Below are positions 1 through 50,049 of a stretch of 50,049 nt of DNA, piece by piece; position 1 is the stretch's first letter, and each line of letters begins with the position of its first letter. Made by a program: the position numbers and the translations under genes. The stretch is from an uncultured Clostridia bacterium (GTDB lineage: Bacteria; Bacillota; Clostridia; Christensenellales; Aristaeellaceae): NCBI GenBank assembly GCA_946413245.1, contig CAMKJS010000016.1, forward strand, positions 1-50,049, read 5' to 3'. A model generated the notes under the pieces. The model ran no database searches, was not told where the DNA came from, and saw nothing but the letters and a program-made list of their open reading frames with translations.

Positions 1-240
1 CCGGCGTATCCGGGCTGTCCGGCGTATCCGGTTTTTCAGTCGGATCCGGGCTGTCCGGGGTGTCCGGCGTATCGGGAGTGTCCGGCTTCTCCGTAGGCTT
101 GGGCTTTTTTGTCGGCTTCGGGGTGTCCGGCGTATCCGGGCTGTCCGGCGTATCCGGTTTTTCAGTCGGATCCGGGCTGTCTGGCGTATCCGGTTTTTCA
201 GTCGTATCCGGGCTGTCCGGCGTATCCGGCGTGTCTGGCG
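1..240. repeat. Degenerate tandem repeat encoding the DTPDS/DPTEKP tail
   Basis: Units such as gtgtccggcgtatccgg and ggatccgggctgtccgg recur throughout this stretch, with a larger period that includes a ttttcagtcgga (TEK) insert. The array keeps the minus-strand frame open, so it is coding sequence of the partial gene and not an independent element. Slippage here would change the length of the wall-spanning tail in multiples of a few residues. Confidence 0.85.
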
Positions 241-1168
241 TGTCCGGCGTGTACGGTGTGTCCCCTGAATCACTCATATCGTCGGTGTCCCAGAAATTAT
301 GCTGATATTCCCAGCGCGCTACATTGTTCCCGTTTATCAGTTGATTATACACCAGTTTATCATAGATTCCATTCGTTTTCAGCCCATTTGCCGCCTGATA
401 TTCCAGCAGAGCCCGCTGTGTGCGCAGGCTGAAAACGCCGTTGGCCTTCCCCTGCAAATAACCCAGAGCAATCAGACGCTCCTGCATATCGGCAATCAGC
501 GTCGAGCCATCCGCGTCACGGCTCCCCACGGTTATATCATTGTCAGGCGCCGACTCTCCCATTGGAACGGATGCCATCCAGTCCTCATCATTCCGCCAGT
601 CCTCGTCATTCCATTGCTCATTCATAATCAGAAAACTGATAAAGCTTTCCGGCAGATTCAAGGCATCCGCCATTTCCCGACGTTCCTCTGATGTAATATT
701 GCCCCTGAGCTCATTCCGCTTCATGGAAGATTCTTCCGTTTCTTCCATTTCCAGAAACAAAGCCAGAATCTCCTGCGCTCCCCTGTATTTTTCCCCGGAA
801 GCAGGGTGTACCCGAATCTCCGCGCTCAGCGCAGCCGCCAGGGCTTTATAATACAGATTCCGCACCTGTGCGGTCCGGAGCCCATGCCGTGACGCGTAAG
901 CGGTAACATCCGCAGCAGTAACACCACTCAGCTTCGGCAGTTCCGCTGCAAGCAGCTCCGCGTCCGCATCATTTTTTGTCGGCGCAAACGCGCCTGCCAT
1001 CACCCGTTCGAGTATTTCCTCCGCAATATCATCAGGCTGGTTGCTATTTTCGACAGTGTCCGCCAGAATCCCGAACGCGTCTAAGGCGGAAAGCTCCTCT
1101 CCTCCGCTGCAGGGAATTAAAGCGAGCAGCATCAACCCTGCTGTTATCCATGCCATTGCCCGTTTCAT
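1..1168 (-). CDS. Secreted peptidoglycan-binding protein with Asp-Thr-Pro repeat tail (3' end off window)
   Basis: I translated this by eye from the minus strand. The start ATG at 1168 follows a GGAAAGGA ribosome site. The protein opens with MKRAMAW and a hydrophobic stretch ending near a Cys (LIPCSGG). This is a signal peptide, but the residue before the Cys is Pro, so the lipobox is poor. An all-alpha region of about 200 residues of unknown function follows. Next is a PG_binding_1-type domain at about 529-346 (LIADMQERLIALGYLQG through YNQLI), the three-helix fold that binds cell-wall peptides. The rest, from about 240 to the window edge, is a low-complexity tail of DTPDTPDSPDPTEKP-type repeats with one Lys-Pro-rich patch (KPTKKPKPTEKP). 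Such tails usually span or decorate the wall. The C-terminus is missing, so a catalytic or anchor domain could follow. The role of the helical part is unknown. Confidence 0.8.
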   Translation of the reverse strand, partial: MKRAMAWITAGLMLLALIPCSGGEELSALDAFGILADTVENSNQPDDIAEEILERVMAGAFAPTKNDADAELLAAELPKLSGVTAADVTAYASRHGLRTAQVRNLYYKALAAALSAEIRVHPASGEKYRGAQEILALFLEMEETEESSMKRNELRGNITSEERREMADALNLPESFISFLIMNEQWNDEDWRNDEDWMASVPMGESAPDNDITVGSRDADGSTLIADMQERLIALGYLQGKANGVFSLRTQRALLEYQAANGLKTNGIYDKLVYNQLINGNNVARWEYQHNFWDTDDMSDSGDTPYTPDTPDTPDTPDSPDTTEKPDTPDSPDPTEKPDTPDSPDTPDTPKPTKKPKPTEKPDTPDTPDTPDSPDPTEKPDTPDSPDTP

Positions 1169-1303
1169 GTAGCTCATTCCTTTCCTTTATCGTTTTACCG
1201 TTTTATTCCCGGCAGGAACAGGATACACATTCCGCTACGGTTCCAAAAGCGTTTTTCCCGCTTTTTAACATGGATTTCACAATTCGGTTTCAGGGCACTG
1301 ATG

Positions 1304-1328
1304 AAAAACCCCCGGCAAATGCCGGAGG
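1304..1328 (-). terminator. Intrinsic terminator after the XRE/S24 gene
   Basis: On the minus strand a CCGGC/GCCGG stem with a four-base loop, extended by G-C pairs, is followed by GGGTTTTTC. It begins 18 nt downstream of the regulator's stop codon and probably also ends the liv transcript. The stem is short, so efficiency is uncertain. Confidence 0.6.
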
Positions 1329-1345
1329 AATATATTGCAGCGTTC

Positions 1346-2083
1346 CTACTGCAGTTCAAACAGCACCTGCACAGCTCTGGAAAGGAAGCCGACGTCGCTG
1401 ATCTCCACCGTCTCCGCCGCATATTCCCGGTCGTAGGACTGCAGCATCACGTGCCGGTCATCCAGCACCTTGATTTTCCGCAGATACCGGTGCTCGTTGT
1501 AATTCAGCAGCATCACCGCTCCGTCCACCGGACTCTGCGCCGGCACGGTCAGCACGATATCTCCCCGATGAATCCGGAAGCCGCGCATGCTGTCGTCCGG
1601 CGCCAGATAATAGAAAACCTTGTCCGGGTTCGCGCCTTCGATGCGTCCGTTTTCCACCGGCACCAACCGGTAACTGACTGGCTTCATCACCGCGTTCATC
1701 ACAGGCACGCGTTTTAGCACGCTCTGCAGCGCGTCCAGCCAGACGCTTCCCGCCACGCCCTCGTCCTTTTCCTGATCCAGATCGGAGGCTACCTTTTCGG
1801 CCTCCGGCTTCCGGACCTTCTGGACCGCCTGAGCCAGCCGGGGCTGCACCTGGGTCAGATCCACCGTGGCCGCGATATCGTCCAGGGTAAATTCCGCCTC
1901 GTTCTGCTGCTTCAGACCGATAGTCTTCAGAATCCGGCGGGCCTGATCATCCGCGATAATCCGCGTGCCTGCCTCCACCGCCAGCAGATAGCTTTCGCTG
2001 ACGCCGCATTTCCGCGCCACCTGCTTCGGGGTCAGTTTCTGCCGGATCCGCTCCGTGCGGATCAGATCTCCGAGTCTGCTCAT
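1346..2083 (-). CDS. XRE-family transcriptional regulator with S24/LexA-like C-terminal domain
   Basis: A 245-residue DNA-binding protein. Residues 1-60 are a Cro/CI-type helix-turn-helix (KLTPKQVARKCGVSESYLLAVEAG). Residues 155-235 resemble the S24 peptidase/signal-peptidase fold, with Ser165 in APDDSMRGF and the following HRGDIVL strand. In LexA the catalytic Lys lies 37 residues after the Ser. Here that position is Arg202, with Lys203 next to it (YLRKIK), so self-cleavage may be lost or shifted. An Ala-Gly pair sits at 111-112 in the linker. The ribosome site is AGGAGAG. It lies 47 nt downstream of livF on the same strand, so it may be read from the liv transcript, and a role in controlling that uptake operon is possible but unproven. 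Confidence 0.8.
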   Translation of the reverse strand: MSRLGDLIRTERIRQKLTPKQVARKCGVSESYLLAVEAGTRIIADDQARRILKTIGLKQQNEAEFTLDDIAATVDLTQVQPRLAQAVQKVRKPEAEKVASDLDQEKDEGVAGSVWLDALQSVLKRVPVMNAVMKPVSYRLVPVENGRIEGANPDKVFYYLAPDDSMRGFRIHRGDIVLTVPAQSPVDGAVMLLNYNEHRYLRKIKVLDDRHVMLQSYDREYAAETVEISDVGFLSRAVQVLFELQ

Positions 2084-2130
2084 TCTGTCTGTTCTCTCCT
2101 GTCATACTCTGTGAAGAGCGGGTCATGAAT

Positions 2131-2865
2131 TCAGGACCTGGCGGGTTTGTCCGCCTGTTTTCCCAGGTACGCTTCCTGAATCGCCTCGCTGGCCAGCAGT
2201 TCATCGCCGGTGCCGGTCATGGTGATCCGCCCGGTTTCCATCACGTAGGCATAATCGCAGGCATGCAGGGCTGCGTTGGCGTTCTGCTCAATCAGCAGCA
2301 CGGTCATTCCCGTACCCTTCAGCGTCTGAATAATCCGGAAGATATCCTTCACCACCAGCGGGGCCAGGCCCAGGCTGGGCTCGTCCATCATAATCAGCTT
2401 CGGCCGGGTCATCACGGCGCGGCCCACCGCCAGCATCTGCTGCTCTCCGCCGGAAAGCGTGCCCGCCAGCTGCCAGGAACGTTCCTTCAGCCGGGGAAAC
2501 AGGTCATACACATAGTTGATATCCTCTTCGATGACTTCCTTGTCCTTGCGCAGGTAGGCACCGATCCGGAGATTTTCCAGCACCGTCAGGTTCGGAAACA
2601 CGCGGCGTCCCTCCGGCACCATGGCTATGCCGGTTTCCACGATCTTCTGGGTGTTGTAGTCCGTAATATCCCGGCCCTCGAAATAGATCCGGCCGTCCCG
2701 GGGGGCCACCAGGCCGGAAATGGTCCGCAGCGTCGTGCTTTTTCCGGCGCCGTTGGCGCCGATCAGCGTAACGATCTGGCCCTGTTCCACCTCGAAGGAG
2801 ATACCCTTCAGCGCCTCTATGCCGCCGTAGCTGACCACCAGGTTGGTAACTTTCAACAGGCTCAT
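2131..2865 (-). CDS. livF: Branched-chain amino acid ABC transporter, ATP-binding protein LivF
   Basis: A 244-residue cytoplasmic ATPase of the high-affinity leucine/isoleucine/valine importer. It has Walker A GANGAGKST near residue 35, the ABC signature LSGGEQQ, Walker B LIMMDEPSLGLAP and the switch His region LLIEQNAN. The length matches LivF (about 235-245). Its start overlaps the livG stop by 4 nt (ATGA), which indicates translational coupling. It pairs with LivG to drive the LivH/LivM permease. It is the last transporter gene of the unit. Substrate specificity within the HAAT family (branched-chain amino acids, or urea or amides in relatives) is inferred from the family and not proven. 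Confidence 0.93.
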   Translation of the reverse strand: MSLLKVTNLVVSYGGIEALKGISFEVEQGQIVTLIGANGAGKSTTLRTISGLVAPRDGRIYFEGRDITDYNTQKIVETGIAMVPEGRRVFPNLTVLENLRIGAYLRKDKEVIEEDINYVYDLFPRLKERSWQLAGTLSGGEQQMLAVGRAVMTRPKLIMMDEPSLGLAPLVVKDIFRIIQTLKGTGMTVLLIEQNANAALHACDYAYVMETGRITMTGTGDELLASEAIQEAYLGKQADKPARS

Positions 2866-3740
2866 TCGTCTTCCACCCCCAGATACGCCGCGATGACCAC
2901 GGGATTCTTCTGGATTTCCTCCGGCGTTCCCTCCGCAATCTGCTTCCCGAAGTCCAGCACATAAATCCGGTCGGATATATCCATCACCAGGTTCATATGA
3001 TGCTCGATCATGAACACCGTCAGGTTGAAGCGGTTCTTGATGTCCACAATGAACTCGCCCAGTTCGTCCGTCTCCTGGGGATTCATGCCCGCCGCCGGCT
3101 CGTCCAGCAGCAGCAGGGTCGGCCCGGTAGCCAGCGCCCTCGCGATTTCAAGCCGCCGCTGTTTTCCGTACGGCAGCGAGGTGGCCTTCTCGTTCGCCAC
3201 GTCCGACAGGCCTACGATTTCCAGCAGCTCCGTCGTTTTCTCCCGGTTCCGCTTCTCCTCCCGGGCGTTCAGCCGGAAGGTGGCGGTCAGCATATTGCTG
3301 GTCCGGCGCAGATGCGTGGCGATCAGCACGTTGTCGAAGGCCGTCTGGCTGGAGAACAGCCGGATATTCTGGAACGTCCGGGCGATACCCATGCCGGTAA
3401 TCTTATCCGGCGTGTGAACCACCGGCTTTTCCTTCAGATACATTTCCCCGTTGATGCCGCCATACTGCCGGGCCATTTTCCCGTTGGGATGGTTGGCCAC
3501 GATCACCCGGCCGTTGAAGTATACCTTACCGTTGGTGGGCTCGTAAACGCCGGTCACACAGTTGAAGGCCGTCGTCTTTCCGGCGCCGTTGGGACCGATC
3601 AGGGCGACGATTTCTCCCTGGTTCACGTCCAGGCTCAGGTTATTGATGGCCACCACGCCGCCGAACTGCATGGTGATATTTTCCAGGCGCAGGACGTTTT
3701 TCACTTCCTGCGGCGTCTGCAGCTTCTGTTCGCCGTTCAT
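2862..3740 (-). CDS. livG: Branched-chain amino acid ABC transporter, ATP-binding protein LivG
   Basis: A 292-residue ABC ATPase, the second nucleotide-binding subunit of the importer. It has Walker A GPNGAGKTT, a LivG-type insertion around residues 90-120, the signature region YGKQRRLEIARAL (degenerate as is usual for LivG), Walker B LLLLDEPAAGMN and an H-loop MIEHHM. The start ATG at 3740 follows GGAGG at good spacing and overlaps the livM stop (ATGA). It is slightly longer than E. coli LivG (255) because of the extended N-terminus and the insertion, which is common in Clostridia. Confidence 0.93.
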   Translation of the reverse strand: MNGEQKLQTPQEVKNVLRLENITMQFGGVVAINNLSLDVNQGEIVALIGPNGAGKTTAFNCVTGVYEPTNGKVYFNGRVIVANHPNGKMARQYGGINGEMYLKEKPVVHTPDKITGMGIARTFQNIRLFSSQTAFDNVLIATHLRRTSNMLTATFRLNAREEKRNREKTTELLEIVGLSDVANEKATSLPYGKQRRLEIARALATGPTLLLLDEPAAGMNPQETDELGEFIVDIKNRFNLTVFMIEHHMNLVMDISDRIYVLDFGKQIAEGTPEEIQKNPVVIAAYLGVEDE

Positions 3741-4846
3741 TCCTTCGCCCTCCTTTTCCGTTCTTTCCCGGAAAACTTCAGATCCCAGAGTTCCCGGTCG
3801 CCCATAATACCACGGCGGAAGAACAGCACCACAATCATGATGATCAGGGAGAACACCACCAGCCGGAAGCCGTTGCGCAGCAGGGGAACCTCGAAGTCCC
3901 CGATCATCTGCTTCTCATCCAGGAAGCGCAGCCACCATTCCGAGCAGGCCACGAACAGGAAGGAGGAAAGCACGCTGCCGGTCACGGATCCGATGCCGCC
4001 GATAACCACAATCAGCAGAATTTCATAGGTCATGGCTGAGGTAAAGCTCTTGGCCTGCACCGTAGTCTGATACATGGCCAGCATGGCGCCGCCCACCCCC
4101 GCAAAGAAGGAAGAAACGCAGAAGGCCAGCCGCTTGTGATGCGCCAGATTGATGCCCATGGCTTCCGCGGCCACCTCATCGTCCCGGATCGCCTTCAGGG
4201 CGCGGCCATAGCTGGAATGGATCAGAAGAACAATCAGCAGAATACAGACGCCGGACATGATAAACGGCACCAGCGTCGACAGGTATACCGTCACGTTCCC
4301 CTGCCCGTCCGTAATGTTGAAATCGTTGAAGGTCGGGAAGGAGCGAAGCATGTTGCTGCCGTTGGTCACCGGACCCAGGCCGTTCCACTGGAAAATCGCC
4401 CGGATGATTTCCGCGAAGCCGAGGGTGGCGATGGCCAGGTAGTCGCTCTTCAGCCGCAGCACGGGCAGGCCAATCAGGAAGGCGAAGAAGGCCGCCGCCA
4501 GGCCGCTGAAAATCATCGCGATCACCAGCGGCACCGTAAACTGCACCAGGCCGCCGTCAAAATACTGATACACCTGCGGCCGCGCTTCCAGCGGAATGGT
4601 AAAGATGCCGTATACGTAGGCGCCGATCAGCATAAAGCCCGCCTGTCCCAGGGAAAAGATCCCGGTGAAGCCGTTCAGCAGGTTCATGGATACCGCCACC
4701 AGGGCGTAGGTCGCGCCTTTTTTCAGCACCGTAAAGAGCATGGACGTCGGCGGCAGGATCTGCTCCGCGATAAACACCGCCGCGTAAATCGCCGCGATCA
4801 CGACGATCGTGACGATCATCGGAGCTTTGGATTTTGTTGTCTTCAT
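3737..4846 (-). CDS. livM: Branched-chain amino acid ABC transporter, permease LivM
   Basis: A 369-residue integral membrane protein with about eight to ten hydrophobic segments. It carries the BPD_transp_2 family hallmarks SLGQAGFMLIGAYVYG and the coupling region (AIRDDEVAAEAMGINLAHHKRLAF) that docks on LivG/LivF. I chose ATG 4846 (MKTTKSK) because GAGGTG lies 6 nt before it. A GTG at 4855 would add three residues but has no ribosome site. It forms the translocation path with LivH. The gene follows livH with a 10-nt gap. Confidence 0.92.
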   Translation of the reverse strand: MKTTKSKAPMIVTIVVIAAIYAAVFIAEQILPPTSMLFTVLKKGATYALVAVSMNLLNGFTGIFSLGQAGFMLIGAYVYGIFTIPLEARPQVYQYFDGGLVQFTVPLVIAMIFSGLAAAFFAFLIGLPVLRLKSDYLAIATLGFAEIIRAIFQWNGLGPVTNGSNMLRSFPTFNDFNITDGQGNVTVYLSTLVPFIMSGVCILLIVLLIHSSYGRALKAIRDDEVAAEAMGINLAHHKRLAFCVSSFFAGVGGAMLAMYQTTVQAKSFTSAMTYEILLIVVIGGIGSVTGSVLSSFLFVACSEWWLRFLDEKQMIGDFEVPLLRNGFRLVVFSLIIMIVVLFFRRGIMGDRELWDLKFSGKERKRRAKE

Positions 4847-4856
4847 TCCGCTCACC

Positions 4857-5813
4857 TCACACCTTGTCCGTCACTTTTTCGCCGAACAGACCGGTGGGTT
4901 TCACCACCAGAATGATGATCAGCAGCGCAAACGTGAACGCGTCCGAGAACGTGGCCAGACCCAGCGGCCCGCTGGTGATGCCCGCCTTGAACAGGATCAC
5001 GTCCAGTCCTTTGATGATGTTTTCCATGACGCCGATGATAAAGGCGCCGATCACCGCCCCGGGAATCGAGCCGATGCCGCCGAATACCGCCGCCACAAAA
5101 GCCTTCAGGCCCGGCATGGCGCCGGAGGTCTGAATCACGGTCGGATAGTTCGTGAAGTACAGCACGGAGCCTACTCCCGCCAGGAAGGAACCGATGATAA
5201 ATGTGGCGGAAATCACGTTGTTGATTTTGATGCCCATCAGCTGGCTGGTTTCAAAGTCCTTGGAAACCGCCCGCATGGCCATGCCGATCTTCGTTTTGTT
5301 GATCAGGGTCACCAGCGCGAACACCAGCAAAATCACCAGGAAGGGCGTCACCACCGTCACCAGCTTGGTTTTGGCCGGTCCGATCACCACGGTTTCCGAA
5401 ATCCACGGAATCGTGGGATACTGTTTGTTCAGACCGCCGGTAATGTACAGCACCAGATTCTGCAGGGTATAGCTCACCCCGATCGCGGAAATCATTACGG
5501 ACATCCGCGGCGCGGAGCGCAGGGGCTTGTATGCCACGCGCTCGATCAGAAAGCCTATTCCCACAGTGATCAGCAGTACCAGCGGAATGCACAGCCAGAG
5601 CGGCAGGCCGGAAGCGGCGATATAGACCATCACGATGCCCGCCACCATGAACACGTCGCCGTGGGCAAAGTTAATCAGGCGCAGAATGCCGTACACCATG
5701 GTGTAACCGATGGCAATCAGCGCGTACTGCCCGCCCACGGAAATGCCGGACAGAAGATAAGGGAATACAGTATCCCACACGGTCGGAACACACCCTTTCC
5801 AGTTATACTGCAT
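4857..5813 (-). CDS. livH: Branched-chain amino acid ABC transporter, permease LivH
   Basis: A 318-residue permease with family hallmarks YALIAIGYTMVYGILRLINFAHGD near the N-terminus and AMRAVSKDFETSQLMGI as the ATPase-coupling loop. It has about eight membrane segments. The ATG at 5813 has no obvious ribosome site. A GTG 11 codons later (before WDTVF) lies after AAAGGG and is an alternative start nearer the usual LivH N-terminus. Transcription from livK probably reaches it through the hairpin at 5870-5897, which would lower permease expression relative to the binding protein. Confidence 0.92.
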   Translation of the reverse strand: MQYNWKGCVPTVWDTVFPYLLSGISVGGQYALIAIGYTMVYGILRLINFAHGDVFMVAGIVMVYIAASGLPLWLCIPLVLLITVGIGFLIERVAYKPLRSAPRMSVMISAIGVSYTLQNLVLYITGGLNKQYPTIPWISETVVIGPAKTKLVTVVTPFLVILLVFALVTLINKTKIGMAMRAVSKDFETSQLMGIKINNVISATFIIGSFLAGVGSVLYFTNYPTVIQTSGAMPGLKAFVAAVFGGIGSIPGAVIGAFIIGVMENIIKGLDVILFKAGITSGPLGLATFSDAFTFALLIIILVVKPTGLFGEKVTDKV

Positions 5814-5869
5814 GACGAATCCGGTTTCCCAATCCGTCAGTCAGCAGACACAGCATAAAAACACGAAAC

Positions 5870-5897
5870 GCGGCGGAGGCAACGCTGTCTCCGCCGC
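5870..5897 (-). terminator. Partial terminator between livK and livH
   Basis: On the minus strand a 9-bp perfect stem (GCGGCGGAG with CTCCGCCGC, loop of 10) is followed by a broken T-rich tract (TTTCGTGTTTTTAT). It lies 27 nt after the livK stop and 57 nt before livH. Such hairpins typically stabilise binding-protein mRNA and let only part of transcription continue into the permease genes. Confidence 0.65.
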
Positions 5898-5923
5898 AGA
5901 GGGGACCAGGCCCCGAAAAAGCC

Positions 5924-7081
5924 TTAATCGACGGTCTGCTCGGTCACGAACAGCCATTCGCCGGTCGCGGTATCCACCGTCTTGACGAAGGCGGAAGTCC
6001 GGATGGCGTCGCCGGTGTCATCAAACTTGATGTGGCCGGATACGCCGTCGATCTCGACAGAGGGCAGCGCGGCCATCACCGCGGCGCCGTCGATGGAACC
6101 GGCAGCCTGCAGGGCAGCCAGAGCCATGTAGTATCCGTCATAGCCCATCACGGACACGGCGGAAATCACGTCGTTGCCGCCGTTGTTGGTCAGCATGTCG
6201 GGATTCTCGTTCAGCCAGGCCTTGAAGCCTTCGTCGAATTCCGCGTTCGCGCCTTCCTGATAGAAGGTGGTGATAATGACTTTAACGTTGGTGCCCTTGT
6301 CGGCGTCCGCGACCACGTTGGAGTCCAGGGTGTCGCCGCCGAGGATGGCGATTTCAAGACCCTGCGCGGCAGCCTGCTGGATGATCTGGGTGGAATAGGC
6401 GATGGACACGGGGCAGAAGAACACGTCCGCGCTGTACATGGAAGCATTGGTCAGGTAGGAGGTGAAGTCCGCCGTGCCGGTGGGGAAGTCTTCCTTAATA
6501 ACAGTGCCGCCCAGGCCTTCGAACGCCTGCTTGAAGTAGGTGATCAGGCCCTGGTCGTAGTCATTGCCCAGCTCGCCCAGGCAGTACACCGTGGAAGCAC
6601 CCAGCTCCTTGGAGGCGTAGTTGGCCAGAACGGTGCCCTGGAAGGGATCCAGGAAGCATACGCGGAAATAGTGGCTGTTGCCCGCGGTCACCTGAGGGTT
6701 GGTGCAGGTCAGGCCGATGGCGGGGATGTTGGCATCCTTGAAATACTGGGAGCCGGCAATGGACACGCCGGAGCCGTAGGAGCCCAGCACCACGCTGACG
6801 CCGGCGGAAACCAGCTGCTGCGCCGCGGAGGGAGCCTTGTCCGTGGAGGAACCGTTGTCCGCCATCACCAGCTCAACCTTGTATTCGACGCCGCCGATGG
6901 TCACGGTGGGGGTCTTCGCGTTGGCGTACTGCACGCCCAGGGTTTCCTGCTTGCCGCCGGCACCGGAGTCACCGGACGCGGGTTCATAGACGCCGATCTT
7001 TACCACGGGCATATCGTCCGCAAAGGCAAAGGCCGGAACGATCATCATCACAGCCAGAAGCAGAGCAATCCATTTCTTCAT
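5924..7081 (-). CDS. livK: Branched-chain amino acid ABC transporter substrate-binding protein (LivK/LivJ family)
   Basis: A 385-residue type-I periplasmic-binding fold (Peripla_BP_6). It starts VVKIGVYEPASGDSGAGGKQE and contains the SAQQLVSAGVSVVLGSYGSG and GYDGYYMALAAL blocks typical of LivJ/LivK. I chose ATG 7081 because AGGAGG sits 8 nt upstream. An ATG two codons earlier is too close to it. The N-terminus MKKWIALLLA is a signal peptide ending AFAFA-DD, a type-I cleavage site. There is no lipobox Cys, which is unusual for a binding protein in a single-membrane Gram-positive. It heads the liv cluster, followed by a partial terminator and livHMGF. Confidence 0.92.
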   Translation of the reverse strand: MKKWIALLLAVMMIVPAFAFADDMPVVKIGVYEPASGDSGAGGKQETLGVQYANAKTPTVTIGGVEYKVELVMADNGSSTDKAPSAAQQLVSAGVSVVLGSYGSGVSIAGSQYFKDANIPAIGLTCTNPQVTAGNSHYFRVCFLDPFQGTVLANYASKELGASTVYCLGELGNDYDQGLITYFKQAFEGLGGTVIKEDFPTGTADFTSYLTNASMYSADVFFCPVSIAYSTQIIQQAAAQGLEIAILGGDTLDSNVVADADKGTNVKVIITTFYQEGANAEFDEGFKAWLNENPDMLTNNGGNDVISAVSVMGYDGYYMALAALQAAGSIDGAAVMAALPSVEIDGVSGHIKFDDTGDAIRTSAFVKTVDTATGEWLFVTEQTVD

Positions 7082-7135
7082 ATCCATTTCCTCCTTATAT
7101 ATACCCGTGTTCCCCACGGGTCGATGAATAGAGAC

Positions 7136-7164
7136 AGTATACCCTCCGAAGCGTTGAAATACAA
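7136..7164 (-). promoter_or_regulatory. Promoter of the liv operon
   Basis: Minus strand TTGTAT, 17 nt, TATACT, with transcription expected to start near 7129. The -10 is good and the -35 is weak. The leader before livK contains a short CCCGT/ACGGG hairpin. The parS palindrome lies just upstream of the -35. Confidence 0.6.
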
Positions 7165-7180
7165 GGGAAGAACAAAATAA

Positions 7181-7224
7181 ATACAGGCCCCCATGTTTCA
7201 CGTGAAACATTCGGAGGCCTGTAT
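7181..7224 (-). terminator. Terminator-like palindrome with parS at its core
   Basis: ATACAGGCC (7181-7189) and GGCCTGTAT (7216-7224) are exact inverted repeats enclosing the parS palindrome. On the minus strand the structure is followed by TTATTTTGTTCTT, so it fits an intrinsic terminator for the small FakA-like gene that ends at 7242. Confidence 0.6.
7194..7209. other. parS: parS centromere site 1
   Basis: TGTTTCACGTGAAACA, a perfect 16-bp match to the Bacillota ParB/Spo0J recognition consensus. The symmetry extends one base each way, giving an 18-bp palindrome (7193-7210). ParB clamps loaded here spread along the DNA and recruit SMC/condensin for origin segregation. Its presence indicates origin-proximal chromosome. 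Confidence 0.93.
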
Positions 7225-7241
7225 CCTCTGTCTTCCGCCCT

Positions 7242-7493
7242 TTATCCCGGCAGCCCGTTCTCCTGCCGTTCCATGTTTTCCACCACCACGTCGTAGATCT
7301 CTCCGAGACTCGCGCAGTATTTCAGTACTTCCCAGGGCTCGTTGGTGTGGAAATGAATCTTGATCAGATCCTCGTCCCCCACGGCCAGCAGGCAGTCGCC
7401 CTTCAGGTTGTTGGTAAAATAATCGTTGATCTCGTCCTCATCCAGATTTTCCCCGTCGATCAGGAGCTGCGTGTCGAACTTGTACTCCAGCAT
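7242..7493 (-). CDS. Small stand-alone FakA (YloV/DAK2)-type middle-domain protein
   Basis: An 83-residue protein starting at ATG 7493 after a GAGGAAGAG ribosome site. The sequence (MLEYKFDTQLLIDGENLDED ... GDCLLAVGDEDLIKIHFHTN ... VLKYCASLGEI) resembles the central domain of FakA/YloV, the fatty-acid kinase subunit, where YxTEFxIEG and VxVHxHT blocks are typical. The kinase (DAK2) and DegV-like domains are absent. Stand-alone copies may act as partners or regulators of a full-length FakA encoded elsewhere, but that is inference. It has its own promoter (7549-7577) and a 5' hairpin, and is followed by the parS terminator. Confidence 0.65.
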   Translation of the reverse strand: MLEYKFDTQLLIDGENLDEDEINDYFTNNLKGDCLLAVGDEDLIKIHFHTNEPWEVLKYCASLGEIYDVVVENMERQENGLPG

Positions 7494-7521
7494 TTTTCTC
7501 TTCCTCGATTTTTCATTTTGC

Positions 7522-7540
7522 TTCCGGGAACCTCCCGGAA
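7522..7540 (-). promoter_or_regulatory. 5'-end hairpin of the FakA-like mRNA
   Basis: TTCCGGGA and TCCCGGAA form a perfect 8-bp stem with a three-base loop. It lies directly at the expected transcript start (about 7542) and 28 nt before the start codon. It could protect the 5' end. The lack of a T-run argues against a polA terminator. Confidence 0.55.
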
Positions 7541-7548
7541 ACCGTTTA

Positions 7549-7577
7549 AATGTACCACGCTGCGCGGAAAAAGTCAA
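7549..7577 (-). promoter_or_regulatory. Promoter of the FakA-like gene
   Basis: Minus strand TTGACT, 17 nt, TACATT, placed between the polA stop (7588) and the small gene. Good -35 and acceptable -10. Confidence 0.65.
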
Positions 7578-7587
7578 ATTCGGCGCG

Positions 7588-10185
7588 TCACTTCGCCTCC
7601 GCCCAGTTCGCCCCCTGATGGACCTCCGCGACCAACGGCACCCGCAGGGTGATCACTTCCTCCATGGCCTGCCGCAGCAGCCCGGACACCTGCTGCGCCT
7701 CCTCCGGCGGGCACTCCAGCAGAAGCTCGTCGTGCACCTGGAGAATCAGGCGGCTCCGCAACCCGTTGTCCCGCAGCGCCTGATCCACCCGCACCATGGC
7801 CAGCTTGATGATATCCGCGGCCGTCCCCTGCACCGGCGTATTCATGGCCGCCCGCTTTCCGAACTCCCGGATCGGAGCCTTGGGGGACTGCAGCTCCGGC
7901 AGATACCGCCGCCGGCCCATCAGGGTCAGGGCATAGCCCCGCCGCGCGCCTTCAGAAGCGCTTTCATCCATGAAACGCTTCACTCCCGGGTATTTTTCGA
8001 AGTACCGGGCAATGAACTCCCCGGCCTCCCTCCGGCTCACCCCGGTATTCCGGCTCAGGCCGAAACCGCTGATTCCGTATATCAGGCCGAAGTTCACCGC
8101 CTTGGCCCGGCTGCGCAGTTCAGGCGTAACCCATTCCGGCGGCACGTCGAAGATTTCGCTGGCGGTCCGGGCGTGTATATCCTCCCCGTTCCGGAAAGCG
8201 TCCACCATCGCCGCGTCCCCTGAAAAATGCGCCATCAGCCGCAGCTCAATCTGGCTGTAGTCCGCGTCCAGCAGCACCCATCCCTCCCGGGGCAGGAAAG
8301 CCTGCCGGATTTCTTTTCCTTCCTCGGTGCGAACCGGAATATTCTGCAGGTTCGGCTCCGAGGAGGAGATTCTGCCGGTGGCCGTAGCCGTCTGGTCGAA
8401 GGTGGAGTGTACCCGGCTGTTCCTGTCCAGCAGCGGCAGCAGTCCTTCCACATACGTACCGTTCAGCTTCGTCAGCTGGCGGTAGCGCAGCAGGGGTTCG
8501 ATCACGTCCGGAGCTTCCCACCGGAGATTTTCCAGCACCTCCGCGGAGGTGGAATAACCGCGGCTGGTCTTTTTCCCGTGGGGCAGCTTCAGTTCATCGA
8601 AGAGCACCTCCCCCAGCTGCTGGGGGCTGTTCAGGTTAAAGGATCTCCCCCCGCAGGCCTCGATCACCTTTTTCCGGGTTTCCTCGATCTCCGCGGTATA
8701 CTTTTTCCCCAGTTCCCGGAGGAACACGGCGTCCACGGCAAAGCCTTCCTTTTCCATCCGGAACAGCACCGCGCTCAGCGGAAGCTCCACCTCCCGCATC
8801 AGGGTCATCATCCCGTCCCTCTCCACCTGCTCCCGCTGCCGGCAGGCCAGGGAGCAGAGGGCGGACGCGTCCTCTTCCGCGTCGGGAAACAGGTTTTTCA
8901 GCCGGTAGCTTTTCTCCTGCGGATTCAGCAGATAACCCCCCAGCATCGTATCCCAGCCGAAGCCCTCCGGCAGCGGCAGCCCGTACCGGCTGAGCGTATG
9001 CAGCCATTTCTTTCCGTCGTGCACCACAGCGGTTCCGCCGGCCAGCGCCGGCGCTATCACTTCCAGCACCTCTTCCGGCGCAAGCCCCGGCGTCAGCAGA
9101 TCCCCGCCCAGGGCCGCCTGCGCCCGACGGCCGTTTTCCCGGGCCAGGGTGATTTTCATTTCATCCATGAACAGGCACAGCGGACCGCCCTCCTCCGGAT
9201 TCTCTGTTTCCCGCCGGATCCATTCCCTGATCTGGTCCGGCGTTTCCAGGTTTTCCCACGGTTCGAAGGACAGACTCTTCAGGACCCCCTGCTCTTCCGC
9301 TCCCGGCAGGGCCTCTCCGTTTCCGGCGCCTTCCCCGCTTTCGATGCGGCGGATAATGCTGTTCAGCTTCAGCTTTTTCAGGGCGGGAATCCCCTGCTTC
9401 AGATCCGGCAGGGAGCAGGCGTTCAGGCTGAATTCCACCGGCGCGTCCCGCCGGATGGTCGCCAGCTGCTTGCAGAACCGGGCCTGATCTGCCCAGACGG
9501 TCAGCTTCTCTCCCAGCTTTCCTTTCACGTTACCGGCATTTTCCAGCACCTTTTCCAGGGTTCCGTATTCCTGCAGCAGCCTGACCGCGGTTTTGTCCCC
9601 CACCCCCGGAATCCCGGGAATATTGTCGCTGGAATCCCCGGCAAGGCCCTTCCAGTCCGTCACCTGCTCCGGGGTGAAACCGTATTCCTCATATACCTTC
9701 GAAGGTGTAAACCGGATGGTTTCGGAGATACCCTTCCGGGTAAACATCAGCTCCGTGCCGCCGCCCACCAGCTGCAGCGCGTCCCTGTCCCCGGTCAGCA
9801 GCAGCGGGGCGGCGCCGGCCTCCTGCCCCATCAGCGACAGGGTTCCGAGCAGATCGTCCGCCTCCCAGCCCTGCAGGGAATACCGGCGGATACCCATGTC
9901 GTCCAGCAGAGAAAGAATCGTGCCGAACTGCTGCCGCAGCTCCGGGGGCGTTTCCGCCCGGCCGGCCTTGTAATCCGCGTAAATCGTATGGCGGAAGGTG
10001 GGACCGTGCTCGTCGAAACAGACCGCCAGGTACTGCACGTTTTCTTCTTTGATCACTTTCAGCAGCATGCTCAGAAAACCGTATACCGCGTTGGTATAGG
10101 TTCCGTCCGCATCCATCAGGGGAAGGGCGTGAAACGCCCGGTGCATCAGGCTGTTCCCGTCCACCAGCAGAAATACTTCTTTCAT
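7588..10185 (-). CDS. polA: DNA polymerase I
   Basis: An 865-residue repair and Okazaki-fragment polymerase. Domains in order: 5'-3' exonuclease (about 1-290; VDGNSLMHRAFHALP, GWEADDLLGTLS, GVGDKTAVRLL), a 3'-5' exonuclease-like domain, then the polymerase with motif A DADYSQIELRLMAHFSGD, motif B RAKAVNFGLIYGISGFG and motif C QVHDELLLE. The proofreading domain has LCLFMDEMKI where active enzymes have a D-x-E motif, so proofreading is probably lost, as in many Bacillota PolI. I chose ATG 10185 (MKEVFLLV) because GAGGAA precedes it by 6 nt. A GTG at 10218 would add 11 residues without a ribosome site. Divergent from rimO. Confidence 0.95.
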   Translation of the reverse strand: MKEVFLLVDGNSLMHRAFHALPLMDADGTYTNAVYGFLSMLLKVIKEENVQYLAVCFDEHGPTFRHTIYADYKAGRAETPPELRQQFGTILSLLDDMGIRRYSLQGWEADDLLGTLSLMGQEAGAAPLLLTGDRDALQLVGGGTELMFTRKGISETIRFTPSKVYEEYGFTPEQVTDWKGLAGDSSDNIPGIPGVGDKTAVRLLQEYGTLEKVLENAGNVKGKLGEKLTVWADQARFCKQLATIRRDAPVEFSLNACSLPDLKQGIPALKKLKLNSIIRRIESGEGAGNGEALPGAEEQGVLKSLSFEPWENLETPDQIREWIRRETENPEEGGPLCLFMDEMKITLARENGRRAQAALGGDLLTPGLAPEEVLEVIAPALAGGTAVVHDGKKWLHTLSRYGLPLPEGFGWDTMLGGYLLNPQEKSYRLKNLFPDAEEDASALCSLACRQREQVERDGMMTLMREVELPLSAVLFRMEKEGFAVDAVFLRELGKKYTAEIEETRKKVIEACGGRSFNLNSPQQLGEVLFDELKLPHGKKTSRGYSTSAEVLENLRWEAPDVIEPLLRYRQLTKLNGTYVEGLLPLLDRNSRVHSTFDQTATATGRISSSEPNLQNIPVRTEEGKEIRQAFLPREGWVLLDADYSQIELRLMAHFSGDAAMVDAFRNGEDIHARTASEIFDVPPEWVTPELRSRAKAVNFGLIYGISGFGLSRNTGVSRREAGEFIARYFEKYPGVKRFMDESASEGARRGYALTLMGRRRYLPELQSPKAPIREFGKRAAMNTPVQGTAADIIKLAMVRVDQALRDNGLRSRLILQVHDELLLECPPEEAQQVSGLLRQAMEEVITLRVPLVAEVHQGANWAEAK

Positions 10186-10259
10186 ATCCGTTTCCTCATC
10201 CGCTTTTTCATCGGTCACTGTTCCGGTAATTACCGGAAAGCACTGAAACGTCCGGCGTT

Positions 10260-10289
10260 ATTATATAGGAAATGCTCCTTTTTTGTCCA
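10260..10289 (-). promoter_or_regulatory. Promoter of polA
   Basis: Minus strand TGGACA, 18 nt, TATAAT. An overlapping reading is TTGGAC-17-TATATA. Transcription would start near 10253, about 68 nt before the polA ATG. Confidence 0.6.
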
Positions 10290-10293
10290 ATTC

Positions 10294-10322
10294 TTTTCAA
10301 AATACCGGAAACATGATATACT
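10294..10322 (+). promoter_or_regulatory. Possible promoter of rimO-pgsA
   Basis: TTTTCA, 17 nt, TATACT. A start near 10329 would place the two-hairpin repeat element (10320-10402) inside the 5' leader of rimO. The -35 matches four of six consensus bases. Confidence 0.5.
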
Positions 10323-10402
10323 ACATCCCGGATTTGGTTTCCGGATTCATTCATTTCAGCAGCGAATACGCAGGATTGCCTGATTTGCCTCCGGTAAATC
10401 AA
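10320..10402 (+). repeat. Two-hairpin repeat element, copy A (upstream of rimO)
   Basis: This shares the blocks atttggtttccggattc and gatttgcct-cgg-aaatcaat, in the same order, with copy B at 40423-40505. Hairpin 1 is 10330-10337 with 10341-10348 (loop TTT). Hairpin 2 is GATTTGCC (10382-10389) with GGTAAATC (10393-10400). The hairpins are 33 nt apart here and 32 nt apart in copy B. Both copies lie in front of plus-strand genes. It may be a dispersed repeat or a cis-acting RNA. Confidence 0.7.
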
Positions 10403-10458
10403 TTGGATCACGAAACTGTTCAGCGGAAATCGATCCGGAAAGAGAAGGGTTGGCGGTT

Positions 10459-11778
10459 ATGTCCTATTCTGTCGGCGTCATCTCCCTGGGCTGCAACAAA
10501 AACCGGGTGGATACCGAATCCGCCCTGGGTTTGCTGCGGGATCACGGATACCGTTTCACGGACCGTCCGGAAGAGGCGGACATCCTGCTGGTCAACACCT
10601 GCGGGTTTATCGAGTCCGCCCGGGAGGAATCCATCGATACGATCTGTGAAATGGCTTTGTACAAACAGGCCGGCAGCTGCAAGCTACTGGTGGTTACCGG
10701 CTGTCTCGCCCAGCGGTATGAAAAGGAGCTCCTGCGGGAAATCCCGGAAATCGACCTGCTGATGGGCGTCAATCAGTACGCGCACCTGGCGGAAGCCATC
10801 GATCGGGCCATGCAGGGAACCCGTATGAGTCTCTGCCGGGACGACTACGGATATTTTGAACAGTCCCGGATGCTGACCACTCCTTTTTACTCGGCCTATG
10901 TACGCATCGGGGAAGGATGCTCCAACCGGTGCACCTTCTGTGCCATTCCCCTGATCCGCGGCCCCTACCGGAGCCGGAAGGAGGACGCAATTCTCCGGGA
11001 AACCGCGTCCCTGACCGCCGCAGGGGTGCGGGAAGTGATTTTCGTGGCCCAGGATACCACCCGGTACGGTACGGACAAGGGCGGTCCTTCCGCTTTGCCC
11101 GTACTGATGAAAAAAGCGGCGGCGATTGAAGGCGTGGAATGGCTGCGGACGCTGTACTGCTACCCGGATGAGACAAGCGAGGAGCTGCTGGATCTGCTGG
11201 CGGACACCCCCGGCGTCTGTTCCTATCTGGATATTCCCGTGCAGCATATCAACGCGGACATTCTGCGCCGCATGCACCGCCGGGGTACGCGGGAGGATAT
11301 TCTGCGCTGTGTCCGGGGCGCGCGGGAGCGGGGTCTTACCCTGCGCACCAGCCTGATTGTCGGCTTCCCGGGTGAAACCGAAGATCAGTTCCGGGAGCTG
11401 CTGGATTTTGTGGAAGAAACAGAATTTGACCGGCTCGGTGCTTTCATGTATTCTCCGGAAGAGGATACGCCCGCGGCCAGGATGCCCGATCAGATTCCGG
11501 AATCGGTCAAACAGGAACGGTATGACCGGCTGATGACCCTCCAGCAGCGGATTTCTCTGAAGCGGAATCAGGCAAGAGTCGGTCAGATTGAGAAGGTGCT
11601 GATCACAGACGTTCATCCGGACGGGAAAACCTGTCTCGGCCGCAGTGAGCGGGAAGCACCGGAAACCGACGGTGAAATATTGATTGACTGCGGAGCGCTG
11701 AAACCGGAAACCGGCCGCTTTATCCCGGTCCGCATTACCGGCGCGCATCCGTATGATCTGATGGGGGAAGCCTTATGA
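10459..11778 (+). CDS. rimO: Ribosomal protein uS12 methylthiotransferase RimO
   Basis: A 439-residue radical-SAM enzyme that methylthiolates the conserved Asp of ribosomal protein uS12. The N-terminal UPF0004 domain provides auxiliary-cluster cysteines Cys12, Cys48 and Cys82 (SLGCNKNRVD, NTCGFI, GCLAQ). The radical-SAM motif is Cys154-x3-Cys158-x2-Cys161 (GEGCSNRCTFCAIP). A C-terminal TRAM domain follows (about 375-437). SLGCNKNRVD and IRGPYRSR favour RimO over MiaB. I chose ATG 10459 because GAAGGG lies 9 nt upstream; a TTG at 10450 is too close. It overlaps pgsA by 4 nt. Confidence 0.93.
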   Translation: MSYSVGVISLGCNKNRVDTESALGLLRDHGYRFTDRPEEADILLVNTCGFIESAREESIDTICEMALYKQAGSCKLLVVTGCLAQRYEKELLREIPEIDLLMGVNQYAHLAEAIDRAMQGTRMSLCRDDYGYFEQSRMLTTPFYSAYVRIGEGCSNRCTFCAIPLIRGPYRSRKEDAILRETASLTAAGVREVIFVAQDTTRYGTDKGGPSALPVLMKKAAAIEGVEWLRTLYCYPDETSEELLDLLADTPGVCSYLDIPVQHINADILRRMHRRGTREDILRCVRGARERGLTLRTSLIVGFPGETEDQFRELLDFVEETEFDRLGAFMYSPEEDTPAARMPDQIPESVKQERYDRLMTLQQRISLKRNQARVGQIEKVLITDVHPDGKTCLGRSEREAPETDGEILIDCGALKPETGRFIPVRITGAHPYDLMGEAL

Positions 11779-12314
11779 ATCTGCCGAATAAACTGAGTAT
11801 TCTCCGGGTATGCTGCATTCCGGTCATAGTGGGCCTTCTTTACGGCTCTGCTCCCTGGTGCCGCTGGACTGCCCTGGCCGTGTTCTGCCTTGCCTCCTTC
11901 ACCGACTATCTGGACGGGTATTTAGCCCGGAAGCATCATCTGATCACGGATTTCGGAAAGTTCATCGATCCTGTGGCGGACAAACTGCTGGTACTTTCCA
12001 CCATGATCATGCTGATCCATCGGGGACTGCTTCCTGCCTGGCTGGTCGTGCTGATTATCTCACGGGAACTCAGTGTGGACGGACTTCGCATGATCGCTGT
12101 CACAAAGGGAAAAGTAATCGCCGCCGGCATGGCCGGCAAAATCAAAACGGTCAGCCAGATGATTCTGATTATTTTTCTCCTGGCTTTCGATCTCCCCGCG
12201 TTTACCCACTGGGTCAGCGCCGTTCTCGCCGTGTGGGTTGCGGTGATCACGCTGTACAGCGGCGTGGAATACTTCCGGAAGAATCTGGACGTAATCAGAA
12301 TCAGGCAATCATAA
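11775..12314 (+). CDS. pgsA: CDP-diacylglycerol--glycerol-3-phosphate 3-phosphatidyltransferase
   Basis: A 179-residue membrane enzyme that makes phosphatidylglycerol phosphate, the committed step to phosphatidylglycerol. The full CDP-alcohol phosphotransferase signature is present: Asp44-x2-Asp47-Gly48-x2-Ala51-Arg52-x8-Gly61-x3-Asp65-x3-Asp69 (DYLDGYLAR, DFGKFIDPVAD). There are four to six hydrophobic segments. It is translationally coupled to rimO by an ATGA overlap. rimO-pgsA pairs are common in Clostridia, but here the pair sits immediately upstream of dnaN, where dnaA would normally be. Confidence 0.93.
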   Translation: MNLPNKLSILRVCCIPVIVGLLYGSAPWCRWTALAVFCLASFTDYLDGYLARKHHLITDFGKFIDPVADKLLVLSTMIMLIHRGLLPAWLVVLIISRELSVDGLRMIAVTKGKVIAAGMAGKIKTVSQMILIIFLLAFDLPAFTHWVSAVLAVWVAVITLYSGVEYFRKNLDVIRIRQS

Positions 12315-12744
12315 ACCATGGGTGCTGTTTCTTCCACATGCGCGCAATTCACAGGATGTGAATTTCCTGCGTTCAGTGGAAAACCTGTCCGCTTTTTCTC
12401 CGAATCAATCTGTTTTCCGGCAGAAAAACGGTCAAAAAAATGTATCCCGGTTCTTTTTTCGGGCGAAAGAAGGAATGAAAGAAGGAATCCCTTTCCCGCG
12501 GATGGAATAATAAAGGGATAGATTGTTGATAACTCCCGATGTTTACACAATCTTTTGCACAATCCGGAATCCATGTATTTCCGGCGCCACGCGGGTTTTC
12601 CACCGTTTTCACAGCTTCTATGATGACTACGAGGAAAGATATATACTGTTATATCCTTCTTCCGGTTCCGTTTTTCAGACGCAGGCAAAAGAGAAAAGCA
12701 GAGAAAACCAGAAACGAAATACTGAAACGAAAGAAGTTGAATCC
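12315..12744. other. 430-nt intergenic region upstream of dnaN
   Basis: No convincing gene. It is richer in A+T than its surroundings. It contains TGTTGATAA at 12524-12532, one mismatch from the DnaA box TGTGGATAA, and imperfect -10-like sequences (TATGAT near 12617, TATACT near 12643) that could drive dnaN. An open frame extends dnaN upstream to 12523 but lacks DnaN homology. No dnaA fragment could be recognised. Confidence 0.6.
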
Positions 12745-13860
12745 ATGATCTTTACGATGAACTCTCAGGACCTTCTGGAAGGACTCAATACCGTTACCCG
12801 GGCGCTCGCGCCGCGGGCTGCCAAGCAAATTCTGGAAGGAGTGCTGATTTCTGCTGCGGACAGCCGGGTGCAGCTTACCTGCTCGGACGGATCCATTACG
12901 ATCGAGTATACAAACGCTGCCATGATCGAGGAAGAAGGGCAGGCTGTTTTCCCGGGGCGCCTGTTTAACGAGCTGATTCGTAAAATGCCTGTCGGCGACG
13001 TGCATATTTCCGTTACGGATCACCGGTCCGCGCTGATCCGCTGCATGAAAAACAGGAGTTCCCTGGCCATCATGAACGCGGCGGAATATCCGGAGGTGAC
13101 AGGGCTGAAGGAAGGCACGGTCATCAAAATCCCTCAGAACCGGCTGAAGGAAATGATTTCCCATGTCAGCTTCGCGGTAGCTACGGATGAGAGCCGTCAG
13201 ATTCTGACCGGGAGTCTGCTGGAGGTCAGCCGTCAGGAAGCCCGCCTTGTGGCGCTGGACGGATTCCGCCTCTCCATGCAGAAAGTATTTCAGCCTTTCG
13301 ATCTTCCGGAAGGCCAGGATATCATCAAGGCGATTATCCCCGGCAAGGTGCTGAACGAACTGGCGCGCATTCTGCCGGATGACGAAGCTTTCTGCACCAT
13401 GCTGATCGATAAGGGAAGGATGCAGTGGAATTTCGGAAATATTCAGATTTTCTCTTCCCTGCTGGCCGGAGAATATATTGATTACCGCCGTATTCTGCCC
13501 ACTGAATTCCGCACGGAAGCAAAAGCGGACCGTCTGTCGGTGCAGAACGCAATCGACCGGGCGAGCCTGATGGCACGGGAGGGAAAGAACAATCTGATTA
13601 AAATGAGCTTCCAGCCGGACGTGCTGCGGATTTCCTCCAATGCCGAACTGGGAAACGTGGAAGAGGAAATGGAAGCTTCGCTGATAGGAGATCCGATTGA
13701 CATCGCTTTCAACGCGCGATATATCGCGGATATCATCCGGAACGTCACGGAAGACGACCTGTGCATGAAGTTCAACACCAATGTCAGCCCCTGTGTCGTT
13801 ACTCCGCAGAACGGAGACGAATATCTGTATCTGATTCTGCCGGTCCGGGTGTTCCAGTAA
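12745..13860 (+). CDS. dnaN: DNA polymerase III beta subunit (sliding clamp)
   Basis: A 371-residue sliding clamp that tethers the replicative polymerase. The N-terminal MIFTMNSQDLLEGLNTVTRAL, then VLISAADSRVQLTCSDGSITIEY, NAAEYPEV in the second domain and the C-terminal YLYLILPVRVF are typical of DnaN. Length is as expected (365-380). I chose ATG 12745; AAGAAG upstream is only a weak ribosome site. recF follows after 20 nt. The S4-domain gene usually found between dnaN and recF in Bacillota is absent, and dnaA is not upstream. Confidence 0.95.
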   Translation: MIFTMNSQDLLEGLNTVTRALAPRAAKQILEGVLISAADSRVQLTCSDGSITIEYTNAAMIEEEGQAVFPGRLFNELIRKMPVGDVHISVTDHRSALIRCMKNRSSLAIMNAAEYPEVTGLKEGTVIKIPQNRLKEMISHVSFAVATDESRQILTGSLLEVSRQEARLVALDGFRLSMQKVFQPFDLPEGQDIIKAIIPGKVLNELARILPDDEAFCTMLIDKGRMQWNFGNIQIFSSLLAGEYIDYRRILPTEFRTEAKADRLSVQNAIDRASLMAREGKNNLIKMSFQPDVLRISSNAELGNVEEEMEASLIGDPIDIAFNARYIADIIRNVTEDDLCMKFNTNVSPCVVTPQNGDEYLYLILPVRVFQ

Positions 13861-13880
13861 CTGGGCGTTTTCAGCTAACC

Positions 13881-15065
13881 ATGAAGATTGAAAAGATCAG
13901 GTTATCCCATTTCCGGAATTATTCGGAATTGACGCTTTATCCCCATGAAAGCGTCAATCTTTTTTTCGGACCCAACGGCTCCGGGAAAACGAATCTCCTG
14001 GAAGCTGTTCATTACTGTGCTCTGGGAAAATCCCACCGGATCGCGTCAGACCAGAACGTCATTCAGAGCGGAGAAAAGGAAGCTTTGTGCCGCGTCACCG
14101 TCCGCGGAGAAAGCGGACGCCGGGAAATAGCGATCCGTTTATCCCGGGAGGAAGGGCAAAAAAAAACGATTCAGATCGATTCAAAAAAAATAGGTCGGTT
14201 TTCGGAACTGATGGGATGCCTGCAGTGCGTGATCTTTTCCCCGGAGGATCTCAGCCTGATCAAGGAAGGGCCGTCTCCGCGCCGGCGGTATCTGGATATG
14301 ATGATCAGCCAGGTAAACCGGTCTTATTTCATTGCGCTTCAGCAGTACAGAGCGGGTATGGAGCAGCGGAACGCCATTCTGAAAACGCTGCATCAGAATC
14401 CGGCCGCGGACAGGCGCATGCTGGAGGATTTTGAGAACGCCATGGCGCAGAACGCGGAAATCATCATCAGCGAAAGACTGAAAGTCGTTTCTCTGCTCTC
14501 CGGCCTGGCCCGGGATACCTATCAGGGTATTTCAGGGCGGGAGGAAGAATTGTTTCAGATGTCCTATCACTGTTCCCTGAAGGAAACGGAGGGGACTGCC
14601 GTCCATATGCGGGAACAGCTTCGGGAAAACCGGGAGGAGGATATTCGCCTGGGAATCACTTCAGTTGGGCCGCACCGGGACGATCTGCAGCTGACGCTGA
14701 ACAGAAAAAATATGAAACTGTTCGCGAGCCAGGGGCAGATCCGCACAGCGGCGCTGAGCCTGAAGCTGGCGCAGATGAAAGCGCTGAAGCATATGGGCGG
14801 GGAAAGCCCGGTGCTGCTGCTGGACGACGTCATGAGCGAACTGGACCGTACGCGCCGGACAAGGCTTCTGTCTGAAATCGATGCCTTTCAGACCTTTATT
14901 ACCTGTACCGACCGGAGTGATCTGGAGGACGACCGGAGTCATCGGGAATACGCGGTGTCAGCGAAGGAAGGACTCGGATGCATGGAGCTGACGACCGAAG
15001 GGCGGGAGGAAGAAAAACTGCGCCTTGCCGAGCCGGATTTTTCGATGGAAACGGAGGGAGAATGA
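13881..15065 (+). CDS. recF: DNA replication and repair protein RecF
   Basis: A 394-residue SMC-like ATPase that loads RecA at gaps with RecO and RecR. It has Walker A GPNGSGKT at 30-37, the signature block FASQGQIRTAALSLKLAQ, and Walker B VLLLDDVMSELD followed by the D-loop. It is about 20 residues longer than typical RecF because of a charged C-terminal tail ending in TEGREEEKLRLAEPDFSMETEGE. The start ATG 13881 has no clear ribosome site, so translation is probably coupled to dnaN, which ends 20 nt upstream. A parS site lies just after the stop. Confidence 0.94.
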   Translation: MKIEKIRLSHFRNYSELTLYPHESVNLFFGPNGSGKTNLLEAVHYCALGKSHRIASDQNVIQSGEKEALCRVTVRGESGRREIAIRLSREEGQKKTIQIDSKKIGRFSELMGCLQCVIFSPEDLSLIKEGPSPRRRYLDMMISQVNRSYFIALQQYRAGMEQRNAILKTLHQNPAADRRMLEDFENAMAQNAEIIISERLKVVSLLSGLARDTYQGISGREEELFQMSYHCSLKETEGTAVHMREQLRENREEDIRLGITSVGPHRDDLQLTLNRKNMKLFASQGQIRTAALSLKLAQMKALKHMGGESPVLLLDDVMSELDRTRRTRLLSEIDAFQTFITCTDRSDLEDDRSHREYAVSAKEGLGCMELTTEGREEEKLRLAEPDFSMETEGE

Positions 15066-15077
15066 GCATAAGTGAAA

Positions 15078-15093
15078 TGTTTCACGTGAAACA
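15078..15093. other. parS: parS centromere site 2
   Basis: A second perfect TGTTTCACGTGAAACA. The symmetry continues three bases on each side, giving a 22-bp perfect palindrome at 15075-15096. It starts 13 nt after recF and about 7.9 kb from site 1. Two exact sites this close confirm an origin-proximal ParB-loading zone. Confidence 0.94.
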
Positions 15094-15279
15094 TTTATGG
15101 GCAGAAGGCGCCGCGGCAGGAGTTCCGCCGGCGAAAAAACCATCGTAGCGACGGAATCTTATCTGGATTGGGTGATGCCGGCTCTGCCAGACGCCGGACG
15201 GGGACAATCATCCACAAGTTGTCCACAGGGCGAAACCTGTTGAAAAATAAGGACTTTCGAGGCCAATCAACAAAAAGTT

Positions 15280-15834
15280 GTGGAAAAAGAGAAGGTTTTC
15301 AACAATCTGGAGAACTGGCTTGAATCACTGGCGGATATGCCTCCTGTGGAAGAACTGTGGACAAAAGAAGCTGTTTTCGGGGAAAACCGGACCCTGCGAA
15401 AAACCTCTGTGACCCGGATTATCCGGCACGCGGAAAATTCCCTGCCGGGGGGAAAACCGGAGGAGACGATGGACGACAAAAGGATTCCGGAGAGATTCCG
15501 GAGGGCCTTGCTCCGGTATGAAACGGAAGATCTGCCGGCCTTTATGAACGAGATTCCGGAGGAGATCACCGCCGCGCGCCGCGGCACGCTGACACACCGG
15601 TTCCTGTCCCTGATTCCCCTGGAACCTCTCCGGGAAAATCAGGAAGCGATTTCCCGCGTGATCCGGGAGGAAAAGGAACGCATGACGGCACGGGGCGTAT
15701 TTACGGAAGAAGAAGCGGGAGAAATCCGGGAAGAATGGATTGTGACGGGTCAGCCGGTCCGGGAACGGTGGTTTTATTCCATGTGCCTGGGCCGTGCATT
15801 CCCGGTGCCGGAATCCGGACAGATCCCGGAATGA
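15280..15834 (+). pseudogene. AddA-like fragment (linker before the nuclease domain only)
   Basis: A 184-residue open frame starting at GTG 15280 with no good ribosome site. KTSVTRIIRHAE, then ITAARRGTLTHRFLSLIPLEPL and ARGVFTEEEAGEI, match the part of the AddA helicase-nuclease subunit between the helicase and the nuclease core (family pattern TVTEL ... LTAAERGTAMH ... ILTEEQA). The frame stops before the Asp/Lys nuclease residues, and no helicase motifs precede it. It therefore looks like a degraded remnant of addA, or a short repurposed protein. It is embedded in the DnaA-box cluster, so some of its sequence may be kept for origin function. AddA identity is by pattern memory only. Confidence 0.55.
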
Positions 15835-15863
15835 ACGGTGCTTTTTCCGAAAAACCGAATCAA

Positions 15864-15901
15864 AAACCGCCCGCCGTTGTTTTTCAGCGGCGGGCGGTTT
15901 T
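15864..15901 (+). terminator. Strong terminator after the AddA-like fragment
   Basis: A 13-bp perfect stem (15864-15876 with 15888-15900; core CCGCCCGCCG/CGGCGGGCGG) with an 11-nt loop, A-run before and T-run after. It can work on both strands. It insulates the plus-strand dnaN-recF transcript from the DnaA-box region. Confidence 0.85.
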
Positions 15902-16063
15902 CCACAGCCTGAGAAGGGTTATCAGTCGGGCTTTGTGGAAAAGCAAAAGTCAGAAAGTGAGGAAAATCAACGAATTGAGGCTTGTTAGGAATCCTGTGGA
16001 TAATAACAGCTGAACTGTGGAAAACATGTTGATAACAGTGGAAATTCTTTCGGCAAAGCCTTT

Positions 16064-16996
16064 TCAGGGATTGGATTCCCCGGATTCCGAAGACTCGGGT
16101 TTCGCGGATGCTTCCTCCTCTTCGTCGGAGGTTGCCAGCTGCGCCAGGGGCAGATCGCTCTCAAAGAAGGGACTGTCCCGGGAAAGCGTTTCCTCGTTTT
16201 CCGGAGGCTCGGGGACTTCCGGGGTTTCTTCCTCTTCTTCGCTCTCGGCGGAAATATTCAGATAACCTTCATCATCCAGCTCCAGCACGATGGTTTCCGC
16301 CAGCTCAGGCATGGCGAGGACTTCGGTGGCCCTGTTTCCGGCTGTACGGGAATACTCCACAGCCACGTCCGCCCGGTGGAAATAATGCATGGGGATCAGA
16401 AGCCGCGGGCGGACGGAAAGGATAAAGGCGTTGCAGCCGGCTTCAAACATGGCTCCCTGGCGGGGATCCAGCGGAAAAAACGCCACGTCCACTTCTTCCC
16501 TGCACAGGGGACGAAGCGCCTGCCGGAATTCCGCGTCCGCTTCTTCGATTTCCTGCATGGTGGATTCTTCCCGCCAGTGCCAGAAATTTAAATCCCCCGC
16601 GTGGAAAAACCGGCAGCCGCGGAAGGCAACCAGGAAGCTGACGCCCAGATCGGTGGAATCGAATACGGAAAGGCTCAGATCCTCCCGCAGATACAGCCGG
16701 TCCCCGGGGGATACGCGCCGGCCGCGGGTACCCACGGGCATATCGTAGGCCACGATATAGGTCACGTCGGTCCAGTCGCGCCAGGTAAAGACGATGGGAT
16801 CCATATGGTCCACGTGTTCATGGCTGATAAAAACCACCACATGCGCGAAACGCTTCAGTTTTTCCTCGGTCAGCTCCAGCGCGCCGGTCAGTTCCCCTTC
16901 CTCTCCGCGCCAGTAATCAAACACCAGCAGGGTATCTCCGTTTGCCACGGAAAACCCGCTGTGATAATAATGTGTTATCAGAAATTTCTGGTTCAA
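16064..16996 (-). CDS. Metallo-beta-lactamase-fold hydrolase with acidic C-terminal tail
   Basis: A 310-residue protein. The metal-binding motif HEHVDH lies in VVFISHEHVDHMD, a later ligand in FHAGDLNFW, and a third His in PMHYFHRAD. Together these define the MBL fold of the UlaG/Lactamase_B_2 type. After about residue 245 the protein becomes a Glu/Pro/Ser-rich tail (ESEEEEETPEVPEPP and onward), which is not part of the fold. I chose the TTG at 16996 because a perfect GGAGGTG lies 8 nt upstream. A GTG at 17017 would add seven residues without a ribosome site. Substrate is unknown. A 158-nt leader precedes it. Confidence 0.78.
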   Translation of the reverse strand: MNQKFLITHYYHSGFSVANGDTLLVFDYWRGEEGELTGALELTEEKLKRFAHVVVFISHEHVDHMDPIVFTWRDWTDVTYIVAYDMPVGTRGRRVSPGDRLYLREDLSLSVFDSTDLGVSFLVAFRGCRFFHAGDLNFWHWREESTMQEIEEADAEFRQALRPLCREEVDVAFFPLDPRQGAMFEAGCNAFILSVRPRLLIPMHYFHRADVAVEYSRTAGNRATEVLAMPELAETIVLELDDEGYLNISAESEEEEETPEVPEPPENEETLSRDSPFFESDLPLAQLATSDEEEEASAKPESSESGESNP

Positions 16997-17160
16997 GACG
17001 TACACCTCCGCTGCCACGGTGGAAAGCGAGCTCTAAAGAAAGCGGCTTTCCGCACCGGAAACCGGGACTGAAATCGGGAAAATCTATCGTGAAGCTGTCC
17101 GGAAGGGCAGCGGGCATCCGTCATCGCAATCGGCAGGGAGGCGTCCGGAATCGATAAGGC

Positions 17161-17189
17161 ATTATACCATGAATTCCCACAAAAGTCAA
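17161..17189 (-). promoter_or_regulatory. Promoter of the MBL-fold gene
   Basis: Minus strand TTGACT, 17 nt, TATAAT. Start expected near 17154, giving a leader of about 158 nt to the TTG start. Confidence 0.75.
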
Positions 17190-17346
17190 ACTTTTGAAAC
17201 AAATTGACACAAATCAAACCATAAAGGAAGAAAAAATAGAAAAAAACAGGAAACAAATACCACATTAATGCCCATATCCGATTCAAAGGAGCACCGGATC
17301 GGAAGCCGGTCTGAAACAGGACCTTAACGAAAATGACAAAAGAAGA

Positions 17347-17375
17347 CAAAAAAACCAGGCTGCCATGCGGCAGCC
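17347..17375 (-). terminator. Terminator of the isomerase gene
   Basis: Minus strand GGCTGCC/GGCAGCC 7-bp stem with tetraloop GCAT, then TGG and seven T. It lies 27 nt beyond the stop codon at 17402. Confidence 0.85.
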
Positions 17376-17401
17376 CGGCGGGATCAATGAAACAGAACGG
17401 A

Positions 17402-18886
17402 TCAGGCCCAGGGATTCTCCGTGGGATACGGCAGGGACTTGGGCTGATTCCAGGCGATATCCTGCACGCCCAGGTACTTGAACACCTCGAACAGCAGCTT
17501 CGCGCAATGGGCGAAGGCCACGGCGCCGTGATGCGGATAACGCTTCTGCACCAGCACGTGACGGTAGAACCGGCCCATTTCCTTGATGGCGAACACGCCG
17601 ATGCCGCCAAAGGACTGGGTGGCAACGGGAAGCACTTCGCCCTGGGCGATGTAGGCCCGCACGGTGCCTTCGCTGTCGCACTGCAGGCGGTAGAAGGTGA
17701 TGGGGCTGGCCGCGATATCGCCCTCCAGGGTGCCGCGGGTGAAGTCCGGCTCGCTTCCTTCCGGCTCCAGCAGGCGGTGCTGAATCAGCTGATACTTGAT
17801 GGCGCGGCTGTCGCACATCTTGCAGCTGGGCGTATTGCCGCAGTGGAAGCCCATGAAGGTGTCATGCAACTCGTAATCGAACTTGCCCTTGATATCCTTG
17901 TCGTAGATGTATTCCGGCACGGAGTTGTTGATATCCAGCAGCGTGACGGCATCGCCGGTCAGGCAGGCGCCGATGTATTCGCTCAGAGCGCCGTAGATAT
18001 CCACTTCGCAGGAAACCGGAATGCCGCGGCTGGCCAGGCGGCTGTTGACGTAGCAGGGCTCAAATCCGAACTGGCTGGGGAACGCGGGCCAGCACTTGTC
18101 GGCGAAGGCCACGTACTTCCGGGCGCCCTTGTGGGCTTCCGCCCAGTCCAGCAGGGTCAGCTCGAACTGCGCCATGCGCTCGCTCATATCGGGATAGTAC
18201 TTCCCTTCGCCCATTTCTTTCGCCATGTCGGCGCAGACTTCGGGAATCCGGGGATCTCCGGCATGCTCCTTGTAGCTGACCAGCAGATCCAGTTCGCTGT
18301 TCTCCTCGATTTCGATGCCCAGCTCATACAGGCCCTTGATGGGAGCGTTGCAGGCGAAGAAGTCCTGAGGACGGGGCCCGAAGGTGATGATCTTCAGGTT
18401 CTTCAGGCCGACGATCACGCGGGCGATCGGGATGAACTCGGCGATCTTGTCCGCCAGCTCTTCCGCGTTGCCGACGGGATATTCCGGAATATAGCCCTTC
18501 AGATGGCGCATGCCAAGGTTGTAGGAGCAGTTCAGCATGCCGCAGTATGCGTCGCCGCGGCCGTTGATCATGTCTCCGTCGCCCTCGGCGGCGGCGATGA
18601 ACATTACGGGGCCGTCAAAGTATTTGGCGACCAGGGTTTCAGGCGTTTCAGGACCGAAGTTTCCGAGGAAAACGCAGGCGGCGTTGCACTCGTTGGCCTT
18701 CAGCTCTTCCACGGCCTTCAGCATGTCCTTCTCATTTTCCACCGTGGTCTTGATCTCGACAAAATTCAGTTCCTTCTGGCCGCATTTGGCGGCGATGGCG
18801 GCGCGGCGCTTCTCGCTCAGCGCGATGGGGAAACAGTCACGGGACACTGCCACAAGGCCCAGTTTGATGACGGGGATATTTTCCAT
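17402..18886 (-). CDS. L-fucose/L-arabinose isomerase family protein
   Basis: A 494-residue cytoplasmic protein. The N-terminus (IPVIKLGLVAVSRDCFPIALSEKR) and blocks such as GPRPQDFFACNAPIKGLYELGIEIEE and EVDIYGALSEYIG are those of proteins annotated as L-fucose/L-arabinose isomerases. These are Mn-dependent aldose-ketose isomerases with a FucI-like fold. Length matches FucI/AraA (about 500). The true sugar is unknown, since many clostridial members are uncharacterised. ATG 18886 follows AAGGAGG at 10 nt. It is a single gene with its own promoter and terminator, divergent from gap, which hints at regulated carbohydrate use. Confidence 0.8.
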   Translation of the reverse strand: MENIPVIKLGLVAVSRDCFPIALSEKRRAAIAAKCGQKELNFVEIKTTVENEKDMLKAVEELKANECNAACVFLGNFGPETPETLVAKYFDGPVMFIAAAEGDGDMINGRGDAYCGMLNCSYNLGMRHLKGYIPEYPVGNAEELADKIAEFIPIARVIVGLKNLKIITFGPRPQDFFACNAPIKGLYELGIEIEENSELDLLVSYKEHAGDPRIPEVCADMAKEMGEGKYYPDMSERMAQFELTLLDWAEAHKGARKYVAFADKCWPAFPSQFGFEPCYVNSRLASRGIPVSCEVDIYGALSEYIGACLTGDAVTLLDINNSVPEYIYDKDIKGKFDYELHDTFMGFHCGNTPSCKMCDSRAIKYQLIQHRLLEPEGSEPDFTRGTLEGDIAASPITFYRLQCDSEGTVRAYIAQGEVLPVATQSFGGIGVFAIKEMGRFYRHVLVQKRYPHHGAVAFAHCAKLLFEVFKYLGVQDIAWNQPKSLPYPTENPWA

Positions 18887-18948
18887 ACAGCGAAAACCTC
18901 CTTGCATATTTTTAGATCGTGCTATTTGTACGCACATCCGCTCCTCTA

Positions 18949-18977
18949 AGAATACCATGCGGCGGCGCAGAAGTCAA
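18949..18977 (-). promoter_or_regulatory. Promoter of the isomerase gene
   Basis: Minus strand TTGACT, 17 nt, TATTCT, leaving a leader of about 55 nt. Confidence 0.7.
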
Positions 18978-19020
18978 TGAAATTCCCTTTGCAAAAAAAG
19001 GAAAAGAACGAAAAAAACAG

Positions 19021-19049
19021 TTGCAAAATCCGCCAAAAACAGGTATGAT
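19021..19049 (+). promoter_or_regulatory. Promoter of gap
   Basis: TTGCAA, 17 nt, TATGAT, followed by a leader of about 45 nt with GAAGGAGG before the start. Confidence 0.72.
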
Positions 19050-19100
19050 TGCAGTTGGGACTGTTTTCCCCAGTGATTAGATTGAAGGAGGTACCTTTTC

Positions 19101-20132
19101 ATGGCAGTTAAAGTCGCAATCAATGGTTTCGGTCGGATCGGCCGTCTTGCTTTCCGTCAGATGTTCGGCGCCGAGGGATACGAAGTCGTCGCCATCAATG
19201 ACCTGACCAGCCCCGCCATGCTGGCGCATCTGCTGAAGTATGATACCGCGCAGAAGGGCTACTGCGGCGTCATCGGCGAGAACAAGCACACTGTCGAAGC
19301 CACCGAGAATTCCATCATCGTGGACGGCAAGGAAATCATCATCTACGCGATCAAGGACGCGAAGGAATGCCCCTGGGGTCAGCTGGGCGTGGACGTCGTG
19401 CTGGAGTGCACCGGCTTCTACACCTCCAAGGACAAGGCCATGGCCCATATCGAAGCGGGCGCCAAGAAGGTCGTTATTTCCGCTCCGGCCGGCAATGACC
19501 TGCCCACCATCGTGTACAACGTGAACCACAACATCCTGAAGCCCGAAGATCAGGTCATTTCCGCTGCCAGCTGCACCACCAACTGCCTGGCGCCCATGAC
19601 CAAGGCTCTGAACGACGCCTATCCGATCGTCAGCGGCATCATGACCACCGTGCATGCCTACACCGGCGACCAGATGATTCTGGACGGCCCGCAGCGCAAG
19701 GGTGACGTGCAGCGTGCCCGTGCCGGCGCCGCCAACATCGTTCCCAACAGCACCGGTGCTGCCAAGGCCATCGGCCTGGTTATCCCCGAGCTGAACGGCA
19801 AGCTGATCGGCTCCGCCCAGCGCGTCCCGGTTCCCACCGGCTCCACCACCATCCTGGTGGCCGTCGTGAAGGGCAAGGATGTGACCAAGGAATCCATCAA
19901 CGCCGCCATGAAGGCCCAGACCTCCGAGTCCTTCGGCTACACCACCGAGAAACTCGTTTCCTCCGATATTATCGGCATGACCTACGGCTCCCTGTTCGAT
20001 GCCAACCAGACCATGGTCAACAAGATCGACGACGACACCTATCAGGTGCAGGTCGTGTCCTGGTATGACAACGAGAACAGCTACACCAGCCAGATGGTTC
20101 GCACCATCAAGTACTTCGCCGAGCTGAAGTAA
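19101..20132 (+). CDS. gap: Type I glyceraldehyde-3-phosphate dehydrogenase
   Basis: A 343-residue glycolytic enzyme that converts glyceraldehyde-3-phosphate, NAD and phosphate to 1,3-bisphosphoglycerate. NAD-binding [12 protein letters not shown] is at 9-20, the catalytic Cys158 in [10 protein letters not shown], and the partner His185 in [10 protein letters not shown]. The [17 protein letters not shown] phosphate-site block and the C-terminal [14 protein letters not shown] are present. Codon use is strongly biased (CTG, AAG, ATC, GGC), as expected for a highly expressed gene. The ribosome site is GGAGG. It is monocistronic, between a promoter and a strong terminator. It is not in a pgk/tpi operon here. 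Confidence 0.96.
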
Positions 20133-20252
20133 TTGATTGGCAAAGGGCTTCGGGCTTTCAGGAACACTGAAGGAACGGGCTCGGCTGAGAAAAAAGTCAA
20201 AACACCGGTGGAACCGAACCAGAAGTTCAGGATTTGACTGGTACAGACGATT

Positions 20253-20293
20253 CCCCCGCTTTCTCATCAGAGATGCAGAAAGCGGGGGTTTTT
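20253..20293 (+). terminator. Terminator of gap
   Basis: A 12-bp perfect stem (CCCCCGCTTTCT with AGAAAGCGGGGG), 12-nt loop, then five T. It lies 120 nt after the gap stop. The intervening stretch shows no gene. Confidence 0.9.
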
Positions 20294-20324
20294 ATATGAA
20301 GATTCGGGAAACTGCCGCAGAATT

Positions 20325-20361
20325 CCGTCAGCTCCCGGGATTCTGAACCGGGAACTGACGG
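20325..20361 (-). terminator. Hairpin after the LRR gene
   Basis: CCGTCAG (20325-20331) pairs with CTGACGG (20355-20361), and TCCCGG pairs with CCGGGA inside, with one mismatch between. It lies 16 nt past the LRR stop on the minus strand. There is no T-run, so it is either a weak terminator or a 3'-end stabiliser. Confidence 0.5.
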
Positions 20362-20377
20362 AAAGAGACCGCAGAGT

Positions 20378-22684
20378 TTATTTGAAGATTGCCGTCTTTG
20401 GGGCGCCGCAGGCCCTGAACAAGCTGGCGTAGGCTTTTACCTTGCCCTTCGGGCAGGAGAAGACAGCTTTCTTATGGATTCCGGAGAAGGATTTCTCGCC
20501 TGTGTTTTTGCCGGTGAGCTTCGTCGTCCTGACAGTGATGGCTTGCAGGACCTTGCAACCGTAGAATGCACTTTTTCCAATGGAAGTGACCTTGCTGCCC
20601 AGGAAGAAGTTTTTGAGAGCTGTACAGCCGCTGAACGCGGCGTTTCCGATTTTTTGCAGTTTGCTCAGGTTCGGGAAGGAGTCCAGCTTTTTGCAGCCGG
20701 CGAACGCCCTGTCCCCGATTGTCGTGACAGCCGCGCCGCCCTTCACGGTTTTCAGCGCGGTGCAGGAGGCGAAAGCCTGCTTACCGATGCCCTTCACATT
20801 TTTTCCGAGGGTAACGGTCTTCAGCTTCGTCAGGCCTTTGCAGGCTTTGTCTGCGACGGCGGTGACCTTATAGGTCTTTCCGTTTGCCTGGACCGTGTCG
20901 GCAATCTCCAGCATGCTCTGGGTTGCTTTTGCGGGTTTCAGCAGAGCGGCGTTCGAGCCGGAAAGACTGTATACGCCGTTTTTCGCGTTGAGCCTGGTTG
21001 GGTTCTTCCCGGATTCACTGATGTAATCCCCGGTCAGCCTGTCGTCGGCGTCGATTCTGATCTGCTCCGCGAAGTGGTCGTATCCGTTTTCGGCGTCCTT
21101 TTCGCGCTTCGTGGTGTTCATGATTTCGCAGAGATCCGGGCACCCGGTTACATCCAGGGCGGTAAAAGCGTTCTGCCAGCACCAGAGTACTCTCAGTTTG
21201 CGGCACTTGCCGAGGTTCAGCTGTGTCAGCGGGCATTTATAGCAGTACATCTCCCGCAAATGCGTATTTTTGCTGAGGTCGATCGAGGTGATCGGGTTTG
21301 AGGCAATGCCCAGCGACTCCAGCTTTGTATTTTTCCTGATATCCAGAACGGAAATATGGTTCTGTGAGCAGTCCAGCGATTCCAGCTTCGTATTCTTTGT
21401 TACATTCAGCTTTTTCAGCTTATTGTTGAAGCAGTGCAGCGCGGTCAGCGCAGTCAGCTTAGTGGTATTCAGCGTTTCGATTGCGCAGTTTTCGCAGTAC
21501 AACCGCGTCAGCGAAGTGTTTTTGCTGAGATCCAGGGAAGTCAGGCCCTGGTTTCCGGAGCAGAGGAGGAACTCCAGCGCCGTAAAGTGCTCCACGCCTT
21601 TCATGGAAACGATTCCCAGTTTGCTGCAGCTGATTTTCTTCACAGCTGCGATTTCGGCGTCGCTCAGAAAATTGTCGTTGTCCTGGTCAAAGTTTTTTAC
21701 CACTGTGCGGAAAGCATCGTCCGGGAAATTGATTGCTGTAATTGCCACACCGTCCAGGCCCGGCGTGCTGGTATAATCCCCGATAATGGTCAGACCGGGA
21801 TCGAAGCAGAAGCATTGTCCGAACTGCTCATAGGAATAAATGGCCTCCCGCGGGTATTCATTCATGTATCCGCAGAGAACGGGGCATCCCCGCACGTCCA
21901 GCCGGGAAAGGGAATTATGATTGGCGTACAGCGTGTTCAGCTGCGGATGCTGCCCCAGGGTTAAATCGGTCAGGCTGTTATGATCGCAGCCAAGCAGCTC
22001 GAGTGAAACACAGCTGCTCACATCCAGTGCGGTCAGCAGGTTATCGTTGCAGGTAAGACTGGTCAGCGCGGAGCAGCCGGTCACATTCAGCCGGGTCAGT
22101 TTGTTTTGATAGCAATCCAGAAGAGTAAGATCCTTTTTTCCGGACAGATCCAGCGACTTCAGCTGATTATAGGTACATGAAAAATCTCTTAACGAGGCAC
22201 AGCGGCTGAGATCCAGCGACGTCAGGCTGTTTTCCTGGCAGATCAGAATTTCCAGAACCGTGTTTTTCCCCAGATTCAGTTTCGTCAGCTGATTCTGGTG
22301 GCAGGACAGCTGTACCAGGGCAAGGTTGTGGCTGAGATCCAGCGACGACAGCTGATTTTCTGAGCAAACCAGCTTAATCAGTTTGGCATTGCGGCTGAGA
22401 TCCAGGGAGGTGAGCTCGTTTCCTGAGCAGTTCAGATTCTCCAGCTCGGTGAACACTTCGATCCCTGTCAGATCCCGGATATGCAGCTCTTTGGGGGAAA
22501 AGGCCTTTACATTGCTGATTTCCCCTGTGTCAAGAACGTTGTCCCCGTTTGTGTCGAAGGCTTTCACGGCTTCCCGGAAATTCTCATCCGGAAAATGAGC
22601 CTCATCGATGGCCGTGTTCGCCAGCGCAGCGGCGCACAGCAGGGAAAGCACCATACAGAACAATACGGCAAACCATTTCTTCAT
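20378..22684 (-). CDS. Secreted leucine-rich-repeat protein with EF-hand-like loops and BspA-type C-terminus
   Basis: 768 residues from ATG 22684. An AGGAG precedes it by 12 nt, and the first residues MKKWFAVLFC begin a signal peptide ending near LAN. The body is a tandem duplication. Each half opens with a FPDxxFRxxVKxFD module carrying an EF-hand-like loop (Asp44, Asn46, Asp48, Asp52, Glu55 in the first; Asp333, Asp335, Asp337, Glu344 in the second). Each is followed by short LRRs of the form LTSLDLSxNxxLxxLxC. From about residue 610 the repeats change to BspA/LRR_5 type (TTIGDRAFAGCKKLDSF, VTSIGKSAFYGC). No wall anchor is seen. Such proteins usually mediate adhesion. Ca-binding is inferred from the loop residues only. 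Confidence 0.82.
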   Translation of the reverse strand: MKKWFAVLFCMVLSLLCAAALANTAIDEAHFPDENFREAVKAFDTNGDNVLDTGEISNVKAFSPKELHIRDLTGIEVFTELENLNCSGNELTSLDLSRNAKLIKLVCSENQLSSLDLSHNLALVQLSCHQNQLTKLNLGKNTVLEILICQENSLTSLDLSRCASLRDFSCTYNQLKSLDLSGKKDLTLLDCYQNKLTRLNVTGCSALTSLTCNDNLLTALDVSSCVSLELLGCDHNSLTDLTLGQHPQLNTLYANHNSLSRLDVRGCPVLCGYMNEYPREAIYSYEQFGQCFCFDPGLTIIGDYTSTPGLDGVAITAINFPDDAFRTVVKNFDQDNDNFLSDAEIAAVKKISCSKLGIVSMKGVEHFTALEFLLCSGNQGLTSLDLSKNTSLTRLYCENCAIETLNTTKLTALTALHCFNNKLKKLNVTKNTKLESLDCSQNHISVLDIRKNTKLESLGIASNPITSIDLSKNTHLREMYCYKCPLTQLNLGKCRKLRVLWCWQNAFTALDVTGCPDLCEIMNTTKREKDAENGYDHFAEQIRIDADDRLTGDYISESGKNPTRLNAKNGVYSLSGSNAALLKPAKATQSMLEIADTVQANGKTYKVTAVADKACKGLTKLKTVTLGKNVKGIGKQAFASCTALKTVKGGAAVTTIGDRAFAGCKKLDSFPNLSKLQKIGNAAFSGCTALKNFFLGSKVTSIGKSAFYGCKVLQAITVRTTKLTGKNTGEKSFSGIHKKAVFSCPKGKVKAYASLFRACGAPKTAIFK

Positions 22685-22808
22685 GTTTTGAAGCATCTCC
22701 TTTTCCGATTTACCCTGATCTGAATTTCCGGGTTCCTTATTCGCTTTTTCAGCATCTCTGTTCCTGCCGGCAGGAAAAAGGCAGCCCGTTTCCTTCCGTC
22801 CGGAATTC

Positions 22809-22837
22809 ATTGTATCCCGGAAAACGGGATTTTGCAA
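22809..22837 (-). promoter_or_regulatory. Promoter of the LRR gene
   Basis: Minus strand TTGCAA, 17 nt, TACAAT. The spacer contains a CCCG-TTTT-CCGGG inverted repeat. The leader is about 118 nt. Confidence 0.68.
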
Positions 22838-22868
22838 GGAAATTACAGGGTTTTTGGCCGAAACACTC

Positions 22869-22897
22869 TTGACAGCGGCGGAAACCGCGGGTATGAT
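22869..22897 (+). promoter_or_regulatory. Promoter of the ABC exporter leader
   Basis: TTGACA, 17 nt, TATGAT: near-consensus sigma-A promoter, with the start expected around 22904. Confidence 0.85.
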
Positions 22898-22958
22898 ACG
22901 GGTGGTTTCAGCTCCGGGGCCGCGGGAGGCCGTCCGCGGAGCGGATACAGAACGGTTC

Positions 22959-22980
22959 GGAAGCCGGCGGGAGGGCTTCC
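22959..22980 (+). promoter_or_regulatory. Leader hairpin upstream of the small ORF
   Basis: GGAAGCC (22959-22965) pairs with GGCTTCC (22974-22980) around an 8-nt loop. It ends just before the small ORF's AAGGAGG and could influence ribosome access. Confidence 0.6.
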
Positions 22981-23000
22981 GGGAGAAGGAGGACAGAGAG

Positions 23001-23033
23001 ATGCTGCTGAAAGGATTTGTGCTTCAGATTTAG
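23001..23033 (+). CDS. 10-residue leader peptide of the exporter attenuator
   Basis: ATG at 23001, product MLLKGFVLQI, stop TAG. A perfect AAGGAGG (22986-22992) lies 8 nt upstream, the best ribosome site in the region, even though the product is tiny. It sits between a consensus promoter and an intrinsic terminator that precedes a multidrug-type ABC exporter. This is the arrangement of ribosome-mediated attenuators such as B. subtilis bmrB-bmrCD. The peptide probably has no function of its own; its translation or stalling would be the signal. It is the first translated element of the transcript. The mechanism is inferred. Confidence 0.7.
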   Translation: MLLKGFVLQI

Positions 23034-23056
23034 GGGACCGACAGCGTGATTTCTGT

Positions 23057-23087
23057 CCGCTTTCGGGAACGGAAGCGGTATTTTTTT
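23057..23087 (+). terminator. Leader terminator in front of the ABC exporter
   Basis: CCGCTTTC (23057-23064) pairs with GGAAGCGG (23071-23078) around loop GGGAAC, then TA and seven T. It begins 23 nt after the small ORF's stop and 95 nt before the exporter start. A competing GACAG/CTGTC pairing (23040-23044 with 23053-23057) overlaps its base and might act as an alternative fold. Confidence 0.82.
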
Positions 23088-23151
23088 ACCCTTCTGACAG
23101 AGGTGTGAATTGGGACGGAAGGATCCGGCTTTTCCGGGTCAGGGAGTATAT

Positions 23152-25026
23152 ATGAGTACGCTGAACAATGAGAAGAAAAAAGAAACACCGATGGAGCGCC
23201 GCTTCCGCAAAAAGCGGGAGGGCCGGCGGGAACTGCTGCTCCGCTTTCTGAAGGGCAGCAAGGGCTTTTTCCTGCTGTGCATGATCTGCGCTTCCCTTTC
23301 CGCGCTGGCGGATATGATTACCCCACAGATTATCCGGATCAGCGTGGACAACCTGCTGGGCGGACAGGGGACGGAAACCCTCTCCCCCTTCATCCGGGAT
23401 TTGCTGGAGCGGCTTGGCGGAACCCAGGCGCTGCGGGAGAAGCTTTGGATCATGGCCCTGGCGGTGGTCGCCGTCGCGGTGGTCAAGGTGATCGCCCTGT
23501 ACGGCTTCCGGGTCATGAACACCCGGGGCAGCGAAACCCTGGTGAAAACCATGCGGGATACGCTGTACAGCCATATTGAGCGCCTTCCTTTCCAGTGGCA
23601 TATGAAGAACCACACCGGGGATATCATTCAGCGGTGCACCAGCGATATCGACACCACCCGGAACTTTATCTCGGAACAGATGACGAATCTGATCCGGATT
23701 CTGATCCTGCTGGTGCTCAGTATCGTATTTATGGTGAGCATGAACCCCCTGCTGACGCTGATCGCCATGATTCCGGTGCCGGTGATCATCTGGTATTCGA
23801 TCTTCTTTCACCACAAGTTCCGGGAAGGATTCCGGGACTGCGACGAGAACGAGGGCAAGCTGTCCGCCATGGCGCAGGAAAACCTGACCGGCGTGCGGGT
23901 GGTACGGGCTTTCGGGAGGGAGCGGTACGAACGGGACCGCTTCGATGAGCAGAACCGGTATTATACTTCCCTGTGGGTGAAGCTTGGCGGCCTCATGAGC
24001 CTGTTCTGGTCCTCCAGCGATATCCTTTCCAATATTCAGATTATGCTGGTAGTGATTTTCGGAGTGATCTTCTGCCTGCGGGGAGAGATGACCAGCGGCG
24101 AATTCATCGCCTTCATGAGCTATAACGGAATGCTGGTATGGCCGGTGCGCCAGCTGGGCCGGATGATCAGCGACATGAGCAAGGCCGGCGTCAGCATGGA
24201 CCGGATCGGCGCCATTATGGAGGCGGAAGAGGAAAAGGACCGGCCCGGCGCCTCGGAACCGCCGATGACCGGCGATATCCGCTTCGAGCATGTTTCTTTC
24301 GCCTATGAAGGCGCGCCGGAAATGCTGCACGATATCGATCTGACGATTCCCGCGGGCAGCACCCTGGGCATCCTGGGCGGTACCGGATCCGGAAAGAGTA
24401 CGCTGATGTTCCTGCTGGACCGGCTGTACGATCTGCCGGAGAATTCCGGACAGATTACGATCGGCGGCACGGATATCGCGGACATCCGCCTGGAGCACCT
24501 GCGGAAGAATATCGGCATCGTGCTGCAGGAGCCCTTCCTCTTCTCCCGTACGCTCCGGGAAAACCTGAGCATCACCCGGGAAGGGCTTGCGGAGGAGGAA
24601 ATGCGCGCCGCCGCGCGCACGGCCTGCCTGGAGGAAACCATCGACAGCTTCAGCAAGGGCTATGAAACCTTTGTAGGCGAGCGGGGCGTGACCCTCTCCG
24701 GCGGCCAGAAGCAGCGGGCGGCCATCGCCCGGATGCTGACCCAGAATACACCGATTATGATTTTTGACGATTCCCTGTCCGCCGTGGACACGGAAACGGA
24801 CGCGAAAATCCGCGCGGCGCTGGAGAAAAAATTCGGCTCCGCCACGATTATCCTGATCAGCCACCGCATCACCACCCTGTCCAAGGCGGACCAGGTGTTG
24901 GTGCTGGACCATGGGCGGATCAGCCAGCTCGGCGCGCCGGAGGAGCTGAAGAATCAGCCCGGCCTGTATCAGCAGATCAACAATATTCAGTCCATGACAA
25001 CAGATGACAGGGGGGTGAGCGCGTAA
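23152..25026 (+). CDS. Heterodimeric ABC exporter, subunit 1 (degenerate-site half)
   Basis: 624 residues from ATG 23152 (CAGGGAG ribosome site). The N-terminal ABC_membrane domain has about six helices (roughly 40-340). The C-terminal ATPase has Walker A GGTGSGKST, a normal signature LSGGQKQR and Walker B MIFDDSLSAVD. The residue after the Walker B Asp is Asp where active ATPases have Glu. That substitution is the hallmark of the non-catalytic half in heterodimeric exporters such as TM287/288 and BmrC/BmrD. Its stop overlaps the next start by 1 nt. Substrate is unknown; drug, peptide or lipid export are family roles. The leader attenuator suggests induction by translation inhibitors. Confidence 0.9.
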   Translation: MSTLNNEKKKETPMERRFRKKREGRRELLLRFLKGSKGFFLLCMICASLSALADMITPQIIRISVDNLLGGQGTETLSPFIRDLLERLGGTQALREKLWIMALAVVAVAVVKVIALYGFRVMNTRGSETLVKTMRDTLYSHIERLPFQWHMKNHTGDIIQRCTSDIDTTRNFISEQMTNLIRILILLVLSIVFMVSMNPLLTLIAMIPVPVIIWYSIFFHHKFREGFRDCDENEGKLSAMAQENLTGVRVVRAFGRERYERDRFDEQNRYYTSLWVKLGGLMSLFWSSSDILSNIQIMLVVIFGVIFCLRGEMTSGEFIAFMSYNGMLVWPVRQLGRMISDMSKAGVSMDRIGAIMEAEEEKDRPGASEPPMTGDIRFEHVSFAYEGAPEMLHDIDLTIPAGSTLGILGGTGSGKSTLMFLLDRLYDLPENSGQITIGGTDIADIRLEHLRKNIGIVLQEPFLFSRTLRENLSITREGLAEEEMRAAARTACLEETIDSFSKGYETFVGERGVTLSGGQKQRAAIARMLTQNTPIMIFDDSLSAVDTETDAKIRAALEKKFGSATIILISHRITTLSKADQVLVLDHGRISQLGAPEELKNQPGLYQQINNIQSMTTDDRGVSA

Positions 25027-26855
25027 TGTCTCAGACGACCAATATAAATGAACAGGAGCAGAAGACATCCCTGCCGTTTTTCGGCATTCCGCGGATTATG
25101 CCCTATGTCCGGGCGTACCGCGCCACCCTGGCGGTCATGATTGTCTGCGGGCTGGGCGGCACGGCGGTGGATATCCTGATGCCGCTGCTGCAGCGCTATG
25201 CCCTGAACCACTTTATCGCCGGGAACACCCTGGATACCCTGCCCTGGTATATCGCGTTTTATGTGGCCGCGATCCTGTTCGCCTCGGTGATGAACTACAT
25301 TTCCTGCCGCGGCGCCATGACCACGGAGGTCTCCGTGAACCGGGATCTCCGGGCGGCGGCTTTCAATCACCTGCAGACCCTTTCCTTCAGCTATTTCAAT
25401 CAGAACAGCGTGGGCTACATCCATTCCCGGGTCATGAGCGACACGGGGCGGATCGGCTCCCTGGTCTCCTGGTCGCTGATGGACTGCGTATGGCACACCA
25501 GCTACCTGTTCGGTTCCCTGGCGGTGATGTTGCTGATCAACGCCAGGCTGGCGCTGATGGTGATGGTGATTCTGCCCCTGATCGCGGTGCTGTTTTCCGT
25601 GTTCCAGAAAAAGCTGATCGCAGCCAACCGGAAAATCCGGGAGCTGAACAGCAAAATCACGGGGGACTTCAACGAGGGTATTACCGGCGCGAAAACCATC
25701 AAGACCCTGGTGATCGAGGATAAGATGGCGAACGACTTCTTCCGGGATACCGCGGAGATCAAGCGGGAGAGCATCCGGGCGGCCCGGCTGCGGGGCGCCT
25801 TCGCGGTGACCATGCATCTGGCCTCTTCCCTGGCCCTGGCCATCGTGCTGTGGAAGGGCGGCTATATCGCCGCCTCGGAGGTCGGCACCTTCTCCATGTT
25901 CATGAGCTACGCCCAGGGCATGATGGAGCCGGTTCGCTGGATCGTGGACGCCATCTCGGACGTGATTACCACCCAGGTGAACATCGAAAGGCTGACCCGC
26001 CTGCTGGGTACACGCTCCGACGTGACGGACACCCCGGAAGTGGTGGAAAAATACGGCGACAGTTTCAACCCGAAAAAGGAAAACTGGGAGGAAATCAAAG
26101 GGGATATCGCCTTCCGGGACGTTTCCTTCCGCTATCCGGACGGGGACGAGTACGTGCTGGAGCACTTCAATCTGGAGATCCCCTTCGGCAGCAACATCGC
26201 CATCGTCGGGGAAACGGGAGCGGGCAAGAGCACGCTGGTGAACCTGGTATGCCGCTTCTTCGAGCCGACCGAGGGACAGGTGCTGATCGACGGGCGGGAC
26301 GCCCGGGAGCGCAGCCAGCTGTGGCTGCACAGCGCCATCGGTTATGTGCTGCAGACGCCGCACCTGTTCTCCGGAACGATCCGGGAGAACCTGCTGTACG
26401 GCAATCCGAACGCCACGGAGGAGGAGATCCGCCGGGCGCTGGCCCTGGTCTCCGCCGACGAGGTGGTGGCAAAGATGGAAAAGGGTATCGATACGGACGT
26501 GGGCGAGGGCGGCGATCTGCTGTCCACCGGCGAGAAGCAGCTGATTTCCTTTGCCCGGGCCATTCTGGCCAATCCCCGGATTCTGGTGCTGGACGAGGCG
26601 ACGGCTTCGGTGGATACCCTGACGGAGCAGAAGATTCAGGCAGCCATGGAAACCATGATCAGCGGCCGCACTTCTCTGGTGATCGCCCACCGCCTGTCCA
26701 CGGTGCGCAACGCGGACCTGATTCTGGTGGTGAAGGACGGAAAAATCGTGGAGCGGGGCACCCATCGGGAACTGCTGGCGTCCGGCGGCGTCTATCACCG
26801 CCTGTACACGCGGCAGTACGAGGACGAAGCCACCCACCGGGCGCTGGCCGGGTGA
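25026..26855 (+). CDS. Heterodimeric ABC exporter, subunit 2 (catalytic Walker B half)
   Basis: 609 residues. It has six predicted membrane helices in the first 330 residues, then an ATPase with Walker A GETGAGKST, Walker B ILVLDEATASVD (catalytic Glu present), and a non-canonical signature LLSTGEKQLISF in place of LSGGQ. This pattern is complementary to subunit 1. Together they give one working and one degenerate ATP site, as in BmrCD and TM287/288. It starts by a TAATG overlap, with GGGGGTGAG upstream. No terminator follows; leuS begins 71 nt later with its own promoter. Confidence 0.92.
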   Translation: MSQTTNINEQEQKTSLPFFGIPRIMPYVRAYRATLAVMIVCGLGGTAVDILMPLLQRYALNHFIAGNTLDTLPWYIAFYVAAILFASVMNYISCRGAMTTEVSVNRDLRAAAFNHLQTLSFSYFNQNSVGYIHSRVMSDTGRIGSLVSWSLMDCVWHTSYLFGSLAVMLLINARLALMVMVILPLIAVLFSVFQKKLIAANRKIRELNSKITGDFNEGITGAKTIKTLVIEDKMANDFFRDTAEIKRESIRAARLRGAFAVTMHLASSLALAIVLWKGGYIAASEVGTFSMFMSYAQGMMEPVRWIVDAISDVITTQVNIERLTRLLGTRSDVTDTPEVVEKYGDSFNPKKENWEEIKGDIAFRDVSFRYPDGDEYVLEHFNLEIPFGSNIAIVGETGAGKSTLVNLVCRFFEPTEGQVLIDGRDARERSQLWLHSAIGYVLQTPHLFSGTIRENLLYGNPNATEEEIRRALALVSADEVVAKMEKGIDTDVGEGGDLLSTGEKQLISFARAILANPRILVLDEATASVDTLTEQKIQAAMETMISGRTSLVIAHRLSTVRNADLILVVKDGKIVERGTHRELLASGGVYHRLYTRQYEDEATHRALAG

Positions 26856-26858
26856 CGC

Positions 26859-26888
26859 TTTACTTGCAAGCCCCTTTTATGCTATACT
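26859..26888 (+). promoter_or_regulatory. Promoter of leuS
   Basis: TTTACT, 18 nt, TATACT, overlapping the end of the exporter gene. No T-box (AGGGTGGNACCGCG) lies in the short leader. Confidence 0.55.
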
Positions 26889-26926
26889 TTCTTCCGATTT
26901 TATATTGCAAAGGACCGGTGAAATCC

Positions 26927-29350
<2,424 letters not shown>

Positions 29351-29356
29351 CAGATG

Positions 29357-29393
29357 AAAAAAAGCGGCATCCCGGGCAGCGCCCGGGATGCCG
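29357..29393 (-). terminator. Terminator between leuS and the ATP-grasp gene
   Basis: A 13-bp perfect stem (29365-29377 with 29381-29393) with loop AGC. On the minus strand it is followed by seven T, so it best serves the ATP-grasp gene. The convergent leuS transcript may use the same hairpin less efficiently. Confidence 0.88.
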
Positions 29394-29408
29394 TTATAAA
29401 CGGAAGGA

Positions 29409-30533
29409 TTATTTTTCCCACCAGAAGGTTTTGTTCAGCGTCAGGCCGGTAAGTTCCTCAAAGTCCGCCTTCATGCCCCGCTGTTCCACCAGCTGCCACA
29501 TGAAGCCGCCGCGGAAATTGCCCTCCATCAGCACCCAGCCTTTTTTGGACAGCACCATATCCCATCCGACATAGTTGATGGTCGGAAGCTGCGCGGCCAG
29601 CTCCTTCACCAGGGGCAGCAGTTCGCCCCAGCGCGGGATCTGAAAGCCCTTGATGGTCAGGCCGCTGTCCGGATGCGTGATATACACCGCGGGCTTTTCG
29701 GAATAGCCGACGGTGTCGACCGCGCCGGTGCGGACGTCGATCCCCGCCATCAGGCCGCCGGTGCAGCCGTTGTCGGTGAACGTCTCCCCAAGCCCCATGC
29801 GGAGCCAGGCTTTGTATACCACGATTTCTCCGCCGATCCGGAGGGTGGCCACCCGGATGCCGTTGACGGAACCCGGATGGATGGCGTTCAGCTCGTCCGC
29901 CTGGTCAATCAGCTCCTCCACCAGGAAACCGCTGGTGCCCTTCCGCGTCACCAGCGCTTCGTTGGTCGCGCTGTTTTCCCGGATGAGGCTTTCGTATTTC
30001 TCCCGGACGGCGGTTTCGGAAAAATCCCGGAGCTCCTCTTTATGAACCCCGATGCCCTTTCCCAGAGTCAGGGGCTTCAGCACGAACACCGGATGCTTCC
30101 GGACGAAGCCGGCGAAGGCGTCATAGGATTCCGGACCCTCGCAGAAGACCACGTCCCGGCGGAAATATTTCTGAAACAGCTGATAGGTCTCATATTTGTT
30201 CTGCAGGATATGCGCGTCCTCTTCCCGGTTCAGCTGATCGATATAGAGGACCTTCTCCCTGGTCAGGATATAGGTTTTGATTTCCTCCGGCGATTTTTCG
30301 GAAAGCTTCAGATAATAATATTCGTCGGTGGTGCAGCCGTACGCCCAGTAATAATAGACGGATCGATACAGATGCTCCTCCACTTCCGCCGGGGTCAGGT
30401 TTTCCGTATGCTTCCGGACAGACGCGCGAAGATCTTCCAGGACCTCGTCGGTATAGTACTTTTTTTTCTCCGCGATGATGTCCTGCGCCATCCGGATCAT
30501 TTCAGCGGGGTTCTCGGTGATTCTGATCTGCAT
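29409..30533 (-). CDS. Sugar-transfer-associated ATP-grasp family protein
   Basis: 374 residues from ATG 30533 (AAAGGA 8 nt upstream). An alternative ATG three codons earlier is too close to the ribosome site. The C-terminal two thirds show ATP-grasp features: FVLKPLTLGKGIGVH (nucleotide-binding lysine and glycine loop), FLVEELIDQADELNAIHPGSVNGIRVATLR, and the acidic metal site GWDMVLSKKGWVLMEGNFRGG. These blocks match the family (Pfam ATPgrasp_ST) found near polysaccharide and teichoic-acid genes. The enzyme would join a carboxylate to an amine or hydroxyl via acyl-phosphate. Substrate is unknown, and no polysaccharide genes are adjacent. It is a single gene with its own promoter. Confidence 0.75.
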   Translation of the reverse strand: MQIRITENPAEMIRMAQDIIAEKKKYYTDEVLEDLRASVRKHTENLTPAEVEEHLYRSVYYYWAYGCTTDEYYYLKLSEKSPEEIKTYILTREKVLYIDQLNREEDAHILQNKYETYQLFQKYFRRDVVFCEGPESYDAFAGFVRKHPVFVLKPLTLGKGIGVHKEELRDFSETAVREKYESLIRENSATNEALVTRKGTSGFLVEELIDQADELNAIHPGSVNGIRVATLRIGGEIVVYKAWLRMGLGETFTDNGCTGGLMAGIDVRTGAVDTVGYSEKPAVYITHPDSGLTIKGFQIPRWGELLPLVKELAAQLPTINYVGWDMVLSKKGWVLMEGNFRGGFMWQLVEQRGMKADFEELTGLTLNKTFWWEK

Positions 30534-30596
30534 TTCAGCCATCCTTTCATAAAGAGCTGTTCTTTCGGTCGTCCTTTTCCTGCCGGGTTCCCGCAT

Positions 30597-30626
30597 ATTT
30601 TATCAAAAAGGAAATTGGATTGGCAA
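30597..30626 (-). promoter_or_regulatory. Promoter of the ATP-grasp gene
   Basis: Minus strand TTGCCA, 18 nt, TAAAAT, about 60 nt upstream of the start codon. It is divergent from the SH3-protein promoter 38 bp away. Confidence 0.65.
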
Positions 30627-30663
30627 GGGAAACGAAATTCTTACATTTTTTCTAAAAATATTG

Positions 30664-30692
30664 TTGACATCGTAACATTTTTGAAATAAAAT
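30664..30692 (+). promoter_or_regulatory. Promoter of the multi-SH3 protein gene
   Basis: TTGACA, 17 nt, TAAAAT in an A+T-rich patch. Leader of about 65 nt ends with GAGGTGAG before the start. Confidence 0.8.
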
Positions 30693-30763
30693 AAACCTGT
30701 ACGCTTGTCGGGTTTTGGATTTGCAGTGTACAGAGACTTTATTGGGTACGAGGTGAGCCGCTC

Positions 30764-33127
30764 ATGACAACGAACCATCGCAGACTGTTGTCCGTCGTAC
30801 TGGCAATCACTCTGCTGGCCGGGCTTCTGCCTGTCGGGCTGTTCCGCACCGCCGCGTCGGCGGAGAGCAGCCTGGGATTTGTTACTGCCAGCAGTGTGCA
30901 CGTGCGGAAGAAGGCGGAGTCTTCCTCCGAGATCTGGTTCGACATTACGAAGAACTTCGTCTGCACCATTCTGGAAGAAAAGGACGCGGGCGGGATTCAC
31001 TGGTACAAGGTGGAGACGACTCACCCGGACAAGCCCGGCAGCACGAGCATCTATATCGGCTATGTGAACGGGGAGTTTTTCCGCCGGATGACGGACGAGG
31101 AGGAACGCCTCTGGCGCCAGGCGCAGATTACGCCTGAACCCACGATTCCGCAGTCCGCCGATCAGAGTGTAGACCAGCCGGCGGCCGAAGGCGCCATCGG
31201 CGTGGTGACCAACGGAGGGACCAACTTCCGCGAAGGCCCCAGCATTCATACCCACAGCATGATGAAGCTGGAACGCGGCACGGAAGTGGAACTGCTGACC
31301 ATTCCTTCGGTGATCAGTGAGGAAACCTTCTACCAGGTTCGGTATCAGAACCAGGTAGGGTATATTATGTCCACTTTTATCCGGGTGGTTACCGGGCGCA
31401 CCCCGATTCCGATTCCCACGGCGACGCCCGCGGGCGTCACGCCGACGCCGACCCCGGTGCCCACGGCGACTCCCGTAGGCTTTACCCCGACGCCGACGCC
31501 GGTTCCCGGTCTGCCCACGGCGACGCCGGCTCCCACGGGAACGACGAAATATACCCATGTGCGGCTGATTCTTTCCTCCTGCCATCTGCGCACCTCTCCC
31601 AACGGCTCCTTTGACCGGGCCAACGACTGGGAAGGCCAGGGCAGCATCCTGCCCCTGGCGGGAGATCCCGTGCAGTCCGGCGGATACACCTGGTATCCCG
31701 TCCGGAAGGACAACAAGGTTTATTATGTGCGGAACGACTGCGTGCAGCCCTATACCGCGGACAGTGTGACGCCCACCCCCGAAGGATCCACCCCGGTTCC
31801 GCCGGCGCCTACGCCGACCGAGACCACTTCCACGCAGGTTCTCGGCTATGTGAAGACCATTAAGGGCGGATGCAACCTGCGGTCCACCATCGGCGGCACC
31901 GTGATCAAACAGATTCCGAGGAACAAGGTACTGCCCTATCTGCTGCCGCCGGTGACCCGGAACGGCTATACCTGGTATTTCGTGGACGCGGACGGCAACC
32001 GCGGCTACCTCCGGGGCGACGTGGTGAAGGTGGTTTCAACCAATACGCCCACCCCGACGCCGACGCCCAGGCCCGGTGACCCCACGAACGTACCGACGGT
32101 CGTACCCACGCCTACGGATACTTCCACCGGCATGAAGGGATATGTCAAGACGATTGCCGGCGGCGTGAACCTGCGCAAGAGCGCCGGTTACTCCGAGACC
32201 CTCGGCCGGGTGGACAAGGATATCGTGCTGCCCTATTTCGGTACCGAAGAAAAGGACGGCGTCGTCTGGTACCACGTGCTTCACAGTAAGTTCGGCTACG
32301 GCTACCTGCACGGAAGCTATGTGACCCTGACCAACGAGGGCGGCGTGCCGCTGCCCACCGCCACCCCGCTGATCACCGTCGGTGACAATCCGACCGGAAG
32401 CGGCGGCCAGCAGGAAGCCTCCTATCCGACGCTGAAGCTGGGATCCACGGGCAACGCGGTCAAGAATCTGGTGACGGAGCTGAAACGGCAGGGCTATTAC
32501 AGCGGTTCCATCACGAACCGCTACACCAGCGCGGTGGAAAGAGCCGTGCGCGCTTTCCAGCAGGCCAACGGGCTGACGGTGGACGGTGTTGCCGGCGCCG
32601 CCACCCAGCATAAGCTGTACGGCACCGTGCCGATCGGCGCGGGCGATACCAGCAACCTGCAGATGACCATCTATCCCGCCGAGAAGATCGACTGGTATAC
32701 CGGCGGTATCGACGAGCTCTGGCCGAGAGGCTCGAACTACAAGGTTTATGACGTGAAGACCGGCATCATCTGGTGGGCGCACCGCTGGGCCGGCGGCAAG
32801 CATGTGGACGCGGAGCCGCTGACGGCGGCGGACACCGCCCGGCTGTGCAAGTGCTACGGCGTGACCACGGCGCAGGAGATTGCGGATAAAGACCTGTATC
32901 AGCGGCGGCCGCTGCTGGTGACTATCGGAACCCGCACCTTCGCCTGCTCGCTGTACGGCGAGCCGCACAACTATCCGGACGGCGATACGATTCCGGACAA
33001 CGATTTCAAGGGCCAGGTCTGCATTCACTTTACGAACAGCAAGACGCATGACACCAACCGGGTGGACTCCCTGCATCAGGATGCCATCCAGTACGCCTGG
33101 GAGCATGCTCCGAACGGGCACAAGTAA
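30764..33127 (+). CDS. Secreted multi-SH3b, peptidoglycan-binding protein with a C-terminal Cys/His-rich domain
   Basis: 787 residues with a signal peptide (1-33, ending TAASA). About five SH3b-like modules are seen (roughly 36-108, 144-210, 263-332, 358-425, 457-523), with recurring NLRxSxG and GYxxGxYV features. They are separated by Thr-Pro linkers (TPTPTPVPTATPVG) like those of wall-spanning proteins. A PG_binding_1 domain follows at 553-620 (LKLGSTGNAVKNLVTELKRQGYY, AFQQANGLTVDGVAG). The last 165 residues form a compact domain with WWAHRWAGGKHVDAEPL and GQVCIHFTNSKTH, whose conserved Cys and His could be catalytic. I do not recognise a characterised family for it. A strong terminator follows. 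Likely role: cell-wall binding and possibly modification. Confidence 0.82.
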   Translation: MTTNHRRLLSVVLAITLLAGLLPVGLFRTAASAESSLGFVTASSVHVRKKAESSSEIWFDITKNFVCTILEEKDAGGIHWYKVETTHPDKPGSTSIYIGYVNGEFFRRMTDEEERLWRQAQITPEPTIPQSADQSVDQPAAEGAIGVVTNGGTNFREGPSIHTHSMMKLERGTEVELLTIPSVISEETFYQVRYQNQVGYIMSTFIRVVTGRTPIPIPTATPAGVTPTPTPVPTATPVGFTPTPTPVPGLPTATPAPTGTTKYTHVRLILSSCHLRTSPNGSFDRANDWEGQGSILPLAGDPVQSGGYTWYPVRKDNKVYYVRNDCVQPYTADSVTPTPEGSTPVPPAPTPTETTSTQVLGYVKTIKGGCNLRSTIGGTVIKQIPRNKVLPYLLPPVTRNGYTWYFVDADGNRGYLRGDVVKVVSTNTPTPTPTPRPGDPTNVPTVVPTPTDTSTGMKGYVKTIAGGVNLRKSAGYSETLGRVDKDIVLPYFGTEEKDGVVWYHVLHSKFGYGYLHGSYVTLTNEGGVPLPTATPLITVGDNPTGSGGQQEASYPTLKLGSTGNAVKNLVTELKRQGYYSGSITNRYTSAVERAVRAFQQANGLTVDGVAGAATQHKLYGTVPIGAGDTSNLQMTIYPAEKIDWYTGGIDELWPRGSNYKVYDVKTGIIWWAHRWAGGKHVDAEPLTAADTARLCKCYGVTTAQEIADKDLYQRRPLLVTIGTRTFACSLYGEPHNYPDGDTIPDNDFKGQVCIHFTNSKTHDTNRVDSLHQDAIQYAWEHAPNGHK

Positions 33128-33145
33128 TTCTGTTCTGACCGGATA

Positions 33146-33189
33146 CGGGCCGGATGTTCTGCTTTGGCAGAAGCTCCGGCCCGCTTTTT
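33146..33189 (+). terminator. Terminator of the multi-SH3 gene
   Basis: CGGGCCGGA/TCCGGCCCG (9 bp), a two-base internal loop, then TTCTGC/GCAGAA (6 bp) with loop TTTG, followed by CTTTTTC. It lies 18 nt after the stop. Confidence 0.9.
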
Positions 33190-33216
33190 CATCCGGCGGG
33201 AATTGCGGATAAACCC

Positions 33217-33245
33217 TTGTGTTCGCCGGAATGATGCGATATAGT
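33217..33245 (+). promoter_or_regulatory. Promoter of radA
   Basis: TTGTGT, 17 nt, TATAGT; leader of about 25 nt with GGAGGAGG before ATG. Confidence 0.6.
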
Positions 33246-33277
33246 ATACCTGCTGTTTGTCGGGAGGAGGATGGGAT

Positions 33278-34651
33278 ATGGCTAAAGGGAAAACCTGCTA
33301 CGCCTGCTCGGCCTGCGGCTATGAGTCCCCGCGCTGGGTGGGGCGCTGTCCATCCTGCGGCGCCTGGAACACGCTGGAGGAAGCGATTTCCGCTGTGCCG
33401 GAAAAGGGGCCGGCGAAGCTGGCGGCCAATCAGCGGCCGGGTACCGGCGCCAGCGCCATGCGCCTGCAGGACGTACCGGAGGATACCACCCTGCGCTTTC
33501 CCACCGGAATCCAGGAGCTGGACCGGGTACTGGGCGGCGGCGTCGTGGAGGGCGGCCTGATTCTGATCGGCGGCGATCCGGGCATCGGCAAGAGCACCCT
33601 GCTGCTGCAGGTCTGCGCCAATCTGGCCCGGCAGGGCCGGAAGGTACTCTATATTTCCGGCGAGGAGTCCGCCCGCCAGATCAAGCTGCGGGCCCGGCGG
33701 CTGGAGATCGAGGAGCCCGGCCTGTATGTGCTGGCGGAGAACGCGCTGGACGCGGTGGAGCAGAAGCTCCGGGAGCTGCAGCCGGACGTGGCAGTGGTGG
33801 ACTCCATCCAGACCATGTACCGGCCGGAAATGGCGTCCGCGCCGGGTTCCGTGTCCCAGATCCGGGAGGGCACCAGCCTGCTGATGCGCCTGTGCAAGGA
33901 AACGGGCATTTCCGTGTTCCTTGTGGGGCATGTGACCAAGGACGGGGCGATCGCCGGCCCCCGGCTTCTGGAGCATATGGTGGACGTGGTGCTGTATTTC
34001 GAGGGAGACCGGCAGCAGGATTACCGCCTGCTGCGGGCGGTCAAAAACCGGTTCGGTTCCGTGAACGAGCTGGGAGTGTTCCGCATGACCGGAAAGGGCA
34101 TGCAGGAGGTTCCCAATCCCAGCGAGGAGCTGCTGAGCCACCGGGCCCGGGGCGCCAGCGGCAGCGCGGTGTTCTGCGGGCTGGAAGGGTCCCGCCCCCT
34201 GCTGTGCGACGTGCAGGCGCTGACGAGTCCTACCTTTTTCGGCACGCCCCGGCGCACGGTGAACGGCGCGGACGCGGGCCGGGTGGCGCTGCTGCTGGCG
34301 GTGCTGGAAAAGCGGGCGGGCCAGCGGAGCTATAATCAGGATGTGTATATCAACGTGGCCGGCGGTCTGGAGCTCAGCGAGCCGGCGGCGGACCTGGCGC
34401 TTTGCGTGGCGGTGGCCTCCAGCCTGAAGGATCAGCCGGTGGCGCCGGAGGTGGCGGTCATGGGCGAGGTGGGCCTGGCCGGGGAAATCCGGGCCGTGCC
34501 CCAGTGTGAGCGCCGGGTGGCGGAGTGCGCTCGGCTGGGCTTCACCACGGTGGTGGCGCCCCGGGCCAGCGTCCGGCCGCTGAAGGCTCCGGAAGGCGTC
34601 CGCCTCATCGGGGTGGACACGGTGATGCAGGCCCTGAGTGTATTATTTTAG
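33278..34651 (+). CDS. radA: DNA repair protein RadA
   Basis: 457 residues. A hexameric RecA-like helicase that helps branch migration and processing of recombination intermediates. The N-terminal C4 zinc finger uses Cys10, Cys13, Cys24 and Cys27 (CSACGYESPRWVGRCPSCG). Walker A is GGDPGIGKST, the RadA-specific motif is KNRFGSVNELGVF, and the C-terminal part (about 290-457) has the Lon-protease-like fold (DVYINVAGGLELSEPAADLA). Start ATG 33278 follows GGAGGAGG by 7 nt. In B. subtilis, disA sits between radA and yacL; here the PIN/TRAM gene follows directly and disA is missing from the locus. Confidence 0.94.
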   Translation: MAKGKTCYACSACGYESPRWVGRCPSCGAWNTLEEAISAVPEKGPAKLAANQRPGTGASAMRLQDVPEDTTLRFPTGIQELDRVLGGGVVEGGLILIGGDPGIGKSTLLLQVCANLARQGRKVLYISGEESARQIKLRARRLEIEEPGLYVLAENALDAVEQKLRELQPDVAVVDSIQTMYRPEMASAPGSVSQIREGTSLLMRLCKETGISVFLVGHVTKDGAIAGPRLLEHMVDVVLYFEGDRQQDYRLLRAVKNRFGSVNELGVFRMTGKGMQEVPNPSEELLSHRARGASGSAVFCGLEGSRPLLCDVQALTSPTFFGTPRRTVNGADAGRVALLLAVLEKRAGQRSYNQDVYINVAGGLELSEPAADLALCVAVASSLKDQPVAPEVAVMGEVGLAGEIRAVPQCERRVAECARLGFTTVVAPRASVRPLKAPEGVRLIGVDTVMQALSVLF

Positions 34652-34680
34652 TGTGTCAGAAGAACCGTCCCCCTGACACA
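34652..34680. repeat. Short inverted repeat (TGTGTCA ... TGACACA)
   Basis: TGTGTCA (34652-34658) and TGACACA (34674-34680) flank the core gaagaaccgtccccc, immediately after the radA stop. From memory, near-identical ~29-nt units recur in Bacillota genomes. Only one copy is seen here. It may form a weak hairpin between radA and the next gene. Confidence 0.5.
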
Positions 34681-34703
34681 TATCGCGGAAGGGAGTTTGA
34701 GAG

Positions 34704-35810
34704 ATGAAAACCAGAGGACTGGAGCGCTGGCTGCGTTTTCTGCTGGTGCTGCTGGGGATCGGAATCGGGCTGGCTGTCAGTCAGCTGGGGCTGGATCTGT
34801 TCCGGATGTCCAATCCGGATATGGCGATTCCGGCCTATTACCCGGCTCTCGGCTATGCCGGCATGGGCCTGCTGGGAGGCTTGGTTCTGCTGCTGCTGAG
34901 CCGGCGGATCCTGCGGCGGTTCAACGCGCTGTCCACGGTGATGCGCAGGCAGATCGACAAGATGCCCCTGCATCAGCTGCTCAGCTCGGTGCTCGGCCTG
35001 ATTCTGGGCCTGGTGGTGGCGGCGCTGCTGCGGCAGATGCTGAGCTTTATCCGCTCCGGGATGTTCGCGACAGCCCTCAGCGCCATTCTGTACCTGACCC
35101 TGGGAGCCCTCGGCTACGGCATCGGCAAGCGTCGCAGCCGGGAGGTCATCGGGCTGCTGACCCGTGTATCCGGCGCCCGGGAGAAATCGAAAACCCGTCG
35201 CCACGGCTACGCCGCCCGCAAATATGTGGACACTTCAGCCATCATCGACGGCCGGGTGCTGGAAATCGCGAAAACCGGCTTCCTGGAGGGGGAAATCATC
35301 ATTCCCGGTTTCGTGGTGGACGAGCTGCGGCATGTGGCGGATTCCTCGGACGACAGCAAACGGGAACGGGGCCGGCACGGTCTGGAGATTCTCCGGGCCA
35401 TGCAGGAGGACCTGCGCCAGCTGCGGATAGACGATGCGGACGAGCCGGAAATCCAGGATGTGGACGTGAAGCTGCTACGCCAGGCCCGGGAGTGGGGCGG
35501 CACCGTGATCACGGTGGATTACAACCTGCAGAAGGCCGCCGCGGTCAGCGGCATCCGGGCGCTGAACGTGAACGAGCTGGTGGAGGCGCTCCGGCCGGCC
35601 GTGACTCAGGGGATGGAGCTTTCCGCCCGCATTACCCGGGAGGGAAAGGAAAACAATCAGGGCGTCAGCTATCTGAACGACGGCACCATGATCGTGGTGG
35701 AAAACGGCAAGGCCCGGATCGGGGAAACGGTGAACGTACTGGTCACCAGCGTTCTGCAGACGTCCGCGGGCCGGATGGTATTCGCAAAAATCAAGGAGGA
35801 AGGCATATGA
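34704..35810 (+). CDS. YacL-like membrane protein with PIN and TRAM domains
   Basis: 368 residues. About four transmembrane segments lie in the first 145 residues (WLRFLLVLLGIGIGLAVSQL and following). A PIN nuclease-like domain (about 170-295) has acidic residues in YVDTSAIIDGR, VVDELRHVAD and VITVDYN. A TRAM-type RNA-binding module lies at about 300-368. B. subtilis YacL has the same architecture and is linked to radA in the same order. The active-site acids suggest a membrane-tethered RNA or DNA nuclease, but YacL's function is not settled. It begins 52 nt after radA, and its stop overlaps the GH5 start (ATGA), so the three genes are probably one operon. Confidence 0.85.
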   Translation: MKTRGLERWLRFLLVLLGIGIGLAVSQLGLDLFRMSNPDMAIPAYYPALGYAGMGLLGGLVLLLLSRRILRRFNALSTVMRRQIDKMPLHQLLSSVLGLILGLVVAALLRQMLSFIRSGMFATALSAILYLTLGALGYGIGKRRSREVIGLLTRVSGAREKSKTRRHGYAARKYVDTSAIIDGRVLEIAKTGFLEGEIIIPGFVVDELRHVADSSDDSKRERGRHGLEILRAMQEDLRQLRIDDADEPEIQDVDVKLLRQAREWGGTVITVDYNLQKAAAVSGIRALNVNELVEALRPAVTQGMELSARITREGKENNQGVSYLNDGTMIVVENGKARIGETVNVLVTSVLQTSAGRMVFAKIKEEGI

Positions 35811-36760
35811 AAACGCTGAAAGAGTTCGGATTTTACCGCGGAGTCAATCTGGGCGGCTGGATGTCCCAGTGCGATTATTCCGAAGAACGGCTGAACACCT
35901 TTATCACGGAGAAGGATCTGGACGTGATCGCCGGCTGGGGGCTGGACCACGTGCGGATTCCGATCGATTACAACGTGCTGGAAAACGAGGACGGGACATA
36001 CAAAGCGGAGGGCTTCGCCCGGATTGCCCGGGCGGTGGAAGGATGCCGGGCCCGGGGGCTGAAAACCGTGCTGGATCTGCATAAAACCGTCGGCTTCTCC
36101 TTCGACAGCGGAGAGAAGGAGGAGGGCTTCTTCTTCAGCGAAGCGCTGCAGGAGCGGTTCTGCCGCCTCTGGGAGGAACTGGCCCGACACTTTAACGATC
36201 CGGAGCAAATCGCCTTCGAGCTGCTGAACGAGGTGACGGATCCCGCCTATATCGGAACCTGGAACCGGGTGGCGGGCCGGTGCATCCGCCGGATTCGCGC
36301 GCTTGCGCCGCGGACGCTGATTCTGGTGGGCAGCTATCACAACAACAGCGCGCCGGCCGTGAAGGAGCTGGATCCGCCCGCGGACGACCGGGTGATCTAC
36401 AATTTCCACTGCTACGATCCCCTGCCCTTCACGCACCAGGGAGCGTACTGGGTGCCGGCGCTGGACCGGGAGGCCCGGCCCACCTTCGAGGAGTGCGGCA
36501 TTACGGAGGATACCTTTGAGGAGCTGTTCGCTCCGGCCATCGAGGCGGCGAAGGCAAACGACACCTGCCTGTACTGCGGGGAATACGGCGTCATCGATAA
36601 GGCCGCTCCGGAGGAGGCGCTGAAATGGTTCCGCGCGATTCACGCGGTGTTTGAGAAATATCAGATTTCCAGGAGTGTGTGGAGTTATAAGCAGATGGAT
36701 TTTGGGCTTACTGACGCCCGGCTGGACGGGGTCAGGGAAGAACTGCTGAAGCTTCTGTAA
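35807..36760 (+). CDS. Cytosolic glycoside hydrolase family 5-type enzyme
   Basis: 317 residues without a signal peptide. The (beta/alpha)8 cellulase fold is shown by YRGVNLGGWM, LDHVRIPIDYN and VLDLHKTVG. The acid/base is Glu142 in ELLNEVTD, the conserved HCY is at 201-203, and the nucleophile is Glu259 in CGEYGV. These are GH5 hallmarks. Being intracellular, it probably acts on short imported beta-glucosides or oligosaccharides and not on cellulose. It is translationally coupled to the PIN/TRAM gene, an odd partner for a glycosidase. AAGGAGGAAG is the ribosome site. Confidence 0.86.
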   Translation: MKTLKEFGFYRGVNLGGWMSQCDYSEERLNTFITEKDLDVIAGWGLDHVRIPIDYNVLENEDGTYKAEGFARIARAVEGCRARGLKTVLDLHKTVGFSFDSGEKEEGFFFSEALQERFCRLWEELARHFNDPEQIAFELLNEVTDPAYIGTWNRVAGRCIRRIRALAPRTLILVGSYHNNSAPAVKELDPPADDRVIYNFHCYDPLPFTHQGAYWVPALDREARPTFEECGITEDTFEELFAPAIEAAKANDTCLYCGEYGVIDKAAPEEALKWFRAIHAVFEKYQISRSVWSYKQMDFGLTDARLDGVREELLKLL

Positions 36761-36781
36761 CCAACCCCCCTTTACCCCTGT

Positions 36782-36848
36782 CCCCTTTTCCCCCCTTGAA
36801 AAGGGGGGGAAGGGGAATAATAGGAATGGGGGGTGCTGCGCACCCCCC
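36782..36848. repeat. Two G/C-run hairpins between the GH5 gene and asnS
   Basis: The first palindrome (36782-36815) pairs C-runs with G-runs around a small loop (core TTCCCCCCTT / AAGGGGGGGAA). The second (36828-36848) is GGGGGGTGC-TGC-GCACCCCCC, 9 bp. They lie between two convergent genes. They look like an intergenic repeat element; a copy count needs the whole genome. They could also slow or stop transcription. Confidence 0.6.
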
Positions 36849-36874
36849 GAACTCCCTGTGACGGTAAAAGAGAG

Positions 36875-36909
36875 CCCCGAAGCAGATTTAGGCTGCCTCG
36901 GGGTTTTCT
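36875..36909 (+). terminator. Terminator between the GH5 gene and asnS
   Basis: CCCCGA and GCAG pair with CTGC and TCGGGG, with a bulge on each side, then TTTTCTAT. It suits the plus-strand radA-PIN-GH5 unit. On the minus strand a CTCTCTTTT tract makes it a possible asnS terminator too. Confidence 0.75.
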
Positions 36910-36920
36910 ATATGATTTTT

Positions 36921-38300
<1,380 letters not shown>

Positions 38301-38353
38301 GCCGATTCCTCCTGTTTCCCGCGCTTTGATCGCGCGTTTTAAGTTACCGCAAG

Positions 38354-38382
38354 AATATATCACAATCCCTTTTTTTTCGCAA
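38354..38382 (-). promoter_or_regulatory. Promoter of asnS
   Basis: Minus strand TTGCGA, 17 nt, TATATT; leader of about 45 nt. Confidence 0.65.
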
Positions 38383-38460
38383 GGAAAACAATGCCGGATT
38401 CCATGCGCGTCCCTTACCGGAGAAGCCGTCCGGCCGTCCTGACCGAAATTTGAATAATAT

Positions 38461-38489
38461 TTGACAAATGTGTGAAAAAACGTTATGAT
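38461..38489 (+). promoter_or_regulatory. Promoter of the rny leader
   Basis: TTGACA, 17 nt, TATGAT, near consensus; start expected near 38496. Confidence 0.85.
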
Positions 38490-38495
38490 AAACGA

Positions 38496-38766
38496 TGTTC
38501 GGCTGAGCGGGGTATTTTTCTCCCGCTTGCTGTTATTCGATAGACTGTCCCTGATTTGATTCCGCCGTGGTTCTTCCGCGGTCATTTTTCAGGCGCCGCG
38601 CAAGCGGCGAACTGCATAGAAGAAGGCTTTTTCCGGTGTGCCCGGGGAGTGTGCCCAGGGGGCCTGTATCCCCGTGCGGGAAGCGGAAAGCCGGATCGGA
38701 AGCGGGATTTGCCTCCGGAGAAGCAGCGTACAGCCGTGCGAAGCGTTTTTTTCGCGCGGCTTTTTG
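38496..38766 (+). ncRNA. Structured leader RNA or small RNA upstream of rny (unidentified)
   Basis: It starts at a near-consensus promoter and ends at an intrinsic terminator, giving a ~270-nt transcript. Stems visible by eye: AGCGGG/CCCGCT (about 38505-38526), CCGTGG/CCGCGG (about 38565-38581), CGCCGC-GCAA-GCGGCG (about 38594-38609), and a long-range GGCTTT--CCG with CGG-AAAGCC (about 38626-38692) that encloses further G/C pairs. I could not match it to SRP RNA, RNase P, tmRNA, T-box or the common riboswitch consensus motifs. It may be a terminated sRNA, or a leader in which termination controls rny. Folds are hand-drawn and uncertain. Confidence 0.55.
38732..38766 (+). terminator. Terminator inside the rny leader
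   Basis: AGCCGTGCGAA pairs with TTCGCGCGGCT (11 bp with one T-G pair), loop GCGTTTTT, followed by TTTT. It lies 48 nt before the rny start codon. Confidence 0.82.
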
Positions 38767-38813
38767 CCGTACCCAAACGGAAATGAGATTTTGAGAGGAA
38801 AGGGAGGGAAGTC

Positions 38814-40376
38814 ATGAATCCGATAGTTGCCATCCTGATTGCCGTGGCCACATGCGTGCTCGGCGGGGCCGGCGGGTATGTGTACCGCAAAAATATGACC
38901 GAGAAAAAGATCGGCCGGACAGAGGAATACGCGAAACGGCTGTATGAGGACGCCGTCAAGAAGGCGGAGGAATACAAGAAGGAAAAGGTGCTGGAAGCCA
39001 AGGAAGAAATCCTGAAGGCGAAGGCGGAGAACGACCGGGAACGGGCGGAAAGCGAACGCGAAATGCGGGAACGCCGCAACGAGGTACAGAAAAACGAACG
39101 CCGCCTGATCCAGCGGGAGGAAACCCTGGAGAAAAAGGCCAACAACCTGGAAGCCCGGGAAGAAACCCTGAACAAGAAAATGGCCAAGCTCACCGAGGAA
39201 GAGGAAGAGCTGGAGGAACTGAAGAAGAAGCAGATGACCGAGCTGGAGCGTATCGCCGCCATGACGCGGGACGAGGCGAAACAGGTCGTGATCGAGCGGG
39301 TCCAGAAGGAAGCCTTCCATGACGCGGCGGCCTCTGTGCGCGAGATGGAGACCCAGGCCCGGGAAGAGGGCGAAAAGAAAGCCCGGAACATTATCGCCAT
39401 GGCGATTCAGCGCTGCGCGGCGGACCATGTGGCGGAGACCACCGTCAGCGTCATCAACCTGCCCAATGACGATATGAAGGGCCGCATCATCGGCCGCGAG
39501 GGCCGGAACATCCGGGCCCTGGAGACCGCGACCGGCGTGGATCTGATTATTGACGACACGCCCGAGGCAGTGATCGTTTCCGCCTTTGACCCGGTGCGCC
39601 GCGAAGTGGCCCGGGTGGCGGTGGAGAAGCTGATCATGGACGGGCGGATTCATCCGGCCCGCATCGAGGAAATGGTGGAGAAAGCCCGCCGCGAGGTGGA
39701 CAACCAGATCCGCGAAGCCGGCGAGAATGCCGTATTCGAAACCAATCAGCACGGCATTCATCACGAGCTGGTCAAGCTGCTGGGCCGCCTGCGGTTCCGC
39801 ACGAGCTACGGCCAGAACGTGCTGAAGCACTCCATCGAGGTCAGCCATCTGGCGGGCCTGATGGCCGCCGAGCTGGGCGCGGACGTCCAGCTGGCCAAGC
39901 GCGCCGGCCTGCTGCATGACATCGGCAAGGCCGTGGACCACGAGAGCGAAGGCACGCACGTGACCCTGGGCGCGGATCTCGCGAGGAAGTATCACGAGAA
40001 CGCGGACGTGGTGCACTGCATCATGGCCCACCACAACGACGTGGAACCCCAGACCGTGGAAGCGGTGCTGGTGCAGGCGGCGGACGCGATTTCCGCGGCC
40101 CGGCCCGGCGCCCGCCGCGAGAGCCTGGAGAACTATATCAAGCGCCTGGAGAAGCTGGAGGAGATCGCCAACAGCTTCGACGGCGTGGAAAAGTGCTACG
40201 CGATCCAGTCCGGCCGCGAGGTGCGCATCATGGTCAAGCCCGAGGACGTGACGGACGAGGGCATCAAGGTGCTGGCCCGGGAGATCGCCAAGCGGATCGA
40301 GGAACAGATGGAATATCCGGGGCAGATCCGCGTGAACGTGATCCGCGAGACCCGGAGTACCGAGTACGCCAAATAA
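38814..40376 (+). CDS. rny: Ribonuclease Y
   Basis: 520 residues, the membrane-bound endoribonuclease that starts mRNA decay and processes operon transcripts in Bacillota. It has one N-terminal transmembrane helix (4-22), a long Glu/Lys/Arg-rich coiled coil (about 30-190), a KH RNA-binding domain ([24 protein letters not shown]) and an HD domain with the metal His-Asp pair in [13 protein letters not shown], plus [10 protein letters not shown]. Length matches the family (about 520). ATG 38814 follows GGGAGGG. The gene follows a structured leader with an internal terminator, so its expression may be autoregulated. A GC-rich hairpin follows the stop. Confidence 0.96.
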
Positions 40377-40389
40377 GAACTGCTTTTGA

Positions 40390-40416
40390 CCGGGAGCTCC
40401 CATTGGGGGCTCCCGG
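40390..40416 (+). terminator. Hairpin after rny
   Basis: CCGGGAGCTCCC pairs with GGGGGCTCCCGG (12 bp with one T-G) around loop ATT, 13 nt after the stop. No T-run follows, so termination is uncertain. Confidence 0.55.
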
Positions 40417-40422
40417 ATTCTG

Positions 40423-40505
40423 TACTGCATAACGAATTTGGTTTCCGGATTCGTTTATCACAAGGACGGTATAATCAGGAGATTGATTTGCCTGCGGCAA
40501 ATCAA
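40423..40505 (+). repeat. Two-hairpin repeat element, copy B (upstream of the MmgE/PrpD gene)
   Basis: Same order and spacing as copy A at 10320-10402. Hairpin 1 is GAATTTGG-TTT-CCGGATTC (40434-40452) and hairpin 2 is GATTTGCC-TGC-GGCAAATC (40485-40503). A TATAAT at 40470-40475 lies between them. The next gene starts about 40 nt downstream. In hairpin 2, the base opposite the central G is C here and T in copy A, so pairing is kept. Confidence 0.7.
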
Positions 40506-40544
40506 TGGGACTATGAAGGCATCAGGATGAAAAGGAGACCGTAT

Positions 40545-41891
40545 ATGGGCATTTCATCGGCGCTGGCCAGGGATCTGGCCGGGATTCGGAACCTGACGGA
40601 GGAGGACCGGGAGCAGCTGCGTACGCTGATTCTGGATTTCTTCGCCGCCTCCTTTGCCGGGGTGAAGGCGAACGGCGCCTTTAACGCCGCGGTGGAAAAA
40701 GCGGTGTTCAGCCAGGGCGGCGCTCCGGAGAGCGCCGTATTCCTGCACAGCCGGAAGCTGCCCGCGCGGCTGGCGGCCTTTATGAACGCGGTATATGGCC
40801 ACGGGGCGGAGCTGGATGACGGAAACAAAAAGGCCGCCGGTCACGCCGGCGTGCACCTGATTCCCGCGGTGTTCGCGCTGGCGGACCGTCTCGGCAGCAC
40901 GCAGGAGGCTGTGCTGACCGCCCTGGCGGCCGGATACGAGGCGTATATCCGGATTTCCTCGGCGGCGCAGCCCGGAATGGTGCGCCGGGGCTTTCATTCC
41001 ACCGGGATGGCCGGGTCCCTGGCGTGCGCGGCGGCCTGCGCCAGGCTGTACGGCCTGGATGCGGTGGGCCTGGAGGACGCGGTGGCCCTGGCCACGACCA
41101 TGAGCGGCGGCCTGCTTTCCTACGGGGATTCCCGGCCTGCCATCAAACCTCTGAATCCGGGAAAAGCGGCGGAAAACGGCGTTTTCGCCGCCATGCTGGC
41201 CCGGGAAGGCGTGCGGGGTCCGGCGGAGGCGCTGGAAGGGCCCAACGGCTGGTTTCACGCGGTGACGGAGGAGACGGACGAAAGCTGTCTGAAGGGCGGG
41301 GATCATCTACTGCTGCACGACTGCTATTTCAAGCTCTATCCATCCTGCCGGCATACCCACTGCGGCATCGACGCGGCTGCTGCGCTGCACGGGAAAGCGA
41401 AGCCGGAGGAGATCGTTTCCGCGGAGGTGTACATCTATCCCAACGCGATTAAACTGGCCGGCATCCGCTTCCCGAAGGACGCGGACGAAACCAAGTTTTC
41501 CATCCCCTATACCCTGGCCTGCGCGCTGCAGACCGGGACCTACGGGATCGCCGATATGGATCCGCCCCGCATGACGGAGGAGATCACCACGCTGATCGGA
41601 AAAATCACCATGATTGCGGATCCCGCCATGGAGGACCGGAGCCGCGGGATCCGCGGCGCCAGGATCCGGCTGACCCTGAAGGACGGATCGGTCCTCGAGG
41701 AAAGCGTTTCCGTGCCGAAAGGCGATCCGGAGAACCCGCTGACCCGGCAGGATATTCTGGCGAAGCTGAAGACATGCGCCGGGGATCAGGTATCGGAGGC
41801 GGAGCTTTCTGCCCTGGCCGGAGCCGTGCTGGGGATCGGCGGGGAGGCGCCTTTTGAAAATCCGATGCTTCTTCTGCCTCAAAAACCGTGA
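40545..41891 (+). CDS. MmgE/PrpD family protein
   Basis: 448 residues from ATG 40545 (AAGGAGA 7 nt upstream). The all-alpha N-terminal half has LRTLILDFFAASFAGV, AVYGHGAELDDGNKKAAGHAGVHLIPA and GYEAYIRISSAAQPG, and the C-terminal half has KLYPSCRHTHCGIDAA. These are hallmarks of the family of 2-methylcitrate dehydratase (PrpD), cis-aconitate decarboxylase and iminodisuccinate epimerase. Catalytic Asp and His residues appear conserved (AELDDGNKKAAGHAG, SCRHTHCGID). No other methylcitrate-cycle gene is nearby, so the substrate is open. An AraC regulator with its own promoter follows. Confidence 0.85.
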   Translation: MGISSALARDLAGIRNLTEEDREQLRTLILDFFAASFAGVKANGAFNAAVEKAVFSQGGAPESAVFLHSRKLPARLAAFMNAVYGHGAELDDGNKKAAGHAGVHLIPAVFALADRLGSTQEAVLTALAAGYEAYIRISSAAQPGMVRRGFHSTGMAGSLACAAACARLYGLDAVGLEDAVALATTMSGGLLSYGDSRPAIKPLNPGKAAENGVFAAMLAREGVRGPAEALEGPNGWFHAVTEETDESCLKGGDHLLLHDCYFKLYPSCRHTHCGIDAAAALHGKAKPEEIVSAEVYIYPNAIKLAGIRFPKDADETKFSIPYTLACALQTGTYGIADMDPPRMTEEITTLIGKITMIADPAMEDRSRGIRGARIRLTLKDGSVLEESVSVPKGDPENPLTRQDILAKLKTCAGDQVSEAELSALAGAVLGIGGEAPFENPMLLLPQKP

Positions 41892-41909
41892 AAAAGCAAA
41901 GGTTTCAGC

Positions 41910-41938
41910 TTGACAAAGGTGAAATCGGACTGTATACT
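41910..41938 (+). promoter_or_regulatory. Promoter of the AraC-family gene
   Basis: TTGACA, 17 nt, TATACT, 19 nt after the MmgE/PrpD stop; leader of about 60 nt ending in GGAGGAGG. Confidence 0.82.
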
Positions 41939-42005
41939 GAATGCGGCATGTCGGATTTGGTCGTTTTTGTTCGCTTTTTTACAGGCGATTGCCGGAGGAG
42001 GTCCC

Positions 42006-42914
42006 ATGAGTTATCTGCTTGCATCTGTGCCGGAGAAGCTGGCTTCCCTTGTGGTGGAAGGCTTCCATAAGCCCGGCAGCCTGACGGTGGCCAGTGGCGC
42101 GTGGATCCACGCGGCCGGCTGCTTTACGCTGGATCAGGGGACGTATCCGCTGCTTCCGCGGGATCAGTGGATCTGGCTGGCGGTGGAGAAGGGAGAAATC
42201 CTGCTGCGCTGGGACGGGCACGATCTGCAGCTGAGCACCGGCTCTTCCTGCTTCCTGCCCGGCGGCTCCCGCCCCTGCGAGATCGTCAGTCCGGACACAG
42301 CCCGCTGCCTCTGGATGGCGCTGGAGGGTCCCCTGAGCCCCATGGTGGTGCGCAAGATGGGCGCGCTGCTGCATATGCCGCTTCGGCAGGGCGCGCTGCC
42401 GAGCCAGATTTATCTGGCGGAGCAGATCGTGCAGGTCATCGTGCGGCACAGCGAGACGGCGGACGCCACCTATCAGCTGCAGCATCTGATGTACGGCATG
42501 ATCGCCAGCCACTGGGGCCAGCCCGTGGCGATGGACGCCATGCTCAGCCATGAGATCGCCAAGGTGGTGGATACGCTGCGCGCCAATCAGTACCGGAGCA
42601 ATTTCTCCCTGGCGGATATGGCGGCGATTTCGCGCATGCCGATGGAAACCTTCCGCAAGCGTTTTGTGGCGGAGGTCGGCATGCCGCCCCTGAGCTATGT
42701 TCTCCACTGCAAAATGGAGCGGGCCAAGGAGCTGCTCCGGGATCAGAACTGCTCCGTGCGCCAGGCCGGCGCCGCGGTGGGCATGCAGGATCCCTATCAT
42801 TTTTCCAAACAGTTCAAGCATATCGTGGGCATCAGCCCCAGCGCCTTCATGAAGCAGGCGTCTGTTCCGAACGCGACGATCCGGGGCGTGACCGCGAAGG
42901 AGAAGAAGAAGTAA
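42006..42914 (+). CDS. AraC-family transcriptional regulator
   Basis: 302 residues. The N-terminal cupin-like sensor (about 20-120; IWLAVEKGEILLRWDGHDLQLSTGSSCFLPGG) probably binds a small ligand such as a sugar. The C-terminal double helix-turn-helix (about 190-290) has FSLADMAAISRMPMETFRKRF and the AraC signature with SVRQAGAAVGMQDPYHFSKQFKHIVGISPSAF. ATG 42006 follows GGAGGAGG. It may regulate the adjacent MmgE/PrpD gene or unlinked sugar genes. Its last 68 nt overlap, tail to tail, the 3' end of the acyltransferase gene on the other strand. Confidence 0.9.
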   Translation: MSYLLASVPEKLASLVVEGFHKPGSLTVASGAWIHAAGCFTLDQGTYPLLPRDQWIWLAVEKGEILLRWDGHDLQLSTGSSCFLPGGSRPCEIVSPDTARCLWMALEGPLSPMVVRKMGALLHMPLRQGALPSQIYLAEQIVQVIVRHSETADATYQLQHLMYGMIASHWGQPVAMDAMLSHEIAKVVDTLRANQYRSNFSLADMAAISRMPMETFRKRFVAEVGMPPLSYVLHCKMERAKELLRDQNCSVRQAGAAVGMQDPYHFSKQFKHIVGISPSAFMKQASVPNATIRGVTAKEKKK

Positions 42915-44094
42915 GCCGGTCGATCAGCCGGCCGCCGGGTTTTTCCACCAGATAGGTCACCAGAATGGCCGCCAGCAGGCTCAGGCCGAAGGCCAGGGCA
43001 GTATACTGATTCTGCCAGGGCTGTTCTCCTGCCATGTTCGGCGTGTCCGACACGGAGGGCGGGATGCCCAGCCGCTTCAGATGCACGATGATGATCTGAT
43101 GGGTCAGATAGTAGTTCATGGAGACGCCGGAGAGGAAGCGGGTGACCGGGTTCCCCAGCAGCATCCGCAGGGGCCGCAGGGAGAAAGGCGCGCTGAGCAC
43201 CAGGCCGGCGAAGCACAGGGCGAACACCGGGCGGTACATCATCTGGTTTCCCTGAATCCGGTCATATCCCTGGGTCCGGGCCTGCAGCCGCAGCATCTGC
43301 AGCAGCCCGTAAAAACAGAGCACGAATACGACGGTAGCCGCGATCCGCAGGGCTGCCGTTTTTTTTCTGCTCTCCTCCAGCGGGGCGGCCAGCAGATGCT
43401 CTCCCCGGCAGAACAGCATGGCCGCGCACATCCCGATGGCATATACATCCAGGAAGTTCAGCAGCTGGTTTACCACCATGCTGTAGTCCGTAAGGGCCCA
43501 CAGGCACCAGGCCCGGAAACCGAAACAGATCAGCAGCATGCAGGCAAAGGTCAGCACGGGCTTCTTCATCACACCCTGCGCGATCAGGGGGAACAGGACA
43601 TACGCCTGCACTTCCACGGCCAGCGTCCAGCTGGCGCCTCCCAGCTGGGTGCCCATGTAGGTATCCCGGAAAAAGGTGAAGGTGAACGTGAAATGCGTGG
43701 CCAGATCCTTGACCATGAAGGGGGCGCTGGAATACAGATGCCAGGGCAGCGCGATGCAGAAGAAAACCGCCAGCAGAAGGAAATAGTAGCCCGGCAGAAT
43801 CCGCTTTGCCCGCCGCAGGTAAAAGGCCCGGGTGTCCGGAGCCGGGGTATGGTCCCGCATGGCCCGGGCATAGGGCAGAAAAAGAAGAAAAGAGGACAGC
43901 AGCACCGTGCCGTCCACCCATATGTATCCGGAGCGCAGCAGATAATCCAGCGAGTAGCGGCCGATGTACGCGGCCAGCCAGCTCTGCTGCCAGATGTGAT
44001 ACCAGCTGACCAGAAAGATCATCAGCACCCGCAGCCCGTCCAGCTCGGGAATCCGCCGCACGGATGGTGCAGTGCTGTTCTGTTTGTTTTCCAT
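42847..44094 (-). CDS. Acyltransferase family 3 membrane protein
   Basis: 415 residues with about ten transmembrane helices. The family start motif RRIPELDGLRVLMIFLVSWYHIWQ contains the conserved Arg and His, and YLRRAKRILPGYYFLL follows. Members O-acetylate surface polysaccharides, peptidoglycan or small molecules. The last 20 or so residues are a Ser/Arg/Pro-rich tail (TSSSPSRSRPGSSRSEQTPAS-like) encoded antisense to the AraC gene and probably not conserved. ATG 44094 follows AGGAGGG. It lies 31 nt after the TPR/zinc-finger gene, probably as the last gene of that unit. Confidence 0.85.
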   Translation of the reverse strand: MENKQNSTAPSVRRIPELDGLRVLMIFLVSWYHIWQQSWLAAYIGRYSLDYLLRSGYIWVDGTVLLSSFLLFLPYARAMRDHTPAPDTRAFYLRRAKRILPGYYFLLLAVFFCIALPWHLYSSAPFMVKDLATHFTFTFTFFRDTYMGTQLGGASWTLAVEVQAYVLFPLIAQGVMKKPVLTFACMLLICFGFRAWCLWALTDYSMVVNQLLNFLDVYAIGMCAAMLFCRGEHLLAAPLEESRKKTAALRIAATVVFVLCFYGLLQMLRLQARTQGYDRIQGNQMMYRPVFALCFAGLVLSAPFSLRPLRMLLGNPVTRFLSGVSMNYYLTHQIIIVHLKRLGIPPSVSDTPNMAGEQPWQNQYTALAFGLSLLAAILVTYLVEKPGGRLIDRLTSSSPSRSRPGSSRSEQTPAS

Positions 44095-44125
44095 CACGGA
44101 CCCTCCTGTCAGCAAACGCGCGGCG

Positions 44126-46117
44126 TTATCCGTCATCATCCAGGACTAAAAAGCTTTCGTCATCTCCGCCGGTGCCGTCGGGCGTGCCGGGGCTGCCGTC
44201 CTCCGGAGCGTCCGGAGCGGCGGAAGGCGTCCCCGCCGGCGCGGGGGAAGGAGTGGGTTTGGGCGACGGTGTCGGAGAAGGCGTCGGGGACGGAGACGGG
44301 GTGGGAGCCGGCGTCGGCTCCTCTTCAGGTTCTTCCTCCGGTTCCTCCGGGAAATCCTCGTCCGGTTCTTCCACGGGCGCTTCCGCAGGTTCCGCCGGAG
44401 GCTCCTCCGTTGGTTCTTCCTCGGGCACTTCCGGCCCCGGGGTGGGCGTGATCTCGATGCCCTTGGCGCGCATGGCGGTTTCCCGCAGCCTGTTCGCCTC
44501 CTCATAGTCGGGAGGCAGCTGATCCAGCAGCTCCAGGGCTCGGGTGTATTCCTGATCCTTCAGGGCCAGCTGCACCAGCATATAGGTCATGGCCAGATAC
44601 CGGGCCCGGCATTCCTCGCTTTTCGGCAGCCGGTTATACTGCTTTGCGGCTTCGTCGAAATCCCCTTCCTCCTGGGCCTCCTGCGCCAGCATGAGGATCA
44701 GCAGTTCGGCCCGCTCCGCCGCGTCGTCATAGTCTCCGGCGGCCAGATAAGCGTCCGCCGCCGCGTCCGCCTCGCCCTGGTTTTCCAGGGTGAGACCCTT
44801 AAGGTAATGGCATTTCTGAATCAGAACCAGGCTGTCCTCATAGTCCGGAATCCGGCTCAGCTGCCGGACGGCGGCGTCGTATTCCCCGTTTTCGATCATG
44901 GTGCCGCAGGGGTCGTAGATGCACCGGTCCGCCAGCACGTCCGATTCCCGGTAATCCCCCAGGGCCAGAAACGCGTTGCGCGCCAGCACGTAGTAGCCCT
45001 TGTTCATATTGTCCACCGCTTCGGCCCAGGCAATTTCCTTCTGCAGATCCGCCAGGCCGGACACGCTGCCGGTAATCCCGGAAAGCGCCTCGGCGGCATC
45101 GGCGAATTCTCCTTTTTCCAGCAGCAGCTTTGCCCGGCGGAAATCCGCCAGATCCGCCAGGGATTGGGCGTTTTCCCGATCCCTGCGGGACCGCAGCAGG
45201 TCCGCGGCCGCCTTCAGGGTATCCGGATCGTCGCTTTCCTCCGCGTTTTTCGCGGCGATCAGCCAGCGGCATTCGGCCAGCTTCTCCTTCGCGCCGGGGA
45301 AGCCGCCCAGGCCGGTCAGGATCGCTTCGGCCTCTTCGGTTTCGCCGGCGTCCATGGCCCGCATGCCCGCAAGCAGGCGGGCACCGGGCACCAGAACCGT
45401 CAGAGCAAGAACGACCGCGAGGACGGCGCAGGCCATGCCCACGGCCAGGCGGATCCGGCCCCTGCGGCGTTTCCGGGCGGCGTTGTAGCTTTCCTCCCGG
45501 ATTCGCTGCAGCCGGGAGGTGTCTTCCACGGCGGAACGGGACTGCAGCTCCAGCTGCCGTTCCTTCTGGGTTACCTGTTTTTCCACGGATTCCCGGTTGA
45601 AGCAGGTGAACACGGTTTCGCGGGTGCGGCCGCAGCGGCCGCAGCTGTCGGAAGAATCCGCGTTCGGCCGGCCGCAGACACAGACCCACAGGCCATCCTG
45701 CTGGCTCGGGAAGCCCACAGCGTTTTCGCCGGCCACGTAGCGCAGGGCAGTCAGCCCCCGGGACATGGGCAGCTCGTTGGGCACATATTCCACCGCGTTC
45801 TCCGGATTCCGGCGCCACACGGCGTTGTCCGAATACCATACTTTTTCGATGGTGACGTCCGCGCTGACAGCCGAGGGTTCGGGGGTACACGGCACGTTCA
45901 TCGTGAAGGCGCAGCGGGGCCGACCGTTCAGGGCGCGGCCCCGGTATACCAGGCGCTGCTTTTCCTCTCCGGCGGCGGAAAGCAGGCGCAGCGTCACCTC
46001 GGCCGAAGCGATGATTCGGTCGCTGAGGTTAAACATCAGCAGGCTTGCGGCCGGGACCTCTTCCGTCGGCAGTTCCGCGCGGAAGATCTCCGCCGGGCAG
46101 GACAGATCAATCAGCAT
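44126..46117 (-). CDS. Membrane protein with zinc finger, TPR-like repeats and Pro/Glu-rich tail
   Basis: 663 residues. The N-terminal 130 residues form a beta-rich domain of unknown type. A RanBP2-like zinc finger follows at 144-162 (Trp144, Cys146, Cys148, Asn152, Cys159, Cys162), then a charged helix and one transmembrane segment (224-244). After that come helical TPR/Sel1-like repeats (about 250-550; AKLLLEKGEFADAAEALSGI, AAVRQLSRIPDYEDS, AADAYLAAGDYDDAAE). The tail (about 560-650) is Glu/Pro-rich, then PTPSPSPTPSP-like, ending LVLDDDG. The zinc-finger part is probably cytosolic and the TPRs outside. Its partners are unknown. It is flanked by a secreted protein and an acyltransferase in the same direction, suggesting an envelope role. 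Confidence 0.75.
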   Translation of the reverse strand: MLIDLSCPAEIFRAELPTEEVPAASLLMFNLSDRIIASAEVTLRLLSAAGEEKQRLVYRGRALNGRPRCAFTMNVPCTPEPSAVSADVTIEKVWYSDNAVWRRNPENAVEYVPNELPMSRGLTALRYVAGENAVGFPSQQDGLWVCVCGRPNADSSDSCGRCGRTRETVFTCFNRESVEKQVTQKERQLELQSRSAVEDTSRLQRIREESYNAARKRRRGRIRLAVGMACAVLAVVLALTVLVPGARLLAGMRAMDAGETEEAEAILTGLGGFPGAKEKLAECRWLIAAKNAEESDDPDTLKAAADLLRSRRDRENAQSLADLADFRRAKLLLEKGEFADAAEALSGITGSVSGLADLQKEIAWAEAVDNMNKGYYVLARNAFLALGDYRESDVLADRCIYDPCGTMIENGEYDAAVRQLSRIPDYEDSLVLIQKCHYLKGLTLENQGEADAAADAYLAAGDYDDAAERAELLILMLAQEAQEEGDFDEAAKQYNRLPKSEECRARYLAMTYMLVQLALKDQEYTRALELLDQLPPDYEEANRLRETAMRAKGIEITPTPGPEVPEEEPTEEPPAEPAEAPVEEPDEDFPEEPEEEPEEEPTPAPTPSPSPTPSPTPSPKPTPSPAPAGTPSAAPDAPEDGSPGTPDGTGGDDESFLVLDDDG

Positions 46118-46151
46118 GTTCGGTTCCTCTCTGTTCCGGGTATTCCCGCGG

Positions 46152-47351
46152 TCAGATCGTGTGCAGGATGATCTCGGTCAGTTCATTCTGCAGATACCGC
46201 AGAATCAGCTCCGCGCAGCCGCCGTCCGGCAGGGCTGTCACATAATGCAGGCTCATGCCGCCGTCGATCTCGACATAATTGGCCAGGCCCCAGGGCGCGG
46301 TGCCCTCGGTGCCGTACAGCAGTTCGCTGACGCCGTTGGTTTCGTTCTCCCCGTTGCGGAAGCGGGTGAAGTCCTCGTGGAACTGGTCTCCCAGACGCAC
46401 GCCCCGCGGCCCTTCCAGGTCCGGAGAGAGAATCGTGTAGGACAGGATGGTGGCGTGCTTTCCCTTGCTGTCGCAGGAGAACACGGCGTTAAAGCCGTTT
46501 CCCTCCACGACCCGCAGCCAGGTGCCGTCCTCGTTTTCCATAATGACGTCCTCCGGCTCCCCGCCGAAGGAATCGGGCTGCAGATCCGGATAGTACAGCC
46601 CGTCGAAGCGGAGATCCTCCGCGGAGAAGACAGTCAGCTCGAGGCCGTTGCGGCTGGTGTGCACACGGACGTAGCCGGACTGACGGCCCAGCTCCGTAAG
46701 CTCCTCAAACCGGGCCTGCGTTTCTCCGGCGTCGGCGGCGGTGTTCAGCCCCCCGATGCGGATGGAGGCCACGATATCCGCCTGAATGGTGTACAGCACG
46801 GACACGCAGCGCCAGCCTTCGGCGCCGGGAAGCGCCTCGCCGTATTCCACGGCCCGCACGCGCTGCCCGTCCCGCAGGACCAGGCCGTACTGATAGCCCT
46901 TTTCCGTGTCGCCGAGCAGATACAGAAGAGCGCCTTCCCGGCTGCCGTCCAGGGACGTGTTGGTACAGGCGTAGGCGGCCAGCAGATCCGATACGGGACA
47001 GTCCGGCTCCACGCCCCGGAGAGCGCCTCCTTCGTCTTCGTTCACGGATACGGCGTGCACCAGGGTGTCCGCCGTCATCTCCGCCCGGTCGGCGAAGAGG
47101 GTTGCAAAGTCGTAGAAGAACGCGATGCCGTCCTCGGAAGCGGCGTCCTCGGAGGCGGGGTCGTTCAGCGGCTCGGAGGCGATGGCCCGGGTCTGAATGG
47201 ATTTCGCATATTCCTCCAGCTCCGCGGCCGTCACCGGTTCCGCGCCTTCCGCGGAAACCAGGGGCAGGGGCAGCAGGGCGGTCATCAGCAGCGCTGTCAG
47301 GAGCGCGGTCAGCCGTTTCAGCATATTCTTTCGCATGACTCTGTTTCGCAT
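46152..47351 (-). CDS. Secreted protein of unknown function
   Basis: 399 residues from the first ATG (47351). ATG 47336 or 47324 would give the same signal peptide (MLKRLTALLTALLMTALLPL ... VSA) with fewer leading residues. The promoter lies only about 24 nt upstream, so the leader is very short. The mature part shows no domain I recognise. It has acidic, globular character with motifs such as GLYYPDLQPDSFGGEPEDVI and GGCAELILRYLQNELTEIIL. No lipobox Cys or wall anchor is seen. It is followed after 34 nt by the zinc-finger/TPR gene, so the two probably work together at the envelope. Confidence 0.7.
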   Translation of the reverse strand: MRNRVMRKNMLKRLTALLTALLMTALLPLPLVSAEGAEPVTAAELEEYAKSIQTRAIASEPLNDPASEDAASEDGIAFFYDFATLFADRAEMTADTLVHAVSVNEDEGGALRGVEPDCPVSDLLAAYACTNTSLDGSREGALLYLLGDTEKGYQYGLVLRDGQRVRAVEYGEALPGAEGWRCVSVLYTIQADIVASIRIGGLNTAADAGETQARFEELTELGRQSGYVRVHTSRNGLELTVFSAEDLRFDGLYYPDLQPDSFGGEPEDVIMENEDGTWLRVVEGNGFNAVFSCDSKGKHATILSYTILSPDLEGPRGVRLGDQFHEDFTRFRNGENETNGVSELLYGTEGTAPWGLANYVEIDGGMSLHYVTALPDGGCAELILRYLQNELTEIILHTI

Positions 47352-47374
47352 CCTTTCGTGCGTAATTTGAAGGC

Positions 47375-47404
47375 ATTATACCACAGGCAGGGGGCAGATG
47401 ACAA
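47375..47404 (-). promoter_or_regulatory. Promoter of the secreted protein/TPR/acyltransferase unit
   Basis: Minus strand TTGTCA, 18 nt, TATAAT. It lies 48 bp from the divergent glycosyltransferase promoter. Confidence 0.7.
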
Positions 47405-47452
47405 CTCAGGCCCGCCGGATGCGTTTACCGACCGGCGCGCCGGCCGCGTTTA

Positions 47453-47481
47453 TTGACAAAGAAGGCGGATTTCTGTACAAT
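47453..47481 (+). promoter_or_regulatory. Promoter of the glycosyltransferase gene
   Basis: TTGACA, 17 nt, TACAAT; leader of about 33 nt with GAGGAGGG before the start. Confidence 0.8.
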
Positions 47482-47520
47482 CTCCGGCATACGGAGAAAC
47501 GGATAAGAGGAGGGTGCGGT

Positions 47521-49161
47521 ATGCCGGGACCAGCTCAGCTGCGGGATTTTCTGCGGGCATACCTGCGGGACCACGGCCTTCGCTATACCCTGCGCCGAAG
47601 CGCGGAGAAAGCCGCACAGCGGCTGCTGGGGCTGGGAGACCGGGTCTGGCGGCGGCGCTTTCCCTCCCCGGAGGAGCTGGAAGAGCAGCGGAAAAAGCCT
47701 CCGGCCGCGGGCCTCATCAGCGTGGCGGTTCCGGTATACAACACGGACCCCGCCATGCTTTCCGCGCTGCTGGAATCCCTTTCGGCCCAGACCTATCCGG
47801 ACTGGGAGGCCGTTCTGTACGACGGGGCAGGCACCCGTCCCGGAACCGCGGAAACGCTGGCGGCGGCCGCTGCCCGGGATCCCCGTTTCCGGGTGTTCCG
47901 GGGGGAGGAGAACCTGGGAATCGCCGGCAATACCAACGAAGCGTTCCGCCGGTGCCGGGGAGAGTACGTCGCCCTGTGCGACCACGACGATCTTCTCCGG
48001 CCGGACGCGCTCTGGCGCACGGCGGAGGCGATTGTCCGGGAGCGGCCCGGCATGATCTATTCCGACGAGGACCGGATCACGGAAAACGGCCGCCATCATA
48101 TGGATCCGCACGACAAACCGGATTACTGTCCGGTGAACCTGATCGCAGCCAATTACATCTGCCATCTCACGGTGATCCGGCGGGATCTGCTGGAAGAAAC
48201 CGGCGGACTCCGGGCCGGCTTTGAAGGCAGCCAGGATCACGACCTTTTTCTGCGGGCGGCGGAACGGACTGACCGGATCATCCATCTTCCCTATACGCTG
48301 TATTCCTGGCGGGAGGTGTTTTCCTCCATGAGCCACCGGAATCTGCAGGCCTGCCTGGAGAGCGGATGCCGGGCGGTGGAGGAGCACGAGCGCCGGGCGG
48401 GCTATGTGACCGAGGCCGTGCCGGTGAACCGGGAGATCCGCCTGTGGACGGAGACGCCCCGGGATGCCACGGTGGAAGCGCTGGTTTTCGGGGAGAGCGA
48501 GGAAGAATGCAGGGCAGGCTGGCAGGAGCTTGATTTCCGCACGGCGTACGCCCGTCTGACGGCGGCGCTGCTGGTGACGGACGCCGAAGGCCTGTATGCC
48601 GCGCTGAACGAGGCGGCGGCCGGTTCGTCGGCGGATTATCTGCTGCTGATGGACGCCAGTCTCCGGGGAATGAACCGGCATTTTATCCGGGAACTGATGA
48701 TGTATGCCCAACGGCCGGAGACTGCGGCTGTAACGCCGGTGCTGACGGACCGGAGACTGCATATTACCCACGGCGGTTTTTACTTGGACGGGGGCGGAAC
48801 GCCGGTGCGCTGCGACAACGAGGGGCTGTTTGTTACCGCCGGAGGAGATCACGACGCCATGAACCGGGTTCACAACGTCAGCGCGGTCAGCGTCTGCTGC
48901 GCCCTGATCCGGCGGGAGGCTTTCCGCCCGCTGGACGAGGGTTACCGGGGCGGGCTGGGCATGGCGGACTGGTGTCTGCGGCAGCGCCGGGAGAAAGGCC
49001 TTTTCTGCGTGTTCACCCCCCACGCTTCCGCGGTGCTGGCACGCGGTCCGCTGCTGCTGTCCGGCGGCCGGGCCGACCCGGCGGACAAGGCCCGGTTTCA
49101 GGCCGTGTACGGCCCGGAACCGCCTGATCCGTGCCACAGGAAAAGCGTATCCGCGGTTTGA
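47521..49161 (+). CDS. Family 2 glycosyltransferase
   Basis: 546 residues from ATG 47521. The GT-A domain spans about 60-290: ISVAVPVYNTDPAMLSALLESLSAQTYPDWEAVLYDGAG, then NLGIAGNTNEAFRRCRGEYVALCDHDDLLRPDAL (the DHDD metal/nucleotide motif), a YSDEDRI block and LRAGFEGSQDHDLFLRA. The C-terminal part (about 320-530) looks like a second, degenerate GT-A-like region (LLLMDASLRGMNRHFIRELM), as in rhamnan or O-antigen synthases. There is no membrane segment. Likely role: surface polysaccharide synthesis. It precedes an antiterminator of the LoaP type often linked to polysaccharide operons. Donor and acceptor are unknown. Confidence 0.87.
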   Translation: MPGPAQLRDFLRAYLRDHGLRYTLRRSAEKAAQRLLGLGDRVWRRRFPSPEELEEQRKKPPAAGLISVAVPVYNTDPAMLSALLESLSAQTYPDWEAVLYDGAGTRPGTAETLAAAAARDPRFRVFRGEENLGIAGNTNEAFRRCRGEYVALCDHDDLLRPDALWRTAEAIVRERPGMIYSDEDRITENGRHHMDPHDKPDYCPVNLIAANYICHLTVIRRDLLEETGGLRAGFEGSQDHDLFLRAAERTDRIIHLPYTLYSWREVFSSMSHRNLQACLESGCRAVEEHERRAGYVTEAVPVNREIRLWTETPRDATVEALVFGESEEECRAGWQELDFRTAYARLTAALLVTDAEGLYAALNEAAAGSSADYLLLMDASLRGMNRHFIRELMMYAQRPETAAVTPVLTDRRLHITHGGFYLDGGGTPVRCDNEGLFVTAGGDHDAMNRVHNVSAVSVCCALIRREAFRPLDEGYRGGLGMADWCLRQRREKGLFCVFTPHASAVLARGPLLLSGGRADPADKARFQAVYGPEPPDPCHRKSVSAV

Positions 49162-49186
49162 CAGTCCGCTTGGATTCCGCTATAAT
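49158..49186 (+). promoter_or_regulatory. Consensus promoter of the LoaP-like gene
   Basis: TTGACA, 17 nt, TATAAT, a perfect sigma-A promoter that overlaps the glycosyltransferase stop. Start near 49193. Confidence 0.9.
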
Positions 49187-49192
49187 GTATCG

Positions 49193-49391
49193 GTTGAAGT
49201 GTCTTTATTTTGAAGGGACTTCAGCCCTGTGTTCCGGAGCTCGCTCCGGGCCGGGAGGATGCAGGCGCGGAAGGGCTCTCGGTGGCTTGCCGGAGCGGGG
49301 AAGCGCTGAACAGAGCGGATTCCTGCGACGAAGCGCCTGAGCGCTTCGCGGCGAAGCATGCCCTGAAACAGGGGCAGGCATGGAGGGCCGG
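49193..49391 (+). promoter_or_regulatory. ~200-nt structured leader of the LoaP-like gene
   Basis: Hairpins by eye: AGGG/CCCT (about 49214-49228), CCGGAG-CTCG-CTCCGG (49234-49249), CGAAGCGC-CTGA-GCGCTTCG (49329-49348) and a bulged TGCCCTG/CAGGGGCA (about 49359-49377) close to the ribosome site. No T-run terminator is seen. It could carry the RNA element that such an antiterminator recognises, or control its translation. Confidence 0.5.
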
Positions 49392-49889
49392 ATGTATATC
49401 TATTGTGTGTTTTGCGCGACACAGCGCTGTGACCGGATTGCGGAGGTTCTGGAAGCCTGCGGGGTAGATCGGGCGTTCTCTCCGAAAATCGTTCGCCGGC
49501 AGCGGCGCCGGGGGGAGAACGAGAGCGTCGTGTACGATCTGCTGCCCGGATATGTGTTTTTGTATAACAGCGAAGAGATTCCGGGCCTGGCGGAATTTCG
49601 CTGGATCGACGGCATGATCCGGGAAATCGGGCGCGTGGAGGACCGGTATGAGCTGACCGGGCCGGACCGGGAATTCGCGGAGCTGCTGTATGAAAAGCAG
49701 GGCCTGGTGGGCGCCATGACCCTGATTCAGAGTGGGGAAACGGTGACGCTGGCGGACGATCTGTTCAACGGAAGCCGCGGCCTGGTGACCAAGGTGGATT
49801 ACCGGAAGCAGCGGGTGCGGGTGGATTTCACGTTTAACGACACCTCCTGCCACACCTGGGTCGCGATTGACAAGGTTCGGAAATCCTGA
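49392..49889 (+). CDS. LoaP/NusG-family transcription antiterminator
   Basis: 165 residues from ATG 49392 (GGAGG 5 nt upstream). An ATG four codons earlier lacks a ribosome site. The N-terminal NGN domain has YIYCVFCATQRCDRIAEVLE and the family block YDLLPGYVFLYN. A C-terminal KOW-like segment is LVTKVDYRKQRVRVDFTF. It diverges from housekeeping NusG, which also has another context (secE-nusG-rplK). Specialised paralogs of this type (LoaP in Gram-positives, RfaH in enterics) ride with RNA polymerase to suppress termination in long polysaccharide or secondary-metabolite operons. A secreted-protein gene follows 31 nt later, so the target operon may lie beyond the window. Confidence 0.78.
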   Translation: MYIYCVFCATQRCDRIAEVLEACGVDRAFSPKIVRRQRRRGENESVVYDLLPGYVFLYNSEEIPGLAEFRWIDGMIREIGRVEDRYELTGPDREFAELLYEKQGLVGAMTLIQSGETVTLADDLFNGSRGLVTKVDYRKQRVRVDFTFNDTSCHTWVAIDKVRKS

Positions 49890-49920
49890 GGGAATCAAAT
49901 ACAAAAAGGAGCGTACGAAG

Positions 49921-50049
49921 ATGGAAAAAAGACGGATCGGATGCCTGCTGATGGTGCTGATGCTGGCGGTGAGCCTGTGCGTACCCACGGTCACGGCGGA
50001 GCAGACCGCGGTGCCGAAGGAACAGACGGCGGCGGAAGAAACGGAAGCG
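49921..50049 (+). CDS. Secreted protein, N-terminus only
   Basis: 43 codons visible from ATG 49921 (AAGGAG about 10 nt upstream). The start is MEKRRIGCLLMVLMLAVSLC, then VPTVTA-EQ, a signal peptide with a type-I-like cleavage site. It then becomes Glu/Ala/Thr-rich. It is cut by the window end. It is probably in one operon with the LoaP-like gene. No function can be assigned. Confidence 0.7.
   Translation, partial: MEKRRIGCLLMVLMLAVSLCVPTVTAEQTAVPKEQTAAEETEA

Follow-up and report, generated by a model that had tools for sequence, protein, structure and literature searches.

A predicted leader-ORF transcription attenuator before a heterodimeric ABC exporter gene pair in an uncultured Clostridia bacterium

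A ten-codon reading frame with a perfect ribosome site, lying just before an intrinsic terminator and two ABC exporter genes, raises the question of whether translation of the frame decides if the exporter is transcribed. We addressed this question in a window of 50,049 nucleotides (contig C16), by which we mean the whole stretch of DNA analysed, from a single MAG of 3.23 Mb that is 78.6% complete and consists of 134 contigs. The reading we came to favour, with slightly more confidence than doubt, is that the window holds a leader-ORF transcription attenuator. The features needed for the argument are listed by position.

19101-20132, + strand: GAPDH gene, separated from the exporter by the LRR-protein gene
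20378-22837, - strand: LRR-protein gene, the 5' neighbour of the leader region
22869-22897, + strand: promoter TTGACA-17-TATGAT, 11/12 consensus letters
22956-22983, + strand: predicted hairpin of 10 pairs (22956-22965 with 22974-22983, from folding), immediately 5' of the Shine-Dalgarno sequence (SD)
22986-22992, + strand: AAGGAGG, perfect SD of the leader
22991-23006 with 23042-23058, + strand: predicted SD helix, covering the SD flank and the start codon (folding)
23001-23033, + strand: putative leader ORF MLLKGFVLQI*, 10 codons, ATG at 23001, 8-nt spacing from the SD
23040-23057, + strand: alternative local hairpin GACAG/CTGTC (folding; pair probabilities ~0.6-0.9 with a ribosome on the SD or the early codons)
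23057-23087, + strand: intrinsic terminator (terminator scan), stem 23057-23078 of 9 pairs, then TA and seven T at 23081-23087
23152-25026, + strand: first exporter subunit P0001, YheI/BmrC-like half-transporter
25026-26855, + strand: second exporter subunit P0002, YheH/BmrD-like half-transporter, overlapping the first gene at 25026

An earlier note on this DNA had described most of these parts. The promoter lies where it had been placed, as do the hairpin, the AAGGAGG and the ten-codon ORF, and two hairpin regions are predicted between the promoter and the AAGGAGG; the terminator has its stem and the seven T that follow, but the stem has 9 pairs in the scan and not 8. The pairing of GACAG with CTGTC, put forward as a weak candidate antiterminator, is possible, although it forms part of a longer helix and GACAG occurs twice, beside the SD (22992-22996) and after the stop codon (23040-23044), the CTGTC at 23053-23057 being able to pair with either. 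Two features of ribosome-mediated attenuators of the trp or bmrB kind were found, namely a short ORF with its own SD and an intrinsic terminator before a structural gene. Four promoter-like sites were detected in 22600-23300, the 22869 site being the only one on the + strand; the promoter scan found none on that strand between the terminator and the exporter (23088-23151), which favours the attenuator.

The two genes downstream are the heterodimeric exporter pair that had been described after the leader. P0001 carries the Walker B letters FDD and the signature LSGGQ, and P0002 carries LDE and LSTGE (read from the translations), which we take to be the usual heterodimer pattern with one degenerate site. 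In a comparison with solved structures, P0001 matched YheI (= BmrC) at E 1.4e-85 and P0002 matched YheH (= BmrD) at E 9.3e-90, in line with the parallel drawn earlier with Bacillus subtilis bmrCD; these two are not, however, the top-scoring solved relatives, since they are outscored by chains of the P-glycoprotein type and roughly equalled by other bacterial exporters.

The frequency of this arrangement was surveyed in 450 kb of the genome, made up of 20 stretches of 20 kb and the window, using one terminator rule throughout. There were 266 terminators, 59 of them with a gene start within 200 nt, and an SD of at least 6 letters with a 4-45 codon ORF just before the terminator was found at only two of these 59, the window and L144 (33 codons), a rarity that favours the attenuator. 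A third combination of SD, ORF and terminator, in L139, had no downstream gene by the rule. At L139:3880-3960, in the same genome, a short ORF (MMLLFSTA) with a 7-letter SD ends in codons that make up one side of a terminator-like hairpin; it is followed by two genes, one small and one encoding a secreted binding-type protein.

Folding of the leader RNA (22900-23100) gave -84 kcal/mol, 3.2 sd below shuffled sequences, none of 200 being as low. The predicted SD helix takes up C23057 and C23058, which form the base of the terminator stem, and it is lengthened by pairing of GAAGG (22985-22989) with CTTTC (23060-23064) until the terminator is complete. With no ribosome present, the helix counts 20 pairs while the RNA ends at 23064-23072, and 15 after the terminator forms (folding, by the script's count). 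Both the low fold energy and the sequestering of the SD by a strand that overlaps the terminator favour the attenuator. In the folds, the two GACAG copies compete for the single CTGTC. When a ribosome with a 31-nt footprint was placed at successive positions and equilibrium pair probabilities were calculated, only the two basal pairs of the terminator switched. The pair 23058:23077 had a probability of ~0.14 when no ribosome was on the RNA. Placing one at the start, codon 3 or codon 5 raised this to 0.92-0.98, and positions at codon 7, codon 9 and the stop gave 0.13-0.25; the outermost pair 23057:23078 rose from 0.03 to 0.3-0.6 and fell back as the ribosome position changed. The terminator core (23059-23064 with 23071-23076) had a probability of at least 0.94 in every ribosome state, and a helix as strong as that of the SD arose in 13 of 500 shuffles, which makes it moderately unusual and no more; both count against the attenuator, and we regard the modelled switch as plausible but weak. 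An antiterminator made of the 5' arms of the upstream hairpin and the terminator (-15.0 kcal/mol) was rejected because 200 of 500 shuffles equalled it.

These predicted folds define two alternative RNA states, from which the following mechanism can be proposed. Polymerase starting at the 22869 promoter would meet the terminator at 23057-23087, and readthrough would give exporter mRNA. The SD and start codon of the leader would pair with the strand after the stop codon, including the first bases of the terminator 5' arm. Normal initiation on the perfect SD would open this helix and allow GACAG at 23040 to fold with CTGTC at 23053, and with the downstream strand folded on itself the terminator stem would be completed and transcription would stop. 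If the SD were free of ribosomes, or if a ribosome stalled at about codon 6 or later blocked reloading, the SD helix could re-form, removing the two basal pairs of the terminator beside the T-run and letting more polymerases pass. We infer that termination responds to the loss or gain of these two pairs and that the signal is a slowing of translation, caused for example by ribosome-targeting drugs.

Conservation was evaluated in 45 congeneric genomes (the source genome included), 40 of which have the exporter at E <=1e-100, with one locus read per genome. A search of the 45 with the leader DNA returned no match except the window's own. By a rule requiring a leader ORF and a terminator, leaders were present at 4 of the 40 loci (the window, L004, L090 and L092) and absent from 36; the rule is strict, and outside the genus it missed L066 and L079, whose leaders are visible by eye. 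The four are of three kinds: L090 and L092 share the peptide MRSRSGKM(THT or ENA)GNAVYGYAFLP (type B), and the L004 ORF reads MERQYHD, or 30 residues from an earlier ATG. L004 is the only one of the 40 loci with a promoter-to-start region that can be aligned with that of the window, at a score reached by 2 of 300 shuffles, and the two peptides do not match. The earlier note had named loss of the small ORF among relatives as a finding that would speak against its reading, and this is what was observed: the ORF is not kept, few congeneric loci have a leader by the rule, and the peptides differ. The GAPDH gene lies 5' of the exporter on the same strand at 32 of the 40 loci (L005-L008, L010-L032, L087-L089, L091 and L093) and on the other strand at one, and was not in the fetched flank at seven; at most of the 32, a strong GC-rich terminator stands before the exporter, the rule detects no leader ORF, and a further promoter could hardly be fitted in. 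At L033, which shares a contig with L004, GAPDH lies ~2 kb upstream of the exporter, and the window GAPDH has its own terminator-like hairpin ~120 nt further on. Alignment of the window terminator with nine congeneric terminators gave scores of 20-51; L004 scored 47, and its shuffles reached 44. From the peptide mismatch, the missing DNA matches and the GAPDH-spacer context it follows that the leader ORF as such is, at the level of sequence, not conserved, which weighs against the attenuator, and that the window terminator is probably older than the leader.

A different picture emerged for a related exporter elsewhere in the family. Searching 140 family genomes with the L159 exporter protein gave 68 matches at E <=1e-130, and the upstream DNA was obtained for 60 of these loci, the eight lowest-scoring being left out (L227 contributed only 146 bases). 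At 44 of the 60 loci a 6- or 7-letter SD was accompanied by an ORF of 16-40 codons and a terminator (the SD having 7 letters in 39 of the 44), compared with 0 of 60 in the reverse complements and 0, 1, 1, 0 and 1 of 60 in five sets of shuffles; some terminator was present upstream at 56. L230, among the 44, is probably a spurious match. The distance from stop codon to hairpin had a median of 24 nt (14-66), close to the 23 nt of the window, whose 10-codon ORF is shorter than all 44 of these leader ORFs, a further point against the attenuator there. An SD duplex as strong occurred in at most 10 of 200 shuffles for 26 of the 44 leaders, and not for the other 18.

The pairings were then evaluated by swapping partners among 43 of these leaders (L230, with an empty element, was left out). 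The SD paired better with its own ORF end than with foreign ones (mean -20.9 vs -17.2 kcal/mol; 0 of 5000 permutations as good), as did the ORF end with its own terminator 5' arm (-18.8 vs -16.7 kcal/mol; 0 of 5000), and the control pairing of the SD with its own terminator was not improved (-11.1 vs -11.0 kcal/mol; 1654 of 5000). With one leader per genus (n=22), the corresponding counts were 0, 6 and 2885 of 5000. The swap of ORF end and terminator could gain from shared base composition, although the control of SD and terminator showed no such effect. Judged from the sequences, the pattern is that of a four-element attenuator, in which the SD pairs with the ORF end, the ORF end with the terminator 5' arm, and that arm within the terminator. 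In such a design, a ribosome that starts and then stalls early would free the ORF end to block the terminator, a ribosome that finishes would cover the ORF end, and without a ribosome the ORF end would stay bound to the SD. Both family pairings are present in L004 (-22.2 and -20.0 kcal/mol), which, together with the recurrence at 44 of 60 loci and the swap-tested pairings, favours the attenuator. In the window the family pairing of SD and ORF end is absent (-10.2 kcal/mol, with 49 of 55 foreign ORF ends equal or better), which speaks against it; the window SD pairs instead with its own terminator flank at -20.1 kcal/mol, more strongly than in all 43 family leaders (best -19.9).

Orthologous exporters outside the genus also have leaders, of type A (L062, L064, L066, L067, L079 and L080, in Oscillospiraceae-labelled and other MAGs) and type C (L097, L099, L101 and L102), with single cases at L054 and L070. 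Pairing of the SD with the last ORF codons was matched by 0-13, 0-15 and 0-3 of 500 shuffles in types A, B and C; with 250 of 500 at L054 and 45 of 500 at L070, it is unsupported in both single cases. The antiterminator pairing with the terminator arm was matched by 15 of 500 shuffles at L066, 8 at L079, 18 at L004, 31 at L090 and 16 at L092, and by 66-258 at the other eight type A and C loci. The antiterminators of types A and C are thus mostly not significant locus by locus, the pooled swap test being their one support, and when the other leaders were folded with ribosomes at different positions the terminator formed in nearly all states, so that equilibrium folding alone shows no switching in them. 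A peptide-specific stalling motif was considered, as types A, B and C share the C-terminal residues FAP or LAP, YAFLP, and AALS; it was not retained, because the shared C-terminal codons are the pairing partner of the SD, and their conservation need not concern the peptide.

A covariance model of the four type C leaders (R1) was searched in 308 family genomes and gave 27 matches at E <=0.1 in 26 genomes, four of them the training loci. Among thirteen further matches at E <=0.0078, eight lie before an exporter homologue, one (L174) before hflX, and four (L156, L160, L162 and L163) before neither; three of the ten weaker matches lie before an exporter homologue. Because R1 both finds and describes these relatives, its matches lean to its structure; the count of 44 in 60 is independent of it. 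The leader before hflX favours the attenuator, in view of the known control of Listeria hflXr. This L174 leader, in genome G152, is type C-like (MTIRNWIRMAWRLRAAFSACVFRQDV). A model of type A (R2) matched at 8 places in 7 of the 60 genomes searched; one of these, L175 in G229, has a type A-like leader ORF (MMTTRILACKRLAPHPSLR) and a terminator before a GNAT acetyltransferase gene. The window leader matches neither R1 (1.1 bits, E 0.47) nor R2 (5.2 bits, E 0.11), which tells against the attenuator. Against Rfam it had two matches at E <=5, neither of them anywhere near gathering score; 15 loci with other leaders had none at gathering score, and 18 loci searched at E <=2 had three matches, all below gathering.

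Exporter orthologues in other genera are also preceded by a conserved structured RNA without an obvious ORF (type D; AUCGGAGGG ... CCGGAUAAG and a terminator), seen at eight loci (L098, L100, L104, L105, L108, L109, L110 and L112), with further loci at L243-L267. It has no Rfam match. Its model matched 36 of 150 family genomes, a count that includes the six training genomes in the draw, and among 19 loci inspected a MATE-like ORF lay just downstream in nine by eye, the two that were checked being Pfam MatE. By analogy, this setting may recall the guanidine-IV (mepA) riboswitch. At L106, L107 and L111, a conserved CATCTCCCTGCCG...GCAGGGGCA hairpin 5' of the exporter orthologue is followed by A rather than T.

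The arrangement in the window could also be explained by a static partial terminator, derived from the GAPDH-exporter spacer, that keeps the exporter at a low constant level, the promoter and mini-ORF having restored transcription after GAPDH and exporter were separated, with no sensing role for the ORF. Such an origin agrees with the 32 GAPDH-exporter loci and their mostly similar terminators without leader ORFs, with the terminator alignments, and with a core that is predicted in all ribosome states; yet it leaves a perfect SD on a 10-codon ORF superfluous and the strong pairing of this SD with the terminator flank unexplained, and the family-wide recurrence and swap tests exceed its reach. 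We consider it unlikely.

It is more readily doubted that the region is a small independent gene or RNA, with a promoter, a 10-residue peptide and its own terminator, the exporter being transcribed from elsewhere. The unit is complete in itself and the peptide is hydrophobic, but the peptide is not conserved and an independent exporter promoter would have to lie where the scan found no + strand site, making this account improbable. The type D leaders of eight orthologous exporters in other genera, with a motif that also occurs before MatE genes, raise the thought of a ligand-binding, riboswitch-like leader in which the ORF is incidental; to this we give very little credence, since the type D model found nothing in G000, no Rfam family came near gathering score in the window leader, and the DNA search of 45 genomes found that leader no relative beyond itself.

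Under the favoured attenuator reading, B. subtilis bmrB-bmrCD is the nearest characterised case, Listeria hflXr the nearest in switch anatomy, and Streptococcus pneumoniae patAB the third. In the bmr locus, as in the window, the genes of a heterodimeric exporter pair follow a leader ORF and a terminator (Reilman 2014, PMC4191407), and the gene order is the same, YheI-like then YheH-like. bmrB itself has 53 codons, with the terminator inside the coding sequence and translation required for induction (PMC4191407), whereas the window ORF has 10 codons and a terminator 23 nt past its stop, and in the predicted fold initiation promotes termination. In sign our model differs from bmrB, as it predicts that exporter transcription would go up, and not down, when initiation is lost. 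The window resembles a bmrB-type attenuator in layout and is not classed as a bmrB relative. Listeria hflXr is controlled by a leader ORF and terminator (PMC6310831), and this leader, rli80, likewise combines a short ORF (14 codons) with a terminator, an anti-terminator and dependence on the ribosome; a related leader in the family of the window also precedes hflX. rli80 also carries an RLR motif, and its anti-anti-terminator and anti-terminator are clearly defined (PMC6310831), whereas in the window the motif is missing and there is no separate middle element. At patAB, a terminator likewise precedes a heterodimeric-type exporter gene pair and its mutation raises expression; in contrast to the window, no leader ORF is described in the available portion of that paper (PMC4319486). 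The other leaders of the family (types A, B and C and the 44 before the paralogue) share with the window a strong SD, a short ORF, a terminator ~24 nt past the stop and an exporter, but in them the last codons of the ORF are partner both to the SD and to the terminator 5' arm, a middle element that the window does not have. Naville and Gautheret report attenuator candidates before many ABC transporter genes, one being a multidrug export operon of lactobacilli (PMC2965389). Among titles and abstract beginnings in the open-licence literature, we found none that describes leader ORFs upstream of ABC exporter genes for these bacteria.

The translation-controlled attenuator that the earlier note had proposed is upheld in its layout, which recurs at most of the paralogue loci with pairings that couple the ribosome site to the terminator, and is weakened by an unconserved ORF and a weak switch in folding. 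The window is probably a reduced variant of such an attenuator, with a layout that probably lets ribosomes decide whether the exporter is made, the case being built on architecture and family context and not on conservation of the ORF. A wider proposal is tentative, and we would sooner expect it to need revision than to hold in full: that leader-ORF attenuators are a general means by which this family of uncultured Clostridia regulates its heterodimeric ABC exporters, and at least one hflX, with the SD and not the peptide as a working strand of the switch, and that the window is a stripped-down form, assembled before a terminator inherited from a GAPDH spacer, whose SD pairs directly with the terminator, so that it reads initiation rather than peptide-specific stalling. 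If this is true, translation-sensing control of multidrug-type exporters would be no Bacillus curiosity but a common feature of one bacterial family of the gut and rumen, and such leaders would be missed by peptide similarity alone, as the letters conserved in them would be those that base-pair with the ribosome site. In that case the window would illustrate how a switch of this kind can be built or reduced, its components being a promoter, a strong ribosome site and a terminator of older origin.
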